A DNA stretch of 44,693 bases from Oscillospiraceae bacterium. GTDB lineage: Bacteria > Bacillota > Clostridia > Oscillospirales > Oscillospiraceae. The stretch is from assembly GCA_009778485.1 (NCBI GenBank), contig WRJQ01000010.1, positions 1 to 44,693 of the forward strand, given 5' to 3'. Position numbers and translations under genes: made by a program. Position 1 is the first letter of the stretch. Every line of letters begins with the position of its first letter. The notes below the pieces were generated by a model. The model made no database searches. It was not told the origin of the DNA and saw only the letters and a list, made by a program, of their open reading frames with translations. Shown in pieces: positions 1 to 44,693 of this stretch.

Positions 1-142
1 GTCGCTGCGGATTACACTAAGACTCGCGTCACAGCAAGCTGTAACGCTCGCTCGTTCCATCGCAGCTCCTCTTCGAATCGAAGCAGGCTTCGATTCGATA
101 AACAGGTAATCATGTGGAGCGCTCGCGAATTGACGCATGGAT
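1..142. other. Intergenic DNA with hairpins, no gene seen
   Basis: I see no credible coding region here. Two palindromes are visible: a 10-bp stem at 74-83/88-97 with a 4-nt loop, and an 8-bp stem at 131-138/141-148 whose flanks (CGCTC near 119 and GAGCG near 151) extend the pairing. The second hairpin runs into the dispersed repeat that starts at 143. The stretch could be the 3' side of an upstream transcription unit or part of the repeat element. Confidence 0.5.
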
Positions 143-203
143 GCGTCATTGAGCGATAGAAATGAAATGTAACGCCTGGAGGTAGTGGGTACCTGAACAG
201 ACA
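143..203 (+). repeat. Dispersed intergenic repeat B, copy 1
   Basis: The segment 143-200 matches the reverse complement of 23130-23187 with only about four differences over 58 bases. Its last 32 bases match 35331-35362 at about 29 positions. The core reads GGAGGTAGTGGGTACCTGAA. It lies 29 bases upstream of the dehydrogenase start, so it may sit in that gene's leader. Confidence 0.8.
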
Positions 204-231
204 TAAACAATTTACGTTTGGAGGATTTATT

Positions 232-1014
232 ATGCCGGATATTAAAGACTTTTCACTCGATTACTTCAGCCTCGCGGGGAAGACTGCGATCGTGACCGGG
301 GCAAACCAAGGCCTGGGCATGGCCTATGCGCTCGCCTTCGCGAAAGCGGGCGCCGACCTGTTCATACCGCACTACACGGAAGACGTCGCGGAAGTCCGCG
401 AGCTTGTCGAAAACGAAGGCAGGCGCGTAGAGTTCGTGCGGGGCGACCTGAGCAAGAGGGAGCACGTAGACGAGATCATCAGCGGCTGCCTGGGCGCATA
501 CGGAAAAATAGACATACTCGTCAACAACGCGGGGACGAACCACTTCGAGGACGTGATGACCTACCCGGACGAGCAGTACAGAAGGGTACTCGACGTCCAG
601 CTTAACGCGGTCTACTACATGACCCACGAAGTCGGCAAGGTGATGGCGAAGAATGGAGGCGGCAAGATAATCAACATCGGCTCCGCGCTGTCGTTCACAG
701 CGGATAACAACTGCCCGCCGTACATCATAGCCAAGCACGGCGTAATCGGCATCACGCGCTACTTCGCCAGCGACCTCGGCAAGTACAACGTGAAAGTCAA
801 CGCGCTGTGCCCCGGCTTCTTCTACTCGGAGATGAACGCCGCGATAAGCGACAACAAAGAGTTCTATGACAAGATTACGGGGAGGATCCCGCTTGGCCGC
901 TGGGGGACGTCGCATGACTTGATGGGCGCAATCGTATTCCTGGCAAGCGGCGCTTCCGACTACATGAACGGCTGGTACCTGAGCGTCGACGGCGGGTTCG
1001 CGACGACGCTGTAG
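232..1014 (+). CDS. Short-chain dehydrogenase/reductase (SDR family)
   Basis: A 260-residue classical SDR, probably a cytoplasmic NAD(P)-dependent oxidoreductase acting on a hydroxyl/keto group. Visible motifs: the Rossmann nucleotide loop TGANQGLG at residues 22-29, DL at 72-73, NNAG at 98-101, Asn125, Ser151 and the catalytic Y164-x3-K168. The C-terminus has the usual YMNGWYLSVDGG pattern. The GGAGG at 220-224, 7 bases before the ATG, supports the start. Overall it resembles KduD- and FabG-type SDRs, but substrate cannot be read from sequence. It is followed 82 bases later by a zinc alcohol dehydrogenase on the same strand, and the two may oxidise successive intermediates of one pathway. 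The order and motifs are seen; the pathway role is inferred. Confidence 0.93.
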   Translation: MPDIKDFSLDYFSLAGKTAIVTGANQGLGMAYALAFAKAGADLFIPHYTEDVAEVRELVENEGRRVEFVRGDLSKREHVDEIISGCLGAYGKIDILVNNAGTNHFEDVMTYPDEQYRRVLDVQLNAVYYMTHEVGKVMAKNGGGKIINIGSALSFTADNNCPPYIIAKHGVIGITRYFASDLGKYNVKVNALCPGFFYSEMNAAISDNKEFYDKITGRIPLGRWGTSHDLMGAIVFLASGASDYMNGWYLSVDGGFATTL

Positions 1015-1096
1015 GCAACCGGCAGCAAACGGAACGTATACTCGAACCTGTGAGGGCTGAGCGAAGTTGAGTTTGTGACGACGAGGTGAATCATTC

Positions 1097-2194
1097 ATGA
1101 AGATCAAAGCAGCGCTGACTAAGGAAAAGGACAGCTTGTTCTCAATCGAGGAGATCGACCTTGAGGAGCCCCGGAGCGATGAACTGCTTGTCAAAGTAGT
1201 CGCAAGCGGTTTTTGCCATACCGACGAGCTTGTCAGGACGCAGGCGATACCTGCGCCGTTGCCGGCGGTGCTCGGGCATGAAGGCTGCGGGATAGTGGAG
1301 AAAACCGGAGCCGACGTCAAAGAGTTCAAGCCGGGCGACAAAGTAGCGTTCTCATTCGGGAGCTGCGGGAAATGCGACTGCTGCCTCGAAGGGCGGCCTA
1401 CGCTTTGCGACCATTTCAGCATGGTGAACTTTGGCGGGGTGCAGCTCGACGGCACTTCGCGGCTCTCGCAAAACGGCAAGCCGCTCGCGTCGTTCTTCGG
1501 GCAGTCGTCGTTCGCCGAGTACGCCGTCGTCAACGAAAGGGGCGCGGTAAAAGTACCGGACGGCGTACCTCTTGAGATTGCCGGCCCGCTGGGCTGCGGC
1601 TTGCAGACAGGCGCAGGCGCTGTGCTCAACCGCCTAAAACCGCGCCCGGGTTCCGCTATCGCAGTATTCGGCTGCGGCAGCGTGGGCTTGAGCGCGCTCA
1701 TGGCAGCCAAGATTTCCGGCTGCGCGACTATCATCGCCGTGGACAGGGTGCAGTCCAGGTTGGACGCCTCTTTGGAGCTGGGCGCTACGCACGTTGTCGG
1801 CAGCAAGCAAGGAGAAGACATTGTAAGCCGCATTCGCGAGATTACTGGCTCGGGCGCGGATTGCTCAATCGACGCTTCGGGCAGCGGGATATGTACGCGC
1901 ATGGCGCTCAACTGCACGCGTAGGGGCAGCTCTACCGTCCTTATTGGGGGCGGCGGCGAGATGACGCTCAATGCGGAGATTGACGTGATGGCGGATGCGA
2001 AGTCGCTGGTAGGCGTGGTCGAGGGCGACTCCAATCCGAAACTGTTCATACCGGAGCTCATGGAGCATTACCTGGCCGGCAGGTTCCCCTTCAATAAGCT
2101 TATAACTTTCTACGATTTTGAAGACATCAATACAGCGATGAACGATTCTCTCAGCGGGAAGACGATAAAAGCTGTGCTGAGGATGATGAGCTGA
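1097..2194 (+). CDS. Zinc-dependent medium-chain alcohol dehydrogenase
   Basis: A 365-residue MDR-family alcohol dehydrogenase. Catalytic zinc ligands are Cys40, His61-Glu62 and Cys167. Structural zinc ligands are Cys90, Cys93, Cys96 and Cys104. The NAD-binding loop is G192-x-G194-x2-G197. The pattern resembles aryl-alcohol/class III-type dehydrogenases. 6-hydroxycyclohex-1-ene-1-carboxyl-CoA dehydrogenase of benzoyl-CoA degradation belongs to the same superfamily, so a role beside the reductase operon on the other strand is possible but unproven. GAGGTGA at 1083-1089 supports the ATG. Its stop codon shares one base with the next start (TGATG), so the two genes are translationally coupled. 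Confidence 0.93.
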   Translation: MKIKAALTKEKDSLFSIEEIDLEEPRSDELLVKVVASGFCHTDELVRTQAIPAPLPAVLGHEGCGIVEKTGADVKEFKPGDKVAFSFGSCGKCDCCLEGRPTLCDHFSMVNFGGVQLDGTSRLSQNGKPLASFFGQSSFAEYAVVNERGAVKVPDGVPLEIAGPLGCGLQTGAGAVLNRLKPRPGSAIAVFGCGSVGLSALMAAKISGCATIIAVDRVQSRLDASLELGATHVVGSKQGEDIVSRIREITGSGADCSIDASGSGICTRMALNCTRRGSSTVLIGGGGEMTLNAEIDVMADAKSLVGVVEGDSNPKLFIPELMEHYLAGRFPFNKLITFYDFEDINTAMNDSLSGKTIKAVLRMMS

Positions 2195-2670
2195 TGCCTT
2201 TTTTTGCCAAGAAACCGAAGACCTCCACCCAGAAGGCGCAGAAGGCCCAGATGGGGATTTTCATCAGGCTCGCTGCCTGCGGGTATCTGGTGTATATCAT
2301 TGTGCAGATGTTCCAGGTCACAGACGAGGAAGACTCAATCAACCCGAACTTGAAGCTGGGCATCGGAATTCTCTTCGCGGTGGCCGCCGCTGTTCTGGCC
2401 GCGATGTCCGTGATCGAGCTGGTGCGCAACTATAAATCGGGGTATTATAAACCTTCGGCGCATACCGACGATTTAATCGAAGGCGAGGCCGATGGCGCCG
2501 ATGCGGCGGATGAGCTGCCGGAAGAGGAGCAGCCCGAAGACGAAGACGAAGACGAAGACGAAGACGAGTGGGACGAAGAGGGCGAAGACGAAGACGAAGA
2601 CGAAGACGAAGACGAAGACGAAGACGAAGACGAGTGGGACGAAGAGGGCGAAGACGACTACGCCGACTGA
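2194..2670 (+). CDS. Two-TM membrane protein with Asp/Glu-repeat tail
   Basis: Function not recognised. The 158-residue product has a short basic N-terminus (KKPKTSTQKAQKAQ), two hydrophobic segments at about residues 21-40 and 55-77, then a tail from about residue 100 that is almost entirely Asp and Glu. Two near-identical tail units each end in EWDEEGED. The lysine-rich N-terminus suggests that both termini are cytoplasmic. It overlaps the alcohol dehydrogenase stop by one base, and this coupling is the best evidence that it is translated. The tail is built from a GACGAA hexamer array, so its length may vary by slippage. Such tails can bind cations or basic proteins, but nothing here proves a role. 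Confidence 0.7.
   Translation: MPFFAKKPKTSTQKAQKAQMGIFIRLAACGYLVYIIVQMFQVTDEEDSINPNLKLGIGILFAVAAAVLAAMSVIELVRNYKSGYYKPSAHTDDLIEGEADGADAADELPEEEQPEDEDEDEDEDEWDEEGEDEDEDEDEDEDEDEDEWDEEGEDDYAD
2536..2655 (+). repeat. In-frame GACGAA hexamer microsatellite
   Basis: Two runs of the hexamer GACGAA (about 2539-2568 and 2587-2631) are each followed by the same GAGTGGGACGAAGAGGGC block. The array encodes the acidic tail of the preceding gene. The hexamer keeps the reading frame when copies are gained or lost. Confidence 0.85.
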
Positions 2671-2674
2671 ACAA

Positions 2675-2727
2675 GTTAACATAAAGAGGTTGATTATCAT
2701 TTTGATAATCAACCTCTTTATGTTAAC
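2675..2727. terminator. Perfect 25-bp hairpin between convergent genes
   Basis: Positions 2675-2699 and 2703-2727 are perfect reverse complements separated by a TTT loop. It lies between the stops of convergent genes (2670 on +, 2742 on -) and probably ends transcription in both directions. There is no long T tract, so intrinsic termination is likely but not certain. Confidence 0.75.
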
Positions 2728-2741
2728 CTAATGCAAACCTA

Positions 2742-4307
2742 TCAGTCGAAGCAGCCCATGCGGCCCGGGACGAAAATCCTCCCGTCCATTACTTTCAGCT
2801 CGTCCGCAAGCAGGGGCTTAAAGCCCATCTGCCCGAGGACGTCCCTGTCAAGATCGACGCCCGGGGCAATCTCAGTGAGCATAACGCCATCCGCGACCAG
2901 TTTAAAAACAGCGCGCTCCGTGCAGATCACTACTTCCTGGCCTTTCTCGCGCGAGAGCTTTCCGTTGAACGTGATCTGATCGACCTTCGCTACGAATTTC
3001 GGGATGCTGCCGTCCTTTATAATAGAGAGTTTGCCGCCTTCAACGGCGGATTCAAAGCCCTTGGCCGTGAGCGTAGTGCAAAAGACGACCTTCTTCGCCG
3101 TTTGGCTGATGTCGATGAAACCGCCTTGGCCGGCCGCGCGGCCGCCGAACTTGCTGACGTTCACGTTCCCTTCGGCGTCGATCTGAGCGGCGCCCAGGAA
3201 AGTGATGTCAAGCCCTCCGCCATGGTAGAAGTCGAACATAGAGGGATGCGCCACATACGACGTCACGTTGATCGCGGAGCCGAAGTCGGCTCTGCTTTGC
3301 GGTGTACCTCCGAAGGTACCGAGTTCCAGCGTGAACGTCATGTCCTTTGTCACGCCTTCGACGTCGGCAGCGGCGCCTACTGCGGCGCCAACGCCGACCC
3401 CGACGTTTATCAGCGCGCCCCTTCTTACCTCGAACACCGCCCTGCGGCAGATGATGTCGTCAGAGCTGAGGACGTCTTTAGGCTTTGACACGGCGCCCGG
3501 AGGGCAAAGGAGCTCGCCGCTCATGTAAGGGCTGTAAACAGTCCCGGCAGTCTGCCTGTGGTACTCATCCTGCTCCTTGCTCACGACGACTGCGTCTACG
3601 AGTTCCCCGGGCACGACGACTTCCTTGGCTTTGAGAGTGCCTGCCGCAGCCGCCTGCTTGACCTGCACGATGACTTTCCCGTTGGAGGCTTTGGCAGCGA
3701 GCGCGACTTCGAGGATCTCGAGCTTCAGGGCTTCTTCCTCAATCGTCAGGTTGCCGTTTTCATCGGCTGTTGTACCGCGGATAATGGCGACGTTGATGGG
3801 CCTTGTCTTGAAGAACAGGTACTCCTCGCCATCCAGCTCCATCAGCTCGACAAGATTTTCGGTCGTCTTGCTGTTGAGCTTGCCGCCATCCTGCCTGGGG
3901 TCGATGTATGTGCCGATGCCAATCTTCGTCAGCAAACCCGGCTGCTTCGCAGCCGTGCACCTGAATAGCTGGTTCAGCACTCCCTGCGGGAAGACGTATG
4001 CCTCTATTTCATTTGAGTCAATCAGTTTTCCGAGGACAGGCACGACATTCGGGTGGGTGCAGACGGTCCTTTTCAGAAAACCGGGATGCCCGAACCTGTC
4101 GCTCGCGCCGTATCGGAGCGGGCTGCCCTGGCCGCAGCCGTTGTAAAGGGTGAGGCTGCCCGGATGGCCGCTCTCGACGAAGCGGTCTTCCAGGGATTTT
4201 ACGACGTACTCGGGGTAGCCGACCATGCTCGCCGAAGTCGTCACAATCGTATCCCCGTCGCGTATCAGGTCGAGCGCAGCAGAGACGTCCATGACCTTGC
4301 TATTCAA
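2742..4307 (-). CDS. Acyl-CoA:acetate/3-ketoacid CoA-transferase (YdiF/Pct-like)
   Basis: A 521-residue family I CoA-transferase with both halves fused, the size typical of propionate CoA-transferase and YdiF. It would move CoA from acetyl- or another acyl-CoA onto a carboxylic acid via a glutamyl-CoA thioester. The likely catalytic Glu is residue 328 in TLELGTFGGTP; the Gly-rich GVGVGAAVGAAADVEGV segment precedes it. It is the last gene of the reductase operon, 91 bases after the downstream BadF-type ATPase gene. This placement suggests it activates the acid substrate of the complex or recycles product CoA. The start is probably TTG: an AAAGGGGA site lies 9 bases before it. An in-frame ATG at 4292 is the alternative. 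Confidence 0.92.
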   Translation of the reverse strand: MNSKVMDVSAALDLIRDGDTIVTTSASMVGYPEYVVKSLEDRFVESGHPGSLTLYNGCGQGSPLRYGASDRFGHPGFLKRTVCTHPNVVPVLGKLIDSNEIEAYVFPQGVLNQLFRCTAAKQPGLLTKIGIGTYIDPRQDGGKLNSKTTENLVELMELDGEEYLFFKTRPINVAIIRGTTADENGNLTIEEEALKLEILEVALAAKASNGKVIVQVKQAAAAGTLKAKEVVVPGELVDAVVVSKEQDEYHRQTAGTVYSPYMSGELLCPPGAVSKPKDVLSSDDIICRRAVFEVRRGALINVGVGVGAAVGAAADVEGVTKDMTFTLELGTFGGTPQSRADFGSAINVTSYVAHPSMFDFYHGGGLDITFLGAAQIDAEGNVNVSKFGGRAAGQGGFIDISQTAKKVVFCTTLTAKGFESAVEGGKLSIIKDGSIPKFVAKVDQITFNGKLSREKGQEVVICTERAVFKLVADGVMLTEIAPGVDLDRDVLGQMGFKPLLADELKVMDGRIFVPGRMGCFD

Positions 4308-4338
4308 AATTTCAATCCCCTTTCCTTGTTTAGACAGT

Positions 4339-4370
4339 ATGGGATTGCGGGTCAGGCCCGCAATGACGAA
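4339..4370. repeat. REP-like palindrome, copy 1
   Basis: The arms GGGATTGCGGG and CCCGCAATGACG form a hairpin around TCAGG. The pattern ATGGGAT...ATGACGA recurs at 15811-15840 and 38759-38790. Here it sits inside the operon, between an ATPase gene and the CoA-transferase, where it could stabilise or process the mRNA. Confidence 0.75.
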
Positions 4371-4398
4371 AATGCTGAGTTGACAGCAGTAGCAGGTT

Positions 4399-5172
4399 TC
4401 ATATACCCTTGACGCTGCACAGCGCGGCGCCGATCGCTCCGCAGTACTCTGCGTCTTCGGGTATGGTGAAGCTGCGGCCGAGGCGGGCTTCCAGCGCCTT
4501 CACGAACGCCGCGTTTTTAGCCAGCCCGCCAATCAGGACGACGTTGCCGCCCGGAGAAGCCGTAAGGTCAGCCAGCACCGTCGCAGCCCTTGTCGCCGCC
4601 GCCCTGTTGGCGGTTGACATCACAGCCTCCGGCGCGGCTCCCGCGTTGAGCAGGCTGAGCGCGTCCAGCTCTGAGAAGACGACGCAGCCTTCGTTCATCT
4701 CGCCAGCGTCCGGCCCGTCGCAGTTGCTGATTTGCTCGAGAGTCAGCTCAAGGCGGGCGCCCAGGTACTCCAGGAACGCGCCAATGCCCGCTGAACACTT
4801 CTGGTTGAGCACAAACTCGTCAATCAGGCGGGTGGTCCCCAAAGCGGCGGATAAGGTCTCGTCCGCGCCCGCGCTCATCACCGCCGTGGCGCCGGGCAAG
4901 GCGTACTGAGCGGCCCGAGCGGCGGCGACGGTCTCGGTGTAATGCTCGGAGGCGAACGCGACGTCGAACTTCCCCTTGCCGGTGGAGACGACTCTCTCAA
5001 CGTCCCCTGCGGCAATGCCGGCGTTCTTCAGCGCCTCGTCATAGGCTTTTTGCGCTTGTTGCGGGCGATCTATCCCGCCTGTGGGCACGGCCGAGCGCCC
5101 GATGATTTTCTCGTCTTTCATTATGGCTGCCTTTGTATTGCAGATACCCATATCGATTCCGGCGATTATCAT
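4399..5172 (-). CDS. BadF/BcrA/HgdC-type ATPase (reductase/dehydratase activator)
   Basis: A 257-residue ASKHA-fold ATPase of the family that energises electrons for benzoyl-CoA reductase and 2-hydroxyacyl-CoA dehydratases through a bridging [4Fe-4S] cluster. Seen: the N-terminal phosphate loop AGIDMGICNTK (residues 4-14), Cys126 in NQKCSAGIGAFLE and Cys163 in EGCVVFSE, the two cluster cysteines expected per subunit, and a C-terminal GGLAKN. Unusual: where the family has a DxGGQ motif this protein has SAGADETL (100-107), so the second phosphate-binding segment has diverged. It follows the large reductase subunit by 18 bases. With the other ATPase of this operon it would form a heterodimer as in BcrAD or BzdPQ. 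Confidence 0.85.
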   Translation of the reverse strand: MIIAGIDMGICNTKAAIMKDEKIIGRSAVPTGGIDRPQQAQKAYDEALKNAGIAAGDVERVVSTGKGKFDVAFASEHYTETVAAARAAQYALPGATAVMSAGADETLSAALGTTRLIDEFVLNQKCSAGIGAFLEYLGARLELTLEQISNCDGPDAGEMNEGCVVFSELDALSLLNAGAAPEAVMSTANRAAATRAATVLADLTASPGGNVVLIGGLAKNAAFVKALEARLGRSFTIPEDAEYCGAIGAALCSVKGI

Positions 5173-5190
5173 TGACTAAAGCCCCCTTTC

Positions 5191-6513
5191 CTACTCGTCG
5201 TCCAGCATCTGGTAGCCGAGGCTTTCCATCCAGGTGTCAAGCTGTTCGAGCATGCGTTTTTCATCCAGATCCACACGGTCGCCCGGCTGCGCGCCCTCAT
5301 AGACCATGACGCTGTAGCCGTCTTCGCGCAGGCGCATGGCCTGCTCTTTGCGCAGCAGCGTACAGCCGACGCCGGCCCGCCATATCCCGAGCAGGGCGCC
5401 GTCGCAGTTGTAGATGCGCATCATGGTGTTGAGCTTGTCGGGCTCGATGTATTCCTCAATCTTCCAGTGCCTCGGGGAACGGGCGTCGGGCGTGGTCATA
5501 AACCGGACCAGATCCTCCCTGGTGCTCAGCTCCATGCCTGCTTCATACGAGGGCTCCGTGAAGCTGCGAACGGAATAGCTCCCATCTTCGGCAAAGATCA
5601 GTTCCCTGAGGTTTGAATACTGGGAGCCGAGGCAAACCGCGCCGTATCGCTCCATGTACCGGTAGTACTTGAGGAAGTGCCAGGGAGGCGGGTGGGCCTC
5701 CAGCCACCTGAAACGTTCAGTCCCGACGGCGGCTATTTTGTTCTCAACGCGGAACTTGACCTCATCGCGCAGCGACTTCCAGAAGTTTGAAAGCACATCC
5801 GGGCCCATCTTTGGCGAAGGCCTGAGCTGGAAGAAGGAGTAGAGGTCCTTGACAGTCAGCGGAGTCGGCTTGAACGTCATGTAGTAAGCGATCTCGCTGC
5901 GCATGTCGTTGATGCTGCCGTAGCTTTTTGCCATCTCGAACAATATCTCGTCGTCCAGTTTTTGCCCGAAGACGATCTCCATTTCGTTGAGCAGCTTCAG
6001 GGTGTTGTAGTTCCTGTGGTCGAGCATGGCCTCTTCTCTTTTTTCGTCGCGTTCGCCGATGTACATGGTGAAGTCGTTGGTCCACCTGGCAATCGGTTTG
6101 AAGTCGCGGGCTTGCTGCCCGCGCTTGATATGCGAATCGCAGACGCAGGGGAAGGGCACAGTGAAGTTGCGCAGCGGGAACGGCTTCCCGTCCGCTGTGT
6201 TGCCGAGGAACTGCGCTCCCCAGCAGGTGTTGTGGTATCCGCAGATTTCGCGCCCCCAGCCCCTGACTTCGCTCGCGAGGCGGCAGTTGCGCGCGAATGG
6301 CTCGTCCTGCGCAGCCATCATGGCTCCTACAGGGTTATCCTCCACGACGCGGATTGCCGGGAATGCGGACGCCCAGTCCAGAGTCCAGCTTGTCATGCCC
6401 TGGCCGAGGACTTTATCGGTGCCGGCGATAGCCCCGTCGTAACTCCGCCTTATCTCCTTGGCGAGATCCCAGCATTCAAGGGGCCTTGTTTCCCAAATCT
6501 GTCCTTTTTTCAT
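5191..6513 (-). CDS. Benzoyl-CoA reductase/2-hydroxyacyl-CoA dehydratase subunit, BcrB/BadE/BzdO-like
   Basis: A 440-residue subunit of the HgdB/BcrB superfamily. In this family it carries a [4Fe-4S] cluster and, with its partner, binds the CoA ester for low-potential reduction. Cysteine-bearing segments include REICGYHNTCWG and PFPCVCDSH in the N-terminal third and YNCDGALLGIWRAGVGCTLLR near the C-terminus, where the family keeps cluster ligands. Length fits BcrB/BzdO better than the dehydratase beta subunits (about 380). The frame is also open to a TTG at 6540, which would overlap the upstream gene by 11 bases. I chose ATG 6513 (MKKGQIWETRP) because AAGG directly precedes it and GGGGG lies 12 bases upstream. 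Substrate is not determined. Confidence 0.85.
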   Translation of the reverse strand: MKKGQIWETRPLECWDLAKEIRRSYDGAIAGTDKVLGQGMTSWTLDWASAFPAIRVVEDNPVGAMMAAQDEPFARNCRLASEVRGWGREICGYHNTCWGAQFLGNTADGKPFPLRNFTVPFPCVCDSHIKRGQQARDFKPIARWTNDFTMYIGERDEKREEAMLDHRNYNTLKLLNEMEIVFGQKLDDEILFEMAKSYGSINDMRSEIAYYMTFKPTPLTVKDLYSFFQLRPSPKMGPDVLSNFWKSLRDEVKFRVENKIAAVGTERFRWLEAHPPPWHFLKYYRYMERYGAVCLGSQYSNLRELIFAEDGSYSVRSFTEPSYEAGMELSTREDLVRFMTTPDARSPRHWKIEEYIEPDKLNTMMRIYNCDGALLGIWRAGVGCTLLRKEQAMRLREDGYSVMVYEGAQPGDRVDLDEKRMLEQLDTWMESLGYQMLDDE

Positions 6514-6529
6514 ATCCTTAGCCAACCCC

Positions 6530-7681
6530 CTAAATCTCAATTTTGTTATGCCAGCCGACCAGGCGGGTTATGCCGGCGCGGAGCATATTCATAAATGCTT
6601 CCAGATGAAGCTGCGTCTCTTCCTTAGGGACAGTCATGTCGCGCTCGAAATAGTGGTACTGTATGTTCCTCTCGCGCAGGATCTTCCACACCTCGTAGTT
6701 GTCCGTGCCGTGCGGGTGGCAGTATATCTGCTTTGCGATTATCGCGCCGTCCACGAAGTAATCCTCCGCCAGCTCGAAGATACGCTGCGGCCGCCTTCTC
6801 CAGTTGCTGTCCTTGACAGGGTGGTTGTTCCTGCCGAGATAGCGCAGGGAGATTGCCATGAGCCGGTCTTCCTGCGGGTATATGTTGTTCCAGAAGTAGT
6901 TAGTCCCGTTCTCAAGCTCGTCAATCACGACATTGCCGCCCAGAGATTCGATCAGTTCCTCGAGCTTGCTGTCCCAGGTCTCGCTGCCGATGAGCATCAG
7001 GCGTACCATGTCGCGCCCTTCGCGGGCTTGGAGCTCTGCCAGGAACTGTTCGAGGATTACGTTCATCTCCGCTTTGTCCATGACCTGGTCCGCAAGCAGG
7101 AGGTTCATGAACTCCGAGCCGAGTATGACTGGCTTGTCGGCGCGGCGCAGCTCGCAGATTGTGCGCAGCAATGTCCTGTTCTTGTTGTATACTTCGATAG
7201 CGTTGTCGAGCGCTTCGTCGGTGATCGTGACGCCGAGCCACTCCTCAAACCTTGTTTTCAGCACGTCGAGTTCAGAGCGCAGCACATCCTTTGAGGACTT
7301 CGACTCGGTGTAGTCCGGCAGGAAAAGGTAGTGCTTGAAAAGCTGCGGGGCGTTGTTGGTCGCCACCTCGTAGACATTGAACATCCACTGGCAGCCTTCC
7401 GTGTTGACGAAACCGTCGATATAGTCCATCCTGCCCAGCAGCAACTGATTTGCCATGTCCTTGACAGGGTAGCACGCGGCGTAAATCCATTTGTCGCTTA
7501 TGATATCCGGCTCGTGCTCCGCCAGGATGCGCACGGGGAGCAGCCCCGCTGCGTAGGCCAGCTCTTCGGGGAAGTAGGTCTCAAACCATCCGATCACCTT
7601 GCCGCCTTTGCGAGCTTTCCACGCTTTTGCATACTCGTGCCGCCCGGCGACCAGTTCTTTAAAATCCATATTGAATTCCAT
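6530..7681 (-). CDS. Benzoyl-CoA reductase/2-hydroxyacyl-CoA dehydratase subunit, BcrC/BadD/BzdN-like
   Basis: A 383-residue member of the same fold family (2-hydroxyglutaryl-CoA dehydratase D-component type), the usual size for BcrC/BzdN. The N-terminal GGKVIGWFETYFPEELAYAA is characteristic. Candidate cluster ligands are Cys70 (YAACYPVKD), Cys97 (TEGCQW) and Cys321 (QIYCHPHGTDNYE). It forms the expected pair with the next subunit and starts 5 bases after the upstream ATPase stop. The first ATG is only a base from the GAAAGGA site; the in-frame ATG four codons later (7669, MDFKELVAG) may be the true start. Cytoplasmic and expected to be oxygen-sensitive. Confidence 0.87.
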   Translation of the reverse strand: MEFNMDFKELVAGRHEYAKAWKARKGGKVIGWFETYFPEELAYAAGLLPVRILAEHEPDIISDKWIYAACYPVKDMANQLLLGRMDYIDGFVNTEGCQWMFNVYEVATNNAPQLFKHYLFLPDYTESKSSKDVLRSELDVLKTRFEEWLGVTITDEALDNAIEVYNKNRTLLRTICELRRADKPVILGSEFMNLLLADQVMDKAEMNVILEQFLAELQAREGRDMVRLMLIGSETWDSKLEELIESLGGNVVIDELENGTNYFWNNIYPQEDRLMAISLRYLGRNNHPVKDSNWRRRPQRIFELAEDYFVDGAIIAKQIYCHPHGTDNYEVWKILRERNIQYHYFERDMTVPKEETQLHLEAFMNMLRAGITRLVGWHNKIEI

Positions 7682-7686
7682 TCCTT

Positions 7687-8571
7687 TCAGCGGGCGAGCA
7701 GCGCGGCGCCGATAGCGCCGGCAAGCATTGGGTCATACTCGCTGACGGCTGCCTTAACGCCCAGTTCGCGCTCGATGCGGGCCGTGATGCCCGGGTTCTT
7801 CGCCAGGCCGCCCGTCAACCCGAGCGTTCCGTCGATCTCGATCTTGCCGACGTCCAGCGGCGACAGCCTGCCCGCTACGCCGATGATGCGCCAAGCGATC
7901 GAGAACAGGTAAGACGCGTAAATCTCAGCCTCGCTCATTTTCGGCGAGCGGAACTCCGGCCTTCCGAAGAGCCCGAGCGTCTCCGTCCCGCCGAAAGCCC
8001 AGCATGTTGTGCTGACGGGCTCAGGGTCCTTTTCGGCTTCGAGCGACTTTGGGCCTATCTCGGTAATGCCGACGTGCATGATGTCGCACAGGACTTCTAT
8101 GCGCCGGCCTTCTCCGGTGGCGCATTTGTCGCCGATCATGAAGTCGCGCACCCTGTCCCAGTCGAACAGCCGGATCGCCTTTACTGTCTGGCCTCCCATG
8201 TCGATCAATGTGCGGACGTCCGGCCCGTACATGAACCTGGCACCCTTCGCGTGGCATTGCACTTCGTCTATTGCCTTCGAAGCGAAATCGACGCTGTTTT
8301 TCGCGAAACCGGTAACCGCTATCGCGGCCAGGTCAGCAGGCGCCGCGCCGGTTCCGGCCATGGCGAGGTCGAGCGCGTCCTTTGCCGACTTTCGAAAATC
8401 CGCGCCTACGCGGACATTTGAGTAGCCGAGCAGTCTGCCGCCGAGCATGACGGCTGCCTGCGCGCTCGTCGTGCCGATATCGACTCCGGCCGTCGCTTCG
8501 CCCGGGGCTTTCCAGCCGGCGTCTTCGTATACCCGGGATGACTCCGGCCATTTCCAGTACTCGTGTGTCAA
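7687..8571 (-). CDS. BadG/BcrD/BzdP-type ATPase
   Basis: A 294-residue ASKHA ATPase and the first gene of the reductase operon. Motifs: GVDIGTTSAQAAV at 29-41, IDMGGQTVKAI at 123-133, Cys150 in DKCATGEGR, Cys190 in TTCWAFGGTE, and TGGLAKNPG near 253. The two cysteines are the cluster ligands expected of this family. Unlike the second ATPase, its second phosphate motif is intact. The frame has no suitably spaced ATG; a TTG start 8 bases after AAAAGGAGG decides the start, while a nearby ATG is out of frame. Two distinct ATPases plus two reductase subunits match the four-gene class I benzoyl-CoA reductases rather than dehydratases, which need one activator. Confidence 0.88.
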   Translation of the reverse strand: MTHEYWKWPESSRVYEDAGWKAPGEATAGVDIGTTSAQAAVMLGGRLLGYSNVRVGADFRKSAKDALDLAMAGTGAAPADLAAIAVTGFAKNSVDFASKAIDEVQCHAKGARFMYGPDVRTLIDMGGQTVKAIRLFDWDRVRDFMIGDKCATGEGRRIEVLCDIMHVGITEIGPKSLEAEKDPEPVSTTCWAFGGTETLGLFGRPEFRSPKMSEAEIYASYLFSIAWRIIGVAGRLSPLDVGKIEIDGTLGLTGGLAKNPGITARIERELGVKAAVSEYDPMLAGAIGAALLAR

Positions 8572-8614
8572 CAGTCATTCCTCCTTTTTTGTGTCTGTTT
8601 TCATGTCTGCGACG

Positions 8615-8643
8615 ATTATATCAGGGGGGTTTCGAAAATTCAA
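8615..8643 (-). promoter_or_regulatory. Promoter of the reductase operon
   Basis: On the - strand, TTGAAT (8638-8643) and TATAAT (8615-8620) are separated by exactly 17 bases, a near-consensus sigma-A promoter upstream of the TTG start at 8571. Confidence 0.75.
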
Positions 8644-8644
8644 G

Positions 8645-8673
8645 TTGAAATCCCGCGAGATTTAATGTATATT
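8645..8673 (+). promoter_or_regulatory. Promoter of the amidohydrolase gene
   Basis: TTGAAA (8645-8650) and TATATT (8668-8673) are spaced by 17 bases. The -35 is one base from the -35 of the divergent reductase-operon promoter, so a single regulator could control both. Confidence 0.7.
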
Positions 8674-8698
8674 GACTAGAGAAAGGAGGCACTTTGCT

Positions 8699-9736
8699 AT
8701 GAGAAAAGCAGCGCGTTTTGTTGTTGACACCCACGTCCATTCCCAGCGCCACGCTGCGGGCGCGGCGCTCAAGGAAAGGATGAAAGAAACAGGTAAAAGC
8801 GATATCGACTACTCCGACCTCAACGCGACAATGGGAGGGCTCGAGACCTACGACAACTCCCCGAGGCTCCTCTACGACATGGAATGCTACGGCGTGGATA
8901 TGTGCATCCTGCAGCCCGCGTTCGGCATGAGCAACGAGCTGAACATCGAGCTCGTGGAAAAGTACCCGGACAAGTTCGTGGCGTTCTGCAACGCGAGGAA
9001 CTCCGGGAAAGACAACCCTGACTGGACATTCAAAGACACGGTAGACGAAATCGACGCGATGCTCGCGACGGGCAAGTACTGCGGTATCGGGGAAGGCGCG
9101 CCGAGCCGCCCGGGGCCCAGGACCGGGCAGGGCAGGTCGTACAATATGTCCGAGAGGATGGACGAGCTGCGGCTTATCTGCGACCTCGGCAGGAAACACA
9201 ATGTAGCCGTCACAGTGCACACCGGGACGGCGGGCGGCTACCCCATAACGCACACGTTCTGGCCTGAGGACTGGCATCCCTACTGGATACACGACATAGC
9301 GGCGGAGTACCCCGACGTCACGATAATCTTCGCGCACGGCGGCATGCAGGGCGGCCACATGACTGACCTCGTCGACCAGTGCATCCTCGTCACATCCAAC
9401 TACAATAATGTATACCTTGAAACCGGGCTCTACTGGACGGATCTTTACTACAAAGCGCTGAAGTATCCGAACGTCGGCCCGGAAAAGCTCATCTGGGGCA
9501 CAGACTGGGGCGCAAGCCAGCCGATCCAGACGCGGCTCGGCAACGATCCGCAGACGTTCTCCATGCAGGTGCATTCCCAGGGAATCGTCAGGCACCAGGT
9601 AGACGTGATGGGCTGGGCGCTGCGGCAGGTCGAGCGGCTCGACATCTCCCAGGACGATATGAACCTCATACTCGGCGGCAACGCAGTGCGCCTCTTTAAG
9701 CTCAAAACGCCGTTCACAAGGCTATTCAGGCTCTGA
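8699..9736 (+). CDS. Amidohydrolase-2 family protein (metal-dependent hydrolase/decarboxylase)
   Basis: A 345-residue TIM-barrel protein of the amidohydrolase-2 family, which includes ACMSD, gamma-resorcylate and dihydroxybenzoate decarboxylases and 2-pyrone-4,6-dicarboxylate lactonase. Seen: the metal-binding DTHVHS near the N-terminus, TVHTGTAGG, FAHGGMQGGH, IWGTDWGASQP with the expected catalytic Asp, and the terminal LGGNAVRLFKL. AAAGGAGG at 8682-8689, 9 bases upstream, selects ATG 8699 over an upstream in-frame codon at 8672. It is divergent from the reductase operon, sharing its promoter region, which suggests a role on the same aromatic or cyclic acid, for example decarboxylation or lactone hydrolysis. 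The exact reaction is not known. Confidence 0.88.
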   Translation: MRKAARFVVDTHVHSQRHAAGAALKERMKETGKSDIDYSDLNATMGGLETYDNSPRLLYDMECYGVDMCILQPAFGMSNELNIELVEKYPDKFVAFCNARNSGKDNPDWTFKDTVDEIDAMLATGKYCGIGEGAPSRPGPRTGQGRSYNMSERMDELRLICDLGRKHNVAVTVHTGTAGGYPITHTFWPEDWHPYWIHDIAAEYPDVTIIFAHGGMQGGHMTDLVDQCILVTSNYNNVYLETGLYWTDLYYKALKYPNVGPEKLIWGTDWGASQPIQTRLGNDPQTFSMQVHSQGIVRHQVDVMGWALRQVERLDISQDDMNLILGGNAVRLFKLKTPFTRLFRL

Positions 9737-9801
9737 GCCGCGCAGCACGGCGCCAAAGAAAAATTTGTACAATATGCCATATAATACCGCAAGTGTCACA
9801 A

Positions 9802-9810
9802 TGTTATAAT
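9802..9810 (+). promoter_or_regulatory. Extended -10 promoter candidate for ABC operon 1
   Basis: TGTTATAAT is a perfect extended -10 element without an obvious -35. Transcription from here would give a leader of nearly 300 nt that carries repeat element A before the permease start at 10107. Confidence 0.45.
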
Positions 9811-9915
9811 GTGGCTATTGACTATGCAGAAACAATATGAGACAATACGCGCAGTGAAAGGGGCGGCACGACGGGTTCCGGTACCTCTACTGTGTCCCGC
9901 CCTAAAAATCAAGCC

Positions 9916-10078
9916 AGTAGTGCGATTCCGAAATAGCGGTGTAAAGATTGCGGTGGATGTTTTCGTCCGGCTAGGCGAAAGACCGCAGGAATATCGGTGC
10001 TATTTCAAGGGCTTTCAACGAAGCCGGACGGAAAAAGATGCCGCAAGATTTGCATGGTTATTTCGTAATCGCACTACT
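9916..10078 (+). repeat. Dispersed hairpin-bounded element A, copy 1
   Basis: A 163-nt element bounded by 20-nt inverted arms (9916-9935 and 10059-10078, 19 of 20 complementary). Its core from 9947 to about 10049 aligns without gaps to the reverse complement of the element at 34423-34587, about three quarters identical. Invariant blocks include AGGCGAAAG, TATTTCAAGG, CTTTCAACG and ACGGAAAAAGA. Within the core, TCCGGCT and AGCCGGA can pair. It lies in the leader of ABC operon 1. It could be a structured RNA or a hairpin-ended mobile element; no protein is supported. Confidence 0.8.
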
Positions 10079-10106
10079 TGAAATGTTGGGAGGATGAAAT
10101 GCCGAA

Positions 10107-11072
10107 ATGCTCAGGTACATTATAAGACGCCTGCTGCTCATGATACCCACGCTGCTGGGTATTACGCTGATCGTCATGCTGTTCATCACGATCACGCCGG
10201 GCGACCCCGCGCGAATGCTCCTCGGCAACGACGCGACACAACAGGAAGTAGAAGAACTCAGGGAAGAGATGGGGCTCAACGACCCGTTTCCCGTCCGCTA
10301 CGCCAACTACATCAAGAACATATTCCAGGGCGATTTCGGAAAGTCCTTCAGGACGAAACGGCCGGTCTTGACCGAGATCATGACAAGGTACCCCTACTCG
10401 CTAATGCTCGTCTGCTTCAGCCTCGTGATGGCAATCTTCATCGGTATCCCGATAGGGATATACGCGGCGACGCACCAATACTCATGGAAGGATAACGCGG
10501 CTATATTCGCCTCGCTCTTCTGCGTTTCGATGCCGGGGTTCTGGTTCGCCTTGATGCTCATACAATTGCTATGCGTCAAGTTCCAGCTCCTGCCGCCCTC
10601 CGGCGTCGACAACTGGCAGGGGTGGATCCTGCCGGCGCTCACGAGCGCGCTGGGATTTGCCGCGACTATAGCAAGACAGACGAGGTCGAACCTCCTCGAA
10701 GTAATCAGGCAGGACTATATCACCACAGCGCGCGCCAAGGGCCAGTCCGAGAGGAAGGTCCTCTACAGGCACGCGCTGAAAAACGCCGTCATACCTGTCA
10801 TCATGATCGTCGGCTCGATATTCGGCATGGCTATGGGCGGCTCGATGATCTCCGAAGTCATCTTCTCGATACCGGGGCTGGGCAGCTACACGCTGGCGGG
10901 GCTCAACGCAAGGGACTACCCCGTCATCCAGACGAGCGTCCTGTTTATGTCGGCCCTCTTCGCCATTGTGCTCCTGCTCATTGACCTGGCGTTCGCCATT
11001 ATCGACCCGAGGATACGCTCCCAGTACGCCAGAAGGAAGAGAAAACCCGCGAAAGGAGGTGCGGCGACATGA
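10107..11072 (+). CDS. ABC transporter permease, DppB/OppB type (operon 1)
   Basis: A 321-residue inner-membrane permease of the dipeptide/oligopeptide/nickel family. It begins with the family signature MLRYIIRRLLLMIPTLLG, has about six hydrophobic segments, TITPGDPAR after the first, and the EAA cytoplasmic loop around residues 204-232 (TTARAKGQSERKVLYRHALK) that contacts the ATPases. GGGAGG lies 13 bases upstream. It overlaps the next permease by 4 bases (ATGA). With its partner it forms the translocation path for the substrate delivered by the lipoprotein at 14026. Substrate may be a peptide or another small organic molecule imported with this machinery. Confidence 0.93.
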   Translation: MLRYIIRRLLLMIPTLLGITLIVMLFITITPGDPARMLLGNDATQQEVEELREEMGLNDPFPVRYANYIKNIFQGDFGKSFRTKRPVLTEIMTRYPYSLMLVCFSLVMAIFIGIPIGIYAATHQYSWKDNAAIFASLFCVSMPGFWFALMLIQLLCVKFQLLPPSGVDNWQGWILPALTSALGFAATIARQTRSNLLEVIRQDYITTARAKGQSERKVLYRHALKNAVIPVIMIVGSIFGMAMGGSMISEVIFSIPGLGSYTLAGLNARDYPVIQTSVLFMSALFAIVLLLIDLAFAIIDPRIRSQYARRKRKPAKGGAAT

Positions 11073-11950
11073 GCGCAGCGACAGAAACACTGCCCGAAAT
11101 CAAGAAAAAGCAATCCCGCTTCAGTGAAATCTGGCGCAGGCTTAAGAAGAACAAAGCCGCCGTCGTATCGCTGTTCGTCATCGCGTTCATCATCCTCGTC
11201 GCGCTGTTCGCGCCGCTTATCGCGCCATACGGATATGACGAGGTCAACTACGACAAATCATTCGCCCCGCCCAGTTGGGAGAACCCCCTGGGCTGCGACA
11301 AACTCGGCAGGGATCTCCTAAGCCGCATCATCTACGGCTCGCGCCAGTCCCTCCAGCTCGGCCTCGTGGCCGTCGCGATTTCCGCTACGATCGGCATAAT
11401 GATCGGAGCCGTGGCCGGGTACTACGGCGGGTGGACAGACACGCTGATAATGCGCGCGCTAGACATCTACCAGAGCATTCCCATGTTTCTGCTGTGCGTT
11501 ACACTAGCAGCAATACTCGGGCCAAGCCTGCGCAATGCCATACTGGCCATCGGTATCAGTATGATACCCGGGCCGGCGCGGCTCATGCGCGCTTCGATAC
11601 TCACCGTCCGCGAGACTGAGTACGTCGAGGCGGCCAGGGCCATCAACGCGGGCACCGGGCGAATAATCAGGAAGCACATCGTTCCCAACGCCATCGCGCC
11701 AATGATCGTATCCATTACAATGAGCATAGGCAACAGCGTGCTCTCCGGGGCCGGCCTCAGCTTTATCGGCCTCGGCGCCCAGCCGCCGATACCGGAATGG
11801 GGCGCGCTCATAAACGACGCGAGGAATATAATGAGAGAGCACGGTTCTCTGGCGATGTATCCGGGGCTGTGCGTCATGATTACCGTCCTGGCATTCAACC
11901 TGCTGGGTGACGGGCTCAGGGACGCGCTTGACCCCCGGCTTAAGAATTGA
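11069..11950 (+). CDS. ABC transporter permease, DppC/OppC type (operon 1)
   Basis: A 293-residue partner permease. The cytoplasmic N-terminus (WRRLKKNKAAVVSLFVIAF) leads into the first membrane segment. HPLGTDxxGRD-type sequence appears as NPLGCDKLGRDLLSR, and the EAA loop reads YVEAARAINAGTGRIIRKH. The C-terminus ends GDGLRDALDPRLKN, typical of DppC. AAAGGAGGT at 11052-11060 precedes the start, which overlaps the stop of the DppB-type gene (ATGA). The product is close in sequence and length to the DppC-type protein of operon 3, which supports duplication of the whole transporter. Confidence 0.93.
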   Translation: MSAATETLPEIKKKQSRFSEIWRRLKKNKAAVVSLFVIAFIILVALFAPLIAPYGYDEVNYDKSFAPPSWENPLGCDKLGRDLLSRIIYGSRQSLQLGLVAVAISATIGIMIGAVAGYYGGWTDTLIMRALDIYQSIPMFLLCVTLAAILGPSLRNAILAIGISMIPGPARLMRASILTVRETEYVEAARAINAGTGRIIRKHIVPNAIAPMIVSITMSIGNSVLSGAGLSFIGLGAQPPIPEWGALINDARNIMREHGSLAMYPGLCVMITVLAFNLLGDGLRDALDPRLKN

Positions 11951-11960
11951 GGTGGATCGA

Positions 11961-12932
11961 ATGGCAGATAATATTCTTGAGATCCGCGATCTGGTCGTCG
12001 AGTACCGCACTGACGACGCCGTTATCCACGCCGTGAACGGAATCAACCTGACAGTCCAGAAAGGCGAGACAATAGGCCTCGTCGGCGAGACAGGCGCCGG
12101 GAAGACGACGATAGCCCGCTCTATCCTGCGCATTCTGCAGACCCCGCCCGCAAAGTTCTGCGGCGGCACTATAATGTTCGAAGGCCAGGACATCATGGCT
12201 ATGACCGAGCAGCAGATGCGCAAGATACGCGGCGACAAGATAGCTATGATATTCCAGGATCCAATGACGGCGCTTAACCCCATCGAGAGGGTCGGATACC
12301 AGATAGCCGAGGCGATAGGGCTCCATAACAAAGTAACGCGGGCCGAAGCCGAAATGAAAGCCTGCGACATGCTGGAGATGGTAGGCATCCCGGCCGACAG
12401 GTACAAGGAGTTCCCGCACCAGTTCTCAGGCGGCATGAAACAGCGCGTCGTCATTGCTATGGCGCTTGCCTGCAACCCGATTCTCCTCCTGGCCGACGAG
12501 CCGACCACCGCGCTCGACGTTACGATCCAGGCCCAGGTGCTCGAGATGATGCAGAACTTGAAAGAAACGCTCGGGACTTCCGTCGTGATGATTACGCACG
12601 ACCTGGGCGTCGTCGCGGACATCTGCAACACAGTAGCGGTCGTTTACGCCGGCGAGATAGTCGAACGCGGCACCGTCGAGCACATCTTCGACTATCCTTC
12701 GCACCCGTACACGATAGGCCTTTTCAACTCGCTGCCAAAGCTGGATTCCACCGAAGCGAGGCTCAAGCCGATTACGGGGCTCATGCCCGACCCCACGAAC
12801 CTCCCCCTGGGCTGCAAGTTCTACGAGCGCTGCCCCGAAGCGACGGATAAATGCGCCGAGGCCCCCCCTGAAGTCACGGAGGTATCGCCGGGGCACCAGG
12901 TCAAGTGTCTATTGAAAGGGGGCAGCGTCTGA
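11961..12932 (+). CDS. ABC transporter ATPase, DppD/OppD type (operon 1)
   Basis: A 323-residue ATP-binding subunit. Walker A is GETGAGKTT at 42-50, the Q-loop is IFQDPMTALNP, the signature is FSGGMKQR, Walker B is LLLADEPTTALD, and the H-loop is ITHDLGVVA. The C-terminal extension GCKFYERCPEATDKCAEAPP with several cysteines is the oligopeptide-transporter C-terminal region, known in DppD to hold an Fe-S cluster. The frame is open from 11907 but GAGGTGG ten bases before ATG 11961 selects this start. The stop shares its last base with the next start (TGATG). Confidence 0.93.
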   Translation: MADNILEIRDLVVEYRTDDAVIHAVNGINLTVQKGETIGLVGETGAGKTTIARSILRILQTPPAKFCGGTIMFEGQDIMAMTEQQMRKIRGDKIAMIFQDPMTALNPIERVGYQIAEAIGLHNKVTRAEAEMKACDMLEMVGIPADRYKEFPHQFSGGMKQRVVIAMALACNPILLLADEPTTALDVTIQAQVLEMMQNLKETLGTSVVMITHDLGVVADICNTVAVVYAGEIVERGTVEHIFDYPSHPYTIGLFNSLPKLDSTEARLKPITGLMPDPTNLPLGCKFYERCPEATDKCAEAPPEVTEVSPGHQVKCLLKGGSV

Positions 12933-13879
12933 TGGCCGTATTACTGGAGGTCAGGAACCTCAAAAAATACTTCAAAGTCGGAGCCGCGCAGCTCCACGCC
13001 GTCGACGATATCAACTTCGTGCTCGACGAGGGCAAGACGCTCGGGGTAGTCGGCGAGTCCGGCTGCGGCAAGACGACGCTCGGCAGGGTGATACTCCACT
13101 TGCTCGACCTTACTGACGGGCAGGTCATATTCGAAGGCAAAGACTGCACGAGCCCCACGAAAAAAGAACTCATCGAAATGCGCGAAGATATGCAGATTAT
13201 TTTCCAGGACCCATACTCTTCGCTGAACCCGCGTATGTCCGTCAGCGAGACGATTATGGAACCGCTCATACTGCAGGGCGGCATGACCAAGATCGAGATG
13301 AGGGCGGAGACCCTGCACCTCATGGAGACGGTCGGCCTCGCACAGCGCTTTGAAAACTCATACCCGCACGAGCTCGACGGGGGCAGGCGCCAGCGCATAG
13401 GCATTGCCAGAGCCCTGGCCCTGAAGCCTAAGTTCATAGTATGCGACGAACCGGTCTCCGCCCTTGACGTGTCGATCCAGGCGCAGATCATCAACCTTCT
13501 GCTCGACCTGCAGGAGGAGCGCGGGCTGGCATATATGTTCGTGACGCACGACCTTTCCGTCGTGAAGTACATTTCCGACGACATCATGGTCATGTACCTG
13601 GGGCAGATGGTCGAAAAGGCGTCCTCGGACGAGCTGTTCGCCAAGCCGCTGCACCCGTACACGAAAGCCCTGCTCTCCGCTATCCCGGTGCCGAACATCC
13701 ACAACAAGAAAAAGCGGATAATTATGCAGGGCGAGATCACATCACCCATAAACCCGAGGCCGGGCTGCAGGTTCATGGACAGGTGCCAATACGTCACTCC
13801 GGAATGCTCGGAGCCGCAGGTCCTCGAGGAACCCGACAGCGACCATTTCGTCGCTTGCTGCAACTTCAGCAAGATATAA
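12932..13879 (+). CDS. ABC transporter ATPase, DppF/OppF type (operon 1)
   Basis: A 315-residue second ATPase. Walker A is GESGCGKTT at 41-49, Q-loop IFQDPYSSLNP and Walker B FIVCDEPVSALD. The signature is unusual: ELDGGRRQR, with Asp149 where LSGGQ has the phosphate-contacting Ser. The DppF-type protein of operon 3 has the same Asp at the same residue number, whereas operon 2 keeps a canonical FSGGQ. A cysteine-bearing C-terminus (GCRFMDRCQYVTPEC) follows. The start overlaps the upstream stop by one base and is preceded by AAAGGGGGC. Confidence 0.92.
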   Translation: MAVLLEVRNLKKYFKVGAAQLHAVDDINFVLDEGKTLGVVGESGCGKTTLGRVILHLLDLTDGQVIFEGKDCTSPTKKELIEMREDMQIIFQDPYSSLNPRMSVSETIMEPLILQGGMTKIEMRAETLHLMETVGLAQRFENSYPHELDGGRRQRIGIARALALKPKFIVCDEPVSALDVSIQAQIINLLLDLQEERGLAYMFVTHDLSVVKYISDDIMVMYLGQMVEKASSDELFAKPLHPYTKALLSAIPVPNIHNKKKRIIMQGEITSPINPRPGCRFMDRCQYVTPECSEPQVLEEPDSDHFVACCNFSKI

Positions 13880-14025
13880 CAGCACGGACGCAGCGCCGGA
13901 GCCCTGAAAGCTCCGGCGGCCGCGCAGGCTCCGCACAGCGCATCGGAGCCGTGTGGCAATCAATCCGGTCATAATGGCCACATACGTGCCATTTTAATGA
14001 CGATATATGTTAAGGAGGAAAAAAA

Positions 14026-15723
14026 GTGAGAAAGTTCAAGTTTCTGGCGGTCTTGTTGTGCCTGGCGATGCTACTGACTTTTGCCGCGGCCTGCAACAAA
14101 GACGACGACACCCCAAGCGCGAGCAACAGCCCCGGGACAAGCAGCGAAGCCAGCGCCAGCCCCTCGAACAGCGGACAGACAAGCACCAGCCCGAGCGGCA
14201 ACGAAGCTTCGCCCGGCAACACCGATAGCGGCCCCGCAGCCGCCGGCGGAGTGGAGCGCGACACCTTCAGCGTCGCCGTCGATAGCGACGCAGGCCTTCT
14301 GGACCCTGTCAAGGTCAGCGGCGGTATGTATGTCGCCCTCATGCAACTCTATGAGTCCCTCTGGGACATCGACGAGAATGGCAACATGATCTACAAGCTG
14401 ATGGAAAGCTATGAAGACCACGGCAACTTCTGGAGATGCAAACTGCGCGAGGGCGTATACTTCTCCAGCGGAGTCGAGCTGAAGGCCAGCGACGTCATCT
14501 TCTCGCTCGGTTACTGGAAAGCGCAGCCCGTTAACGCAGTTCGCGTGCAGTCGCTCGACCTTGAGCGGTCCTGCGTCCACGACGAATACACAGTTGACCT
14601 CTACATGCTCAACGACTACTACTATTTCCACGATACCGGTTCATGCATGATGATGATCTTCTGCGAGGAAGGCTTCGACGAGGATGATATCAGCATCAAC
14701 CCGAACGGCACAGGCCCTTACGAAGTTAAAGACTATGTGGTCAACAGCCATCTCTTCCTGGAAAGAAAAGACGAATACTGGGGCGAGAAACCGGCCATCA
14801 AGAACCTCAACTTCAGAGTCCTTGCAGAGCCTTCGCAGGTCGTCAACGCCCTGACGACGGGCATGATCGATTACGCACCCATCCAGCTTGCGGACTTCGA
14901 CTATGTCGACGGCCTTTCCGGCTTCTACACGATCTCCCGCTACATTGGCGGCGGTGTCGGCCTCTCGTTCAACTCCGGCGTGAACGGCTACTTCAACCGC
15001 TTCACGGACGGCGACAAGAAGCTCGAAGCGAGGTTCGCGGTGTACCACGCGATCAACCCGCAGGTGCTCATCAACCTTGTCTATGAGGGCAAGGGCAGAA
15101 TCATGCACAACATGGTTCCGGACTATATGTTCGACTACAAAGATGAGTACGACCATTGGGAGCCGGCCTACGACATTGGTTATAACGTCGAAAGGGCCAA
15201 GGAACTCGCGCAGAGCTCCGGTCTCGCCGGCCAGACAATCAGCATTATGACTAACGGCCTCGCGGCGGCCGTGCAGACAGCAGAGATTGTGCAGAGCATG
15301 TTGGCGGCGATCGACGTCACGCTGGAAATCAACAACTATGACCCGGCGACGGCCCTGTCGATGATCTACGACCCCGAAGCTTCGCACGACATCACGGTCG
15401 GCGCGGGCATCGCGCCCAACAGCAGGGTCTGCGACCTGCTGCTCAACGGTGTACGCTACTCGAGCACCCTCACCCTGCCGGGCTCGTTCACGAACAACGA
15501 GCACTACCTCGCGATCTGCGCCCAAATGGCCCATGAGCCGGATAACGCCAAGCGGGTTGCGATCACGGAGGAATGCCTGCGTATGTACACGGATAACGCC
15601 ATCGGGTTCGGGCTTTGCGTGTATCAGACATGCTACGCCATGGCCGACGACGTGCAGCCGGACACGGTAGTATACTCAGTCACGAGCAACTTCGTCCGCT
15701 ACGAAATGCTGAAGTTCAAGTAA
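14026..15723 (+). CDS. Lipoprotein solute-binding protein, ABC family 5 (operon 1)
   Basis: A 565-residue extracytoplasmic binding protein of the SBP_bac_5 (DppA/OppA/NikA) family. A GTG start 7 bases after AAGGAGG opens a lipoprotein signal ending FAAAC, with the lipidated cysteine at residue 23. A Ser/Pro/Asn-rich linker of about 45 residues tethers it to the membrane. The domain includes WDIDENGNMIYKLMESYEDH, INPNGTGPYEVKDYVVNSH and KDEYWGEKPAIKNLNFRV. It is unusual in following the ATPases rather than preceding the permeases. It is clearly related to the binding protein at 27566. Confidence 0.93.
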   Translation: MRKFKFLAVLLCLAMLLTFAAACNKDDDTPSASNSPGTSSEASASPSNSGQTSTSPSGNEASPGNTDSGPAAAGGVERDTFSVAVDSDAGLLDPVKVSGGMYVALMQLYESLWDIDENGNMIYKLMESYEDHGNFWRCKLREGVYFSSGVELKASDVIFSLGYWKAQPVNAVRVQSLDLERSCVHDEYTVDLYMLNDYYYFHDTGSCMMMIFCEEGFDEDDISINPNGTGPYEVKDYVVNSHLFLERKDEYWGEKPAIKNLNFRVLAEPSQVVNALTTGMIDYAPIQLADFDYVDGLSGFYTISRYIGGGVGLSFNSGVNGYFNRFTDGDKKLEARFAVYHAINPQVLINLVYEGKGRIMHNMVPDYMFDYKDEYDHWEPAYDIGYNVERAKELAQSSGLAGQTISIMTNGLAAAVQTAEIVQSMLAAIDVTLEINNYDPATALSMIYDPEASHDITVGAGIAPNSRVCDLLLNGVRYSSTLTLPGSFTNNEHYLAICAQMAHEPDNAKRVAITEECLRMYTDNAIGFGLCVYQTCYAMADDVQPDTVVYSVTSNFVRYEMLKFK

Positions 15724-15761
15724 CGCATTCGCAGCGGGACAACCGCAACGCATAACAAACA

Positions 15762-15790
15762 GGGGAGCCTGCCAATTCGGCAGGCTCCCC
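15762..15790 (+). terminator. Rho-independent terminator of ABC operon 1
   Basis: A 12-bp GC-rich stem (15762-15773 with 15779-15790) around an AATTC loop, 39 bases after the binding-protein stop and followed by TTGATT. It is symmetric enough to stop transcription from both sides of this convergent junction. Confidence 0.8.
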
Positions 15791-15797
15791 TTGATTC

Positions 15798-15858
15798 GTC
15801 ATTACGGCCTCGTCATTGCGGCCTTGAGCCGCAATCCCATGAATCATGCGGCCTCGTC
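15798..15858. repeat. REP-like palindrome, copy 2, with partial repeats
   Basis: CGTCATTGCGGC at 15811-15822 pairs with GCCGCAATCCCAT ending at 15840. It is the reverse-complement form of the palindrome at 4339. Partial copies of CGTCATT lie on both sides, suggesting decay or tandem growth at this convergent intergenic site. Confidence 0.7.
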
Positions 15859-15865
15859 ATTGCTC

Positions 15866-16867
15866 TTAATGCGTCTTGTACCAGTCCTTTACGTAGTCGT
15901 GGTAGAACTTGTTCGCTATCTCCCTGTTGTGCTCCGCAATCGGGTCGGGCGGCATACCGGGCATACCGCCAAGCATGACCGTGTACATGAACCCGCCGCC
16001 GGGGGCGAAAGTGTCGACATACTCGGCGAGGACGTCGCGCAGTTCCTGCTCCTCTGCCTTCTTGCCGATGAAAGGCTTGCTGTTCCAGTTGCCGCCAATG
16101 GCGAGGCGGTTACCGTACTTCTTCTTCACGGCGACCATGTCGTTCGTATCCTGGTTGGGACCCCACGAGCGGATGCCAATCTCGAGCCAGTCGTCGATGA
16201 AACCTTCGGACTTACCGCAGTCGTGCCTGTCGATGACGCAGCCGGCCTCGAGCGCTAGGTCTGTGTGCATCTTATGGAACGGCTTGAAGATCTTCCTGTA
16301 CATCTCGACGGAGAAGAAAGGCGCGCGGTATGCCGAGTCGTCGTCCATGAGGCCGAAAACATCCGGCTTGAGGTAGTGAAGCTGGTTCTTGAACACGGTG
16401 AGGTAGAACTCGGAAATGTGCGTGAGCAGATCAATGACTTCATCGGTCTCTTCATACATGGCGAGCAGAGCGCCCTCGAAGCCCATCAGGCTGACGAGCG
16501 TCAGGAAATAGTCCCCGCCGCCAATGCTGACGCACAGCTCGCGGTTGTATTTTTCGTTCTTTTCCTTGTAGTACGCCTCCCAGTCCATGTCGGAGACATC
16601 GCGAATTTTAAGCTGGTCGCGCCATTTCGTGATGTCGTCGATGATGATTTCGCCCGGCTTCGGCATTGCGCCCCAGTTGTTCTCCTCGCTGCCTACGTAT
16701 GTCACGCCAAGGCTTGTGACGATAGGGCCGTTCGGCGCGGAAGCGGGCGTGAGGAGCTCTTCGGGCACCGGGAAGTTGCCGTGCGGCAGGATCATTCCTG
16801 CGGGGACGAACTCAGGTATCTCCCCGTTCATCATGCGCAGGTAGTTTTCTTTCGGCGTTAGTGGCAT
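15866..16867 (-). CDS. Uroporphyrinogen decarboxylase-family protein (UroD/MtaA-like)
   Basis: A 333-residue UroD-fold protein. The N-terminal MPLTPKENYLRMMNGE is typical of the divergent branch that includes corrinoid-dependent methyltransferases rather than heme-pathway HemE. A likely zinc site is RHDCGK (His-x-Cys). The start is set by GGAGGT seven bases upstream; the open frame extends further upstream but lacks such a site. It is monocistronic and faces the flavoprotein gene across divergent promoters. No corrinoid-protein or HemE-type gene cluster lies nearby, so methyl transfer from a methoxylated substrate is only a suggestion. A second member of this family lies at 35386. Confidence 0.88.
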   Translation of the reverse strand: MPLTPKENYLRMMNGEIPEFVPAGMILPHGNFPVPEELLTPASAPNGPIVTSLGVTYVGSEENNWGAMPKPGEIIIDDITKWRDQLKIRDVSDMDWEAYYKEKNEKYNRELCVSIGGGDYFLTLVSLMGFEGALLAMYEETDEVIDLLTHISEFYLTVFKNQLHYLKPDVFGLMDDDSAYRAPFFSVEMYRKIFKPFHKMHTDLALEAGCVIDRHDCGKSEGFIDDWLEIGIRSWGPNQDTNDMVAVKKKYGNRLAIGGNWNSKPFIGKKAEEQELRDVLAEYVDTFAPGGGFMYTVMLGGMPGMPPDPIAEHNREIANKFYHDYVKDWYKTH

Positions 16868-16909
16868 TGTGTTACCTCCATTAATAATAATGCGCTTCCT
16901 TTGCAGCAT

Positions 16910-16938
16910 ATTATACAACGGTACAAGCAGTATTGCAA
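16910..16938 (-). promoter_or_regulatory. Promoter of the UroD-like gene
   Basis: On the - strand TTGCAA (16933-16938) and TATAAT (16910-16915) are spaced 17 bases apart, 43 bases before the start codon. Confidence 0.75.
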
Positions 16939-16991
16939 TCACATTCTGTGGGAAAAATACGAAATAATTCGAGCGGTAGCTTTGCCCGCTA

Positions 16992-17020
16992 TTGTACTCG
17001 CAGCACGTCTGTGGTAGAAT
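16992..17020 (+). promoter_or_regulatory. Promoter of the flavoprotein gene
   Basis: TTGTAC (16992-16997) and TAGAAT (17015-17020) have a 17-base spacer and lie 31 bases before the ATG at 17051. They are divergent from the UroD-like promoter. Confidence 0.55.
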
Positions 17021-17050
17021 TGGCACAATGAAAATTGAGGAGGGGATACC

Positions 17051-19042
17051 ATGAACTGGCATGAATATGTAGCGCAGACCGGGAAAGTGCCGCAATGGCC
17101 TTATGAAGTGAAATATGGGAAAGAAATCGTCGTCGAGACGGACGTCCTGATAGTCGGAGGCGGAGTGGCAGGCTGCCGGGCCGCAATCTCCGCATTGAGG
17201 CACGGCGCGACGGTCGCCGTATGCGACAGAGGCTTCACGAAACGCAGCGGGATGGGCGGCGCCGGCGTCGACCACTGGCACGGAGCGGTGATGAACCCAT
17301 GTTCCAAAGTAACGCCGGAGATGTACTCCGAGGCAGCCATGGACGCGACCGACGGCTACACAAACGGGCTGGCGCGGTACATCGTCGGCAAAGAAGGCTG
17401 GGACACCCTACTCGAAGCGGAAGAGATGGGCGTGCAGATCAGGGACGAAGACGACGAGTTTAAAGGCAGCATCTTCCGGGACGAAGAGACAAAGCTGCTC
17501 TTCGCCTATGACCTCGAAAACAAGCACTGCCTGCGCATCTACGGCTACAACATCAAGCCCTGCGTTGACAAAGAGATGCGCCGCCTGGGCGCTATAGTCC
17601 ACGACAGGACATGCGTGACGTCCTACCTCACCGAAGGCGGCAAGCAGGGAGCGCGCGTAATAGGCGCTACCGGCGTCAACGACAGGACAGGCGAGTTCAT
17701 AGTATTCAAAGCCAAGGCAGTCGTGGTCAGCACCGCTCAGGCCAGGAGCCGCCTGTGGAGCTTCGCGCCCGAGCTGACGGTCAGCCAGTCCATGGGCGAC
17801 CTGAACAATACGGCGATGGGGCACACGATAGGCTGGCGCGCGGGCGCCGAGTTCATTGGCATGGAAATGGTCAGCCCGGGCATCTCAGGCATGGGCTACG
17901 CGCCGTACAGCACAGCCAACGACAATAACACATACCAGGGCGCGCCCTCAGTCGACAGGAACGGGAAGCTCGCCCAATATGCCTACCCCGACGGCACGCT
18001 GATCGACAATGAGGAAGACATCTTCAAATCCTGCGAGGAAGGCTCTTTCGTAATCGGCCACGGGATCGCACTGGACAACGGCTATAAGCCCAAGTATATG
18101 GCGTCGGTCGGCGACAGGACGCTCTGGGACAAAGTCCTCGCAGGCGAGTACGAGATGCCGTTCTATAACGACTTTACTCTGCTGAGCCCGACTTCGCGCC
18201 GCATCCTCTTCGGGTTGATGCTCGCGCACGAAGGCAAGTGCCGGGTGCCGATATACGAGAACTTGACAGCCTGGGGCTTCGACCCGGATAAAGACATGTT
18301 GCAGTACCCTGTCGGGGACTACAGCGGGGGAGCCCTCGGCATGTCATGGATGGGTCCCAAGCACACGCCGGCGAACTGGCGCGCGGGGCATGGCGGCTAT
18401 CTCGTGGACTGGCGCCTGCAGACGTCGCTGCCGGGGCTCTTCGCTGCAGGCTATGGCCCGCTCCCGAACGCAGGCTGCCACGGCGAGGCGCATACGACAG
18501 GGCGCTATGCCGGCAGGCAAGCCGCAGCTTTCGCGAAAGCCAACAGCGCCGTCGAGCCGGATCGCGGGCAGATTGACGGCGAGAAGGCGCGGGTGTTCGC
18601 AGCGGTCAATCATGAGGGCGGCGACATAGGCTGGAAAGAGTTCAACTACGCAGTCGCGCGTATCATGCAGGACTACTGCGGCACATATAAAACGGCGCAT
18701 ACGCTCGAAATGGGTATCAGGAGGATGAAGGATCTGCTCGAGACGGAAGGGGAGCGCATGTACGCGCTGAACCCGCATGAGCTCGCGAGGGTCGTCGAGA
18801 GCCTGGCCATGGCGGAACTTGGGATCGCGTACATGCAGGTGGCCCTGGCAAGGACGGAGAACGTGCCGCGTTTCGGGTTCAAGCGCAACGACCTGCAGAC
18901 CGACGACACGACAGGAAACCTCAACCCCATACATCAGGAAGGGGATAAAATCGTCACCCGCTTCCTCCCGGTCGACTTCCACCTGCGCGAACCCTACGCA
19001 GCGACGCTCGCGGAGAACTACGAACGCTTCGCGGAGCTATAG
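17051..19042 (+). CDS. FAD-dependent oxidoreductase, fumarate reductase/AprA-like flavoprotein
   Basis: A 663-residue flavoprotein of the succinate dehydrogenase/fumarate reductase superfamily. The FAD loop is VLIVGGGVAGCRAAISALR (32-50), followed by RSGMGGAGVDHWHGA. The C-terminal half has LPGLFAAGYGPLPNAGCHGE, the second FAD contact, then a helical domain. No secretion signal or heme motifs are seen, so it appears cytoplasmic. A length near 660 and the GGAGVDHWHG segment recall AprA-like proteins that reduce or dehydrogenate diverse acids. No iron-sulfur partner subunit is adjacent. GAGGAGGGG precedes the ATG by six bases. The next genes (ABC operon 2) have their own promoter. Confidence 0.87.
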   Translation: MNWHEYVAQTGKVPQWPYEVKYGKEIVVETDVLIVGGGVAGCRAAISALRHGATVAVCDRGFTKRSGMGGAGVDHWHGAVMNPCSKVTPEMYSEAAMDATDGYTNGLARYIVGKEGWDTLLEAEEMGVQIRDEDDEFKGSIFRDEETKLLFAYDLENKHCLRIYGYNIKPCVDKEMRRLGAIVHDRTCVTSYLTEGGKQGARVIGATGVNDRTGEFIVFKAKAVVVSTAQARSRLWSFAPELTVSQSMGDLNNTAMGHTIGWRAGAEFIGMEMVSPGISGMGYAPYSTANDNNTYQGAPSVDRNGKLAQYAYPDGTLIDNEEDIFKSCEEGSFVIGHGIALDNGYKPKYMASVGDRTLWDKVLAGEYEMPFYNDFTLLSPTSRRILFGLMLAHEGKCRVPIYENLTAWGFDPDKDMLQYPVGDYSGGALGMSWMGPKHTPANWRAGHGGYLVDWRLQTSLPGLFAAGYGPLPNAGCHGEAHTTGRYAGRQAAAFAKANSAVEPDRGQIDGEKARVFAAVNHEGGDIGWKEFNYAVARIMQDYCGTYKTAHTLEMGIRRMKDLLETEGERMYALNPHELARVVESLAMAELGIAYMQVALARTENVPRFGFKRNDLQTDDTTGNLNPIHQEGDKIVTRFLPVDFHLREPYAATLAENYERFAEL

Positions 19043-19083
19043 GGAGCGGCGTCGATACTGGGAGATATTTTGGCCGGAATGAT

Positions 19084-19112
19084 TTGACAGCTAAGCGGAT
19101 TGCTGTTATATT
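19084..19112 (+). promoter_or_regulatory. Consensus promoter of ABC operon 2
   Basis: TTGACA (19084-19089), 17-base spacer, TATATT (19107-19112). It lies between the flavoprotein stop and the first permease and shows that operon 2 can be transcribed independently. Confidence 0.8.
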
Positions 19113-19165
19113 ATCGTGAGGGCATTGCCCCGCAACCAAAGACAAAAGCTACAGGTAGGCGCACG

Positions 19166-20119
19166 ATGGCGAAATATGTACTCAAGCGGATACTGATGAT
19201 GATACCCATAGTCCTTGGAGTGATACTGGTCGTATTCGCTGTGCTGTACTTCATCCCCGGCTCACGAATAAGATCGATGCCGAGCCTAAGCGGCGGCGAC
19301 GCGCTGGACTCCGTCTACACATTTTTACGGGTCGGCGACAACTTCCTGACGAAGTACGTCAGGTACTGCTATAACGTAATCGCGAAGTTCGACTTCGGGA
19401 CTTTCGGCACGACCGCGCGCCTCCTGACAGCCGAGATGAGCTACCGCCTTCGCAATACGGTATTCCTCCTCATCAGCGGAGTCGCGGTCACAGTCATTGC
19501 GGGCATTCCTGTCGGAGTCTACGCCGCCACGCGCAAAGACCGCCCGGCGGACAGGATAGTCACCACTATTTCGCTGTTCCTGTCCTCGATACCGAACTAT
19601 GCTATTGCGATGGTGCTGACCTTGCTGCTGTGCGTCAACTTCCGCCTCCTGCCCTTGATACCGGTCTACACGGAGCCGATTGCATACCTACTGCCCGCAA
19701 TCACGATTTCGCTCGGCGGGCTGTCCTCGATATCACGCATCACAAGGACGAGCGTGCTCGAAGTGCTGGAACAGCCGTATATTACTGCCCTTCGCTCGAA
19801 AGGCGTCAAAGAAACAAGCGTCGTCTGGCGGCACGCGCTCAAGAACGCGCTGGTGCCTGTGGTTTCCACTCTGGGCGGCCTCATAACCCAGCTTCTTTGC
19901 GGTACGTTAGTCGTCGAGTACTTCTTCAACGTGCCGGGGCTGGGTACGTTTATGCTCAGGTCGGTAACGGAAAGGGAGCATATGTCGATACTCGCATGCA
20001 CAGTGCTGATGACGCTTATCCTTTCGGCGACGAACACGTCTACCGACATACTCTACGCCTTCTTCAACCCGCAGATAAGGCTTCGGTACTCAAAACGTAC
20101 CGCGCGCAACGAGGAATGA
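19166..20119 (+). CDS. ABC transporter permease, DppB/OppB type (operon 2)
   Basis: A 317-residue permease beginning MAKYVLKRILMMIPIVLG. It has about six membrane segments, the early FIPGSRIRSMPS region in place of the usual TPGDP, and an EAA loop near the middle (YITALRSKGVKETSVVWRH). The frame is open from 19100 but the DppB-family N-terminus fits ATG 19166; its ribosome site (AGGTAGG) is weak. It is less similar to the permeases of operons 1 and 3 than those are to each other, so this is a separate transporter lineage. Confidence 0.9.
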   Translation: MAKYVLKRILMMIPIVLGVILVVFAVLYFIPGSRIRSMPSLSGGDALDSVYTFLRVGDNFLTKYVRYCYNVIAKFDFGTFGTTARLLTAEMSYRLRNTVFLLISGVAVTVIAGIPVGVYAATRKDRPADRIVTTISLFLSSIPNYAIAMVLTLLLCVNFRLLPLIPVYTEPIAYLLPAITISLGGLSSISRITRTSVLEVLEQPYITALRSKGVKETSVVWRHALKNALVPVVSTLGGLITQLLCGTLVVEYFFNVPGLGTFMLRSVTEREHMSILACTVLMTLILSATNTSTDILYAFFNPQIRLRYSKRTARNEE

Positions 20120-20123
20120 CAAT

Positions 20124-21032
20124 ATGAGCTCTGACATCGGCGCCGTCAATAATGAGAACGGTAAAAGCGCTCCTGACAGCGGGGCGGCGGTTGCGTCGTC
20201 GAACTTCTGGCTGGAAGCGCTGCGGCGGCTATTCAAGAACAAGACGGCGGTTTTCGCTCTTGTCGTCTTTGCCATTGTTTGCATCTCGTGCGCTTTGCAC
20301 CCCTACCTGACGAAGTACGAGTACATGGTCATCGACCCTGCGAACACGAAGCAGGGGCCGTCGCTCGAGCATCTGCTGGGCACAGACCATCTCGGCCGAG
20401 ATTTATTCACAAGGATCCTCTACGGCGGGACGCTCACCCTGAGGATATCATTCGTATCGACCGTACTTGCCGCCGCCGCCGGCTGCATCCTCGGGCTCGT
20501 TTCCGGGTATTTCGGGAAGCGGACGGACTTCATACTCTCTCATTTGCTGGATATGGTAGCATCCGTGCCTGTGTTCCTGCTGGTCATACTCGCCGAGGCG
20601 GCGCTGGGCTGGGGGAAAGGCAACTTCATGTACGCAATGGGCATAGCCGCGATGCCGCAGTTCGCGCGGCTGATACGCGCTTCGGTAATGAGCATAGTCG
20701 GCAGCGAGTATATTGAAGCTGCGCGCGCGTTGGGCGTCGGGCATGGCGAGATACTTGCGCGCCATGTGCTTCACAACGTCGCGCCGTCACTGATAATAAG
20801 GTTCACGAGCGCCTTTTCGGAAGCGCTCCTGCTATGCACGATAATGGGCTACCTCGGCATCGCGGTAAACCCGCCGACGCCCGAGTGGGGGGCTCTTGCG
20901 TATTTTGGAAGGTCATTTATACGCTCATATCCCCATATGATCATCATACCTTGCTCGGTGATCACCATCAGCGTCATATCGCTGGGGCTATTCGGCGACG
21001 GCCTCCGCGACGCGCTTGACCCCAGGGAGTAA
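20124..21032 (+). CDS. ABC transporter permease, DppC/OppC type (operon 2)
   Basis: A 302-residue partner permease with a long hydrophilic N-terminus (about 35 residues), then WLEALRRLFKNKTAVFALVVF, LLGTDHLGRDLFTRILYGG, the EAA loop YIEAARALGVGHGEILARH, and the terminal GDGLRDALDPRE. It starts 4 bases after the preceding stop, with GAGGAA upstream. It would pair with the DppB-type protein of this operon in the inner membrane. Confidence 0.92.
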   Translation: MSSDIGAVNNENGKSAPDSGAAVASSNFWLEALRRLFKNKTAVFALVVFAIVCISCALHPYLTKYEYMVIDPANTKQGPSLEHLLGTDHLGRDLFTRILYGGTLTLRISFVSTVLAAAAGCILGLVSGYFGKRTDFILSHLLDMVASVPVFLLVILAEAALGWGKGNFMYAMGIAAMPQFARLIRASVMSIVGSEYIEAARALGVGHGEILARHVLHNVAPSLIIRFTSAFSEALLLCTIMGYLGIAVNPPTPEWGALAYFGRSFIRSYPHMIIIPCSVITISVISLGLFGDGLRDALDPRE

Positions 21033-21118
21033 GCAGTTGGGCCGGGCAGCGCAGGAAGACGCACAGACGCGCAGACGTACAGACAAACAGACGAATAGTT
21101 CGGAGGTTAGTATCGACA

Positions 21119-22147
21119 TTGGAGCACAGTAACGAAAACGAAGTACTGCTTGAAGTCAAAGGGCTTGACGTGTCTTTCCAGACCCGCAGGGGCGAACTGC
21201 ACGCGGTCAACGGGATCAGCTATGACGTGAGGAAAGGCGAGATCATGGGCCTGGTCGGCGAGTCAGGCAGCGGGAAAAGCGTCGAGGCCTACTCCATCAT
21301 GGGGCTTTTGCGGCCCCCCGCGAGAATCAACGGGGGCAGCGTGTCATTTGGGGGCAAAGACGTCTTTCAGATGACTAAGAAGGAACTGGAATCATTCCGG
21401 GGCAATGAGGTCAGCATGATATTCCAGGATCCGCTGTCTTTCCTCGACCCTGTGTTCACTATAGAACAACAGATGGTGGAAACGATCCGCGCGCACGACA
21501 AAAAAGCTACCAGGCAAGCTGCCAAGGCCGCTTCCGTCAATATGCTAAAGGAAGTGAAGATTCGGAACCCCGAGCGCGTCATGAAGCAGTATCCCTTCGA
21601 GCTTTCGGGCGGCATGCGGCAGCGCGTCATGATCGCAATCGCGCTGCTGTGCAAACCGAAGCTGCTTATTGCCGACGAGCCGACTACCGCGCTCGACGTC
21701 ACCATACAGGCGCAGGTAATCCAGATACTCAAAGGCCTCCAGGAACAAACAGGGATGGCCATGGTGTACATAACGCACAACTTCGGAATTGTGGCGGAGC
21801 TTTGCGACAGGGTTTCCGTCATGTACGGCGGGTACATACTGGAGCAGGGCGACACATACGACATTTTCTATGACACAGCGCACCCATACACGAAAATGCT
21901 GCTCAAGACGGTGCTTAATATCGACGGGAACACGAAGGGGCAGCTCGCGCAGATAGAAGGCACTCCGATCGACCAGGTGGCTATGCCGGAGGGCTGCGTC
22001 TTCCACCCGCGCTGCGAGTCGTGCATGGACGTGTGCAAAACGAGTTTCCCGCCGGAAACGTTCCTCGGACCCGGGCACAGCGCGAAGTGCTGGCTGCAGG
22101 TGCCCGACGAGGCGGAAAAAGGCAAATGGACCTGGGAGGAAGGCTGA
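21119..22147 (+). CDS. ABC transporter ATPase, DppD/OppD type (operon 2)
   Basis: A 342-residue ATPase with Walker A GESGSGKSV, Q-loop IFQDPLSFLDP, signature LSGGMRQR, Walker B LLIADEPTTALD and H-loop ITHNFGIVA. The C-terminal region has GCVFHPRCESCMDVC, the cysteine-rich oligopeptide-transporter extension. The start appears to be TTG at 21119 with GGAGGTT 12 bases upstream; no better ATG lies before the conserved N-terminal strand. An 86-base gap separates it from the permease gene. Confidence 0.91.
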   Translation: MEHSNENEVLLEVKGLDVSFQTRRGELHAVNGISYDVRKGEIMGLVGESGSGKSVEAYSIMGLLRPPARINGGSVSFGGKDVFQMTKKELESFRGNEVSMIFQDPLSFLDPVFTIEQQMVETIRAHDKKATRQAAKAASVNMLKEVKIRNPERVMKQYPFELSGGMRQRVMIAIALLCKPKLLIADEPTTALDVTIQAQVIQILKGLQEQTGMAMVYITHNFGIVAELCDRVSVMYGGYILEQGDTYDIFYDTAHPYTKMLLKTVLNIDGNTKGQLAQIEGTPIDQVAMPEGCVFHPRCESCMDVCKTSFPPETFLGPGHSAKCWLQVPDEAEKGKWTWEEG

Positions 22148-22150
22148 TAT

Positions 22151-23110
22151 ATGAGCGACGCCGGATTATTAAGCATCGAGAGACTGAAAAAATACTACCA
22201 GGTGCGCGACAAGGCGGGTAGGCGGACATTGCTCAAGGCTGTGGACGGGGTCAGCTTCGATATCTTCAGCGGCGAGACTTTCGGCCTCGTCGGGGAGTCG
22301 GGCTGCGGCAAGACGACCCTCGGTAGGACTATACTGCGGCTTGTCGAACCTGACGGCGGGGCAATCAAGTACGCCGGCGACGATATCACTACAGTAAATA
22401 TGCGCCCTTACAGGTCGAAGATGCAGATCATCTTCCAGGATCCTTACGGCTGCCTCGACCCGAGGTGCCGCGTCATCGACATCGTCTCGGAGGGTCTCAG
22501 GGCGAGGCACGCGGGCTTCTCGAAGTCTGAGCGCAGGAACAGGGTGGCTATTCTCCTCGAGAGCGTCGGGCTGGACCCGGGCTGCATGTACCGCTATCCG
22601 CACGAGTTTTCGGGCGGGCAGCAGCAGAGGATCGGCATAGCCCGCGCGCTGGCTGTGAACCCGGAGTTCATCGTGTGCGACGAGCCGGTTTCGGCGCTGG
22701 ATGTGTCTTTCCAGTCCCAAATTATCAACCTGCTGCAGAATCTGCAGGAGAGTTTCGGGCTTACTTATCTTTTTATCTCGCACGATTTGTCGGTCGTGCG
22801 CCATATTTCAGACAGGGTAGGGGTTATGTACCTGGGCAAGCTCGTCGAGCTCGGCGCGGCGGAGGATATCGTGCTGCGGCCCGCGCACCAGTACACAAAG
22901 GCCCTTATCGAGGCTATTCCGGTCCCCGATCCGAAGACAGGCCGCGCCAAGACCCGTAAGCTGCTGGAGGAGGATGCGGATCTCAGCATTCCCGACAGGG
23001 GCTGCCGGTACTGCCGCCTGTGCGAGCGCGCGCTGCCGGTCTGCATGGAGGAGGAGCCGGCTTTGCGGGAAGTGGCGCCCGGGCACGTCTGCGCCTGCCA
23101 CCTTCTGTGA
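22151..23110 (+). CDS. ABC transporter ATPase, DppF/OppF type (operon 2)
   Basis: A 319-residue ATPase with Walker A GESGCGKTT, Q-loop IFQDPYGCLDP, a canonical signature EFSGGQQQR, Walker B FIVCDEPVSALD and H-loop ISHDLSVVR. The C-terminus is rich in cysteine (GCRYCRLCERALPVC and HVCACHLL). It starts 3 bases after the upstream stop. Its intact Ser in the signature contrasts with Asp in the operon 1 and operon 3 homologues. No binding-protein gene follows, so this transporter must use a protein encoded elsewhere or share one. Confidence 0.93.
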   Translation: MSDAGLLSIERLKKYYQVRDKAGRRTLLKAVDGVSFDIFSGETFGLVGESGCGKTTLGRTILRLVEPDGGAIKYAGDDITTVNMRPYRSKMQIIFQDPYGCLDPRCRVIDIVSEGLRARHAGFSKSERRNRVAILLESVGLDPGCMYRYPHEFSGGQQQRIGIARALAVNPEFIVCDEPVSALDVSFQSQIINLLQNLQESFGLTYLFISHDLSVVRHISDRVGVMYLGKLVELGAAEDIVLRPAHQYTKALIEAIPVPDPKTGRAKTRKLLEEDADLSIPDRGCRYCRLCERALPVCMEEEPALREVAPGHVCACHLL

Positions 23111-23129
23111 GTTGGTACGATAACAAAGG

Positions 23130-23215
23130 GTGTTCAGGCGCCCACTACCTCCAGGCGCTACATTTCATTTCTATCGCTCAATGACGCAATACAGCGCCCG
23201 GACGGGGCGCCTGAA
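23130..23215 (-). repeat. Dispersed intergenic repeat B, copy 2
   Basis: Positions 23130-23187 are the reverse complement of 143-200 with about four differences. This copy is bounded by a perfect 11-bp inverted repeat (23133-23143 and 23205-23215), giving a large hairpin. Where copy 1 has TACC this copy has CGCC, and its opposite arm changes to match, so pairing is kept. Confidence 0.8.
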
Positions 23216-23231
23216 GAGCCATCCACGACAT

Positions 23232-23262
23232 AAAAAAAGGCGGTCATTGACCGCCTTTTTTT
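23232..23262. terminator. Bidirectional intrinsic terminator
   Basis: GGCGGTC and GACCGCC flank a three-base loop, preceded by a run of A and followed by a run of T, so it works in both directions. It ends ABC operon 2 on + and the DUF4129 operon on -, and overlaps the last codons of the DUF4129 gene. Confidence 0.88.
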
Positions 23263-24494
23263 AGCCTGCGCCATAACTCGGAAGCCGCCTCGGCGTCCGC
23301 CTCCGTGACGGGCGCCTTTCTGCGGTACCTGGCTGCGATGTATACCTCTCGCAAGGCCTTCGAATCCGGTTCCGCGAACAAGCCGCCGTATCTCCTCAAG
23401 ACCCTCAGGCTCGTGTCCGTGACAGAGAGCCTCGCGCCTCTGGACATCCCTTCTTTGAGATATTTGCGGTAGTACCAGCGGACAGCCTGCCTTGGCTCTT
23501 TAGGGCGGAACAGGCCGCCCCTTTTGGCGCGATCCTGTCTTTTGATGCTCTCAACTTCCTCGGTATATGGCTCATCCTCATCGGCGGCGCGCTTGCGCCC
23601 AAGCATTTTCCTGAGTATGAGGAAGACGACTAGCGCAAGGGCGAGGCCGACGATCACCAGGCAGGTAATGCGCAGCCATGCGGGAAACCCCATCTCGACG
23701 AAATCGTACTCATCGGATAAAGGAGCGTCCTCCATGCCGGTAAAGTTTGGCGGGACGAACTCCTTTTCGCTGCTGAACAGGGCAATGAGCCATTTTATGG
23801 CGAATACAACGGCGTATGCGATTACGCCTACGACATATACGACGCCCATTAGTATGTTGGCGATAATGTTCCTGTATATAAACCCGAGCGCGTTGACGAG
23901 CATGCCGGGCGTCCTAAGGAGCGCGAGAGCTGCGCTGCCGCCAAGAAATACCAGCACCGCAAACACGTTGCGGCCTTCCGAGACCTTGCCTTCCTCGCGA
24001 AGTATCCGCATCAAGCACACCCCGCTCAGAAGGTACAGCGCGAGGTAGGGCGCGGCTCCGGCGGCTGCGCCGACGATCCTGCCGAGAGCGACTATGCCGA
24101 AGAACATCAGCAGCAGGACTTTTGCGCTGAAAGCGAAGTGATCCTCAAACACTCTGCGATCTGTGTAGACCCTGTCGGTAAGAAGGGAGAACCCAAGATA
24201 AGCCCACGCGGGCGCGAACTGGATCATCTGGGTCAGGGAAGGGGAGAAAGCGAAGAACAGGCCGGGGATAGCGCAGCAGATAACCGCGAATGGATTAATC
24301 CGCTTCTTCCCCCCGCCGCTGCGCGCTGCGGCTGCCGGAAGAAATCTTTTTGTCAGTGTGAACAGCGCCGCCGACGCCATCAAGAGCGGCACGCCGTAGT
24401 TCATGGGGTATGTGAGGGTGATTATATAGAAGTAGTAGCTGCTGAGGGTGTAGTAGAAACACAGGTCAAACAGCGTCTTGAGCAGTTGTGTCAC
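23244..24494 (-). CDS. DUF4129-containing multi-spanning membrane protein
   Basis: A 416-residue protein with several hydrophobic segments in the first 280 residues, one more near VIVGLALALVVFLILRK, and a cytoplasmic C-terminal DUF4129 domain ending in tryptophan/arginine-rich RQAVRWYYRKYLKEG and LREVYIAARYRRK. In relatives this domain is often fused to a transglutaminase core; none is seen here. The start is probably GTG 24494, directly preceded by AAGGGGGG, rather than the TTG at 24521. It overlaps the DUF58 gene by 29 bases. The MoxR-DUF58-DUF4129 order is a recurrent operon thought to act in envelope protein maturation; its substrate is unknown. Confidence 0.85.
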   Translation of the reverse strand: MTQLLKTLFDLCFYYTLSSYYFYIITLTYPMNYGVPLLMASAALFTLTKRFLPAAAARSGGGKKRINPFAVICCAIPGLFFAFSPSLTQMIQFAPAWAYLGFSLLTDRVYTDRRVFEDHFAFSAKVLLLMFFGIVALGRIVGAAAGAAPYLALYLLSGVCLMRILREEGKVSEGRNVFAVLVFLGGSAALALLRTPGMLVNALGFIYRNIIANILMGVVYVVGVIAYAVVFAIKWLIALFSSEKEFVPPNFTGMEDAPLSDEYDFVEMGFPAWLRITCLVIVGLALALVVFLILRKMLGRKRAADEDEPYTEEVESIKRQDRAKRGGLFRPKEPRQAVRWYYRKYLKEGMSRGARLSVTDTSLRVLRRYGGLFAEPDSKALREVYIAARYRRKAPVTEADAEAASELWRRLKKGGQ

Positions 24495-25551
24495 TGAGCG
24501 CCCCCCTTCCGGCGCGTACAAGGAGGACTTCTCTTCCTGTCTTGTCGCGCAGCATGCTTGCAGCTTCTTCGCCGCTCAAGTCGCCGCTGGGGACTATCAG
24601 CACGAATGCGGCGTCGTAATCGCTTTTGCGCATGGAGAACTCAAGCAGTTCGGCGAGCGGGCGGCAGGCAGTGCCCGATACGCGCCCGAGCCCTTCGAGG
24701 AGTTCGTCCCCGTGCCCCGGCGAGTATTCGCATTGCCATATATTCCTGCCGCTTATCCTTGTCAGCATAGAGTTTGTGAAGAAACTCACCGAAGCGCCCG
24801 CGTTGTTGAGCGTTTCGCAGACAAGCCGCGCCGCGCTGCAGCATTCGTCGAGATCCGTGAATTCCGCCTGGTCGATGCTGTCGACGGCGAGCACGACGCA
24901 GGCTGAGATCTGGCGCGTGTAGTCAAACTCGCGCACCATGAGCTCGCCTCGATGCGCGCTCTGCAGCCAGTGGATCTCCTTCATGGGTTCCCTGCCGGTA
25001 TACTCCCTGCAGCCGGCAGTCAGTATCGGGTCGCGTATCAGGAAGCGCCTGGCGGCGACGTCGCCCAGGAAACGCCCCAGCGCGTCTGTGATGTCCGGAG
25101 GTCCGTCCCTCTTGGGGTAGACGACTATCTCGCGCTTTTGCAGCGTTGTCTTCGAGACCTCGCGAAACCCGAGGAAGTCGCCGAATTCTATTGAGTCGCT
25201 GTTGAATGTGTAGACTCCGCGTTTCTCGACCGAGGCTTCCATTGTGAGCTTCTTCTTCTGGCGGCCCTTGACGCGGCAGATTTTCTTTATCTGCAGGCTG
25301 TCCAGCCTGTTCCTGTACATGATCCCCTTCGGCAGCGTGGCTTCCATGGGGTACGTCTCGTTGACTGCTAGGTACGATATAGGCACGCGGCTGCCGTTGG
25401 TGACGGTCGCGTGTACGTGTATCGGCGCCCCCGGCTCGACGCACCTGGCAGACAGGTCGTACTCCAGCTTTACTATGCCGGGGTCGCGCCTGAGCGAGAT
25501 TATTTCCAGGATAATGCCAAGGGCGATAAGGATGAAGAAGAAAGGCAGCAT
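24466..25551 (-). CDS. DUF58 domain protein (vWA-like, MoxR partner)
   Basis: A 361-residue protein with an N-terminal membrane anchor (residues 1-20), a beta-rich region, then the DUF58 hallmark YTGREPMKEIHWLQSAHRGE around the middle and a von Willebrand-like fold with VLAVDSID. Family members pair with MoxR AAA+ ATPases. Its ATG overlaps the MoxR stop by one base (TGATG), so the two proteins are likely made in matched amounts. It may be a membrane-tethered scaffold or client; no catalytic role is evident. Confidence 0.88.
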   Translation of the reverse strand: MLPFFFILIALGIILEIISLRRDPGIVKLEYDLSARCVEPGAPIHVHATVTNGSRVPISYLAVNETYPMEATLPKGIMYRNRLDSLQIKKICRVKGRQKKKLTMEASVEKRGVYTFNSDSIEFGDFLGFREVSKTTLQKREIVVYPKRDGPPDITDALGRFLGDVAARRFLIRDPILTAGCREYTGREPMKEIHWLQSAHRGELMVREFDYTRQISACVVLAVDSIDQAEFTDLDECCSAARLVCETLNNAGASVSFFTNSMLTRISGRNIWQCEYSPGHGDELLEGLGRVSGTACRPLAELLEFSMRKSDYDAAFVLIVPSGDLSGEEAASMLRDKTGREVLLVRAGRGALSDTTAQDAV

Positions 25552-26495
25552 CAGAGCTTCTCCAGCGGGACGGGCGCGGCGTCGATTATTTCTGACAGGA
25601 TGCTCCGGTCCTCGCCGCTCGCCGATATCCCGGCGAGCGAAAGCCTGTGCGAGAGGACCATAGGGATGAGCCTCCTGACGTCTTCCGGTAGCACGTAGTC
25701 GCGGCCTTCAAGGCCGGCAGCAGCTTGAGCGGCGCGGTAGGCGGCTATGGCGCCGCGCGTCGATACTCCGATGCGTATCCTCGCGTCCGACCTCGTGCGC
25801 TCGACGATGTCCATGAGGTATCCGGTCACGTCGGGGCTGACTTCCACCTGCGTGCACAGGGCCTTCATGCGCATAATCTCTTCAAGGTCGGTCGATGCTT
25901 CGAGTTCTTCTACTATATCAAGCGTATCGCGCCCCGAGAGCACGGAAATCTCCTCTTCCCTTGTCATGTAGCCGAGCGAGAGGCGCATGAAGAACCTGTC
26001 TGTCTGGGCGTCGGGCAGGGGAAAGGTGCCGTGCGACTCGAGCGGGTTCTGCGTTGCCATGATCATGAACGGCTCCGGCATCGGCCGGGTCTCGCCGTCG
26101 ACCGTGATCTGGCGTTCCGCCATCGCTTCGAGCAGGCTCGACTGGGTCCTCGGCGTAGCGCGGTTTATCTCGTCCGCGAGTATCATGTTCGCGAACAGGG
26201 GGCCGGGGCGAAACTCGAACTCGCCGGTCTTCTGGTTGTAGAAGCTGATGCCCGTCAAGTCGGAAGGGAGCACATCCGGGGTGAACTGGACACGTTTGAA
26301 GCTGCAGCCAATCGTCTTTGCGAACGCCCGCAGCAGCATTGTTTTGCCCGTGCCCGGGACGTCTTCAAGCAGTATATGCCCGGAGCATAAAAAGCATATA
26401 AGGACGTCGAGGATTTCGGCGTCCTTGCCGACGATGACCTTGGAGCAGTTGTTTATTACTCTGCCGCGAAAGTCAGATAACGCTGTCATTTCCAT
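25551..26495 (-). CDS. MoxR-family AAA+ ATPase
   Basis: A 314-residue AAA+ ATPase. Walker A EDVPGTGKTMLL, Walker B MILADEINRATPRTQS, sensor 1 MATQNPLES and the sensor 2 region STRGAIAAYRAAQ are all present. MoxR ATPases act as chaperones that load or activate partner proteins with vWA domains, here the DUF58 product. It starts 21 bases after the tautomerase stop on the same strand. An alternative ATG lies two codons downstream of the chosen start. Confidence 0.92.
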   Translation of the reverse strand: MEMTALSDFRGRVINNCSKVIVGKDAEILDVLICFLCSGHILLEDVPGTGKTMLLRAFAKTIGCSFKRVQFTPDVLPSDLTGISFYNQKTGEFEFRPGPLFANMILADEINRATPRTQSSLLEAMAERQITVDGETRPMPEPFMIMATQNPLESHGTFPLPDAQTDRFFMRLSLGYMTREEEISVLSGRDTLDIVEELEASTDLEEIMRMKALCTQVEVSPDVTGYLMDIVERTRSDARIRIGVSTRGAIAAYRAAQAAAGLEGRDYVLPEDVRRLIPMVLSHRLSLAGISASGEDRSILSEIIDAAPVPLEKL

Positions 26496-26516
26496 ACAAT
26501 AAAACCTTTGTCCTTA

Positions 26517-26882
26517 TTATTCTGAGAGATAGTACTCGTCTTTGAAGTCGCCGAAACCGCCCCAATTGTTGAACTCTGTGATAGTCAGGAACATCCTGTC
26601 CTTGTTCGCGCCCAGGACGCGGCCCATGCCGTCGAAAGCTGCGGCGGTGAAGTCCTTTTTCACCTGATAGGGGAAGTTTGAGTAGTAGCGTACGTCCGCG
26701 AACACCATATTCTCCTGCTTGACGCCGCCGAGATACATCGACTTGCCATCCTCGACGTCGACGATGAGCCCGCGCCCGTCCTTGCCCGGAATAAGCGCGA
26801 TAGCCTTGCCGAGAACGCCCGCGAGCTCCTCCTGCTGTTCCTGCGTGAGCCTTTTTGTCACGCTGACTTTGATATACGGCAT
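26517..26882 (-). CDS. Tautomerase/MIF-like small enzyme
   Basis: A 121-residue protein beginning Met-Pro (MPYIKVSVTKRLTQEQQEEL). Removal of Met would expose Pro as the catalytic base, the defining feature of the tautomerase superfamily (4-oxalocrotonate tautomerase, MIF, CHMI). Length and the LTITEFNNWGGFG segment fit MIF-like or tautomerase_2 members better than the 60-residue 4-OT subunits. GGAGGGGG lies just upstream of the ATG. These enzymes often act on enol intermediates of aromatic or keto-acid catabolism, fitting the neighbourhood; substrate unknown. Confidence 0.8.
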   Translation of the reverse strand: MPYIKVSVTKRLTQEQQEELAGVLGKAIALIPGKDGRGLIVDVEDGKSMYLGGVKQENMVFADVRYYSNFPYQVKKDFTAAAFDGMGRVLGANKDRMFLTITEFNNWGGFGDFKDEYYLSE

Positions 26883-26923
26883 TGATCCCCCTCCATAGTA
26901 TCAGAAAAAATGAACCGGAGATA

Positions 26924-26953
26924 TTGATTTTTCCGGCTTGGTCATTGTATAAT
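26924..26953 (+). promoter_or_regulatory. Promoter of the cupin-ABC operon 3
   Basis: TTGATT (26924-26929), 18-base spacer, consensus TATAAT (26948-26953), 41 bases before the cupin ATG at 26994. It is divergent from the tautomerase operon. Confidence 0.7.
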
Positions 26954-26993
26954 ACACCAGAATCAGGATTCCCGCAAGAAAGGATTGAAAAGC

Positions 26994-27542
26994 ATGTACG
27001 AAAAACTCGTTTTCCCGTTCCCGATGGAGAACAACGAAGCCGTAGCTGAGGGCGACGACCCGGGGTATGTCATAAAGCCGCAAGCGTACTTCAGAGGCGC
27101 CACGCAGATACCGGGCTCCAACTTCAACGTAGGCTTCCAAATCTTCGTCAAGCCCTTCTTCCTCGACAGGGTACCGCACCGCCACGACGTCGACGAGTAC
27201 CTCATCTTCCTCGGCGGCTCTTTCCCGAACGTCTTCGAGTTCGACGCGGACATCGAGCTCACCTTAGGCAAAATCGGCGAGGATGCCGAAGTTTTCAAGA
27301 TCACGCAGCCCACCATAGTGCGCATACCGGCAAACTTGCACCATTGCCCGCTGAACTTCAAGCGGATCGACAAGCCCGTGTTCTTCCAGGCCGCAGTCAT
27401 GCAGCCGATGTTCGGAGGCATCTACGACACCCCCGACGGCGAGAAGGTCATGAAGTACAACGGGCCGATCCAATGCAAGTACGACGCGGCAAAGAAATGC
27501 GATTCCTGCGGCAAGTGCCTTTTGGAAGACTGGAAGGCATAA
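26994..27542 (+). CDS. Single-domain cupin protein with C-terminal four-cysteine site
   Basis: A 182-residue cupin-fold protein, function not assigned. Metal-binding candidates PHRHDVDEY (His62, His64, Glu68) and the later LHHCPLNF (His116-His117) match cupin motifs 1 and 2. The C-terminus carries C161-x7-C169-x2-C172-x2-C175, a compact site for zinc or an iron-sulfur cluster, conserved in both repeats of the double cupin at 33094. AAAGGA nine bases upstream selects ATG 26994 over a TTG at 26985. It is the first gene of a seven-gene operon with a complete ABC importer, so it probably acts on or senses the imported compound. Confidence 0.82.
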   Translation: MYEKLVFPFPMENNEAVAEGDDPGYVIKPQAYFRGATQIPGSNFNVGFQIFVKPFFLDRVPHRHDVDEYLIFLGGSFPNVFEFDADIELTLGKIGEDAEVFKITQPTIVRIPANLHHCPLNFKRIDKPVFFQAAVMQPMFGGIYDTPDGEKVMKYNGPIQCKYDAAKKCDSCGKCLLEDWKA

Positions 27543-27565
27543 TATATTAAAGGAGTATAGTAACA

Positions 27566-29206
27566 ATGAAAGCAAAGAAACTGTTGGCCCTGCTCATGGC
27601 CCTCGCAATGCTCGCGACCCTCGCAGCCTGCGGCGAAAGCGAAAAGGCCGAAAGCCCCTCGACATCCGCAAACCCATCCGCATCGACCTCCACCTCGGAA
27701 ACCCCCGCAGGCACAAGCTCCACCCCCGGCGGCACAGAAAGCACAACCTCGGGCAGCGAATCCCCGCCTGCGGCATCCGCAAGGGACACGCTGAACGTAG
27801 CGGCGATGCAAGACAGCGGCACGCTGCATCCGCTGGGCATCACAGGCGGGTTCGTCGGCATCAACTACACGTTCTATGAGCCGCTGTTCGACTACAACCC
27901 GGACGGCTCACGCATCTGGATCCTCGCCACAGGCATGGACTATGTCAGCGACATCAACTACACCCTGCACATCAGGGAAGGCATCAAATTCTCAAACGGC
28001 AAACCTATGACTGCTGAAGACGTCATGTTCTCCATGGAACTGTGCAAAGACAACCCGCAGTTCTCCCTCAACGTCAAAGTCGTCGACTTCGAGAAAACCA
28101 AGGTGACGGGCGAGTACACCATCGACCTGTGGTACACGGTGTTCAACGCCTCGCAGGAACCCGGCATGACGCAGCTAATGATAATGTGCAAGGACGGCTA
28201 CGACGAACTCGCGCTCTCGCTCGAACCCATCGGGACCGGACCGTACGTCGTCGACGAGTACGTCGTGAACAGCCACCTGTACCTGAAAGCGCGCGAAGAT
28301 TACTGGGGCGGGGCTCCCGCTATCAAGAACCTCAACTTCAAAGTAATCAACGAAGAAGCGCAGAGAGTAAACGCCCTGCAGACGCATGACATCGACATGT
28401 CAGCCATACCGCTCAAAGACGTGGACTTCATCAAATCGCTGGGCTACGACGTTGTCACGAGCAACGGCGGCTACAACTTCGTCACGCTGTTCAGTTGCCT
28501 CGAGGACGCGCCGCTCGGGTCTAAGGAAGCTCGCTGGGCTGTGTGCCACGCGATAGACCGCCAGACCATAGCGGACATCCTTTACTACGGTATGTCGGAA
28601 GTGACAAACTGGCCGTGCTCGAACTTCTGCGTGGACTACGAGCCGCGCTTTGAGAACATGCACGACACCTACACGATCGGGTACGACATCGCGAAAGCGA
28701 AAGAACTGGCTGAGCAGTCAGGCCTCGTCGGCAAGACCCTGAGGATCATCACGAACGGCTCCTCGGACCATGTCACGGCTGCGGAGATCATTCAGAGCGG
28801 CCTGAACCAAATCGGAGTCAAGGTTGAAATCCTCAACTACGACCAGGCGACTTACTTCCCCATGATGATGGACGCCAGCAACTTCGAAATCGCCATGTTC
28901 ACCCCCGGAGCGCCCAGCGCGATGGCGATAGACATTCTGGCAATGTACCTCACGTTCATCCCCCTGGGATGGACCGGGCCGATCCGCGACCTGTACGGAG
29001 AGGTCAGCATGGGCGCGATTTCGACGGTCGACCTCAAGCAAAGGAACGACAAACTGTACGAAACGGTAGAGATTTTCGTAGAAAACTGCCCGTGGTACGG
29101 TATCTGCGAAGTCATGAGCGCCAGGGCGAGAGCAAGCGACCTCCGGGGCGCCGAAGGCTCGCTAGCGGGGATCGTGTACTACCAGGATGCGTACTTCGTC
29201 CAGTAA
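27566..29206 (+). CDS. Lipoprotein solute-binding protein, ABC family 5 (operon 3)
   Basis: A 546-residue lipoprotein. The signal peptide ends LATLAAC with the lipidated Cys at residue 22, followed by a Ser/Thr/Pro-rich linker to about residue 70. The SBP_bac_5 domain shares many segments with the operon 1 protein, such as GTGPYVVDEYVVNSHLYLK, YWGGAPAIKNLNFKV and WAVCHAIDRQTIADILYYG. It lies 23 bases after the cupin gene with AAAGGAG before the ATG. A hairpin follows its stop before the permease gene, which may keep its mRNA more abundant than that of the membrane subunits. Confidence 0.93.
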   Translation: MKAKKLLALLMALAMLATLAACGESEKAESPSTSANPSASTSTSETPAGTSSTPGGTESTTSGSESPPAASARDTLNVAAMQDSGTLHPLGITGGFVGINYTFYEPLFDYNPDGSRIWILATGMDYVSDINYTLHIREGIKFSNGKPMTAEDVMFSMELCKDNPQFSLNVKVVDFEKTKVTGEYTIDLWYTVFNASQEPGMTQLMIMCKDGYDELALSLEPIGTGPYVVDEYVVNSHLYLKAREDYWGGAPAIKNLNFKVINEEAQRVNALQTHDIDMSAIPLKDVDFIKSLGYDVVTSNGGYNFVTLFSCLEDAPLGSKEARWAVCHAIDRQTIADILYYGMSEVTNWPCSNFCVDYEPRFENMHDTYTIGYDIAKAKELAEQSGLVGKTLRIITNGSSDHVTAAEIIQSGLNQIGVKVEILNYDQATYFPMMMDASNFEIAMFTPGAPSAMAIDILAMYLTFIPLGWTGPIRDLYGEVSMGAISTVDLKQRNDKLYETVEIFVENCPWYGICEVMSARARASDLRGAEGSLAGIVYYQDAYFVQ

Positions 29207-29225
29207 TTGACTATTTTGCTAACTC

Positions 29226-29265
29226 TTGGGGCGGTCCGGTGATTTGCAACACTCGACCGCCCCAA
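29226..29265 (+). promoter_or_regulatory. Intercistronic hairpin after the binding-protein gene
   Basis: An 11-bp GC-rich stem (29226-29236 with 29255-29265) around an 18-nt loop with no T tract. Hairpins between a binding-protein gene and its permease genes commonly protect the upstream mRNA or attenuate downstream transcription. Confidence 0.6.
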
Positions 29266-29331
29266 AGGCAGTATACCGCAATAGAGCTTATGTTGAAAAA
29301 ACATGCGCGGCGGGAGGTAAGAACATAAAAA

Positions 29332-30318
29332 ATGCTTAGATACATTGGAAAGAGGCTGCTGATGCTGATACCGGTACTTCTCGGTATCTCGCTGGTGGTG
29401 ATTATTCTGATAGACATAACCCCGGGCGACCCGGCCAGGATGATGCTCGGCACGCAGGCGACCGAGGAGCAGGTCGAGCAGCTCCGGGAGGACCTCGGGC
29501 TCAACGACCCTATCTACGTGAGGTACGGGCGTTTCCTCTGGAACACGATCAACGGCGATTTCGGCACATCCTTGATGACGAAGCGGCCGGTAGCCGACGA
29601 AATGCTCCTGCGGCTCCCGTATACGCTGCTGCTGGTGTCGCTGTCGCTTGTCATGTCGGTCATCATCGGCATCCCGATTGGCATATACGCCGCAACGCAC
29701 CAGCACACATGGAGGGACAGCGGCGTCATGTTCCTGTCGATGATATGCGTCTCGGTACCGAGCTTCGTATTCGCGCTGCTGCTCATACGCCTCTTCGGCG
29801 TCAAGCTGCAATGGCTGCCGCTCTCGGGCGTGGAGTCCTGGCGGGGCTGGATATTGCCCTGCGTCGCGATGGGCCTCGGCCTCACAGCGCTTATCGCGAG
29901 GCAGATGCGCTCGGACCTGCTCGAAATCATCAGGCAGGACTACATAACCACCGCAAGGGCAAAAGGCCTCTCCGAAGGGAAGGTCATCTACAGGCACTCG
30001 CTGAAAAACGCGGCGATACCGGTAATAATGGTCATAGGCGGAGTGTTCGGTTCTTCGCTGGGCGGCTCGCTCATAGCAGAGCAGATATACTCCATACCGG
30101 GCATGGGCGATTATATTATGAAGGGGCTGAGTAACCGCGACTACCCGGTCATACAAAGCGGAATATTGGTCATTTCGTCCATGTTCGCGCTGGTCATCCT
30201 GCTCGTGGACGTCATCTTCGCGCTGGTTGACCCGCGTATCCGGTCGCAATACGTATCAAAAAAGAGAGGGAGGATGAGCAAAATTGCAAAAGAAACGGAA
30301 GAAATCCAGGCTGTATGA
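29332..30318 (+). CDS. ABC transporter permease, DppB/OppB type (operon 3)
   Basis: A 328-residue permease starting MLRYIGKRLLMLIPVLLG, with DITPGDPARMMLG, six membrane segments and the EAA loop TTARAKGLSEGKVIYRHSLK. It is strikingly like the operon 1 DppB over its whole length, including QEVEELREEMGLNDP versus EQVEQLREDLGLNDP. Its C-terminal tail overlaps the next gene by 35 bases. A CGGGAGG sequence lies 14-20 bases before the ATG. Confidence 0.93.
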   Translation: MLRYIGKRLLMLIPVLLGISLVVIILIDITPGDPARMMLGTQATEEQVEQLREDLGLNDPIYVRYGRFLWNTINGDFGTSLMTKRPVADEMLLRLPYTLLLVSLSLVMSVIIGIPIGIYAATHQHTWRDSGVMFLSMICVSVPSFVFALLLIRLFGVKLQWLPLSGVESWRGWILPCVAMGLGLTALIARQMRSDLLEIIRQDYITTARAKGLSEGKVIYRHSLKNAAIPVIMVIGGVFGSSLGGSLIAEQIYSIPGMGDYIMKGLSNRDYPVIQSGILVISSMFALVILLVDVIFALVDPRIRSQYVSKKRGRMSKIAKETEEIQAV

Positions 30319-31141
30319 GATATGGCGGCAACTGAGGAAAAACAAGCTTGCCGTTGCGGCTTTGGTCGTGCTTGTTCTTCTTTTATTGGTCGCTGTATTC
30401 GCGCCGCTGCTGGCGCCATACCCATACGACCAGCTCAACGCGAAACTATCATTCGCCGATGCGAGCAAGGAACACCTGCTGGGCAACGACAGGCTCGGGA
30501 GGGACATTCTCAGCCGCCTGATATACGGCTCAAGGCAGTCGCTGAGCATGGGGGTAGTGGCCGTCGCCATTGCCGCGACTATTGGCATCACCATAGGGGC
30601 TATCGCGGGCTTCTACGGGCGCTGGGTCGATAACCTGTGCATGAGGCTGCTCGACATATACCAGGCGATGCCTATGTTCCTGCTGTGCGTCGCGCTTGCG
30701 GCGATACTCGGCCCAAGCCTGCGCAACGCCATTATCGCGCTCGGTGTCGGGACTGTGCCCGGATACGCCCGCATCATGCGGGCCTCGATACTCACGGTCC
30801 GCGAGAAAGAGTATGTCGAAGCCGCAAGGGCGATCGACGCAAGCGACGCGAATATTATCCTCAAGCATATATTGCCGAACGCCATCGGACCGCTCATTGT
30901 GCAGATTACCATGGGCGTTGGCGGTTGTATCCTCGCCGGTTCCGCCCTGAGCTTCATCGGCCTTGGCGTCCAGCCCCCGCTTCCGGAATGGGGCGCGATG
31001 ATATCCGACGGGAGGAGCTACCTGCGCGAAGCCCCGAGGCTTACGATCTACCCGAGCATTTGCGTCATGCTTAGCGTGCTTTCCTGCAACCTGCTCGGAG
31101 ACGGGCTGCGCGACGCGCTCGACCCGCGGCTGAAAAACTGA
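30284..31141 (+). CDS. ABC transporter permease, DppC/OppC type (operon 3)
   Basis: A 285-residue permease, YEIWRQLRKNKLAVAALVVL at the start, HLLGNDRLGRDILSRLIYG, EAA loop YVEAARAIDASDANIILKH, terminal GDGLRDALDPRLKN. The start is a TTG 10 bases after GGGAGG; the ATG just upstream belongs to the frame of the overlapping DppB tail. It is nearly collinear with the operon 1 DppC. Confidence 0.92.
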   Translation: MQKKRKKSRLYEIWRQLRKNKLAVAALVVLVLLLLVAVFAPLLAPYPYDQLNAKLSFADASKEHLLGNDRLGRDILSRLIYGSRQSLSMGVVAVAIAATIGITIGAIAGFYGRWVDNLCMRLLDIYQAMPMFLLCVALAAILGPSLRNAIIALGVGTVPGYARIMRASILTVREKEYVEAARAIDASDANIILKHILPNAIGPLIVQITMGVGGCILAGSALSFIGLGVQPPLPEWGAMISDGRSYLREAPRLTIYPSICVMLSVLSCNLLGDGLRDALDPRLKN

Positions 31142-31143
31142 TT

Positions 31144-32133
31144 ATGATGGATGGGCTGGATATGGAAGAAAACCTGCTTGAAATACGCGACCTGGCGGTC
31201 GAGTACCATACCGACGACGATGTGATCTACGCGGTGAACAACATCGACCTCACAGTAAAAAAAGGCGAAACGCTAGGGCTTGTCGGGGAGACAGGCGCGG
31301 GCAAAACGACGATAGCGAAAAGCATCCTGCGCATACTGCCGCCGCTGCAGGCGAAGCTTATGTCGGGCGAGATTATATTCGACGGGCAGGATGTGCTCAA
31401 ACTCTCGGAAAAGGAAATGCGCAAGATTCGCGGCAACAGGATAGCTATGATATTCCAGGATCCGATGACCGCGCTCAACCCAATCGAGACAGTCGGCTAC
31501 CAAATCGCCGAAGCGATTAAACAGCACAATAAAATCCACCGCTCCGAAGCGGACAAACGAGCCTGCGACATGCTTGAGATGGTCGGGATACCCATGGACA
31601 GGTTCGACGAGTACCCGCACCAGTTCTCCGGCGGCATGAAACAGCGAGTCGTAATCGCGATGGCGCTGGCATGCAACCCCGGACTGCTGCTCGCGGACGA
31701 ACCGACGACTGCCCTGGACGTTACGATACAGGCGCAGGTGCTCGACATGATGCGCTCGCTCAGGACCCGGCTTGACACCTCGGTCATACTGATAACGCAC
31801 GACCTCGGCGTAGTCGCGGACTTCTGCGACAGCGTCGCCGTAACATACGCGGGGGAGATAGTCGAACGCGGGACCGCGAGGCATGTATTCAAGTCTCCCG
31901 GGCACCCATACACGCTCGGGCTGTTCGGCTCGCTCCCGAGGCTCAACTCCACGGAGCGCAGGCTGAGCCCAATCAAAGGGCTTATGCCGGATCCGACCGA
32001 CCTGCCAAAGGGCTGCAGGTTCTGCGATAGGTGCCCCGAAGCATCCGAACAGTGCAGGGAAGCGCCGCCCGCCGGCGTCGAGACCGAACCGGGGCACATA
32101 GTGAAATGCCATTTAGCAAAGGGGGCGGGTTAG
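31144..32133 (+). CDS. ABC transporter ATPase, DppD/OppD type (operon 3)
   Basis: A 329-residue ATPase. Walker A GETGAGKTT, Q-loop IFQDPMTALNP, signature FSGGMKQR, Walker B LLLADEPTTALD, H-loop ITHDLGVVA, and C-terminal GCRFCDRCPEASEQC. It begins two bases after the permease stop. Three in-frame ATGs occur (31144, 31147, 31162) and none has a strong ribosome site; the last gives the N-terminus closest to the operon 1 homologue. Confidence 0.92.
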   Translation: MMDGLDMEENLLEIRDLAVEYHTDDDVIYAVNNIDLTVKKGETLGLVGETGAGKTTIAKSILRILPPLQAKLMSGEIIFDGQDVLKLSEKEMRKIRGNRIAMIFQDPMTALNPIETVGYQIAEAIKQHNKIHRSEADKRACDMLEMVGIPMDRFDEYPHQFSGGMKQRVVIAMALACNPGLLLADEPTTALDVTIQAQVLDMMRSLRTRLDTSVILITHDLGVVADFCDSVAVTYAGEIVERGTARHVFKSPGHPYTLGLFGSLPRLNSTERRLSPIKGLMPDPTDLPKGCRFCDRCPEASEQCREAPPAGVETEPGHIVKCHLAKGAG

Positions 32134-32134
32134 T

Positions 32135-33082
32135 ATGCCGGCACTACTCGAAGTCCGCGACCTGAAGAAATACTTCAAAACCAAGGGCGGGATGCTGCAC
32201 GCCGTGGACGGCATCAACTTCGCGCTCGAAGAGGGGAAGACGCTCGGAGTCGTCGGGGAGTCGGGCTGCGGCAAAACGACCCTCGGCCGCACGGTGCTTC
32301 ACCTTCTTGAGCCGACTGACGGCAAGATATTCTTCGAAGGCAAGGACATCACGACTCCTACTAAGAATGAGCTGCACGATCTTCGCGCGAAGATGCAGAT
32401 AATCTTCCAGGATCCATTCTCGTCGCTGGACCCCAGGAAGTCTGTGAGCGAGTCTATCATGGAACCGCTTAAGCTGAGGAAGAAGCACTCGAAGGCGGAT
32501 ATGCTAAAAGAGATGCGCGAGCTTATGGACACCGTCGGCCTCGCCGCGAGGTTCGAAAACTCGTACCCGCACGAGCTGGACGGAGGGAGGCGGCAGAGGA
32601 TAGGCATAGCGCGCGCCCTGTCCCTGAAACCTAAGTTCATAGTATGCGACGAGCCCGTCTCGGCGCTTGACGTGTCGATTCAGGCGCAGGTCATCAACCT
32701 CATGCTGGACCTGCAGGAGGAGCGCGGACTGGCGTATATGTTCGTGACGCATGACTTGTCCGTCGTAAAGTATATTTCTGACGACATCATGGTCATGTAC
32801 CTCGGGCAGATGGTCGAAAAAGCGCCATCCGACGATCTGTTCAGCGACACGCGCCATCCATATACGAAGGCTCTCCTATCGGCGATACCTGCTCCGGACA
32901 TCGACGACAAGACTGAGCGCATCCTGCTCAAGGGGGAAATAACCTCGCCCGTAGAGCCTAAGCCGGGCTGCCGCTTCATGGCTCGCTGCAGGTACGCTGC
33001 GGACGGCTGCGAGAAGCCGCAGAAGCTGGAAGAGCACGCACCCGGCCACTTCGTCGCGTGCTGCCGCCACAAGGAAATTTAG
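32135..33082 (+). CDS. ABC transporter ATPase, DppF/OppF type (operon 3)
   Basis: A 315-residue ATPase, the same length as its operon 1 homologue and aligning without gaps for at least the first 200 residues. Walker A GESGCGKTT (41-49), Q-loop IFQDPFSSLDP, Walker B FIVCDEPVSALD. The signature is again ELDGGRRQR with Asp149 in place of Ser. The start follows the upstream TAG by one base, preceded by AAAGGGGGCGG. Sharing of the altered signature supports descent of operons 1 and 3 from one duplicated transporter. Confidence 0.93.
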   Translation: MPALLEVRDLKKYFKTKGGMLHAVDGINFALEEGKTLGVVGESGCGKTTLGRTVLHLLEPTDGKIFFEGKDITTPTKNELHDLRAKMQIIFQDPFSSLDPRKSVSESIMEPLKLRKKHSKADMLKEMRELMDTVGLAARFENSYPHELDGGRRQRIGIARALSLKPKFIVCDEPVSALDVSIQAQVINLMLDLQEERGLAYMFVTHDLSVVKYISDDIMVMYLGQMVEKAPSDDLFSDTRHPYTKALLSAIPAPDIDDKTERILLKGEITSPVEPKPGCRFMARCRYAADGCEKPQKLEEHAPGHFVACCRHKEI

Positions 33083-33093
33083 GAGAAACGAAA

Positions 33094-34443
33094 ATGCAGG
33101 AAAAATATGAAAAACTATTCTACGAGTTCGAGCCACAGGAGACGAGCTGGGGCGACTGGTGCCACTCGCCGCAAGCGTACTTCAGGGGAGACAGGGACTT
33201 GCCCGGCTCCGTGATGAACGTCGGGTTCCAGGTCTTCAAAGCCCCGGTATTCCTGGAAAAAGAACCGCATTTCCACAGAGAAGACGAGTACCTTGTGTTC
33301 TTTGGCGCGGTGTTGCCTGACGTCTTCAAATCCTTCGACGCGGAAGTACACTTCTACATGGGAGAAAAACTCGACGCAATGGAAAAGATCGTCATAACGG
33401 AACCGACGATCATAAAGCTCCCCAAAGGCTGGTGGCACAGCCCGCTGAACTTCGTCCGCATGGATAAACCGATGCTGTTCCAGGCGGTAATGCTATCCGG
33501 CAAAGGCGGGTCAATAAAGTTTGTGGAGCGAAAGGACGGGGAGAAGCAGTTCATATACGGCGGGGGAGAGACGAGCATTTGCTCAATCGACCCCACGAAA
33601 GAATGCACATTTTGCGGCTACTGTTTCTCGCACCCGGAAGAGCGCGTCGAAAGGCCGTACACGCATGTGCCGTGGACCGTCGTCAACGAAGACGGCGTGG
33701 AGTCCTACTCAGACACAGGCGCCTACGACCATACGAAGTCGCCTATGGGACCAGACTGCGTCGTAATGCCGGGCTACGCCTCGAAGCCGTACTCTGACGC
33801 GACGAAGCTGAAAGCGCCCAAACCACCGCTCTCGCCGGCAGTTACAAAATGCGTGCTTGCCATGCCCAAGGAAGAGACGAACTGGGGCGCGTGGTGCCCC
33901 TCGCCGCAGGCGTATTTCAGAGGCGAGACATATATGGAAGACGCAACTTACCATGTAGGCTGGCAGGTATTCACCGCAGCGAACAACATGGAAGACACGC
34001 ATATCCACCAAGGAGTCGAGGAGTATATCTACTTCATGGGCGCAGACCCGATGAACATCTTCGATTTTGACGCGGAGATAGAGATGTTCTTCGGTGACGA
34101 CCCCGACCACCTGGAAAGCAAGATCATCACGAAGCCGACTGTCGTGCGCATACCGGCCAACGTCTGGCACTGCCCGATACTTTTCCGGAAAATGAACAAG
34201 CCGCTCATTTTCCAGGCGGCCTTCCTGTCGGGAACCTGGGGGACGATAAACCAGGTACGTAACGCAGACGACTCCGAACAGGCCGCGCAAGGCGATGACG
34301 ACAGGCCTTTCGCCCGCAGGCACACATACAGCTACATGGGCGATAACGTACGCTTCTGCAGATACAACGAGAAGAAACGTTGCAACATCTGCGGAAAATG
34401 CTTCCGCAAACCGGAGGAGTATCTAGTACCCTGTAACATCTAA
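33094..34443 (+). CDS. Double-cupin protein with two four-cysteine sites
   Basis: A 449-residue protein made of two homologous halves, each related to the single cupin at 26994. Repeat 1 has PHFHREDEY (59-67) and C163-x7-C171-x2-C174-x2-C177. Repeat 2 has THIHQGVEEY (302-311) and C422-x7-C430-x2-C433-x2-C436. Each half opens with a W-G-x-W-C-x-S-P-Q-A-Y-F-R-G pattern. AGGAG at 33081-33085 supports the ATG. It is the last gene of operon 3. The final residues (YLVPCNI) and the stop are encoded by the left arm of dispersed element A, so that element's insertion may have reset the C-terminus. Function unknown; probably metal-binding and cytoplasmic. Confidence 0.83.
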   Translation: MQEKYEKLFYEFEPQETSWGDWCHSPQAYFRGDRDLPGSVMNVGFQVFKAPVFLEKEPHFHREDEYLVFFGAVLPDVFKSFDAEVHFYMGEKLDAMEKIVITEPTIIKLPKGWWHSPLNFVRMDKPMLFQAVMLSGKGGSIKFVERKDGEKQFIYGGGETSICSIDPTKECTFCGYCFSHPEERVERPYTHVPWTVVNEDGVESYSDTGAYDHTKSPMGPDCVVMPGYASKPYSDATKLKAPKPPLSPAVTKCVLAMPKEETNWGAWCPSPQAYFRGETYMEDATYHVGWQVFTAANNMEDTHIHQGVEEYIYFMGADPMNIFDFDAEIEMFFGDDPDHLESKIITKPTVVRIPANVWHCPILFRKMNKPLIFQAAFLSGTWGTINQVRNADDSEQAAQGDDDRPFARRHTYSYMGDNVRFCRYNEKKRCNICGKCFRKPEEYLVPCNI

Positions 34444-34587
34444 AAGTTTACATTCTTACGATGTCTTTTTCCGTTACTCTGCGTTGAAAGTCCTTGAAAT
34501 ACCTAGGGTATTCCTTCGGCCTTTCGCCTTGATTACCGAAAAAATACACCGCAATTTTTGTAGCTTTTAGATGTTACACGGCACTAG
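34423..34587 (-). repeat. Dispersed hairpin-bounded element A, copy 2
   Basis: A 165-nt element in reverse orientation to copy 1. The bounding arms 34423-34446 and 34564-34587 are complementary at 22 of 24 positions but differ in sequence from the arms of copy 1, while the core is conserved. Inside, AATACC and GGTATT form a short hairpin. It overlaps the end of the double-cupin gene and could also act as its transcription end. Confidence 0.8.
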
Positions 34588-34875
34588 AGAAACCGCCGGC
34601 AACTGCGAAAAGTTAAAGTTACCTGAAGGTATTTTGGCGAAAACCATAGTGTTAAAAGACAAAAATGAAAGGATTATTGAAGGAATCCGGGCGTCGACCC
34701 GGCTAATTTTATATTGGCATCCTCCTTACCTGTTGCAGTATAAGGCTTTCGTTTTTCGGAAAATAACTTGCAGAAATATGTGAGTTATTCCAAAAAAAAG
34801 TTTGAAAAAAGGTATTGACCTTCAAGCAACTTTAACAAGTAAGCTTTAAACATAATTCAGGAAGGAGGGATTCAT
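34588..34875. other. AT-rich intergenic stretch before the Xre gene
   Basis: This stretch is clearly richer in A and T than its surroundings. A small GC hairpin (CCGGGCG..CGACCCGG) lies near 34688. A 70-codon open frame (34571-34783) has no ribosome site or family likeness and is not called. TTGACC at 34815-34820 may be a -35 for the regulator gene but a matching -10 is unclear. The composition suggests acquired or decayed DNA. Confidence 0.4.
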
Positions 34876-35235
34876 GTGAGTCTAGGTGAGAAGCTGAGGA
34901 ATCTGCGATTGAAGTCCAAGAAGACGCTGCAGGAGCAAAGCGAACTGTTTGGCGTATCGATGAACTCAATCTACAGATGGGAACACGATCTGGCAGTACC
35001 CAGGAAGTCGAAGCTTCAAGTTGTCGCCGCGCATTACTCAGTTCCAATGGAATGGCTGCTCTCTGACGGCGCCGCAGCATCGCTGGTAAGCGATACAGAG
35101 CAAAAGCTGTTATGCATGTTCAGGCAGTTGCCTGACAGGACAAGGTACAAGGTTCTGGGTTATGTTGAGCGGATGTGCGTTGAAGAGTACGGCGCGGACA
35201 GCCAAACGCAAACGATGAAGTCGGAAAAACAATAG
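34876..35235 (+). CDS. Xre-type helix-turn-helix regulator
   Basis: A 119-residue DNA-binding protein. Residues 4-60 form an HTH_3 domain: LGEKLRNLRLKSKKTLQEQS, then ELFGVSMNSIYRWEHDLAVPRKSKL with SIYRWE in the recognition helix. A second short helical region (LLCMFRQLPDRTRYKVLGYV) may mediate dimerisation. GTG start, six bases after AAGGAGGG; the overlapping ATG is followed by a stop. It is monocistronic in an AT-rich setting, like many mobile-element or stress regulators. Confidence 0.85.
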   Translation: MSLGEKLRNLRLKSKKTLQEQSELFGVSMNSIYRWEHDLAVPRKSKLQVVAAHYSVPMEWLLSDGAAASLVSDTEQKLLCMFRQLPDRTRYKVLGYVERMCVEEYGADSQTQTMKSEKQ

Positions 35236-35249
35236 TGCATGGGAAAAGC

Positions 35250-35322
35250 AGCACATAGGAGCGGCAAAAGCAGGATAATCAGGCAAAGCCCAATGATAAT
35301 CCGCGGCCGCTCCTATTGTGCT
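35250..35322. terminator. Long hairpin between convergent genes
   Basis: 35250-35265 pairs with 35306-35322 over 16 bp with one bulged base. The + side is followed by GTATTTTA. It lies 14 bases past the Xre gene stop and probably also blocks transcription from the UroD-like gene on the other strand. Confidence 0.7.
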
Positions 35323-35330
35323 GTATTTTA

Positions 35331-35362
35331 GCGCACGGAGGTAGTGGATACCTGAACAGACA
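35331..35362 (+). repeat. Dispersed intergenic repeat B, partial copy 3
   Basis: The 32-base segment matches 172-203 at about 29 positions, including GGAGGTAGTGG and ACCTGAACAGACA. The left part of the repeat is absent; a terminator hairpin takes its place. Confidence 0.75.
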
Positions 35363-35385
35363 CCAGGCCACTATGTACTACGCTA

Positions 35386-36453
35386 TCAGGCGAAGCCTCC
35401 ATAATGCTTCCTGGAGTACTCGTAAAGCTCCTCGTAGAATGCGTTCGTCAACTTCTCCCTCGCGGCATGGTTGACAGCGGCAGGCTTGCCCGGCCGGCAG
35501 TAAGTGTCGACGAAAGCTCTCGCGGCGGCTCTCATATCATCATCAGAGGCGTTGGCGGCGTCGATGCCCGCAGGGACGACCGAGATGATGATTTTATCGC
35601 CGTATTGCTCGTAAAGGGCATGCGTGTCGTTCATAGGCTGCGGATCCCAACTGTCGAAACCCCCGTCTATGAAGCATTGGACACGTGTAAAGTTGTGCCC
35701 GCAGGAGTGAAGCGTCGCGAAACGGCCTTTTGTGTGTATGTGGTCTGTCAGAGCCTTCATATGCGGTACGAACAAGTCGTATGCAGTCTCCTCAGAGAAG
35801 AAGGGCGACCTCTGCGACCCCCAGTCGTCATGGATGTTGAAACCATCGAGAGCCGGCCAATACTCGCAGAATTTATCCACGAGCTTGATCGCGAAACTGG
35901 TGGAGGCTTCGAAAAGGTCTCGAATTGCGTCAATCTGATCCTCATCGATGAGCGCCATTGCGGCGGGCAGGAAGTCCATGAACGAGATCAGCCTCTCGAA
36001 CCAGAAACCGTTGACGAATGAGATCTGCGTTGAGCGCCTCGTGTCGATTTTCGTGGCTTCGGCCTCGGCCGCCCAGTCCCACGCGTCGATATCGGGGAAT
36101 ATGACTTTTTCGCGCCATTCGTTGACATCGCTTAAAAGCGGGGCGCCGGGGCGGACGATGCTGCCGTGGACCTGCTCTACGTATTCCCAGTGAATGCCGA
36201 AGGCATCCGTGATCCCGCCGGGGCCGCCCCTGCCAAGCCTGGTGTTGTAGAGCGGAGGCATTATCATCCCCGCGTCCGCTCCGCTGGGTACCCAGTAGGG
36301 GTGCTTGTCGTGGTACATTGCGGCGACGTTTTCCTTTGGGGTCACCGGCGTGTTCCACAGCGGCATATCCGGGCCTCCGAACATGCCGGGTATGGAGTCT
36401 ACGGATATAAGCTCGTTTTTCTCAAAAGGTATGCTACGGTTCAAATAACTCAT
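35386..36453 (-). CDS. Uroporphyrinogen decarboxylase-family protein (UroD/MtaA-like), second copy
   Basis: A 355-residue UroD-fold protein with TPVTPKENVAAMYHDKHPYWVP near the N-terminus and the likely metal site ATLHSCGHNF (His-x-x-Cys). It shares architecture with the protein at 15866 but is only distantly similar, so they are not a recent duplication. AAAGG directly precedes the ATG. It is separated by 7 bases from the S24-type repressor gene, with which it is probably cotranscribed. A methyltransferase-like role on an island substrate is plausible; HemE function is unlikely given context. Confidence 0.86.
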   Translation of the reverse strand: MSYLNRSIPFEKNELISVDSIPGMFGGPDMPLWNTPVTPKENVAAMYHDKHPYWVPSGADAGMIMPPLYNTRLGRGGPGGITDAFGIHWEYVEQVHGSIVRPGAPLLSDVNEWREKVIFPDIDAWDWAAEAEATKIDTRRSTQISFVNGFWFERLISFMDFLPAAMALIDEDQIDAIRDLFEASTSFAIKLVDKFCEYWPALDGFNIHDDWGSQRSPFFSEETAYDLFVPHMKALTDHIHTKGRFATLHSCGHNFTRVQCFIDGGFDSWDPQPMNDTHALYEQYGDKIIISVVPAGIDAANASDDDMRAAARAFVDTYCRPGKPAAVNHAAREKLTNAFYEELYEYSRKHYGGFA

Positions 36454-36460
36454 CCTTTCA

Positions 36461-37156
36461 CTAGTATACTACTTTGCCAAGAGCCTTGAACGGGAAACCG
36501 TCAGCGATCTTTATTTCGCCGTATTTCGGGTTGCGCGATTTTAGGTACGCCCGGCCTTCCTTAACGGAAAGCTCTTTGCAGTAGACGTCTCCGTCGTAGA
36601 CGAATATCCCGACCTCGCCGCTTTCCAGAACGTCCTGTTCCTTTACCCAGATAATCTGGCCATCGCTCATCAGCGGCTCCATGCTGTCGCCGCTAACCCT
36701 AAGAGCATAGTCGGCAGTATCGGGGATATGTGCGGGCGCGCTAATCATATTGTAGCCGCTGTCGCCGAGGAAGTTGCCGGTGCCCGCCGATACCGGGATA
36801 TCGTACAAGCGGAACAAGCGTGGCGGCTCCTGCTCCTCGCCCGGTTCTTCCCTGAACGCGTCGATTAGGGACAGGAGGTTAATAAACTCGCGGGCCTTCT
36901 CCCGGCCATCGCGGTTGAGGCCGCTAAGCGGCCCCCTTCGCACCCCGGAAAATTGCCACAGGACATCGTCGACGCCGAGTATTTCGCATAAGGCAAGAAA
37001 CTGGTTGGCGTTAGGCTGCGCGAGCCCTTTCTCCCAGTTGTAAACAGTTTTGGCGCTGATGATGATTCCATGCGCCGCGAGTTTTGCAGCAACGTCTTTC
37101 TGCAGGAGCTTCTTCTCGCGGCGCAGTCTTGAGAGTGTTTCACCAACGGTAATCAT
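36461..37156 (-). CDS. S24/LexA-type repressor with N-terminal HTH
   Basis: A 231-residue transcriptional repressor. Residues 4-60 are an Xre HTH (TVGETLSRLRREKKLLQKDV, TVYNWEKGLAQPNANQFLAL). The C-terminal half is a peptidase S24 domain with the scissile Ala124-Gly125 in PVSAGTG, nucleophile Ser158 in VSGDSMEP and general-base Lys194 in DVYCKEL. All three are intact, so self-cleavage on RecA activation is likely. It resembles phage CI/SOS repressors, but no phage genes are nearby. It lies 18 bases after the carboxypeptidase and 7 bases before the UroD-like gene and may control this operon. Confidence 0.92.
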   Translation of the reverse strand: MITVGETLSRLRREKKLLQKDVAAKLAAHGIIISAKTVYNWEKGLAQPNANQFLALCEILGVDDVLWQFSGVRRGPLSGLNRDGREKAREFINLLSLIDAFREEPGEEQEPPRLFRLYDIPVSAGTGNFLGDSGYNMISAPAHIPDTADYALRVSGDSMEPLMSDGQIIWVKEQDVLESGEVGIFVYDGDVYCKELSVKEGRAYLKSRNPKYGEIKIADGFPFKALGKVVY

Positions 37157-37174
37157 TAGTCGTCACCCAATCCG

Positions 37175-38668
37175 TTACTTGTACAGCGAACTGAACTTGT
37201 CGCTGAGATAGTCCACGTAGTATGCGGGATTGAAGAGTTCGCCTGTCGCCTCTTTCAGGATACCGGAAGGCAGCAGTACAGCGCCGTGCCTATAGACATT
37301 GTCCGTCAGCCAGCCGACGACAGGGGAAAGATCTCCCGCTTCGACGCAGCGGTCCACGTCGACGCTCTTTTTCATTGCATTGACGAACTGAGCCCCGTAA
37401 GCGGTTCCGACGGCATAAGAAGGGAAGTAGCCCACCATGCCGCCGCTCCAGTGCACGTCCTGCAAGACGCCTTCTGCGTCGTTCTCCGGTCGCACGCCCA
37501 AGAGCTCGGTATACTTGTCATTCCAGAGCCCCGGCAGATCGCTGACCTTAATGTCGCCGGTGATTATCGCTTTTTCGAGCTCGTAGCGAATCATGATGTG
37601 CATGCTGTATGTGAGCTCATCAGCTTCGATGCGTATGAGCGATGGGCAGGTTATATTGATAGCGCGATACAGCGAATCTTCGTCCCAACTGTCAAAGTAC
37701 GCAAAAGTTTCACGGAGTTTTGGTAATAGGCGTGCTGCGAAAGCCTTGCTTCTGCAGATGATGTTTTCGTAAAGGCGGGACTGGCTCTCGTGCATCCCCA
37801 TTGAAGCGCCATCGGCCAGACCGTAACGGTCGAGCGCTTCCGGCATGTTCTGCTCATATATCGCATGCCCGGACTCATGGACGGTGCTGAATAACGCTGA
37901 CAGAAGCTTGTCGGCGTGGTACTTTGTCGTGATCCTGACATCGTTGCGGTTCACCGTTGTGCAAAACGGGTGTTCGACTTCGCCTGTTTTCCCCCGCGCC
38001 CTATCGTAACCGACGAAGTCGGTGAGCCAGGGCAGGAGCGACTTCTGCTTGTCGATGTCGAACTCGCCTGAAATCTCAGCCGGTTTGACTCCGCTCGCGC
38101 CAATCTCTTTGACCAGAGGAACTAAGCCCTCGCGAAGCGCGCTAAAGAAGGCATCGAGCACTTCCACGTTTGCGCCTTTCTCATAGTCGTCGAGCAGCGC
38201 GTCATACGGGTGCTTTTCGTACCCGTACCAATCGCAAAGCCGTCGCTGGTAGTCGAAAATCTTTTCGTAGTATGGCAGCATCATTCCAAAATCATTTTGG
38301 GCGCGCGCTGTTTCCCATATAACCTGCGACTGCGCTGTGAGCGCGCTGAACTCCTGGTGCTCTTCGGGAGGAACCGACTTTAGCTTCGTGTATTGCCGGT
38401 TCAGCTCGCGGAGCATCGCGCTCTCCTCCAGCGACAGTTCACTCGCAAAAGCAGACAGCGTTTCCAGAGCCTCTTGTGTGTCGCCGGACACAAAGCGCCG
38501 GAATGCCTCACCGGAGAGCCAGCCTACCATCGCTCCCGCCGCAGGCAGGGATTTCTGCGGGACGCCGCTCGTCAGCGCGTCCCAGTTGACGATGGAGAGA
38601 GCTGAGTTGATGTGCTTAATTGCTTCGACTTTCTGGAGCAGAAGCTCCAGAGCCTGGGTTTTAGTCAT
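37175..38668 (-). CDS. Carboxypeptidase, peptidase family M32
   Basis: A 497-residue metallocarboxypeptidase, the normal family length. The zinc motif HESGH is at residues 264-268 in TVHESGHAIYEQ, with the third ligand region GMHESQSRLYEN 30 residues on, and the family segment GDIKVSDLPGLWNDKYTELLG. It removes C-terminal residues from peptides in the cytoplasm and fits a cell with peptide-type importers. TGGAG before ATG 38668 selects this start; the frame is open for 15 codons more. Confidence 0.94.
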   Translation of the reverse strand: MTKTQALELLLQKVEAIKHINSALSIVNWDALTSGVPQKSLPAAGAMVGWLSGEAFRRFVSGDTQEALETLSAFASELSLEESAMLRELNRQYTKLKSVPPEEHQEFSALTAQSQVIWETARAQNDFGMMLPYYEKIFDYQRRLCDWYGYEKHPYDALLDDYEKGANVEVLDAFFSALREGLVPLVKEIGASGVKPAEISGEFDIDKQKSLLPWLTDFVGYDRARGKTGEVEHPFCTTVNRNDVRITTKYHADKLLSALFSTVHESGHAIYEQNMPEALDRYGLADGASMGMHESQSRLYENIICRSKAFAARLLPKLRETFAYFDSWDEDSLYRAINITCPSLIRIEADELTYSMHIMIRYELEKAIITGDIKVSDLPGLWNDKYTELLGVRPENDAEGVLQDVHWSGGMVGYFPSYAVGTAYGAQFVNAMKKSVDVDRCVEAGDLSPVVGWLTDNVYRHGAVLLPSGILKEATGELFNPAYYVDYLSDKFSSLYK

Positions 38669-38758
38669 GTTATGTTCTCCATTCTGAAAATAACCGTCAT
38701 TGCGACAGGCCACGCTTGCTCCGCGCTTGACGCGGAGTTGACTCGTCGCGCCCTACTC

Positions 38759-38790
38759 ATGGGATCCCGGGTCAAGCCCGGGATGACGAA
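38759..38790. repeat. REP-like palindrome, copy 3
   Basis: GGGATCCCGGG and CCCGGGATGACG pair around TCAAG. The outer ATGGGAT and ATGACGA are shared with 4339-4370, while the stem differs by compensating changes (TGCG to CCCG). It lies between the M32 gene and the cupin gene. Confidence 0.75.
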
Positions 38791-38850
38791 TGCATGTAGG
38801 TCATGGGGCAGGATTCGCCCAAAGTTCCTCGAATCCTGCCCCATGCAAAA

Positions 38851-39327
38851 TCAATCCTCGTTGTTGAGCGCCTGATACGTGGGACGCCTTGTGCTGGCAA
38901 TCGTATCCGGGCGGACAGACGCCTCCTGCGTAATGCTCACGTCTACGAATATCAAAGGTTTCCCGACGCGCTTGATGTCCAGCGGGCAGTGCTTGACACC
39001 CTTTGGGATGAAGATGTAGCAGGGGTAGTTGATCTTGAGGATTTCTTCGCCCATAGTGAACTCGATGTCCGCGTCGAATTCGGAGAATACTTCGGCGCCG
39101 ATCAGGTAGATCCACTGATCGAACGGGTGGACGTGAGTCGGGCTGCCAAGGATTTCCGGCGCGGTGATGTGCGCGAATCCCATTGCCAGGGCAGATTCCT
39201 TGATCTCCGCCGGGCCGAGCCCTGTGACCATGGGCTTCGTGATGGTGTCGTGGATCGACTTCCACGGTTTGAGCTCAAAAACGTTTTCTTCCCTTTTCAG
39301 ATTTTCGATTCTCGGCATGTCAGCCAT
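38851..39327 (-). CDS. Cupin protein lacking the four-cysteine site
   Basis: A 158-residue cupin. Motif 1 is THVHPFDQWIY and motif 2 PKGVKHCPLDIKRVGKP. EFDADIEFTMGEE matches the FDADIELTLG and FDAEIEMFFG segments of the cupins at 26994 and 33094, so all belong to one family. It ends soon after the barrel and has no C-x7-C-x2-C-x2-C tail, instead a short VRPDTIASTRRPTYQ end. AGGAGG seven bases upstream selects ATG 39327. It has its own promoter, divergent from the kinase-regulator fusion. Confidence 0.82.
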   Translation of the reverse strand: MADMPRIENLKREENVFELKPWKSIHDTITKPMVTGLGPAEIKESALAMGFAHITAPEILGSPTHVHPFDQWIYLIGAEVFSEFDADIEFTMGEEILKINYPCYIFIPKGVKHCPLDIKRVGKPLIFVDVSITQEASVRPDTIASTRRPTYQALNNED

Positions 39328-39382
39328 CGTTCTTCCTCCTGTAGTTTTGATCTCGGGGGTCGATCCCCCGTTGCATAATGGA

Positions 39383-39411
39383 AGTATATCACGCGCGGGA
39401 GCGAAACACAA
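39383..39411 (-). promoter_or_regulatory. Promoter of the cupin gene
   Basis: On the - strand TTGTGT (39406-39411) and TATACT (39383-39388) are separated by 17 bases. Confidence 0.65.
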
Positions 39412-39414
39412 GCG

Positions 39415-39443
39415 TTGACATTTAGCGGCATTGCTGATAGCAT
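39415..39443 (+). promoter_or_regulatory. Promoter of the TPK-LuxR gene
   Basis: Consensus TTGACA (39415-39420), 17-base spacer, TAGCAT (39438-39443), 47 bases before the ATG. Its -35 is three bases from that of the divergent cupin promoter. Confidence 0.65.
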
Positions 39444-39490
39444 TGCGAGGCGACAGGGAGCGTTAAACTTGGGATTTGGTATGAACGCTT

Positions 39491-41215
39491 ATGAAAAATA
39501 AACAGGTGTGTTATGTATTCGGCGCGGGGCAGCCTCCGCCGCGCCCGCCGAAGATTGCCGCGCATGACCTTGTCATAGCAGCGGACGGCGGGTATGCCTA
39601 TACTCAAAGCGAGGGTATAAGGACGGATGCCCTCATAGGCGACTTTGACTCCCTTCGCTCTTTTACGAGTCAGGGAAAGAGCGGCTTGCTCGTTAGGCGC
39701 TTGCCGAAGGAGAAGGAACAGACCGACCTGATGGCAGCGCTGGAGTATGGGCTGGAGCGGGGCTTCACATGTTTTCACATCTATGGAGGTACAGGCGGGC
39801 GCCTGGATCACACCCTGGCTAATATACAATGCTTAGGTTTCCTGGTCAACCGCGGCGCTCGCGGATTTCTGCATGATAACGGGACAGTCGTCACTGCATT
39901 CTCGGGGGAGATTCACCTTGCGGCGCGGAAGCGCGGCGTTATCTCGCTGTTCGCGCTGGGAGACTGCGCAGAGGGGGTGCTGCTGCGCGGGCTGAAGTAT
40001 GAGCTCACGGACGCGCGCCTTTCCGGTGATTTTCCACTGGGCGTGAGCAATGAGTTTGCGGGAGCGCCCGTGCAAATCAAGGTTGAACTAGGCATTTTGC
40101 TCGCTGTTTACCCCGCCGGAACGAGGGAGCTCGAACGGGCGCAGCTTGCCCCCGATTCCGTTGCGAAGCCGGTCGACCCGCGCCTTGAAAAGAAGACGCC
40201 GCAGAACTCCCTGCAATCCGATTTTGCGTATATCGTCGCGGCTGATAGCTTCTCCTCTCCGAGGGAAGACCCGGAAAGCATACTGGCAACCATACGCGAT
40301 AACGGTATCCGACTGATGACGGAAGCTGCGTTTGCATATTTTCGCGGCGATTTCTCACGGGCGCTGGAGTGTTACAGGCAAAATGACGGCAACGACGCGG
40401 TTAAGCTCTACTCCTCCGGACTTACAATAGCGGCTGCGATGAGCATGGGCGATTATAAATCTTACACGGAAGTCGAGAGCTTTCTTAAGGGCATCATTGC
40501 CGCCGGTATCAGCGATGAGATAACCGCGTATGCCGAATCATCTTTGTCAGTTGCCTCCGTAGGCGCGATAGCGCCCAATATGGTTCCAGAGTGGCTTAAG
40601 GCCGGTGATTTTTCAAAGCTCCCCTCTAAGGTCATGCCAAATGCGGTTTACACTCGCGCGGGATACTTTAGGTGTGTCGGCAAATATGAAGCCATGCTCG
40701 ATGTAGCGCAGACCGCGCTGGCTTTCTTTGACTCGCCGCTGGAAATATCGATACCAGGAGTTATGCTGCGCATGCTGTGCGCTCTTGCATGTTTCGCCAC
40801 CGGCCGCACACAGGAGGCAAAGCGCTGGCTGCTTGAAGCGATGAACCTGGCTCTGCCGCACGGCTTCATTACGCCGTTTGCTGAGTTTTGCACTCAATTT
40901 GGCGGGCTGATGGAGCAGTGCATGAAGCAGACGTACCCGGAGTATTACGCCCCCGTGGTAAAGCAGGCGAGCCTCACGCTCGGGAACTGGATTTCGTTCC
41001 ATAATCATTTTACGAAAGATAATGCTATGTCCATCCTGTCAATGCGGGACGCCCAAATCGCGCAGCTTGTGGCGCGGGGCGTGCCTTATAAAGAAATAGC
41101 TGAACAGTTTCATATTACGGTCGGGACGCTCAGTAATCAAGTTCAGATCATTTATGACACATTGCTTATCACGAAAAAACCGCGCCGGCAGGAACTCATA
41201 AAGTATATATTATAG
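39491..41215 (+). CDS. Thiamine pyrophosphokinase fused to a LuxR-type regulator
   Basis: One uninterrupted 574-residue frame joins two families. Residues 1-207 are a complete thiamine pyrophosphokinase (ThiN-type): IAADGGYAYTQ (29-39), IGDFDS (49-54), EKEQTD (74-79) and GGRLDHTLAN (102-111), the substrate and Mg/ATP motifs. After a linker, residues from about 260 match the helical-repeat body of clostridial LuxR regulators (AAFAYFRGDFSRALECYRQN, ALPHGFITPFAEF), and the C-terminal HTH lies at about 512-574 (YKEIAEQFHITVGTLSNQV). The kinase could act as a sensor so that thiamine or TPP controls DNA binding, or the fusion may be recent and accidental. The ribosome site before the ATG is weak. 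No stop or frame change separates the parts. Confidence 0.88.
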   Translation: MKNKQVCYVFGAGQPPPRPPKIAAHDLVIAADGGYAYTQSEGIRTDALIGDFDSLRSFTSQGKSGLLVRRLPKEKEQTDLMAALEYGLERGFTCFHIYGGTGGRLDHTLANIQCLGFLVNRGARGFLHDNGTVVTAFSGEIHLAARKRGVISLFALGDCAEGVLLRGLKYELTDARLSGDFPLGVSNEFAGAPVQIKVELGILLAVYPAGTRELERAQLAPDSVAKPVDPRLEKKTPQNSLQSDFAYIVAADSFSSPREDPESILATIRDNGIRLMTEAAFAYFRGDFSRALECYRQNDGNDAVKLYSSGLTIAAAMSMGDYKSYTEVESFLKGIIAAGISDEITAYAESSLSVASVGAIAPNMVPEWLKAGDFSKLPSKVMPNAVYTRAGYFRCVGKYEAMLDVAQTALAFFDSPLEISIPGVMLRMLCALACFATGRTQEAKRWLLEAMNLALPHGFITPFAEFCTQFGGLMEQCMKQTYPEYYAPVVKQASLTLGNWISFHNHFTKDNAMSILSMRDAQIAQLVARGVPYKEIAEQFHITVGTLSNQVQIIYDTLLITKKPRRQELIKYIL

Positions 41216-41265
41216 ATGAAAATATGAACTTTTTGCCTCCGGACTGCACTTCTCAAAACGATGAA

Positions 41266-41304
41266 AACTCCCCTATAATAGTTGTAAAACGTTATAGGGG
41301 AGTT
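41266..41304 (+). terminator. Terminator after the TPK-LuxR gene
   Basis: AACTCCCCTATAA (41266-41278) and its perfect complement (41292-41304) form a 13-bp stem, followed by CTTCG. It lies 50 bases after the stop. Confidence 0.7.
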
Positions 41305-41337
41305 CTTCGTCCCCACGTAAGAAAGGACTGATGCCAC

Positions 41338-42138
41338 TTGCCGGGGCAAATACAACCGTACAGGATCGTCTGCGTAAAAAGCGATGAGTACGCGGACCGG
41401 TACACAAGCGGCATGCCGGGAAGTATCGTACGCGCGGGAGACTGTGAGTTTCATCTTTTCAAGTATTACGATGAATACAGCGAAACGCAAATCCTTGACC
41501 TACCGCGTTTTGAGGAAAACCCTGAGCACACCAGCGAGGGCAGGCCGTTTGTCACGGCGGTGCAGGAGTGGTGCCGCTACGGGGAGTCCGACGACCCGGA
41601 TTATCCCGCCCCCGGGATCTGCGGCGACTGCCGTTGGTGTCATATCGAACAACCCACCGGCGCGATCGGCGTCTGTATGTGCGAGAAACTCAAACTGAGT
41701 TCGGAGGGATATGAGATACCCTTTCGCACTGTGGAGGATGGAATATATTACACCCCCCTGTTTATGATGAGCGGCGTATCCATCATCGGGGGATTTGACG
41801 GGACGGAAGATGGCATCGAACCGAAATACACGCAAAACGGAAACCCGGAGCAAACGGCGACAAACACCGTTTTTTCCGGCGGCGGCGAGGTGCGCGTGTT
41901 TGAAAACACCGGAAGATACGGCGATGTAAACAGCACCGCTACGCTGGAAAACGTCATTATAACTAAAGGATACCTGCTCAGAGGCACCGCAGACGCCCAA
42001 GGCGGAGGTATGTACAACGTAAACTGCGACCCGACCCTAATCAATTGTACCTTTATCGGTAATGACGCCCAGGCACATCACGTCGGCAACGACGCCCAAG
42101 GCGGTGCTATGTACAACCTGAAATCCGCATTCGTGTAA
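41338..42138 (+). pseudogene. Truncated beta-helix/polymorphic-repeat surface protein
   Basis: A 266-codon fragment cut off by the IS. The C-terminal part has the hallmarks of parallel beta-helix or polymorphic outer-surface repeats: SGVSIIGGFDGTEDG, then ADAQGGGMYN, CDPTLINCTFIGNDAQ and a second GGAMYN unit. The protein would be expected to run on for many repeats, but the stop codon lies inside the IS left end. The first 110 residues are unlike this family and contain a cysteine-rich segment (CGDCRWCHIEQ and VCMCEK). No signal peptide is seen and the start (TTG) is doubtful, so the 5' end may also be rearranged. Confidence 0.65.
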
Positions 42139-43704
42139 CTATGTTTCCGTGTCAATGCCGAAATGGTCGACGATCTTTTGCTGTATCGGGCTTGTCTCGG
42201 AGTAGATGCTCCACGGCTTGTCTATGCATGTGATTTTGATGATAGACTCCATGGCTTCCATAATCTCCCTTGGCGACATATATTTCAAAGACTTGTCATT
42301 TCTAACTTCTGATCTGATTTTGCTTATCAGTATAAGTGCTAGGAACTGTATGAACAGCCTTGCATCCATCGCTTGCGAGGAATGTATCCTGAGACGCTTC
42401 ATGTCAAGCCCGTTCTTCAAGTCGTCAAAGCAGTTCTCTACGACATCTTTCCTCCTGTATATCTCAAGTAGCTCGCCGGAGTCTGTCTTGACGTTCGTAA
42501 GTATGCAGAAGAAACCCGCGTAGCGCTTTCGGTATTTCTGTATCTCCTCATTGTTGTAGGCCACCGACAGCCCGCGCTTTGGAGTCCGCTTAACGATGAA
42601 GAAGCGTTCGTAAAGCGACTTGTGCGCGTCGACAGGCTCGTCGGCTTCGAGCTCGCCCTTGCATATAACAAGCTTCTTGTTCAAGTTGTCGAAGTCCTCC
42701 GCAGACTTTGTCGCGTTGTAATATAGGTGCGCGTAGCACCTGTGGCCTTTCCACTGGAAAAGGTGCGCCACCATGTACAGCACCTCGTCCTCGCCGGTCT
42801 GCCTGTAATGCTCCGGGCTGGATACCTGCTCGTAGTACTGGTCAATGATTTCCCTTACCCAAACCCGGTCGGCGCGCGCCATAAGTACGAAACGATACCG
42901 CCTTTCGAAGAGCGTGTCCACGTTGGCCTCGCTGTAGAAGCCGCGGTCAAGCACAAGGTAGAGTTTCCTCTTGCCGAGGAAATCCAGCGTGTCTATCGTC
43001 GTGTCAAGAGTGGCCACATCCGTTATTGCGCCCTGCAGCCTCCTGTAATAGGCAGGCAGCTCGCTCTTCTGCCCGTAGAGCATCGCCAAGTTAATCTGCG
43101 GCAGCTTCTCCTTGTCGCGGTTATACCCCAGGCGGACGTACTCGTTCGCTGTCGCGTAGCTCGACACGGAAGTGATGTCATAGCACAGGAGCTCGTTCTC
43201 CAGCAGGCGCCCCATCCATAGCGAGAGGAAGTGCTGGCGGCTGTCCTCCGTCACCTTCTTCAGCAGGTCGCTTACCTGCTGGCTTCCGATGGGCTGCCCA
43301 TACGGGTGCTGGTGGCTCGCGCTCCACAGGTTGCACCGCGACAGAGCGACGCCTTTCTGGACTATGAAGTAAACGAGACTCAGTATCTCCCCTGATATTT
43401 CGGGCATGCTCGCCTCAAGCATCATCGCAAGCCCCGTCTCCTCCGCGAGTTTCTCAAGAAGTAAGAAAGGCCCGAAAACCTTTGTGGTAGCTTTAAATCC
43501 CGCGCCTGGTTCTTCTACGACGGCTTTTTTCTTCCTCCGTTTCGAAGGTATGAGCTCTCCTGTCTCTTCGTTGTACCTTCCAAGGCAAACCTGTTTGTTG
43601 CGCGCTGCTTTCTTGCCCTTGTCCCAGTAGCTTTCTACGGAATAGAGGTAGGCTGAGCCGTTAGGTTTCCGGTGGATTGTAGTGCCCGGCTTAGATTCTG
43701 CCAC
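42139..43704 (-). CDS. IS1634-family transposase (DDE)
   Basis: A complete 521-residue transposase. The N-terminus (HRKPNGSAYLYSVESYWDKG) and lysine-rich RRKKK segment are typical. Catalytic candidates are Asp176 in CYDITSVSSYA, Asp253 in LVLDRGFYSEAN and Glu423 in YRRKDVVENCFDDLK. The C-terminus has LFIQFLALILISKIR. Start is GTG with GGGGTGA upstream. It has a perfect sigma-A promoter and no inactivating change, so the element may be active. Confidence 0.92.
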   Translation of the reverse strand: MAESKPGTTIHRKPNGSAYLYSVESYWDKGKKAARNKQVCLGRYNEETGELIPSKRRKKKAVVEEPGAGFKATTKVFGPFLLLEKLAEETGLAMMLEASMPEISGEILSLVYFIVQKGVALSRCNLWSASHQHPYGQPIGSQQVSDLLKKVTEDSRQHFLSLWMGRLLENELLCYDITSVSSYATANEYVRLGYNRDKEKLPQINLAMLYGQKSELPAYYRRLQGAITDVATLDTTIDTLDFLGKRKLYLVLDRGFYSEANVDTLFERRYRFVLMARADRVWVREIIDQYYEQVSSPEHYRQTGEDEVLYMVAHLFQWKGHRCYAHLYYNATKSAEDFDNLNKKLVICKGELEADEPVDAHKSLYERFFIVKRTPKRGLSVAYNNEEIQKYRKRYAGFFCILTNVKTDSGELLEIYRRKDVVENCFDDLKNGLDMKRLRIHSSQAMDARLFIQFLALILISKIRSEVRNDKSLKYMSPREIMEAMESIIKITCIDKPWSIYSETSPIQQKIVDHFGIDTET

Positions 43705-43718
43705 GCTATCACCCCAAA

Positions 43719-43765
43719 CATAGTTACATTGAATCTATTATAACTATGTTTCGCCGATTTGTCAA
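43719..43765 (-). promoter_or_regulatory. Perfect-consensus transposase promoter with TIR-like operators
   Basis: On the - strand TTGACA (43760-43765) and TATAAT (43737-43742) are exactly 17 bases apart. The -10 is flanked by inverted CATAGTTA (43719-43726) and TAACTATG (43741-43748), the same octamer as in the element's ends, so the transposase may bind here and repress itself. Confidence 0.8.
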
Positions 43766-43817
43766 GAGGTTCTGTGCAGAATTGTCCTTTATTTTCAATG
43801 AGTTTGTTACATCTGAG

Positions 43818-43851
43818 CTAGTTACATAGTTACACGTACACGGAGTTCAGG
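43818..43851 (+). repeat. 34-bp perfect inverted repeat, left arm
   Basis: Exactly reverse-complementary to 44571-44604. It consists of the outer 18 bases of the IS right end plus 16 bases of flank. The two arms enclose the serpin fragment. Confidence 0.9.
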
Positions 43852-43993
43852 ATACAAACAAACACAGCTATATACAAAAACTCCCGTGATACCGCTGTCT
43901 GCGCTCTCTGCGCAGATAAGAACGATACACGACAGTATTTTAACACAGACCACCCAAGAGGGCAATTTTTTTCTGAGCAAGGCAAAAATGCTT

Positions 43994-44032
43994 TGCCAAA
44001 CCTTTGGCATTTTTTGCGGGATGTGTTATATT
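43994..44032 (+). promoter_or_regulatory. Serpin promoter with overlapping palindrome
   Basis: TTGGCA (44004-44009), 17-base spacer, TATATT (44027-44032). The -35 forms half of the 16-bp palindrome TGCCAAACCTTTGGCA (43994-44009), a good operator candidate. Confidence 0.65.
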
Positions 44033-44075
44033 TAGAGGGTCTAAAGGTACGCACACATAGATGGAGGCTACGCAC

Positions 44076-44600
44076 ATGAGAAGAATCAGAACTTATATAG
44101 CGATACTGATTATCGCAGCAAACACTATGAACTTTGCGGGTTGTTCCTTAGCGGCTAAAGCTGCGGACTTAATGGATGGCATATCGGCAAACAGTGTAAC
44201 AGGCAAGAAAGCGGACGAGGCGTTTACCGCTAACATGGCAGATTTTGCGATGGAGTTGTTTAAAAAAAGCATAACGGAAAAACAGAACTCGCTTATTTCG
44301 CCACTATCGGTAATGCTTGCGCTTGCTATGACCGCAAACGGAGCGGATGGCGAGACATTGGCGCAGATGGAAACGCTGCTCGGCGGCGGTATCCGGCTTG
44401 CCGAGCTTAACGAGTATCTCTATAGCTACATCAAAGCGCTTCCGAATACTGAAAAATCAAAGTTGAGTATCGCCGACTCGATCTGGTTCCGTGATCAAAA
44501 GGATAGATTGCAGGTCAAGCCTGATTTCCTGCAAGTAAACGCTGATTATTACGGCGCAGCAGTATATAAACCTGAACTCCGTGTACGTGTAACTATGTAA
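44076..44600 (+). pseudogene. Serpin lipoprotein, C-terminally truncated
   Basis: The N-terminal part of a serine protease inhibitor. A signal peptide ends NFAGC (lipidated Cys23), so it was a surface lipoprotein. Serpin features follow: FTANMADFAMELFKKSI, NSLISPLSVMLALAMTANGA, IADSIWFRDQ and VNADYYGAAVYK. Identity stops there; the last residues PELRVRVTM are encoded by the inverted repeat and the stop lies in IS-end-like sequence. About half of the serpin fold, including the reactive-centre loop, is missing, so it cannot inhibit. TGGAGG eight bases before ATG 44076 selects this start. Confidence 0.8.
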
Positions 44601-44604
44601 CTAG
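44571..44604 (-). repeat. 34-bp perfect inverted repeat, right arm
   Basis: Reverse complement of 43818-43851. Beyond 44604 the sequence no longer resembles the IS interior, up to the window end. Confidence 0.9.
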
Positions 44605-44693
44605 TGATTTGACACAATTAGATTTTAGGATAAAGCCATTTTAGCTTATCACGCGCGTTCTCTGTCGCGAAGTGCCATTGGACATGCTTCCCG

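Follow-up and report, generated by a model that had tools for sequence, protein, structure and literature searches.

Element A, found twice in the window (the whole 44,693-nucleotide stretch of Oscillospiraceae DNA analysed here), is most likely a palindromic MITE of a superfamily that spans two phyla, has a conserved two-loop core and uses one of its strands for the element itself; we give this reading a probability of about 0.8. Its copies are dispersed and bounded by terminal inverted repeats, and related end types have target duplications as well as ends that also occur at IS5-family transposase genes. The interior changes over time like a hairpin formed by the AAGGC strand: its loops are near-fixed, its stems are compensated, and G·T mismatches are tolerated more than A·C.

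Copies in the window and in related genomes

Both copies reported in the initial annotation are present (Table 1). A BLAST search of the genome with copy 1 gives 77% identity to copy 2 over 96 gap-free bases (E 7.9e-15), in agreement with the shared core of about 100 nt at about 75% described there. The outer arms are unlike between the copies yet self-complementary within each, at 19/20 positions (95%) in copy 1 and 22/24 (92%) in copy 2, exactly as had been noted. Each whole element is predicted to form one long imperfect hairpin, with -88.2 kcal/mol (z -11.5) for copy 1 and -75.1 kcal/mol (z -10.9) for copy 2; none of 200 shuffles was as stable in either case. The pairing of TCCGGCT with AGCCGGA proposed for copy 1 is found in its predicted fold. 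The GNRA-capped stem suggested for GGCGAAAGACC was rejected: its GAAAG pairs with CTTTC about 30 nt further on, and 6 of the 8 pairs of this helix change on both sides among 62 aligned cores.

Table 1. Positions of the two element A copies and their parts in the window
Feature	Position	Strand	Remarks
Copy 1, palindromic MITE, 163 nt	9916..10078	+	Arms and fold; 98% identical same-arm copy elsewhere in genome
Copy 1 left arm (terminal inverted repeat)	9916..9937	+	20/22 complementary to right arm
Copy 1 right arm (terminal inverted repeat)	10057..10078	+	
Copy 1 conserved hairpin core	9943..10050	+	Model R1, 96.8 bits; copy itself in model
Copy 1 loop 1, 5' side, TAGGC (other copies mostly AAGGC)	9972..9976	+	
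Copy 1 loop 1, 3' side, AACGA (other copies mostly AACGC)	10017..10021	+	
Copy 1 loop 2, 5' side, CGCAG	9984..9988	+	
Copy 1 loop 2, 3' side, CAAG	10006..10009	+	
Copy 2 of MITE, 165 nt, CTAG at both ends	34423..34587	-	96% identical copy on contig C4
Copy 2 conserved hairpin core	34452..34559	-	Model R1, 100.2 bits; copy itself in model
Copy 2 loop 1, 5' side, AAGGC	34526..34530	-	
Copy 2 loop 1, 3' side, AACGC	34481..34485	-	
Copy 2 loop 2, 5' side, CGAAG	34514..34518	-	
Copy 2 loop 2, 3' side, CAAG	34493..34496	-	

The ends of copy 1 read CCAG and CTTG, so that its target duplication is not clean; those of copy 2 are both CTAG. No ORF of at least 100 aa spans either copy, and some ORFs end inside a copy or overlap one of its ends. 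The ORF at 33058-34443 (+) has its last codons (LVPCNI) and its stop inside copy 2, at 34423-34443, and the insertion seems to have replaced the end of the protein. At two other loci (L005, L008) the CTAG of the element also supplies a stop codon.

The core covariance model has at least nine matches in the genome of the window, and neighbouring genes of copies in this genome are unrelated to each other. The sister of copy 1, 98% identical including the arms, lies directly after a gene that we take to be tufA, and a copy on contig C5 has arms quite unlike the others. A search with the tufA end matched in 11 relatives. In the four that were inspected beyond the stop (G004, G007, G009 and G010) no such hairpin lies within about 100 bp; the intergenic DNA could not be aligned. 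Across the genus there are many arm sequence types, the length is nearly constant and pairing is kept within each copy. Two copies (L026, L069) are chimeras with arms unlike each other. Shrunken copies (L102, L113, L330, L325, L326; 75, 52, 48, 22 nt) keep both ends and have lost the core, which matches what replication slippage across the hairpin would leave.

Other arrangements were also seen. Six loci (L096, L103, L105, L108, L110, L114) hold a solo arm of 17-24 nt (CTAGTACTYCATTCT...) without hairpin or second arm, and several of these solo ends adjoin terminator-like hairpins. In a form of about 300 bp in G063 and G087 (L042, L044, L129) a single pair of outer repeats encloses both the core and another hairpin, which is terminator-like. 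Some gammaproteobacterial copies (L365, L373, L380) are closely followed by a second core-like piece (GTTGCG...AAGGGAATGACCATTCC and similar), perhaps in a tandem or overlapping arrangement.

The conserved core and its transposon ends

Covariation between the two copies had been read in the initial annotation as pointing to selection on structure, and with more copies it is strong. Across 62 cores, 91.9% of cells pair, whereas shuffles reach 73.6%. The cores have a covariation score of 0.488 and the shuffles one of 0.170, with none of 500 shuffles scoring as high; sliding the partners lowers the score to 0.140 or less. Changes on both sides are found in 24 of 31 core pairs (19.2 in shuffles) and, for whole elements, in 40/51 pairs of the genus set and 47/54 of the wider set. 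The loops AAGGC/AACGC and CGNAG/CAAG are nearly fixed and the flanking stems vary with compensation, U-G occurring in 26 of the 62 cores at columns 22 and 92. Most of 40 examples share one plan, in the order AAGGC, variable stem, CGNAG, apical stem, CAAG, partner stem and AACGC, and departures from this two-loop plan are confined to single copies. The interior of the element is under structural selection.

The search of the genome and its relatives with a covariance model, which had been proposed as a check, shows that the core is widespread. Model R1, built from the 62 cores and run with strict filters and rough E-values, matches in 149 of 395 genomes of the order of the window (73 of 173 genera) and in 97 of 369 genomes of Gammaproteobacteria, the class of Reinekea, with per-genome counts taken among the matches listed. 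A pattern scan of named genomes gave at least 118 stretches, most of them from Oscillospiraceae and other Clostridia; the gammaproteobacterial matches listed are from Shewanella sp. ANA-3, Reinekea marinisedimentorum and two uncultured organisms. The plasmid search with the core has one match, again in Shewanella sp. ANA-3, and searches of phages, viral contigs and E. coli genomes have none. In the comparison with Rfam, likewise proposed at the outset, no family fits the element: the window has no matches, six loci of the same genome searched with E up to 10 give nothing on the element, and 20 other loci give only matches far below the gathering threshold. Weak matches to miRNA precursors and rliI at L365, L368, L369, L377 and L382 were dismissed, as any long hairpin can produce such matches.

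The ends of related elements are those of a transposon. Identical 3-bp flanks are present in 25 of 29 related elements with the GARSC end type, and all 25 are TNA. In Flintibacter muris the 16-nt end AGAACCTGTATTCACA is common to hairpins and to a stretch that starts 45 bp ahead of two ORFs of the IS5 family, over which the transposase gene is split. The two ORFs match the NCBIfam IS5 family transposase (258 positions) at 1-128 and 135-248, in each case with a score under the cut-off of that family, and pass the Pfam cut-offs for PF13340 and PF01609; a search for the right end of this Flintibacter element did not find one. Two further PF13340 genes of Flintibacter muris start beside TAAGAGCCTGTTTAAAA or TAAGTGCCTGTTTAAAA, the end type of the hairpins of G047, and one of them has a matching inverted 10-mer 863 bp on. 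Ends shared with transposases were seen for the AGAACC and GAGCC end types. The initial annotation had set a simple MITE, recognised by target duplications and a transposase-associated end, against a structured RNA. Such duplications and an IS5-family end are largely what the relatives show, and selection on structure is supported as well; taken with the strong covariation, this makes the element both a MITE and a structured hairpin.

For the CTAGT subfamily, to which the window belongs, searches for a partner transposase gave no candidate with matching ends. PF13340, PF01609 and PF13358 have 0, 0 and 0 matches in the copy-rich, 98% complete G004, and in G000 PF13340 has none and three PF01609/PF13358 genes have other ends or none. 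IS630 (PF13358), considered because of the CTAG target, gave 5 matches in 4 of 8 genomes with no shared ends. Neither the window transposase at 42139-43704, whose inverted repeats differ (CCTGAA...), nor the second PF01609 gene of the genome, which has no inverted repeats like those of the element, qualifies as a partner. G006 holds one complete IS5-like element with ends CTAGATAGTGTGGACATGAG, the likeness lying mainly in CTAG. At two contig ends of Reinekea, TAGTGGGCCATGCG is followed by a stub of about 14 codons, for which searching plasmids gave no identification, and none of the four PF01609 loci of this genome has a TAGTGGGCCATGCG end.

The window transposase itself lies in a larger repeat arrangement. 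Its PF01609 gene, at 42139-43704 (-), is part of 42117-44604, and a 34-bp perfect inverted copy of one of its CCTGAA... ends is found at 43818-43851 and 44571-44604, a pair that encloses a cut-off ORF which by eye we named serpin-like.

End types were set by text patterns, which 29 of 129 copies do not fit and which seem to have mislabelled one copy as 'MIXED' and a few as CTAGT; so defined, the end type tracks the core tree with 10 changes compared to 42.1 in shuffles. For each of the AGAACC and GAGCC end types, forks with good support require three changes or more, indicating that ends are exchanged now and then. The chimeras L026 and L069 suggest that this may happen through recombination within the common core.

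Strand asymmetry and gene direction

When decay or correction acts on a palindrome in double-stranded form, G·T and A·C mismatches are expected in equal numbers, so that an excess of G·T points to a fold of one strand. We counted both in contrasts between disjoint nearest neighbours, which removes most inheritance, using full-length elements only (24 from the genus and 49 others) and columns chosen by Watson-Crick pairing alone; an earlier run had used RNAalifold pairs, which favour G·T, and the repeat is without that bias. In the 49-sequence wider set the middle stem has a G·T:A·C ratio of 61:23 (p 4e-5), the outer ends have 18:18 and the core has 15:11. In the 24-sequence genus set the values are 26:13 (p 0.053), 13:3 and 13:0, respectively, and 52:16 over all pairs (p 1.4e-5). 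The outermost ends of the wider set thus look like double-stranded DNA, and the inner stem looks like the AAGGC strand folded on its own. In the genus of the window the outer ends share the bias of the stem, and the middle stem alone is weak.

Two larger counts were also made. Self-alignment of 129 copies, reduced to 92 unlike ones and scored blind to G·T and A·C with inherited positions counted, gives G·T:A·C of 122:233 at 0-30 nt from the apex, 206:43 at 30-55 nt, 164:17 at 55-75 nt and 26:26 at 75 nt and more. The apical A·C excess speaks against the strand reading; we put it down to fixed loop mismatches, because the contrasts for this region give 15:11 and 13:0. In 39 further elements, one per genome, the ratio is 124:29 in the middle stem, 42:92 apically and 15:17 in the outer part, and G·T exceeds A·C in the middle stem of 35 of them; this set was chosen by an RNA model with inherited positions counted, excludes L366 as too short and includes at least one element (L387) that repeats one of the first set (L152), and we use it as support only. 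Together the counts point to selection, on behalf of the element itself, for the fold that one strand adopts either as RNA or as single-stranded DNA.

An ordinary MITE, whose interior has no function and persists only because it is inherited and because one arm corrects the other, could show a G·T excess through inheritance or a biased choice of pairs. The tracking of the core by the end type would fit such an element, as would the inherited positions in the self-alignment and 39-element counts and the RNA bias of RNAalifold pairs. However, the excess is still seen in the contrasts between disjoint nearest neighbours, where the choice of pairs ignored G·T, arm correction should treat both strands alike, and near-fixed loops stand beside freely compensated stems in two phyla. 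We consider this explanation unlikely.

If the strand acted in cis, as a riboswitch, attenuator or 3'-UTR element controlling its neighbour, a preferred direction relative to genes would be seen. Copy 1 ends 28 bp before the ORF at 10107 and had been suggested to lie in the leader of ABC operon 1, and its stable fold, the covariation and the one-strand excess of G·T over A·C would all suit such a role. In 84 of the 129 copies the flanks were sufficiently unlike for a count, with ORFs taken as longest-ORF guesses: 78 lie between ORFs and 6 inside one, and the 78 intergenic copies are 39:39 sense to antisense whichever neighbouring gene is used (classes of 24, 24, 15 and 15). Copy 2 is oriented against the gene that precedes it, and the sister of copy 1 follows the presumed tufA. 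The lack of a direction bias argues against an RNA acting in cis and largely refutes it; the unrelated neighbours in the same genome and the target duplications and transposon ends of relatives also speak against it. We regard control of a neighbour such as ABC operon 1 as highly improbable, and the place of copy 1 before this operon would be a chance landing site.

For the MITE whose strand acts for the element itself, we propose that a transposase in trans would bind the outer 10-20 bp or so as double-stranded DNA and move the element. Both ends have to fit one transposase, which would explain why the arms differ between subfamilies and match within a copy. The AAGGC strand would act single-stranded through a factor recognising the two loops, whose near fixation suggests a binder. 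It is somewhat more likely to act as RNA than as single-stranded DNA because G·U is used so freely. A hairpin of single-stranded DNA, bound at its loops and exposed for example on the template of the lagging strand while DNA is replicated or transposed, would combine a one-strand constraint with no bias towards gene direction. Some GNA loops of DNA are unusually stable, and the C-GNA-G of loop 2 may resemble them. Yet G·T is common at some paired columns (22 and 92), which suits RNA better, and 3-bp duplications and IS5-type ends, as found here, typify double-strand transposition. We judge the single-stranded DNA form rather unlikely.

A broader reading takes the core as a functional nucleic-acid module of its own kind, which selfish DNA in at least two phyla carries behind exchangeable transposon ends. 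One of its strands, in RNA or single-stranded DNA form, would be recognised by a factor of the host or the transposase that is itself widely conserved. We put this forward tentatively, at somewhat below even odds.

Comparison with known systems

According to one review, prokaryotic MITEs are short, gene-less and intergenic, have terminal inverted repeats and target duplications, are moved in trans by the transposase of an IS, and would give transcripts folding as stable hairpins (PMC10969869). Element A is likewise short, gene-less and intergenic, with inverted repeats and with duplications in its relatives. In contrast to the MITEs of that account, as far as its accessible text goes, element A has a core common to several end types and to two phyla, compensated stems and a one-strand signature; no such core is described there (PMC10969869). 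With IS5-family insertion sequences (NF033580, PF13340) it shares ends in Flintibacter and, by type, in G047, as well as TNA duplications, but it lacks a transposase gene, and no matching IS was found for the CTAGT subfamily.

REPINs and RAYT-linked REPs depend on tyrosine transposases. As with element A, movement in trans has been proposed for these small, non-autonomous hairpins (PMC3116915, PMC2817692). Unlike REPINs, the relatives of element A show TNA duplications and IS5-type ends. A likeness of ERIC to the AAGGC/AACGC pair had suggested a possible kinship, which was not borne out, as model R1 has no match, with E up to 10, in one E. coli copy (L364). ERIC, a 127-bp enterobacterial repeat, resembles element A in being a dispersed, intergenic, imperfect palindrome, and the 167-168 bp Yersinia palindromes YPAL and RU-2 are similar to it in length and palindromic habit; in the portion of the source that is accessible, their printed sequence has by eye no AAGGC/AACGC pair (PMC2759123).

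As a MITE, element A is of a known kind. For its conserved two-loop core we found no published description in searches of open-access literature. MITEs are usually seen as transposons without their gene, with selection on the ends only. Element A reverses this picture: its ends vary and its interior is kept, in two phyla and with a mark of selection on one strand. It can also pass for a riboswitch or a small RNA, and the earlier leader-RNA reading is a case in point. Even if the core has no binder, a repeat absent from Rfam is present in more than a third of the sampled genomes of the order and in about a quarter of the sampled Gammaproteobacteria. If it has one, this would be a widespread, unannotated system of RNA or DNA recognition, and if the core is a module of its own, element A would represent a new class of structured mobile element and not a decayed transposon.
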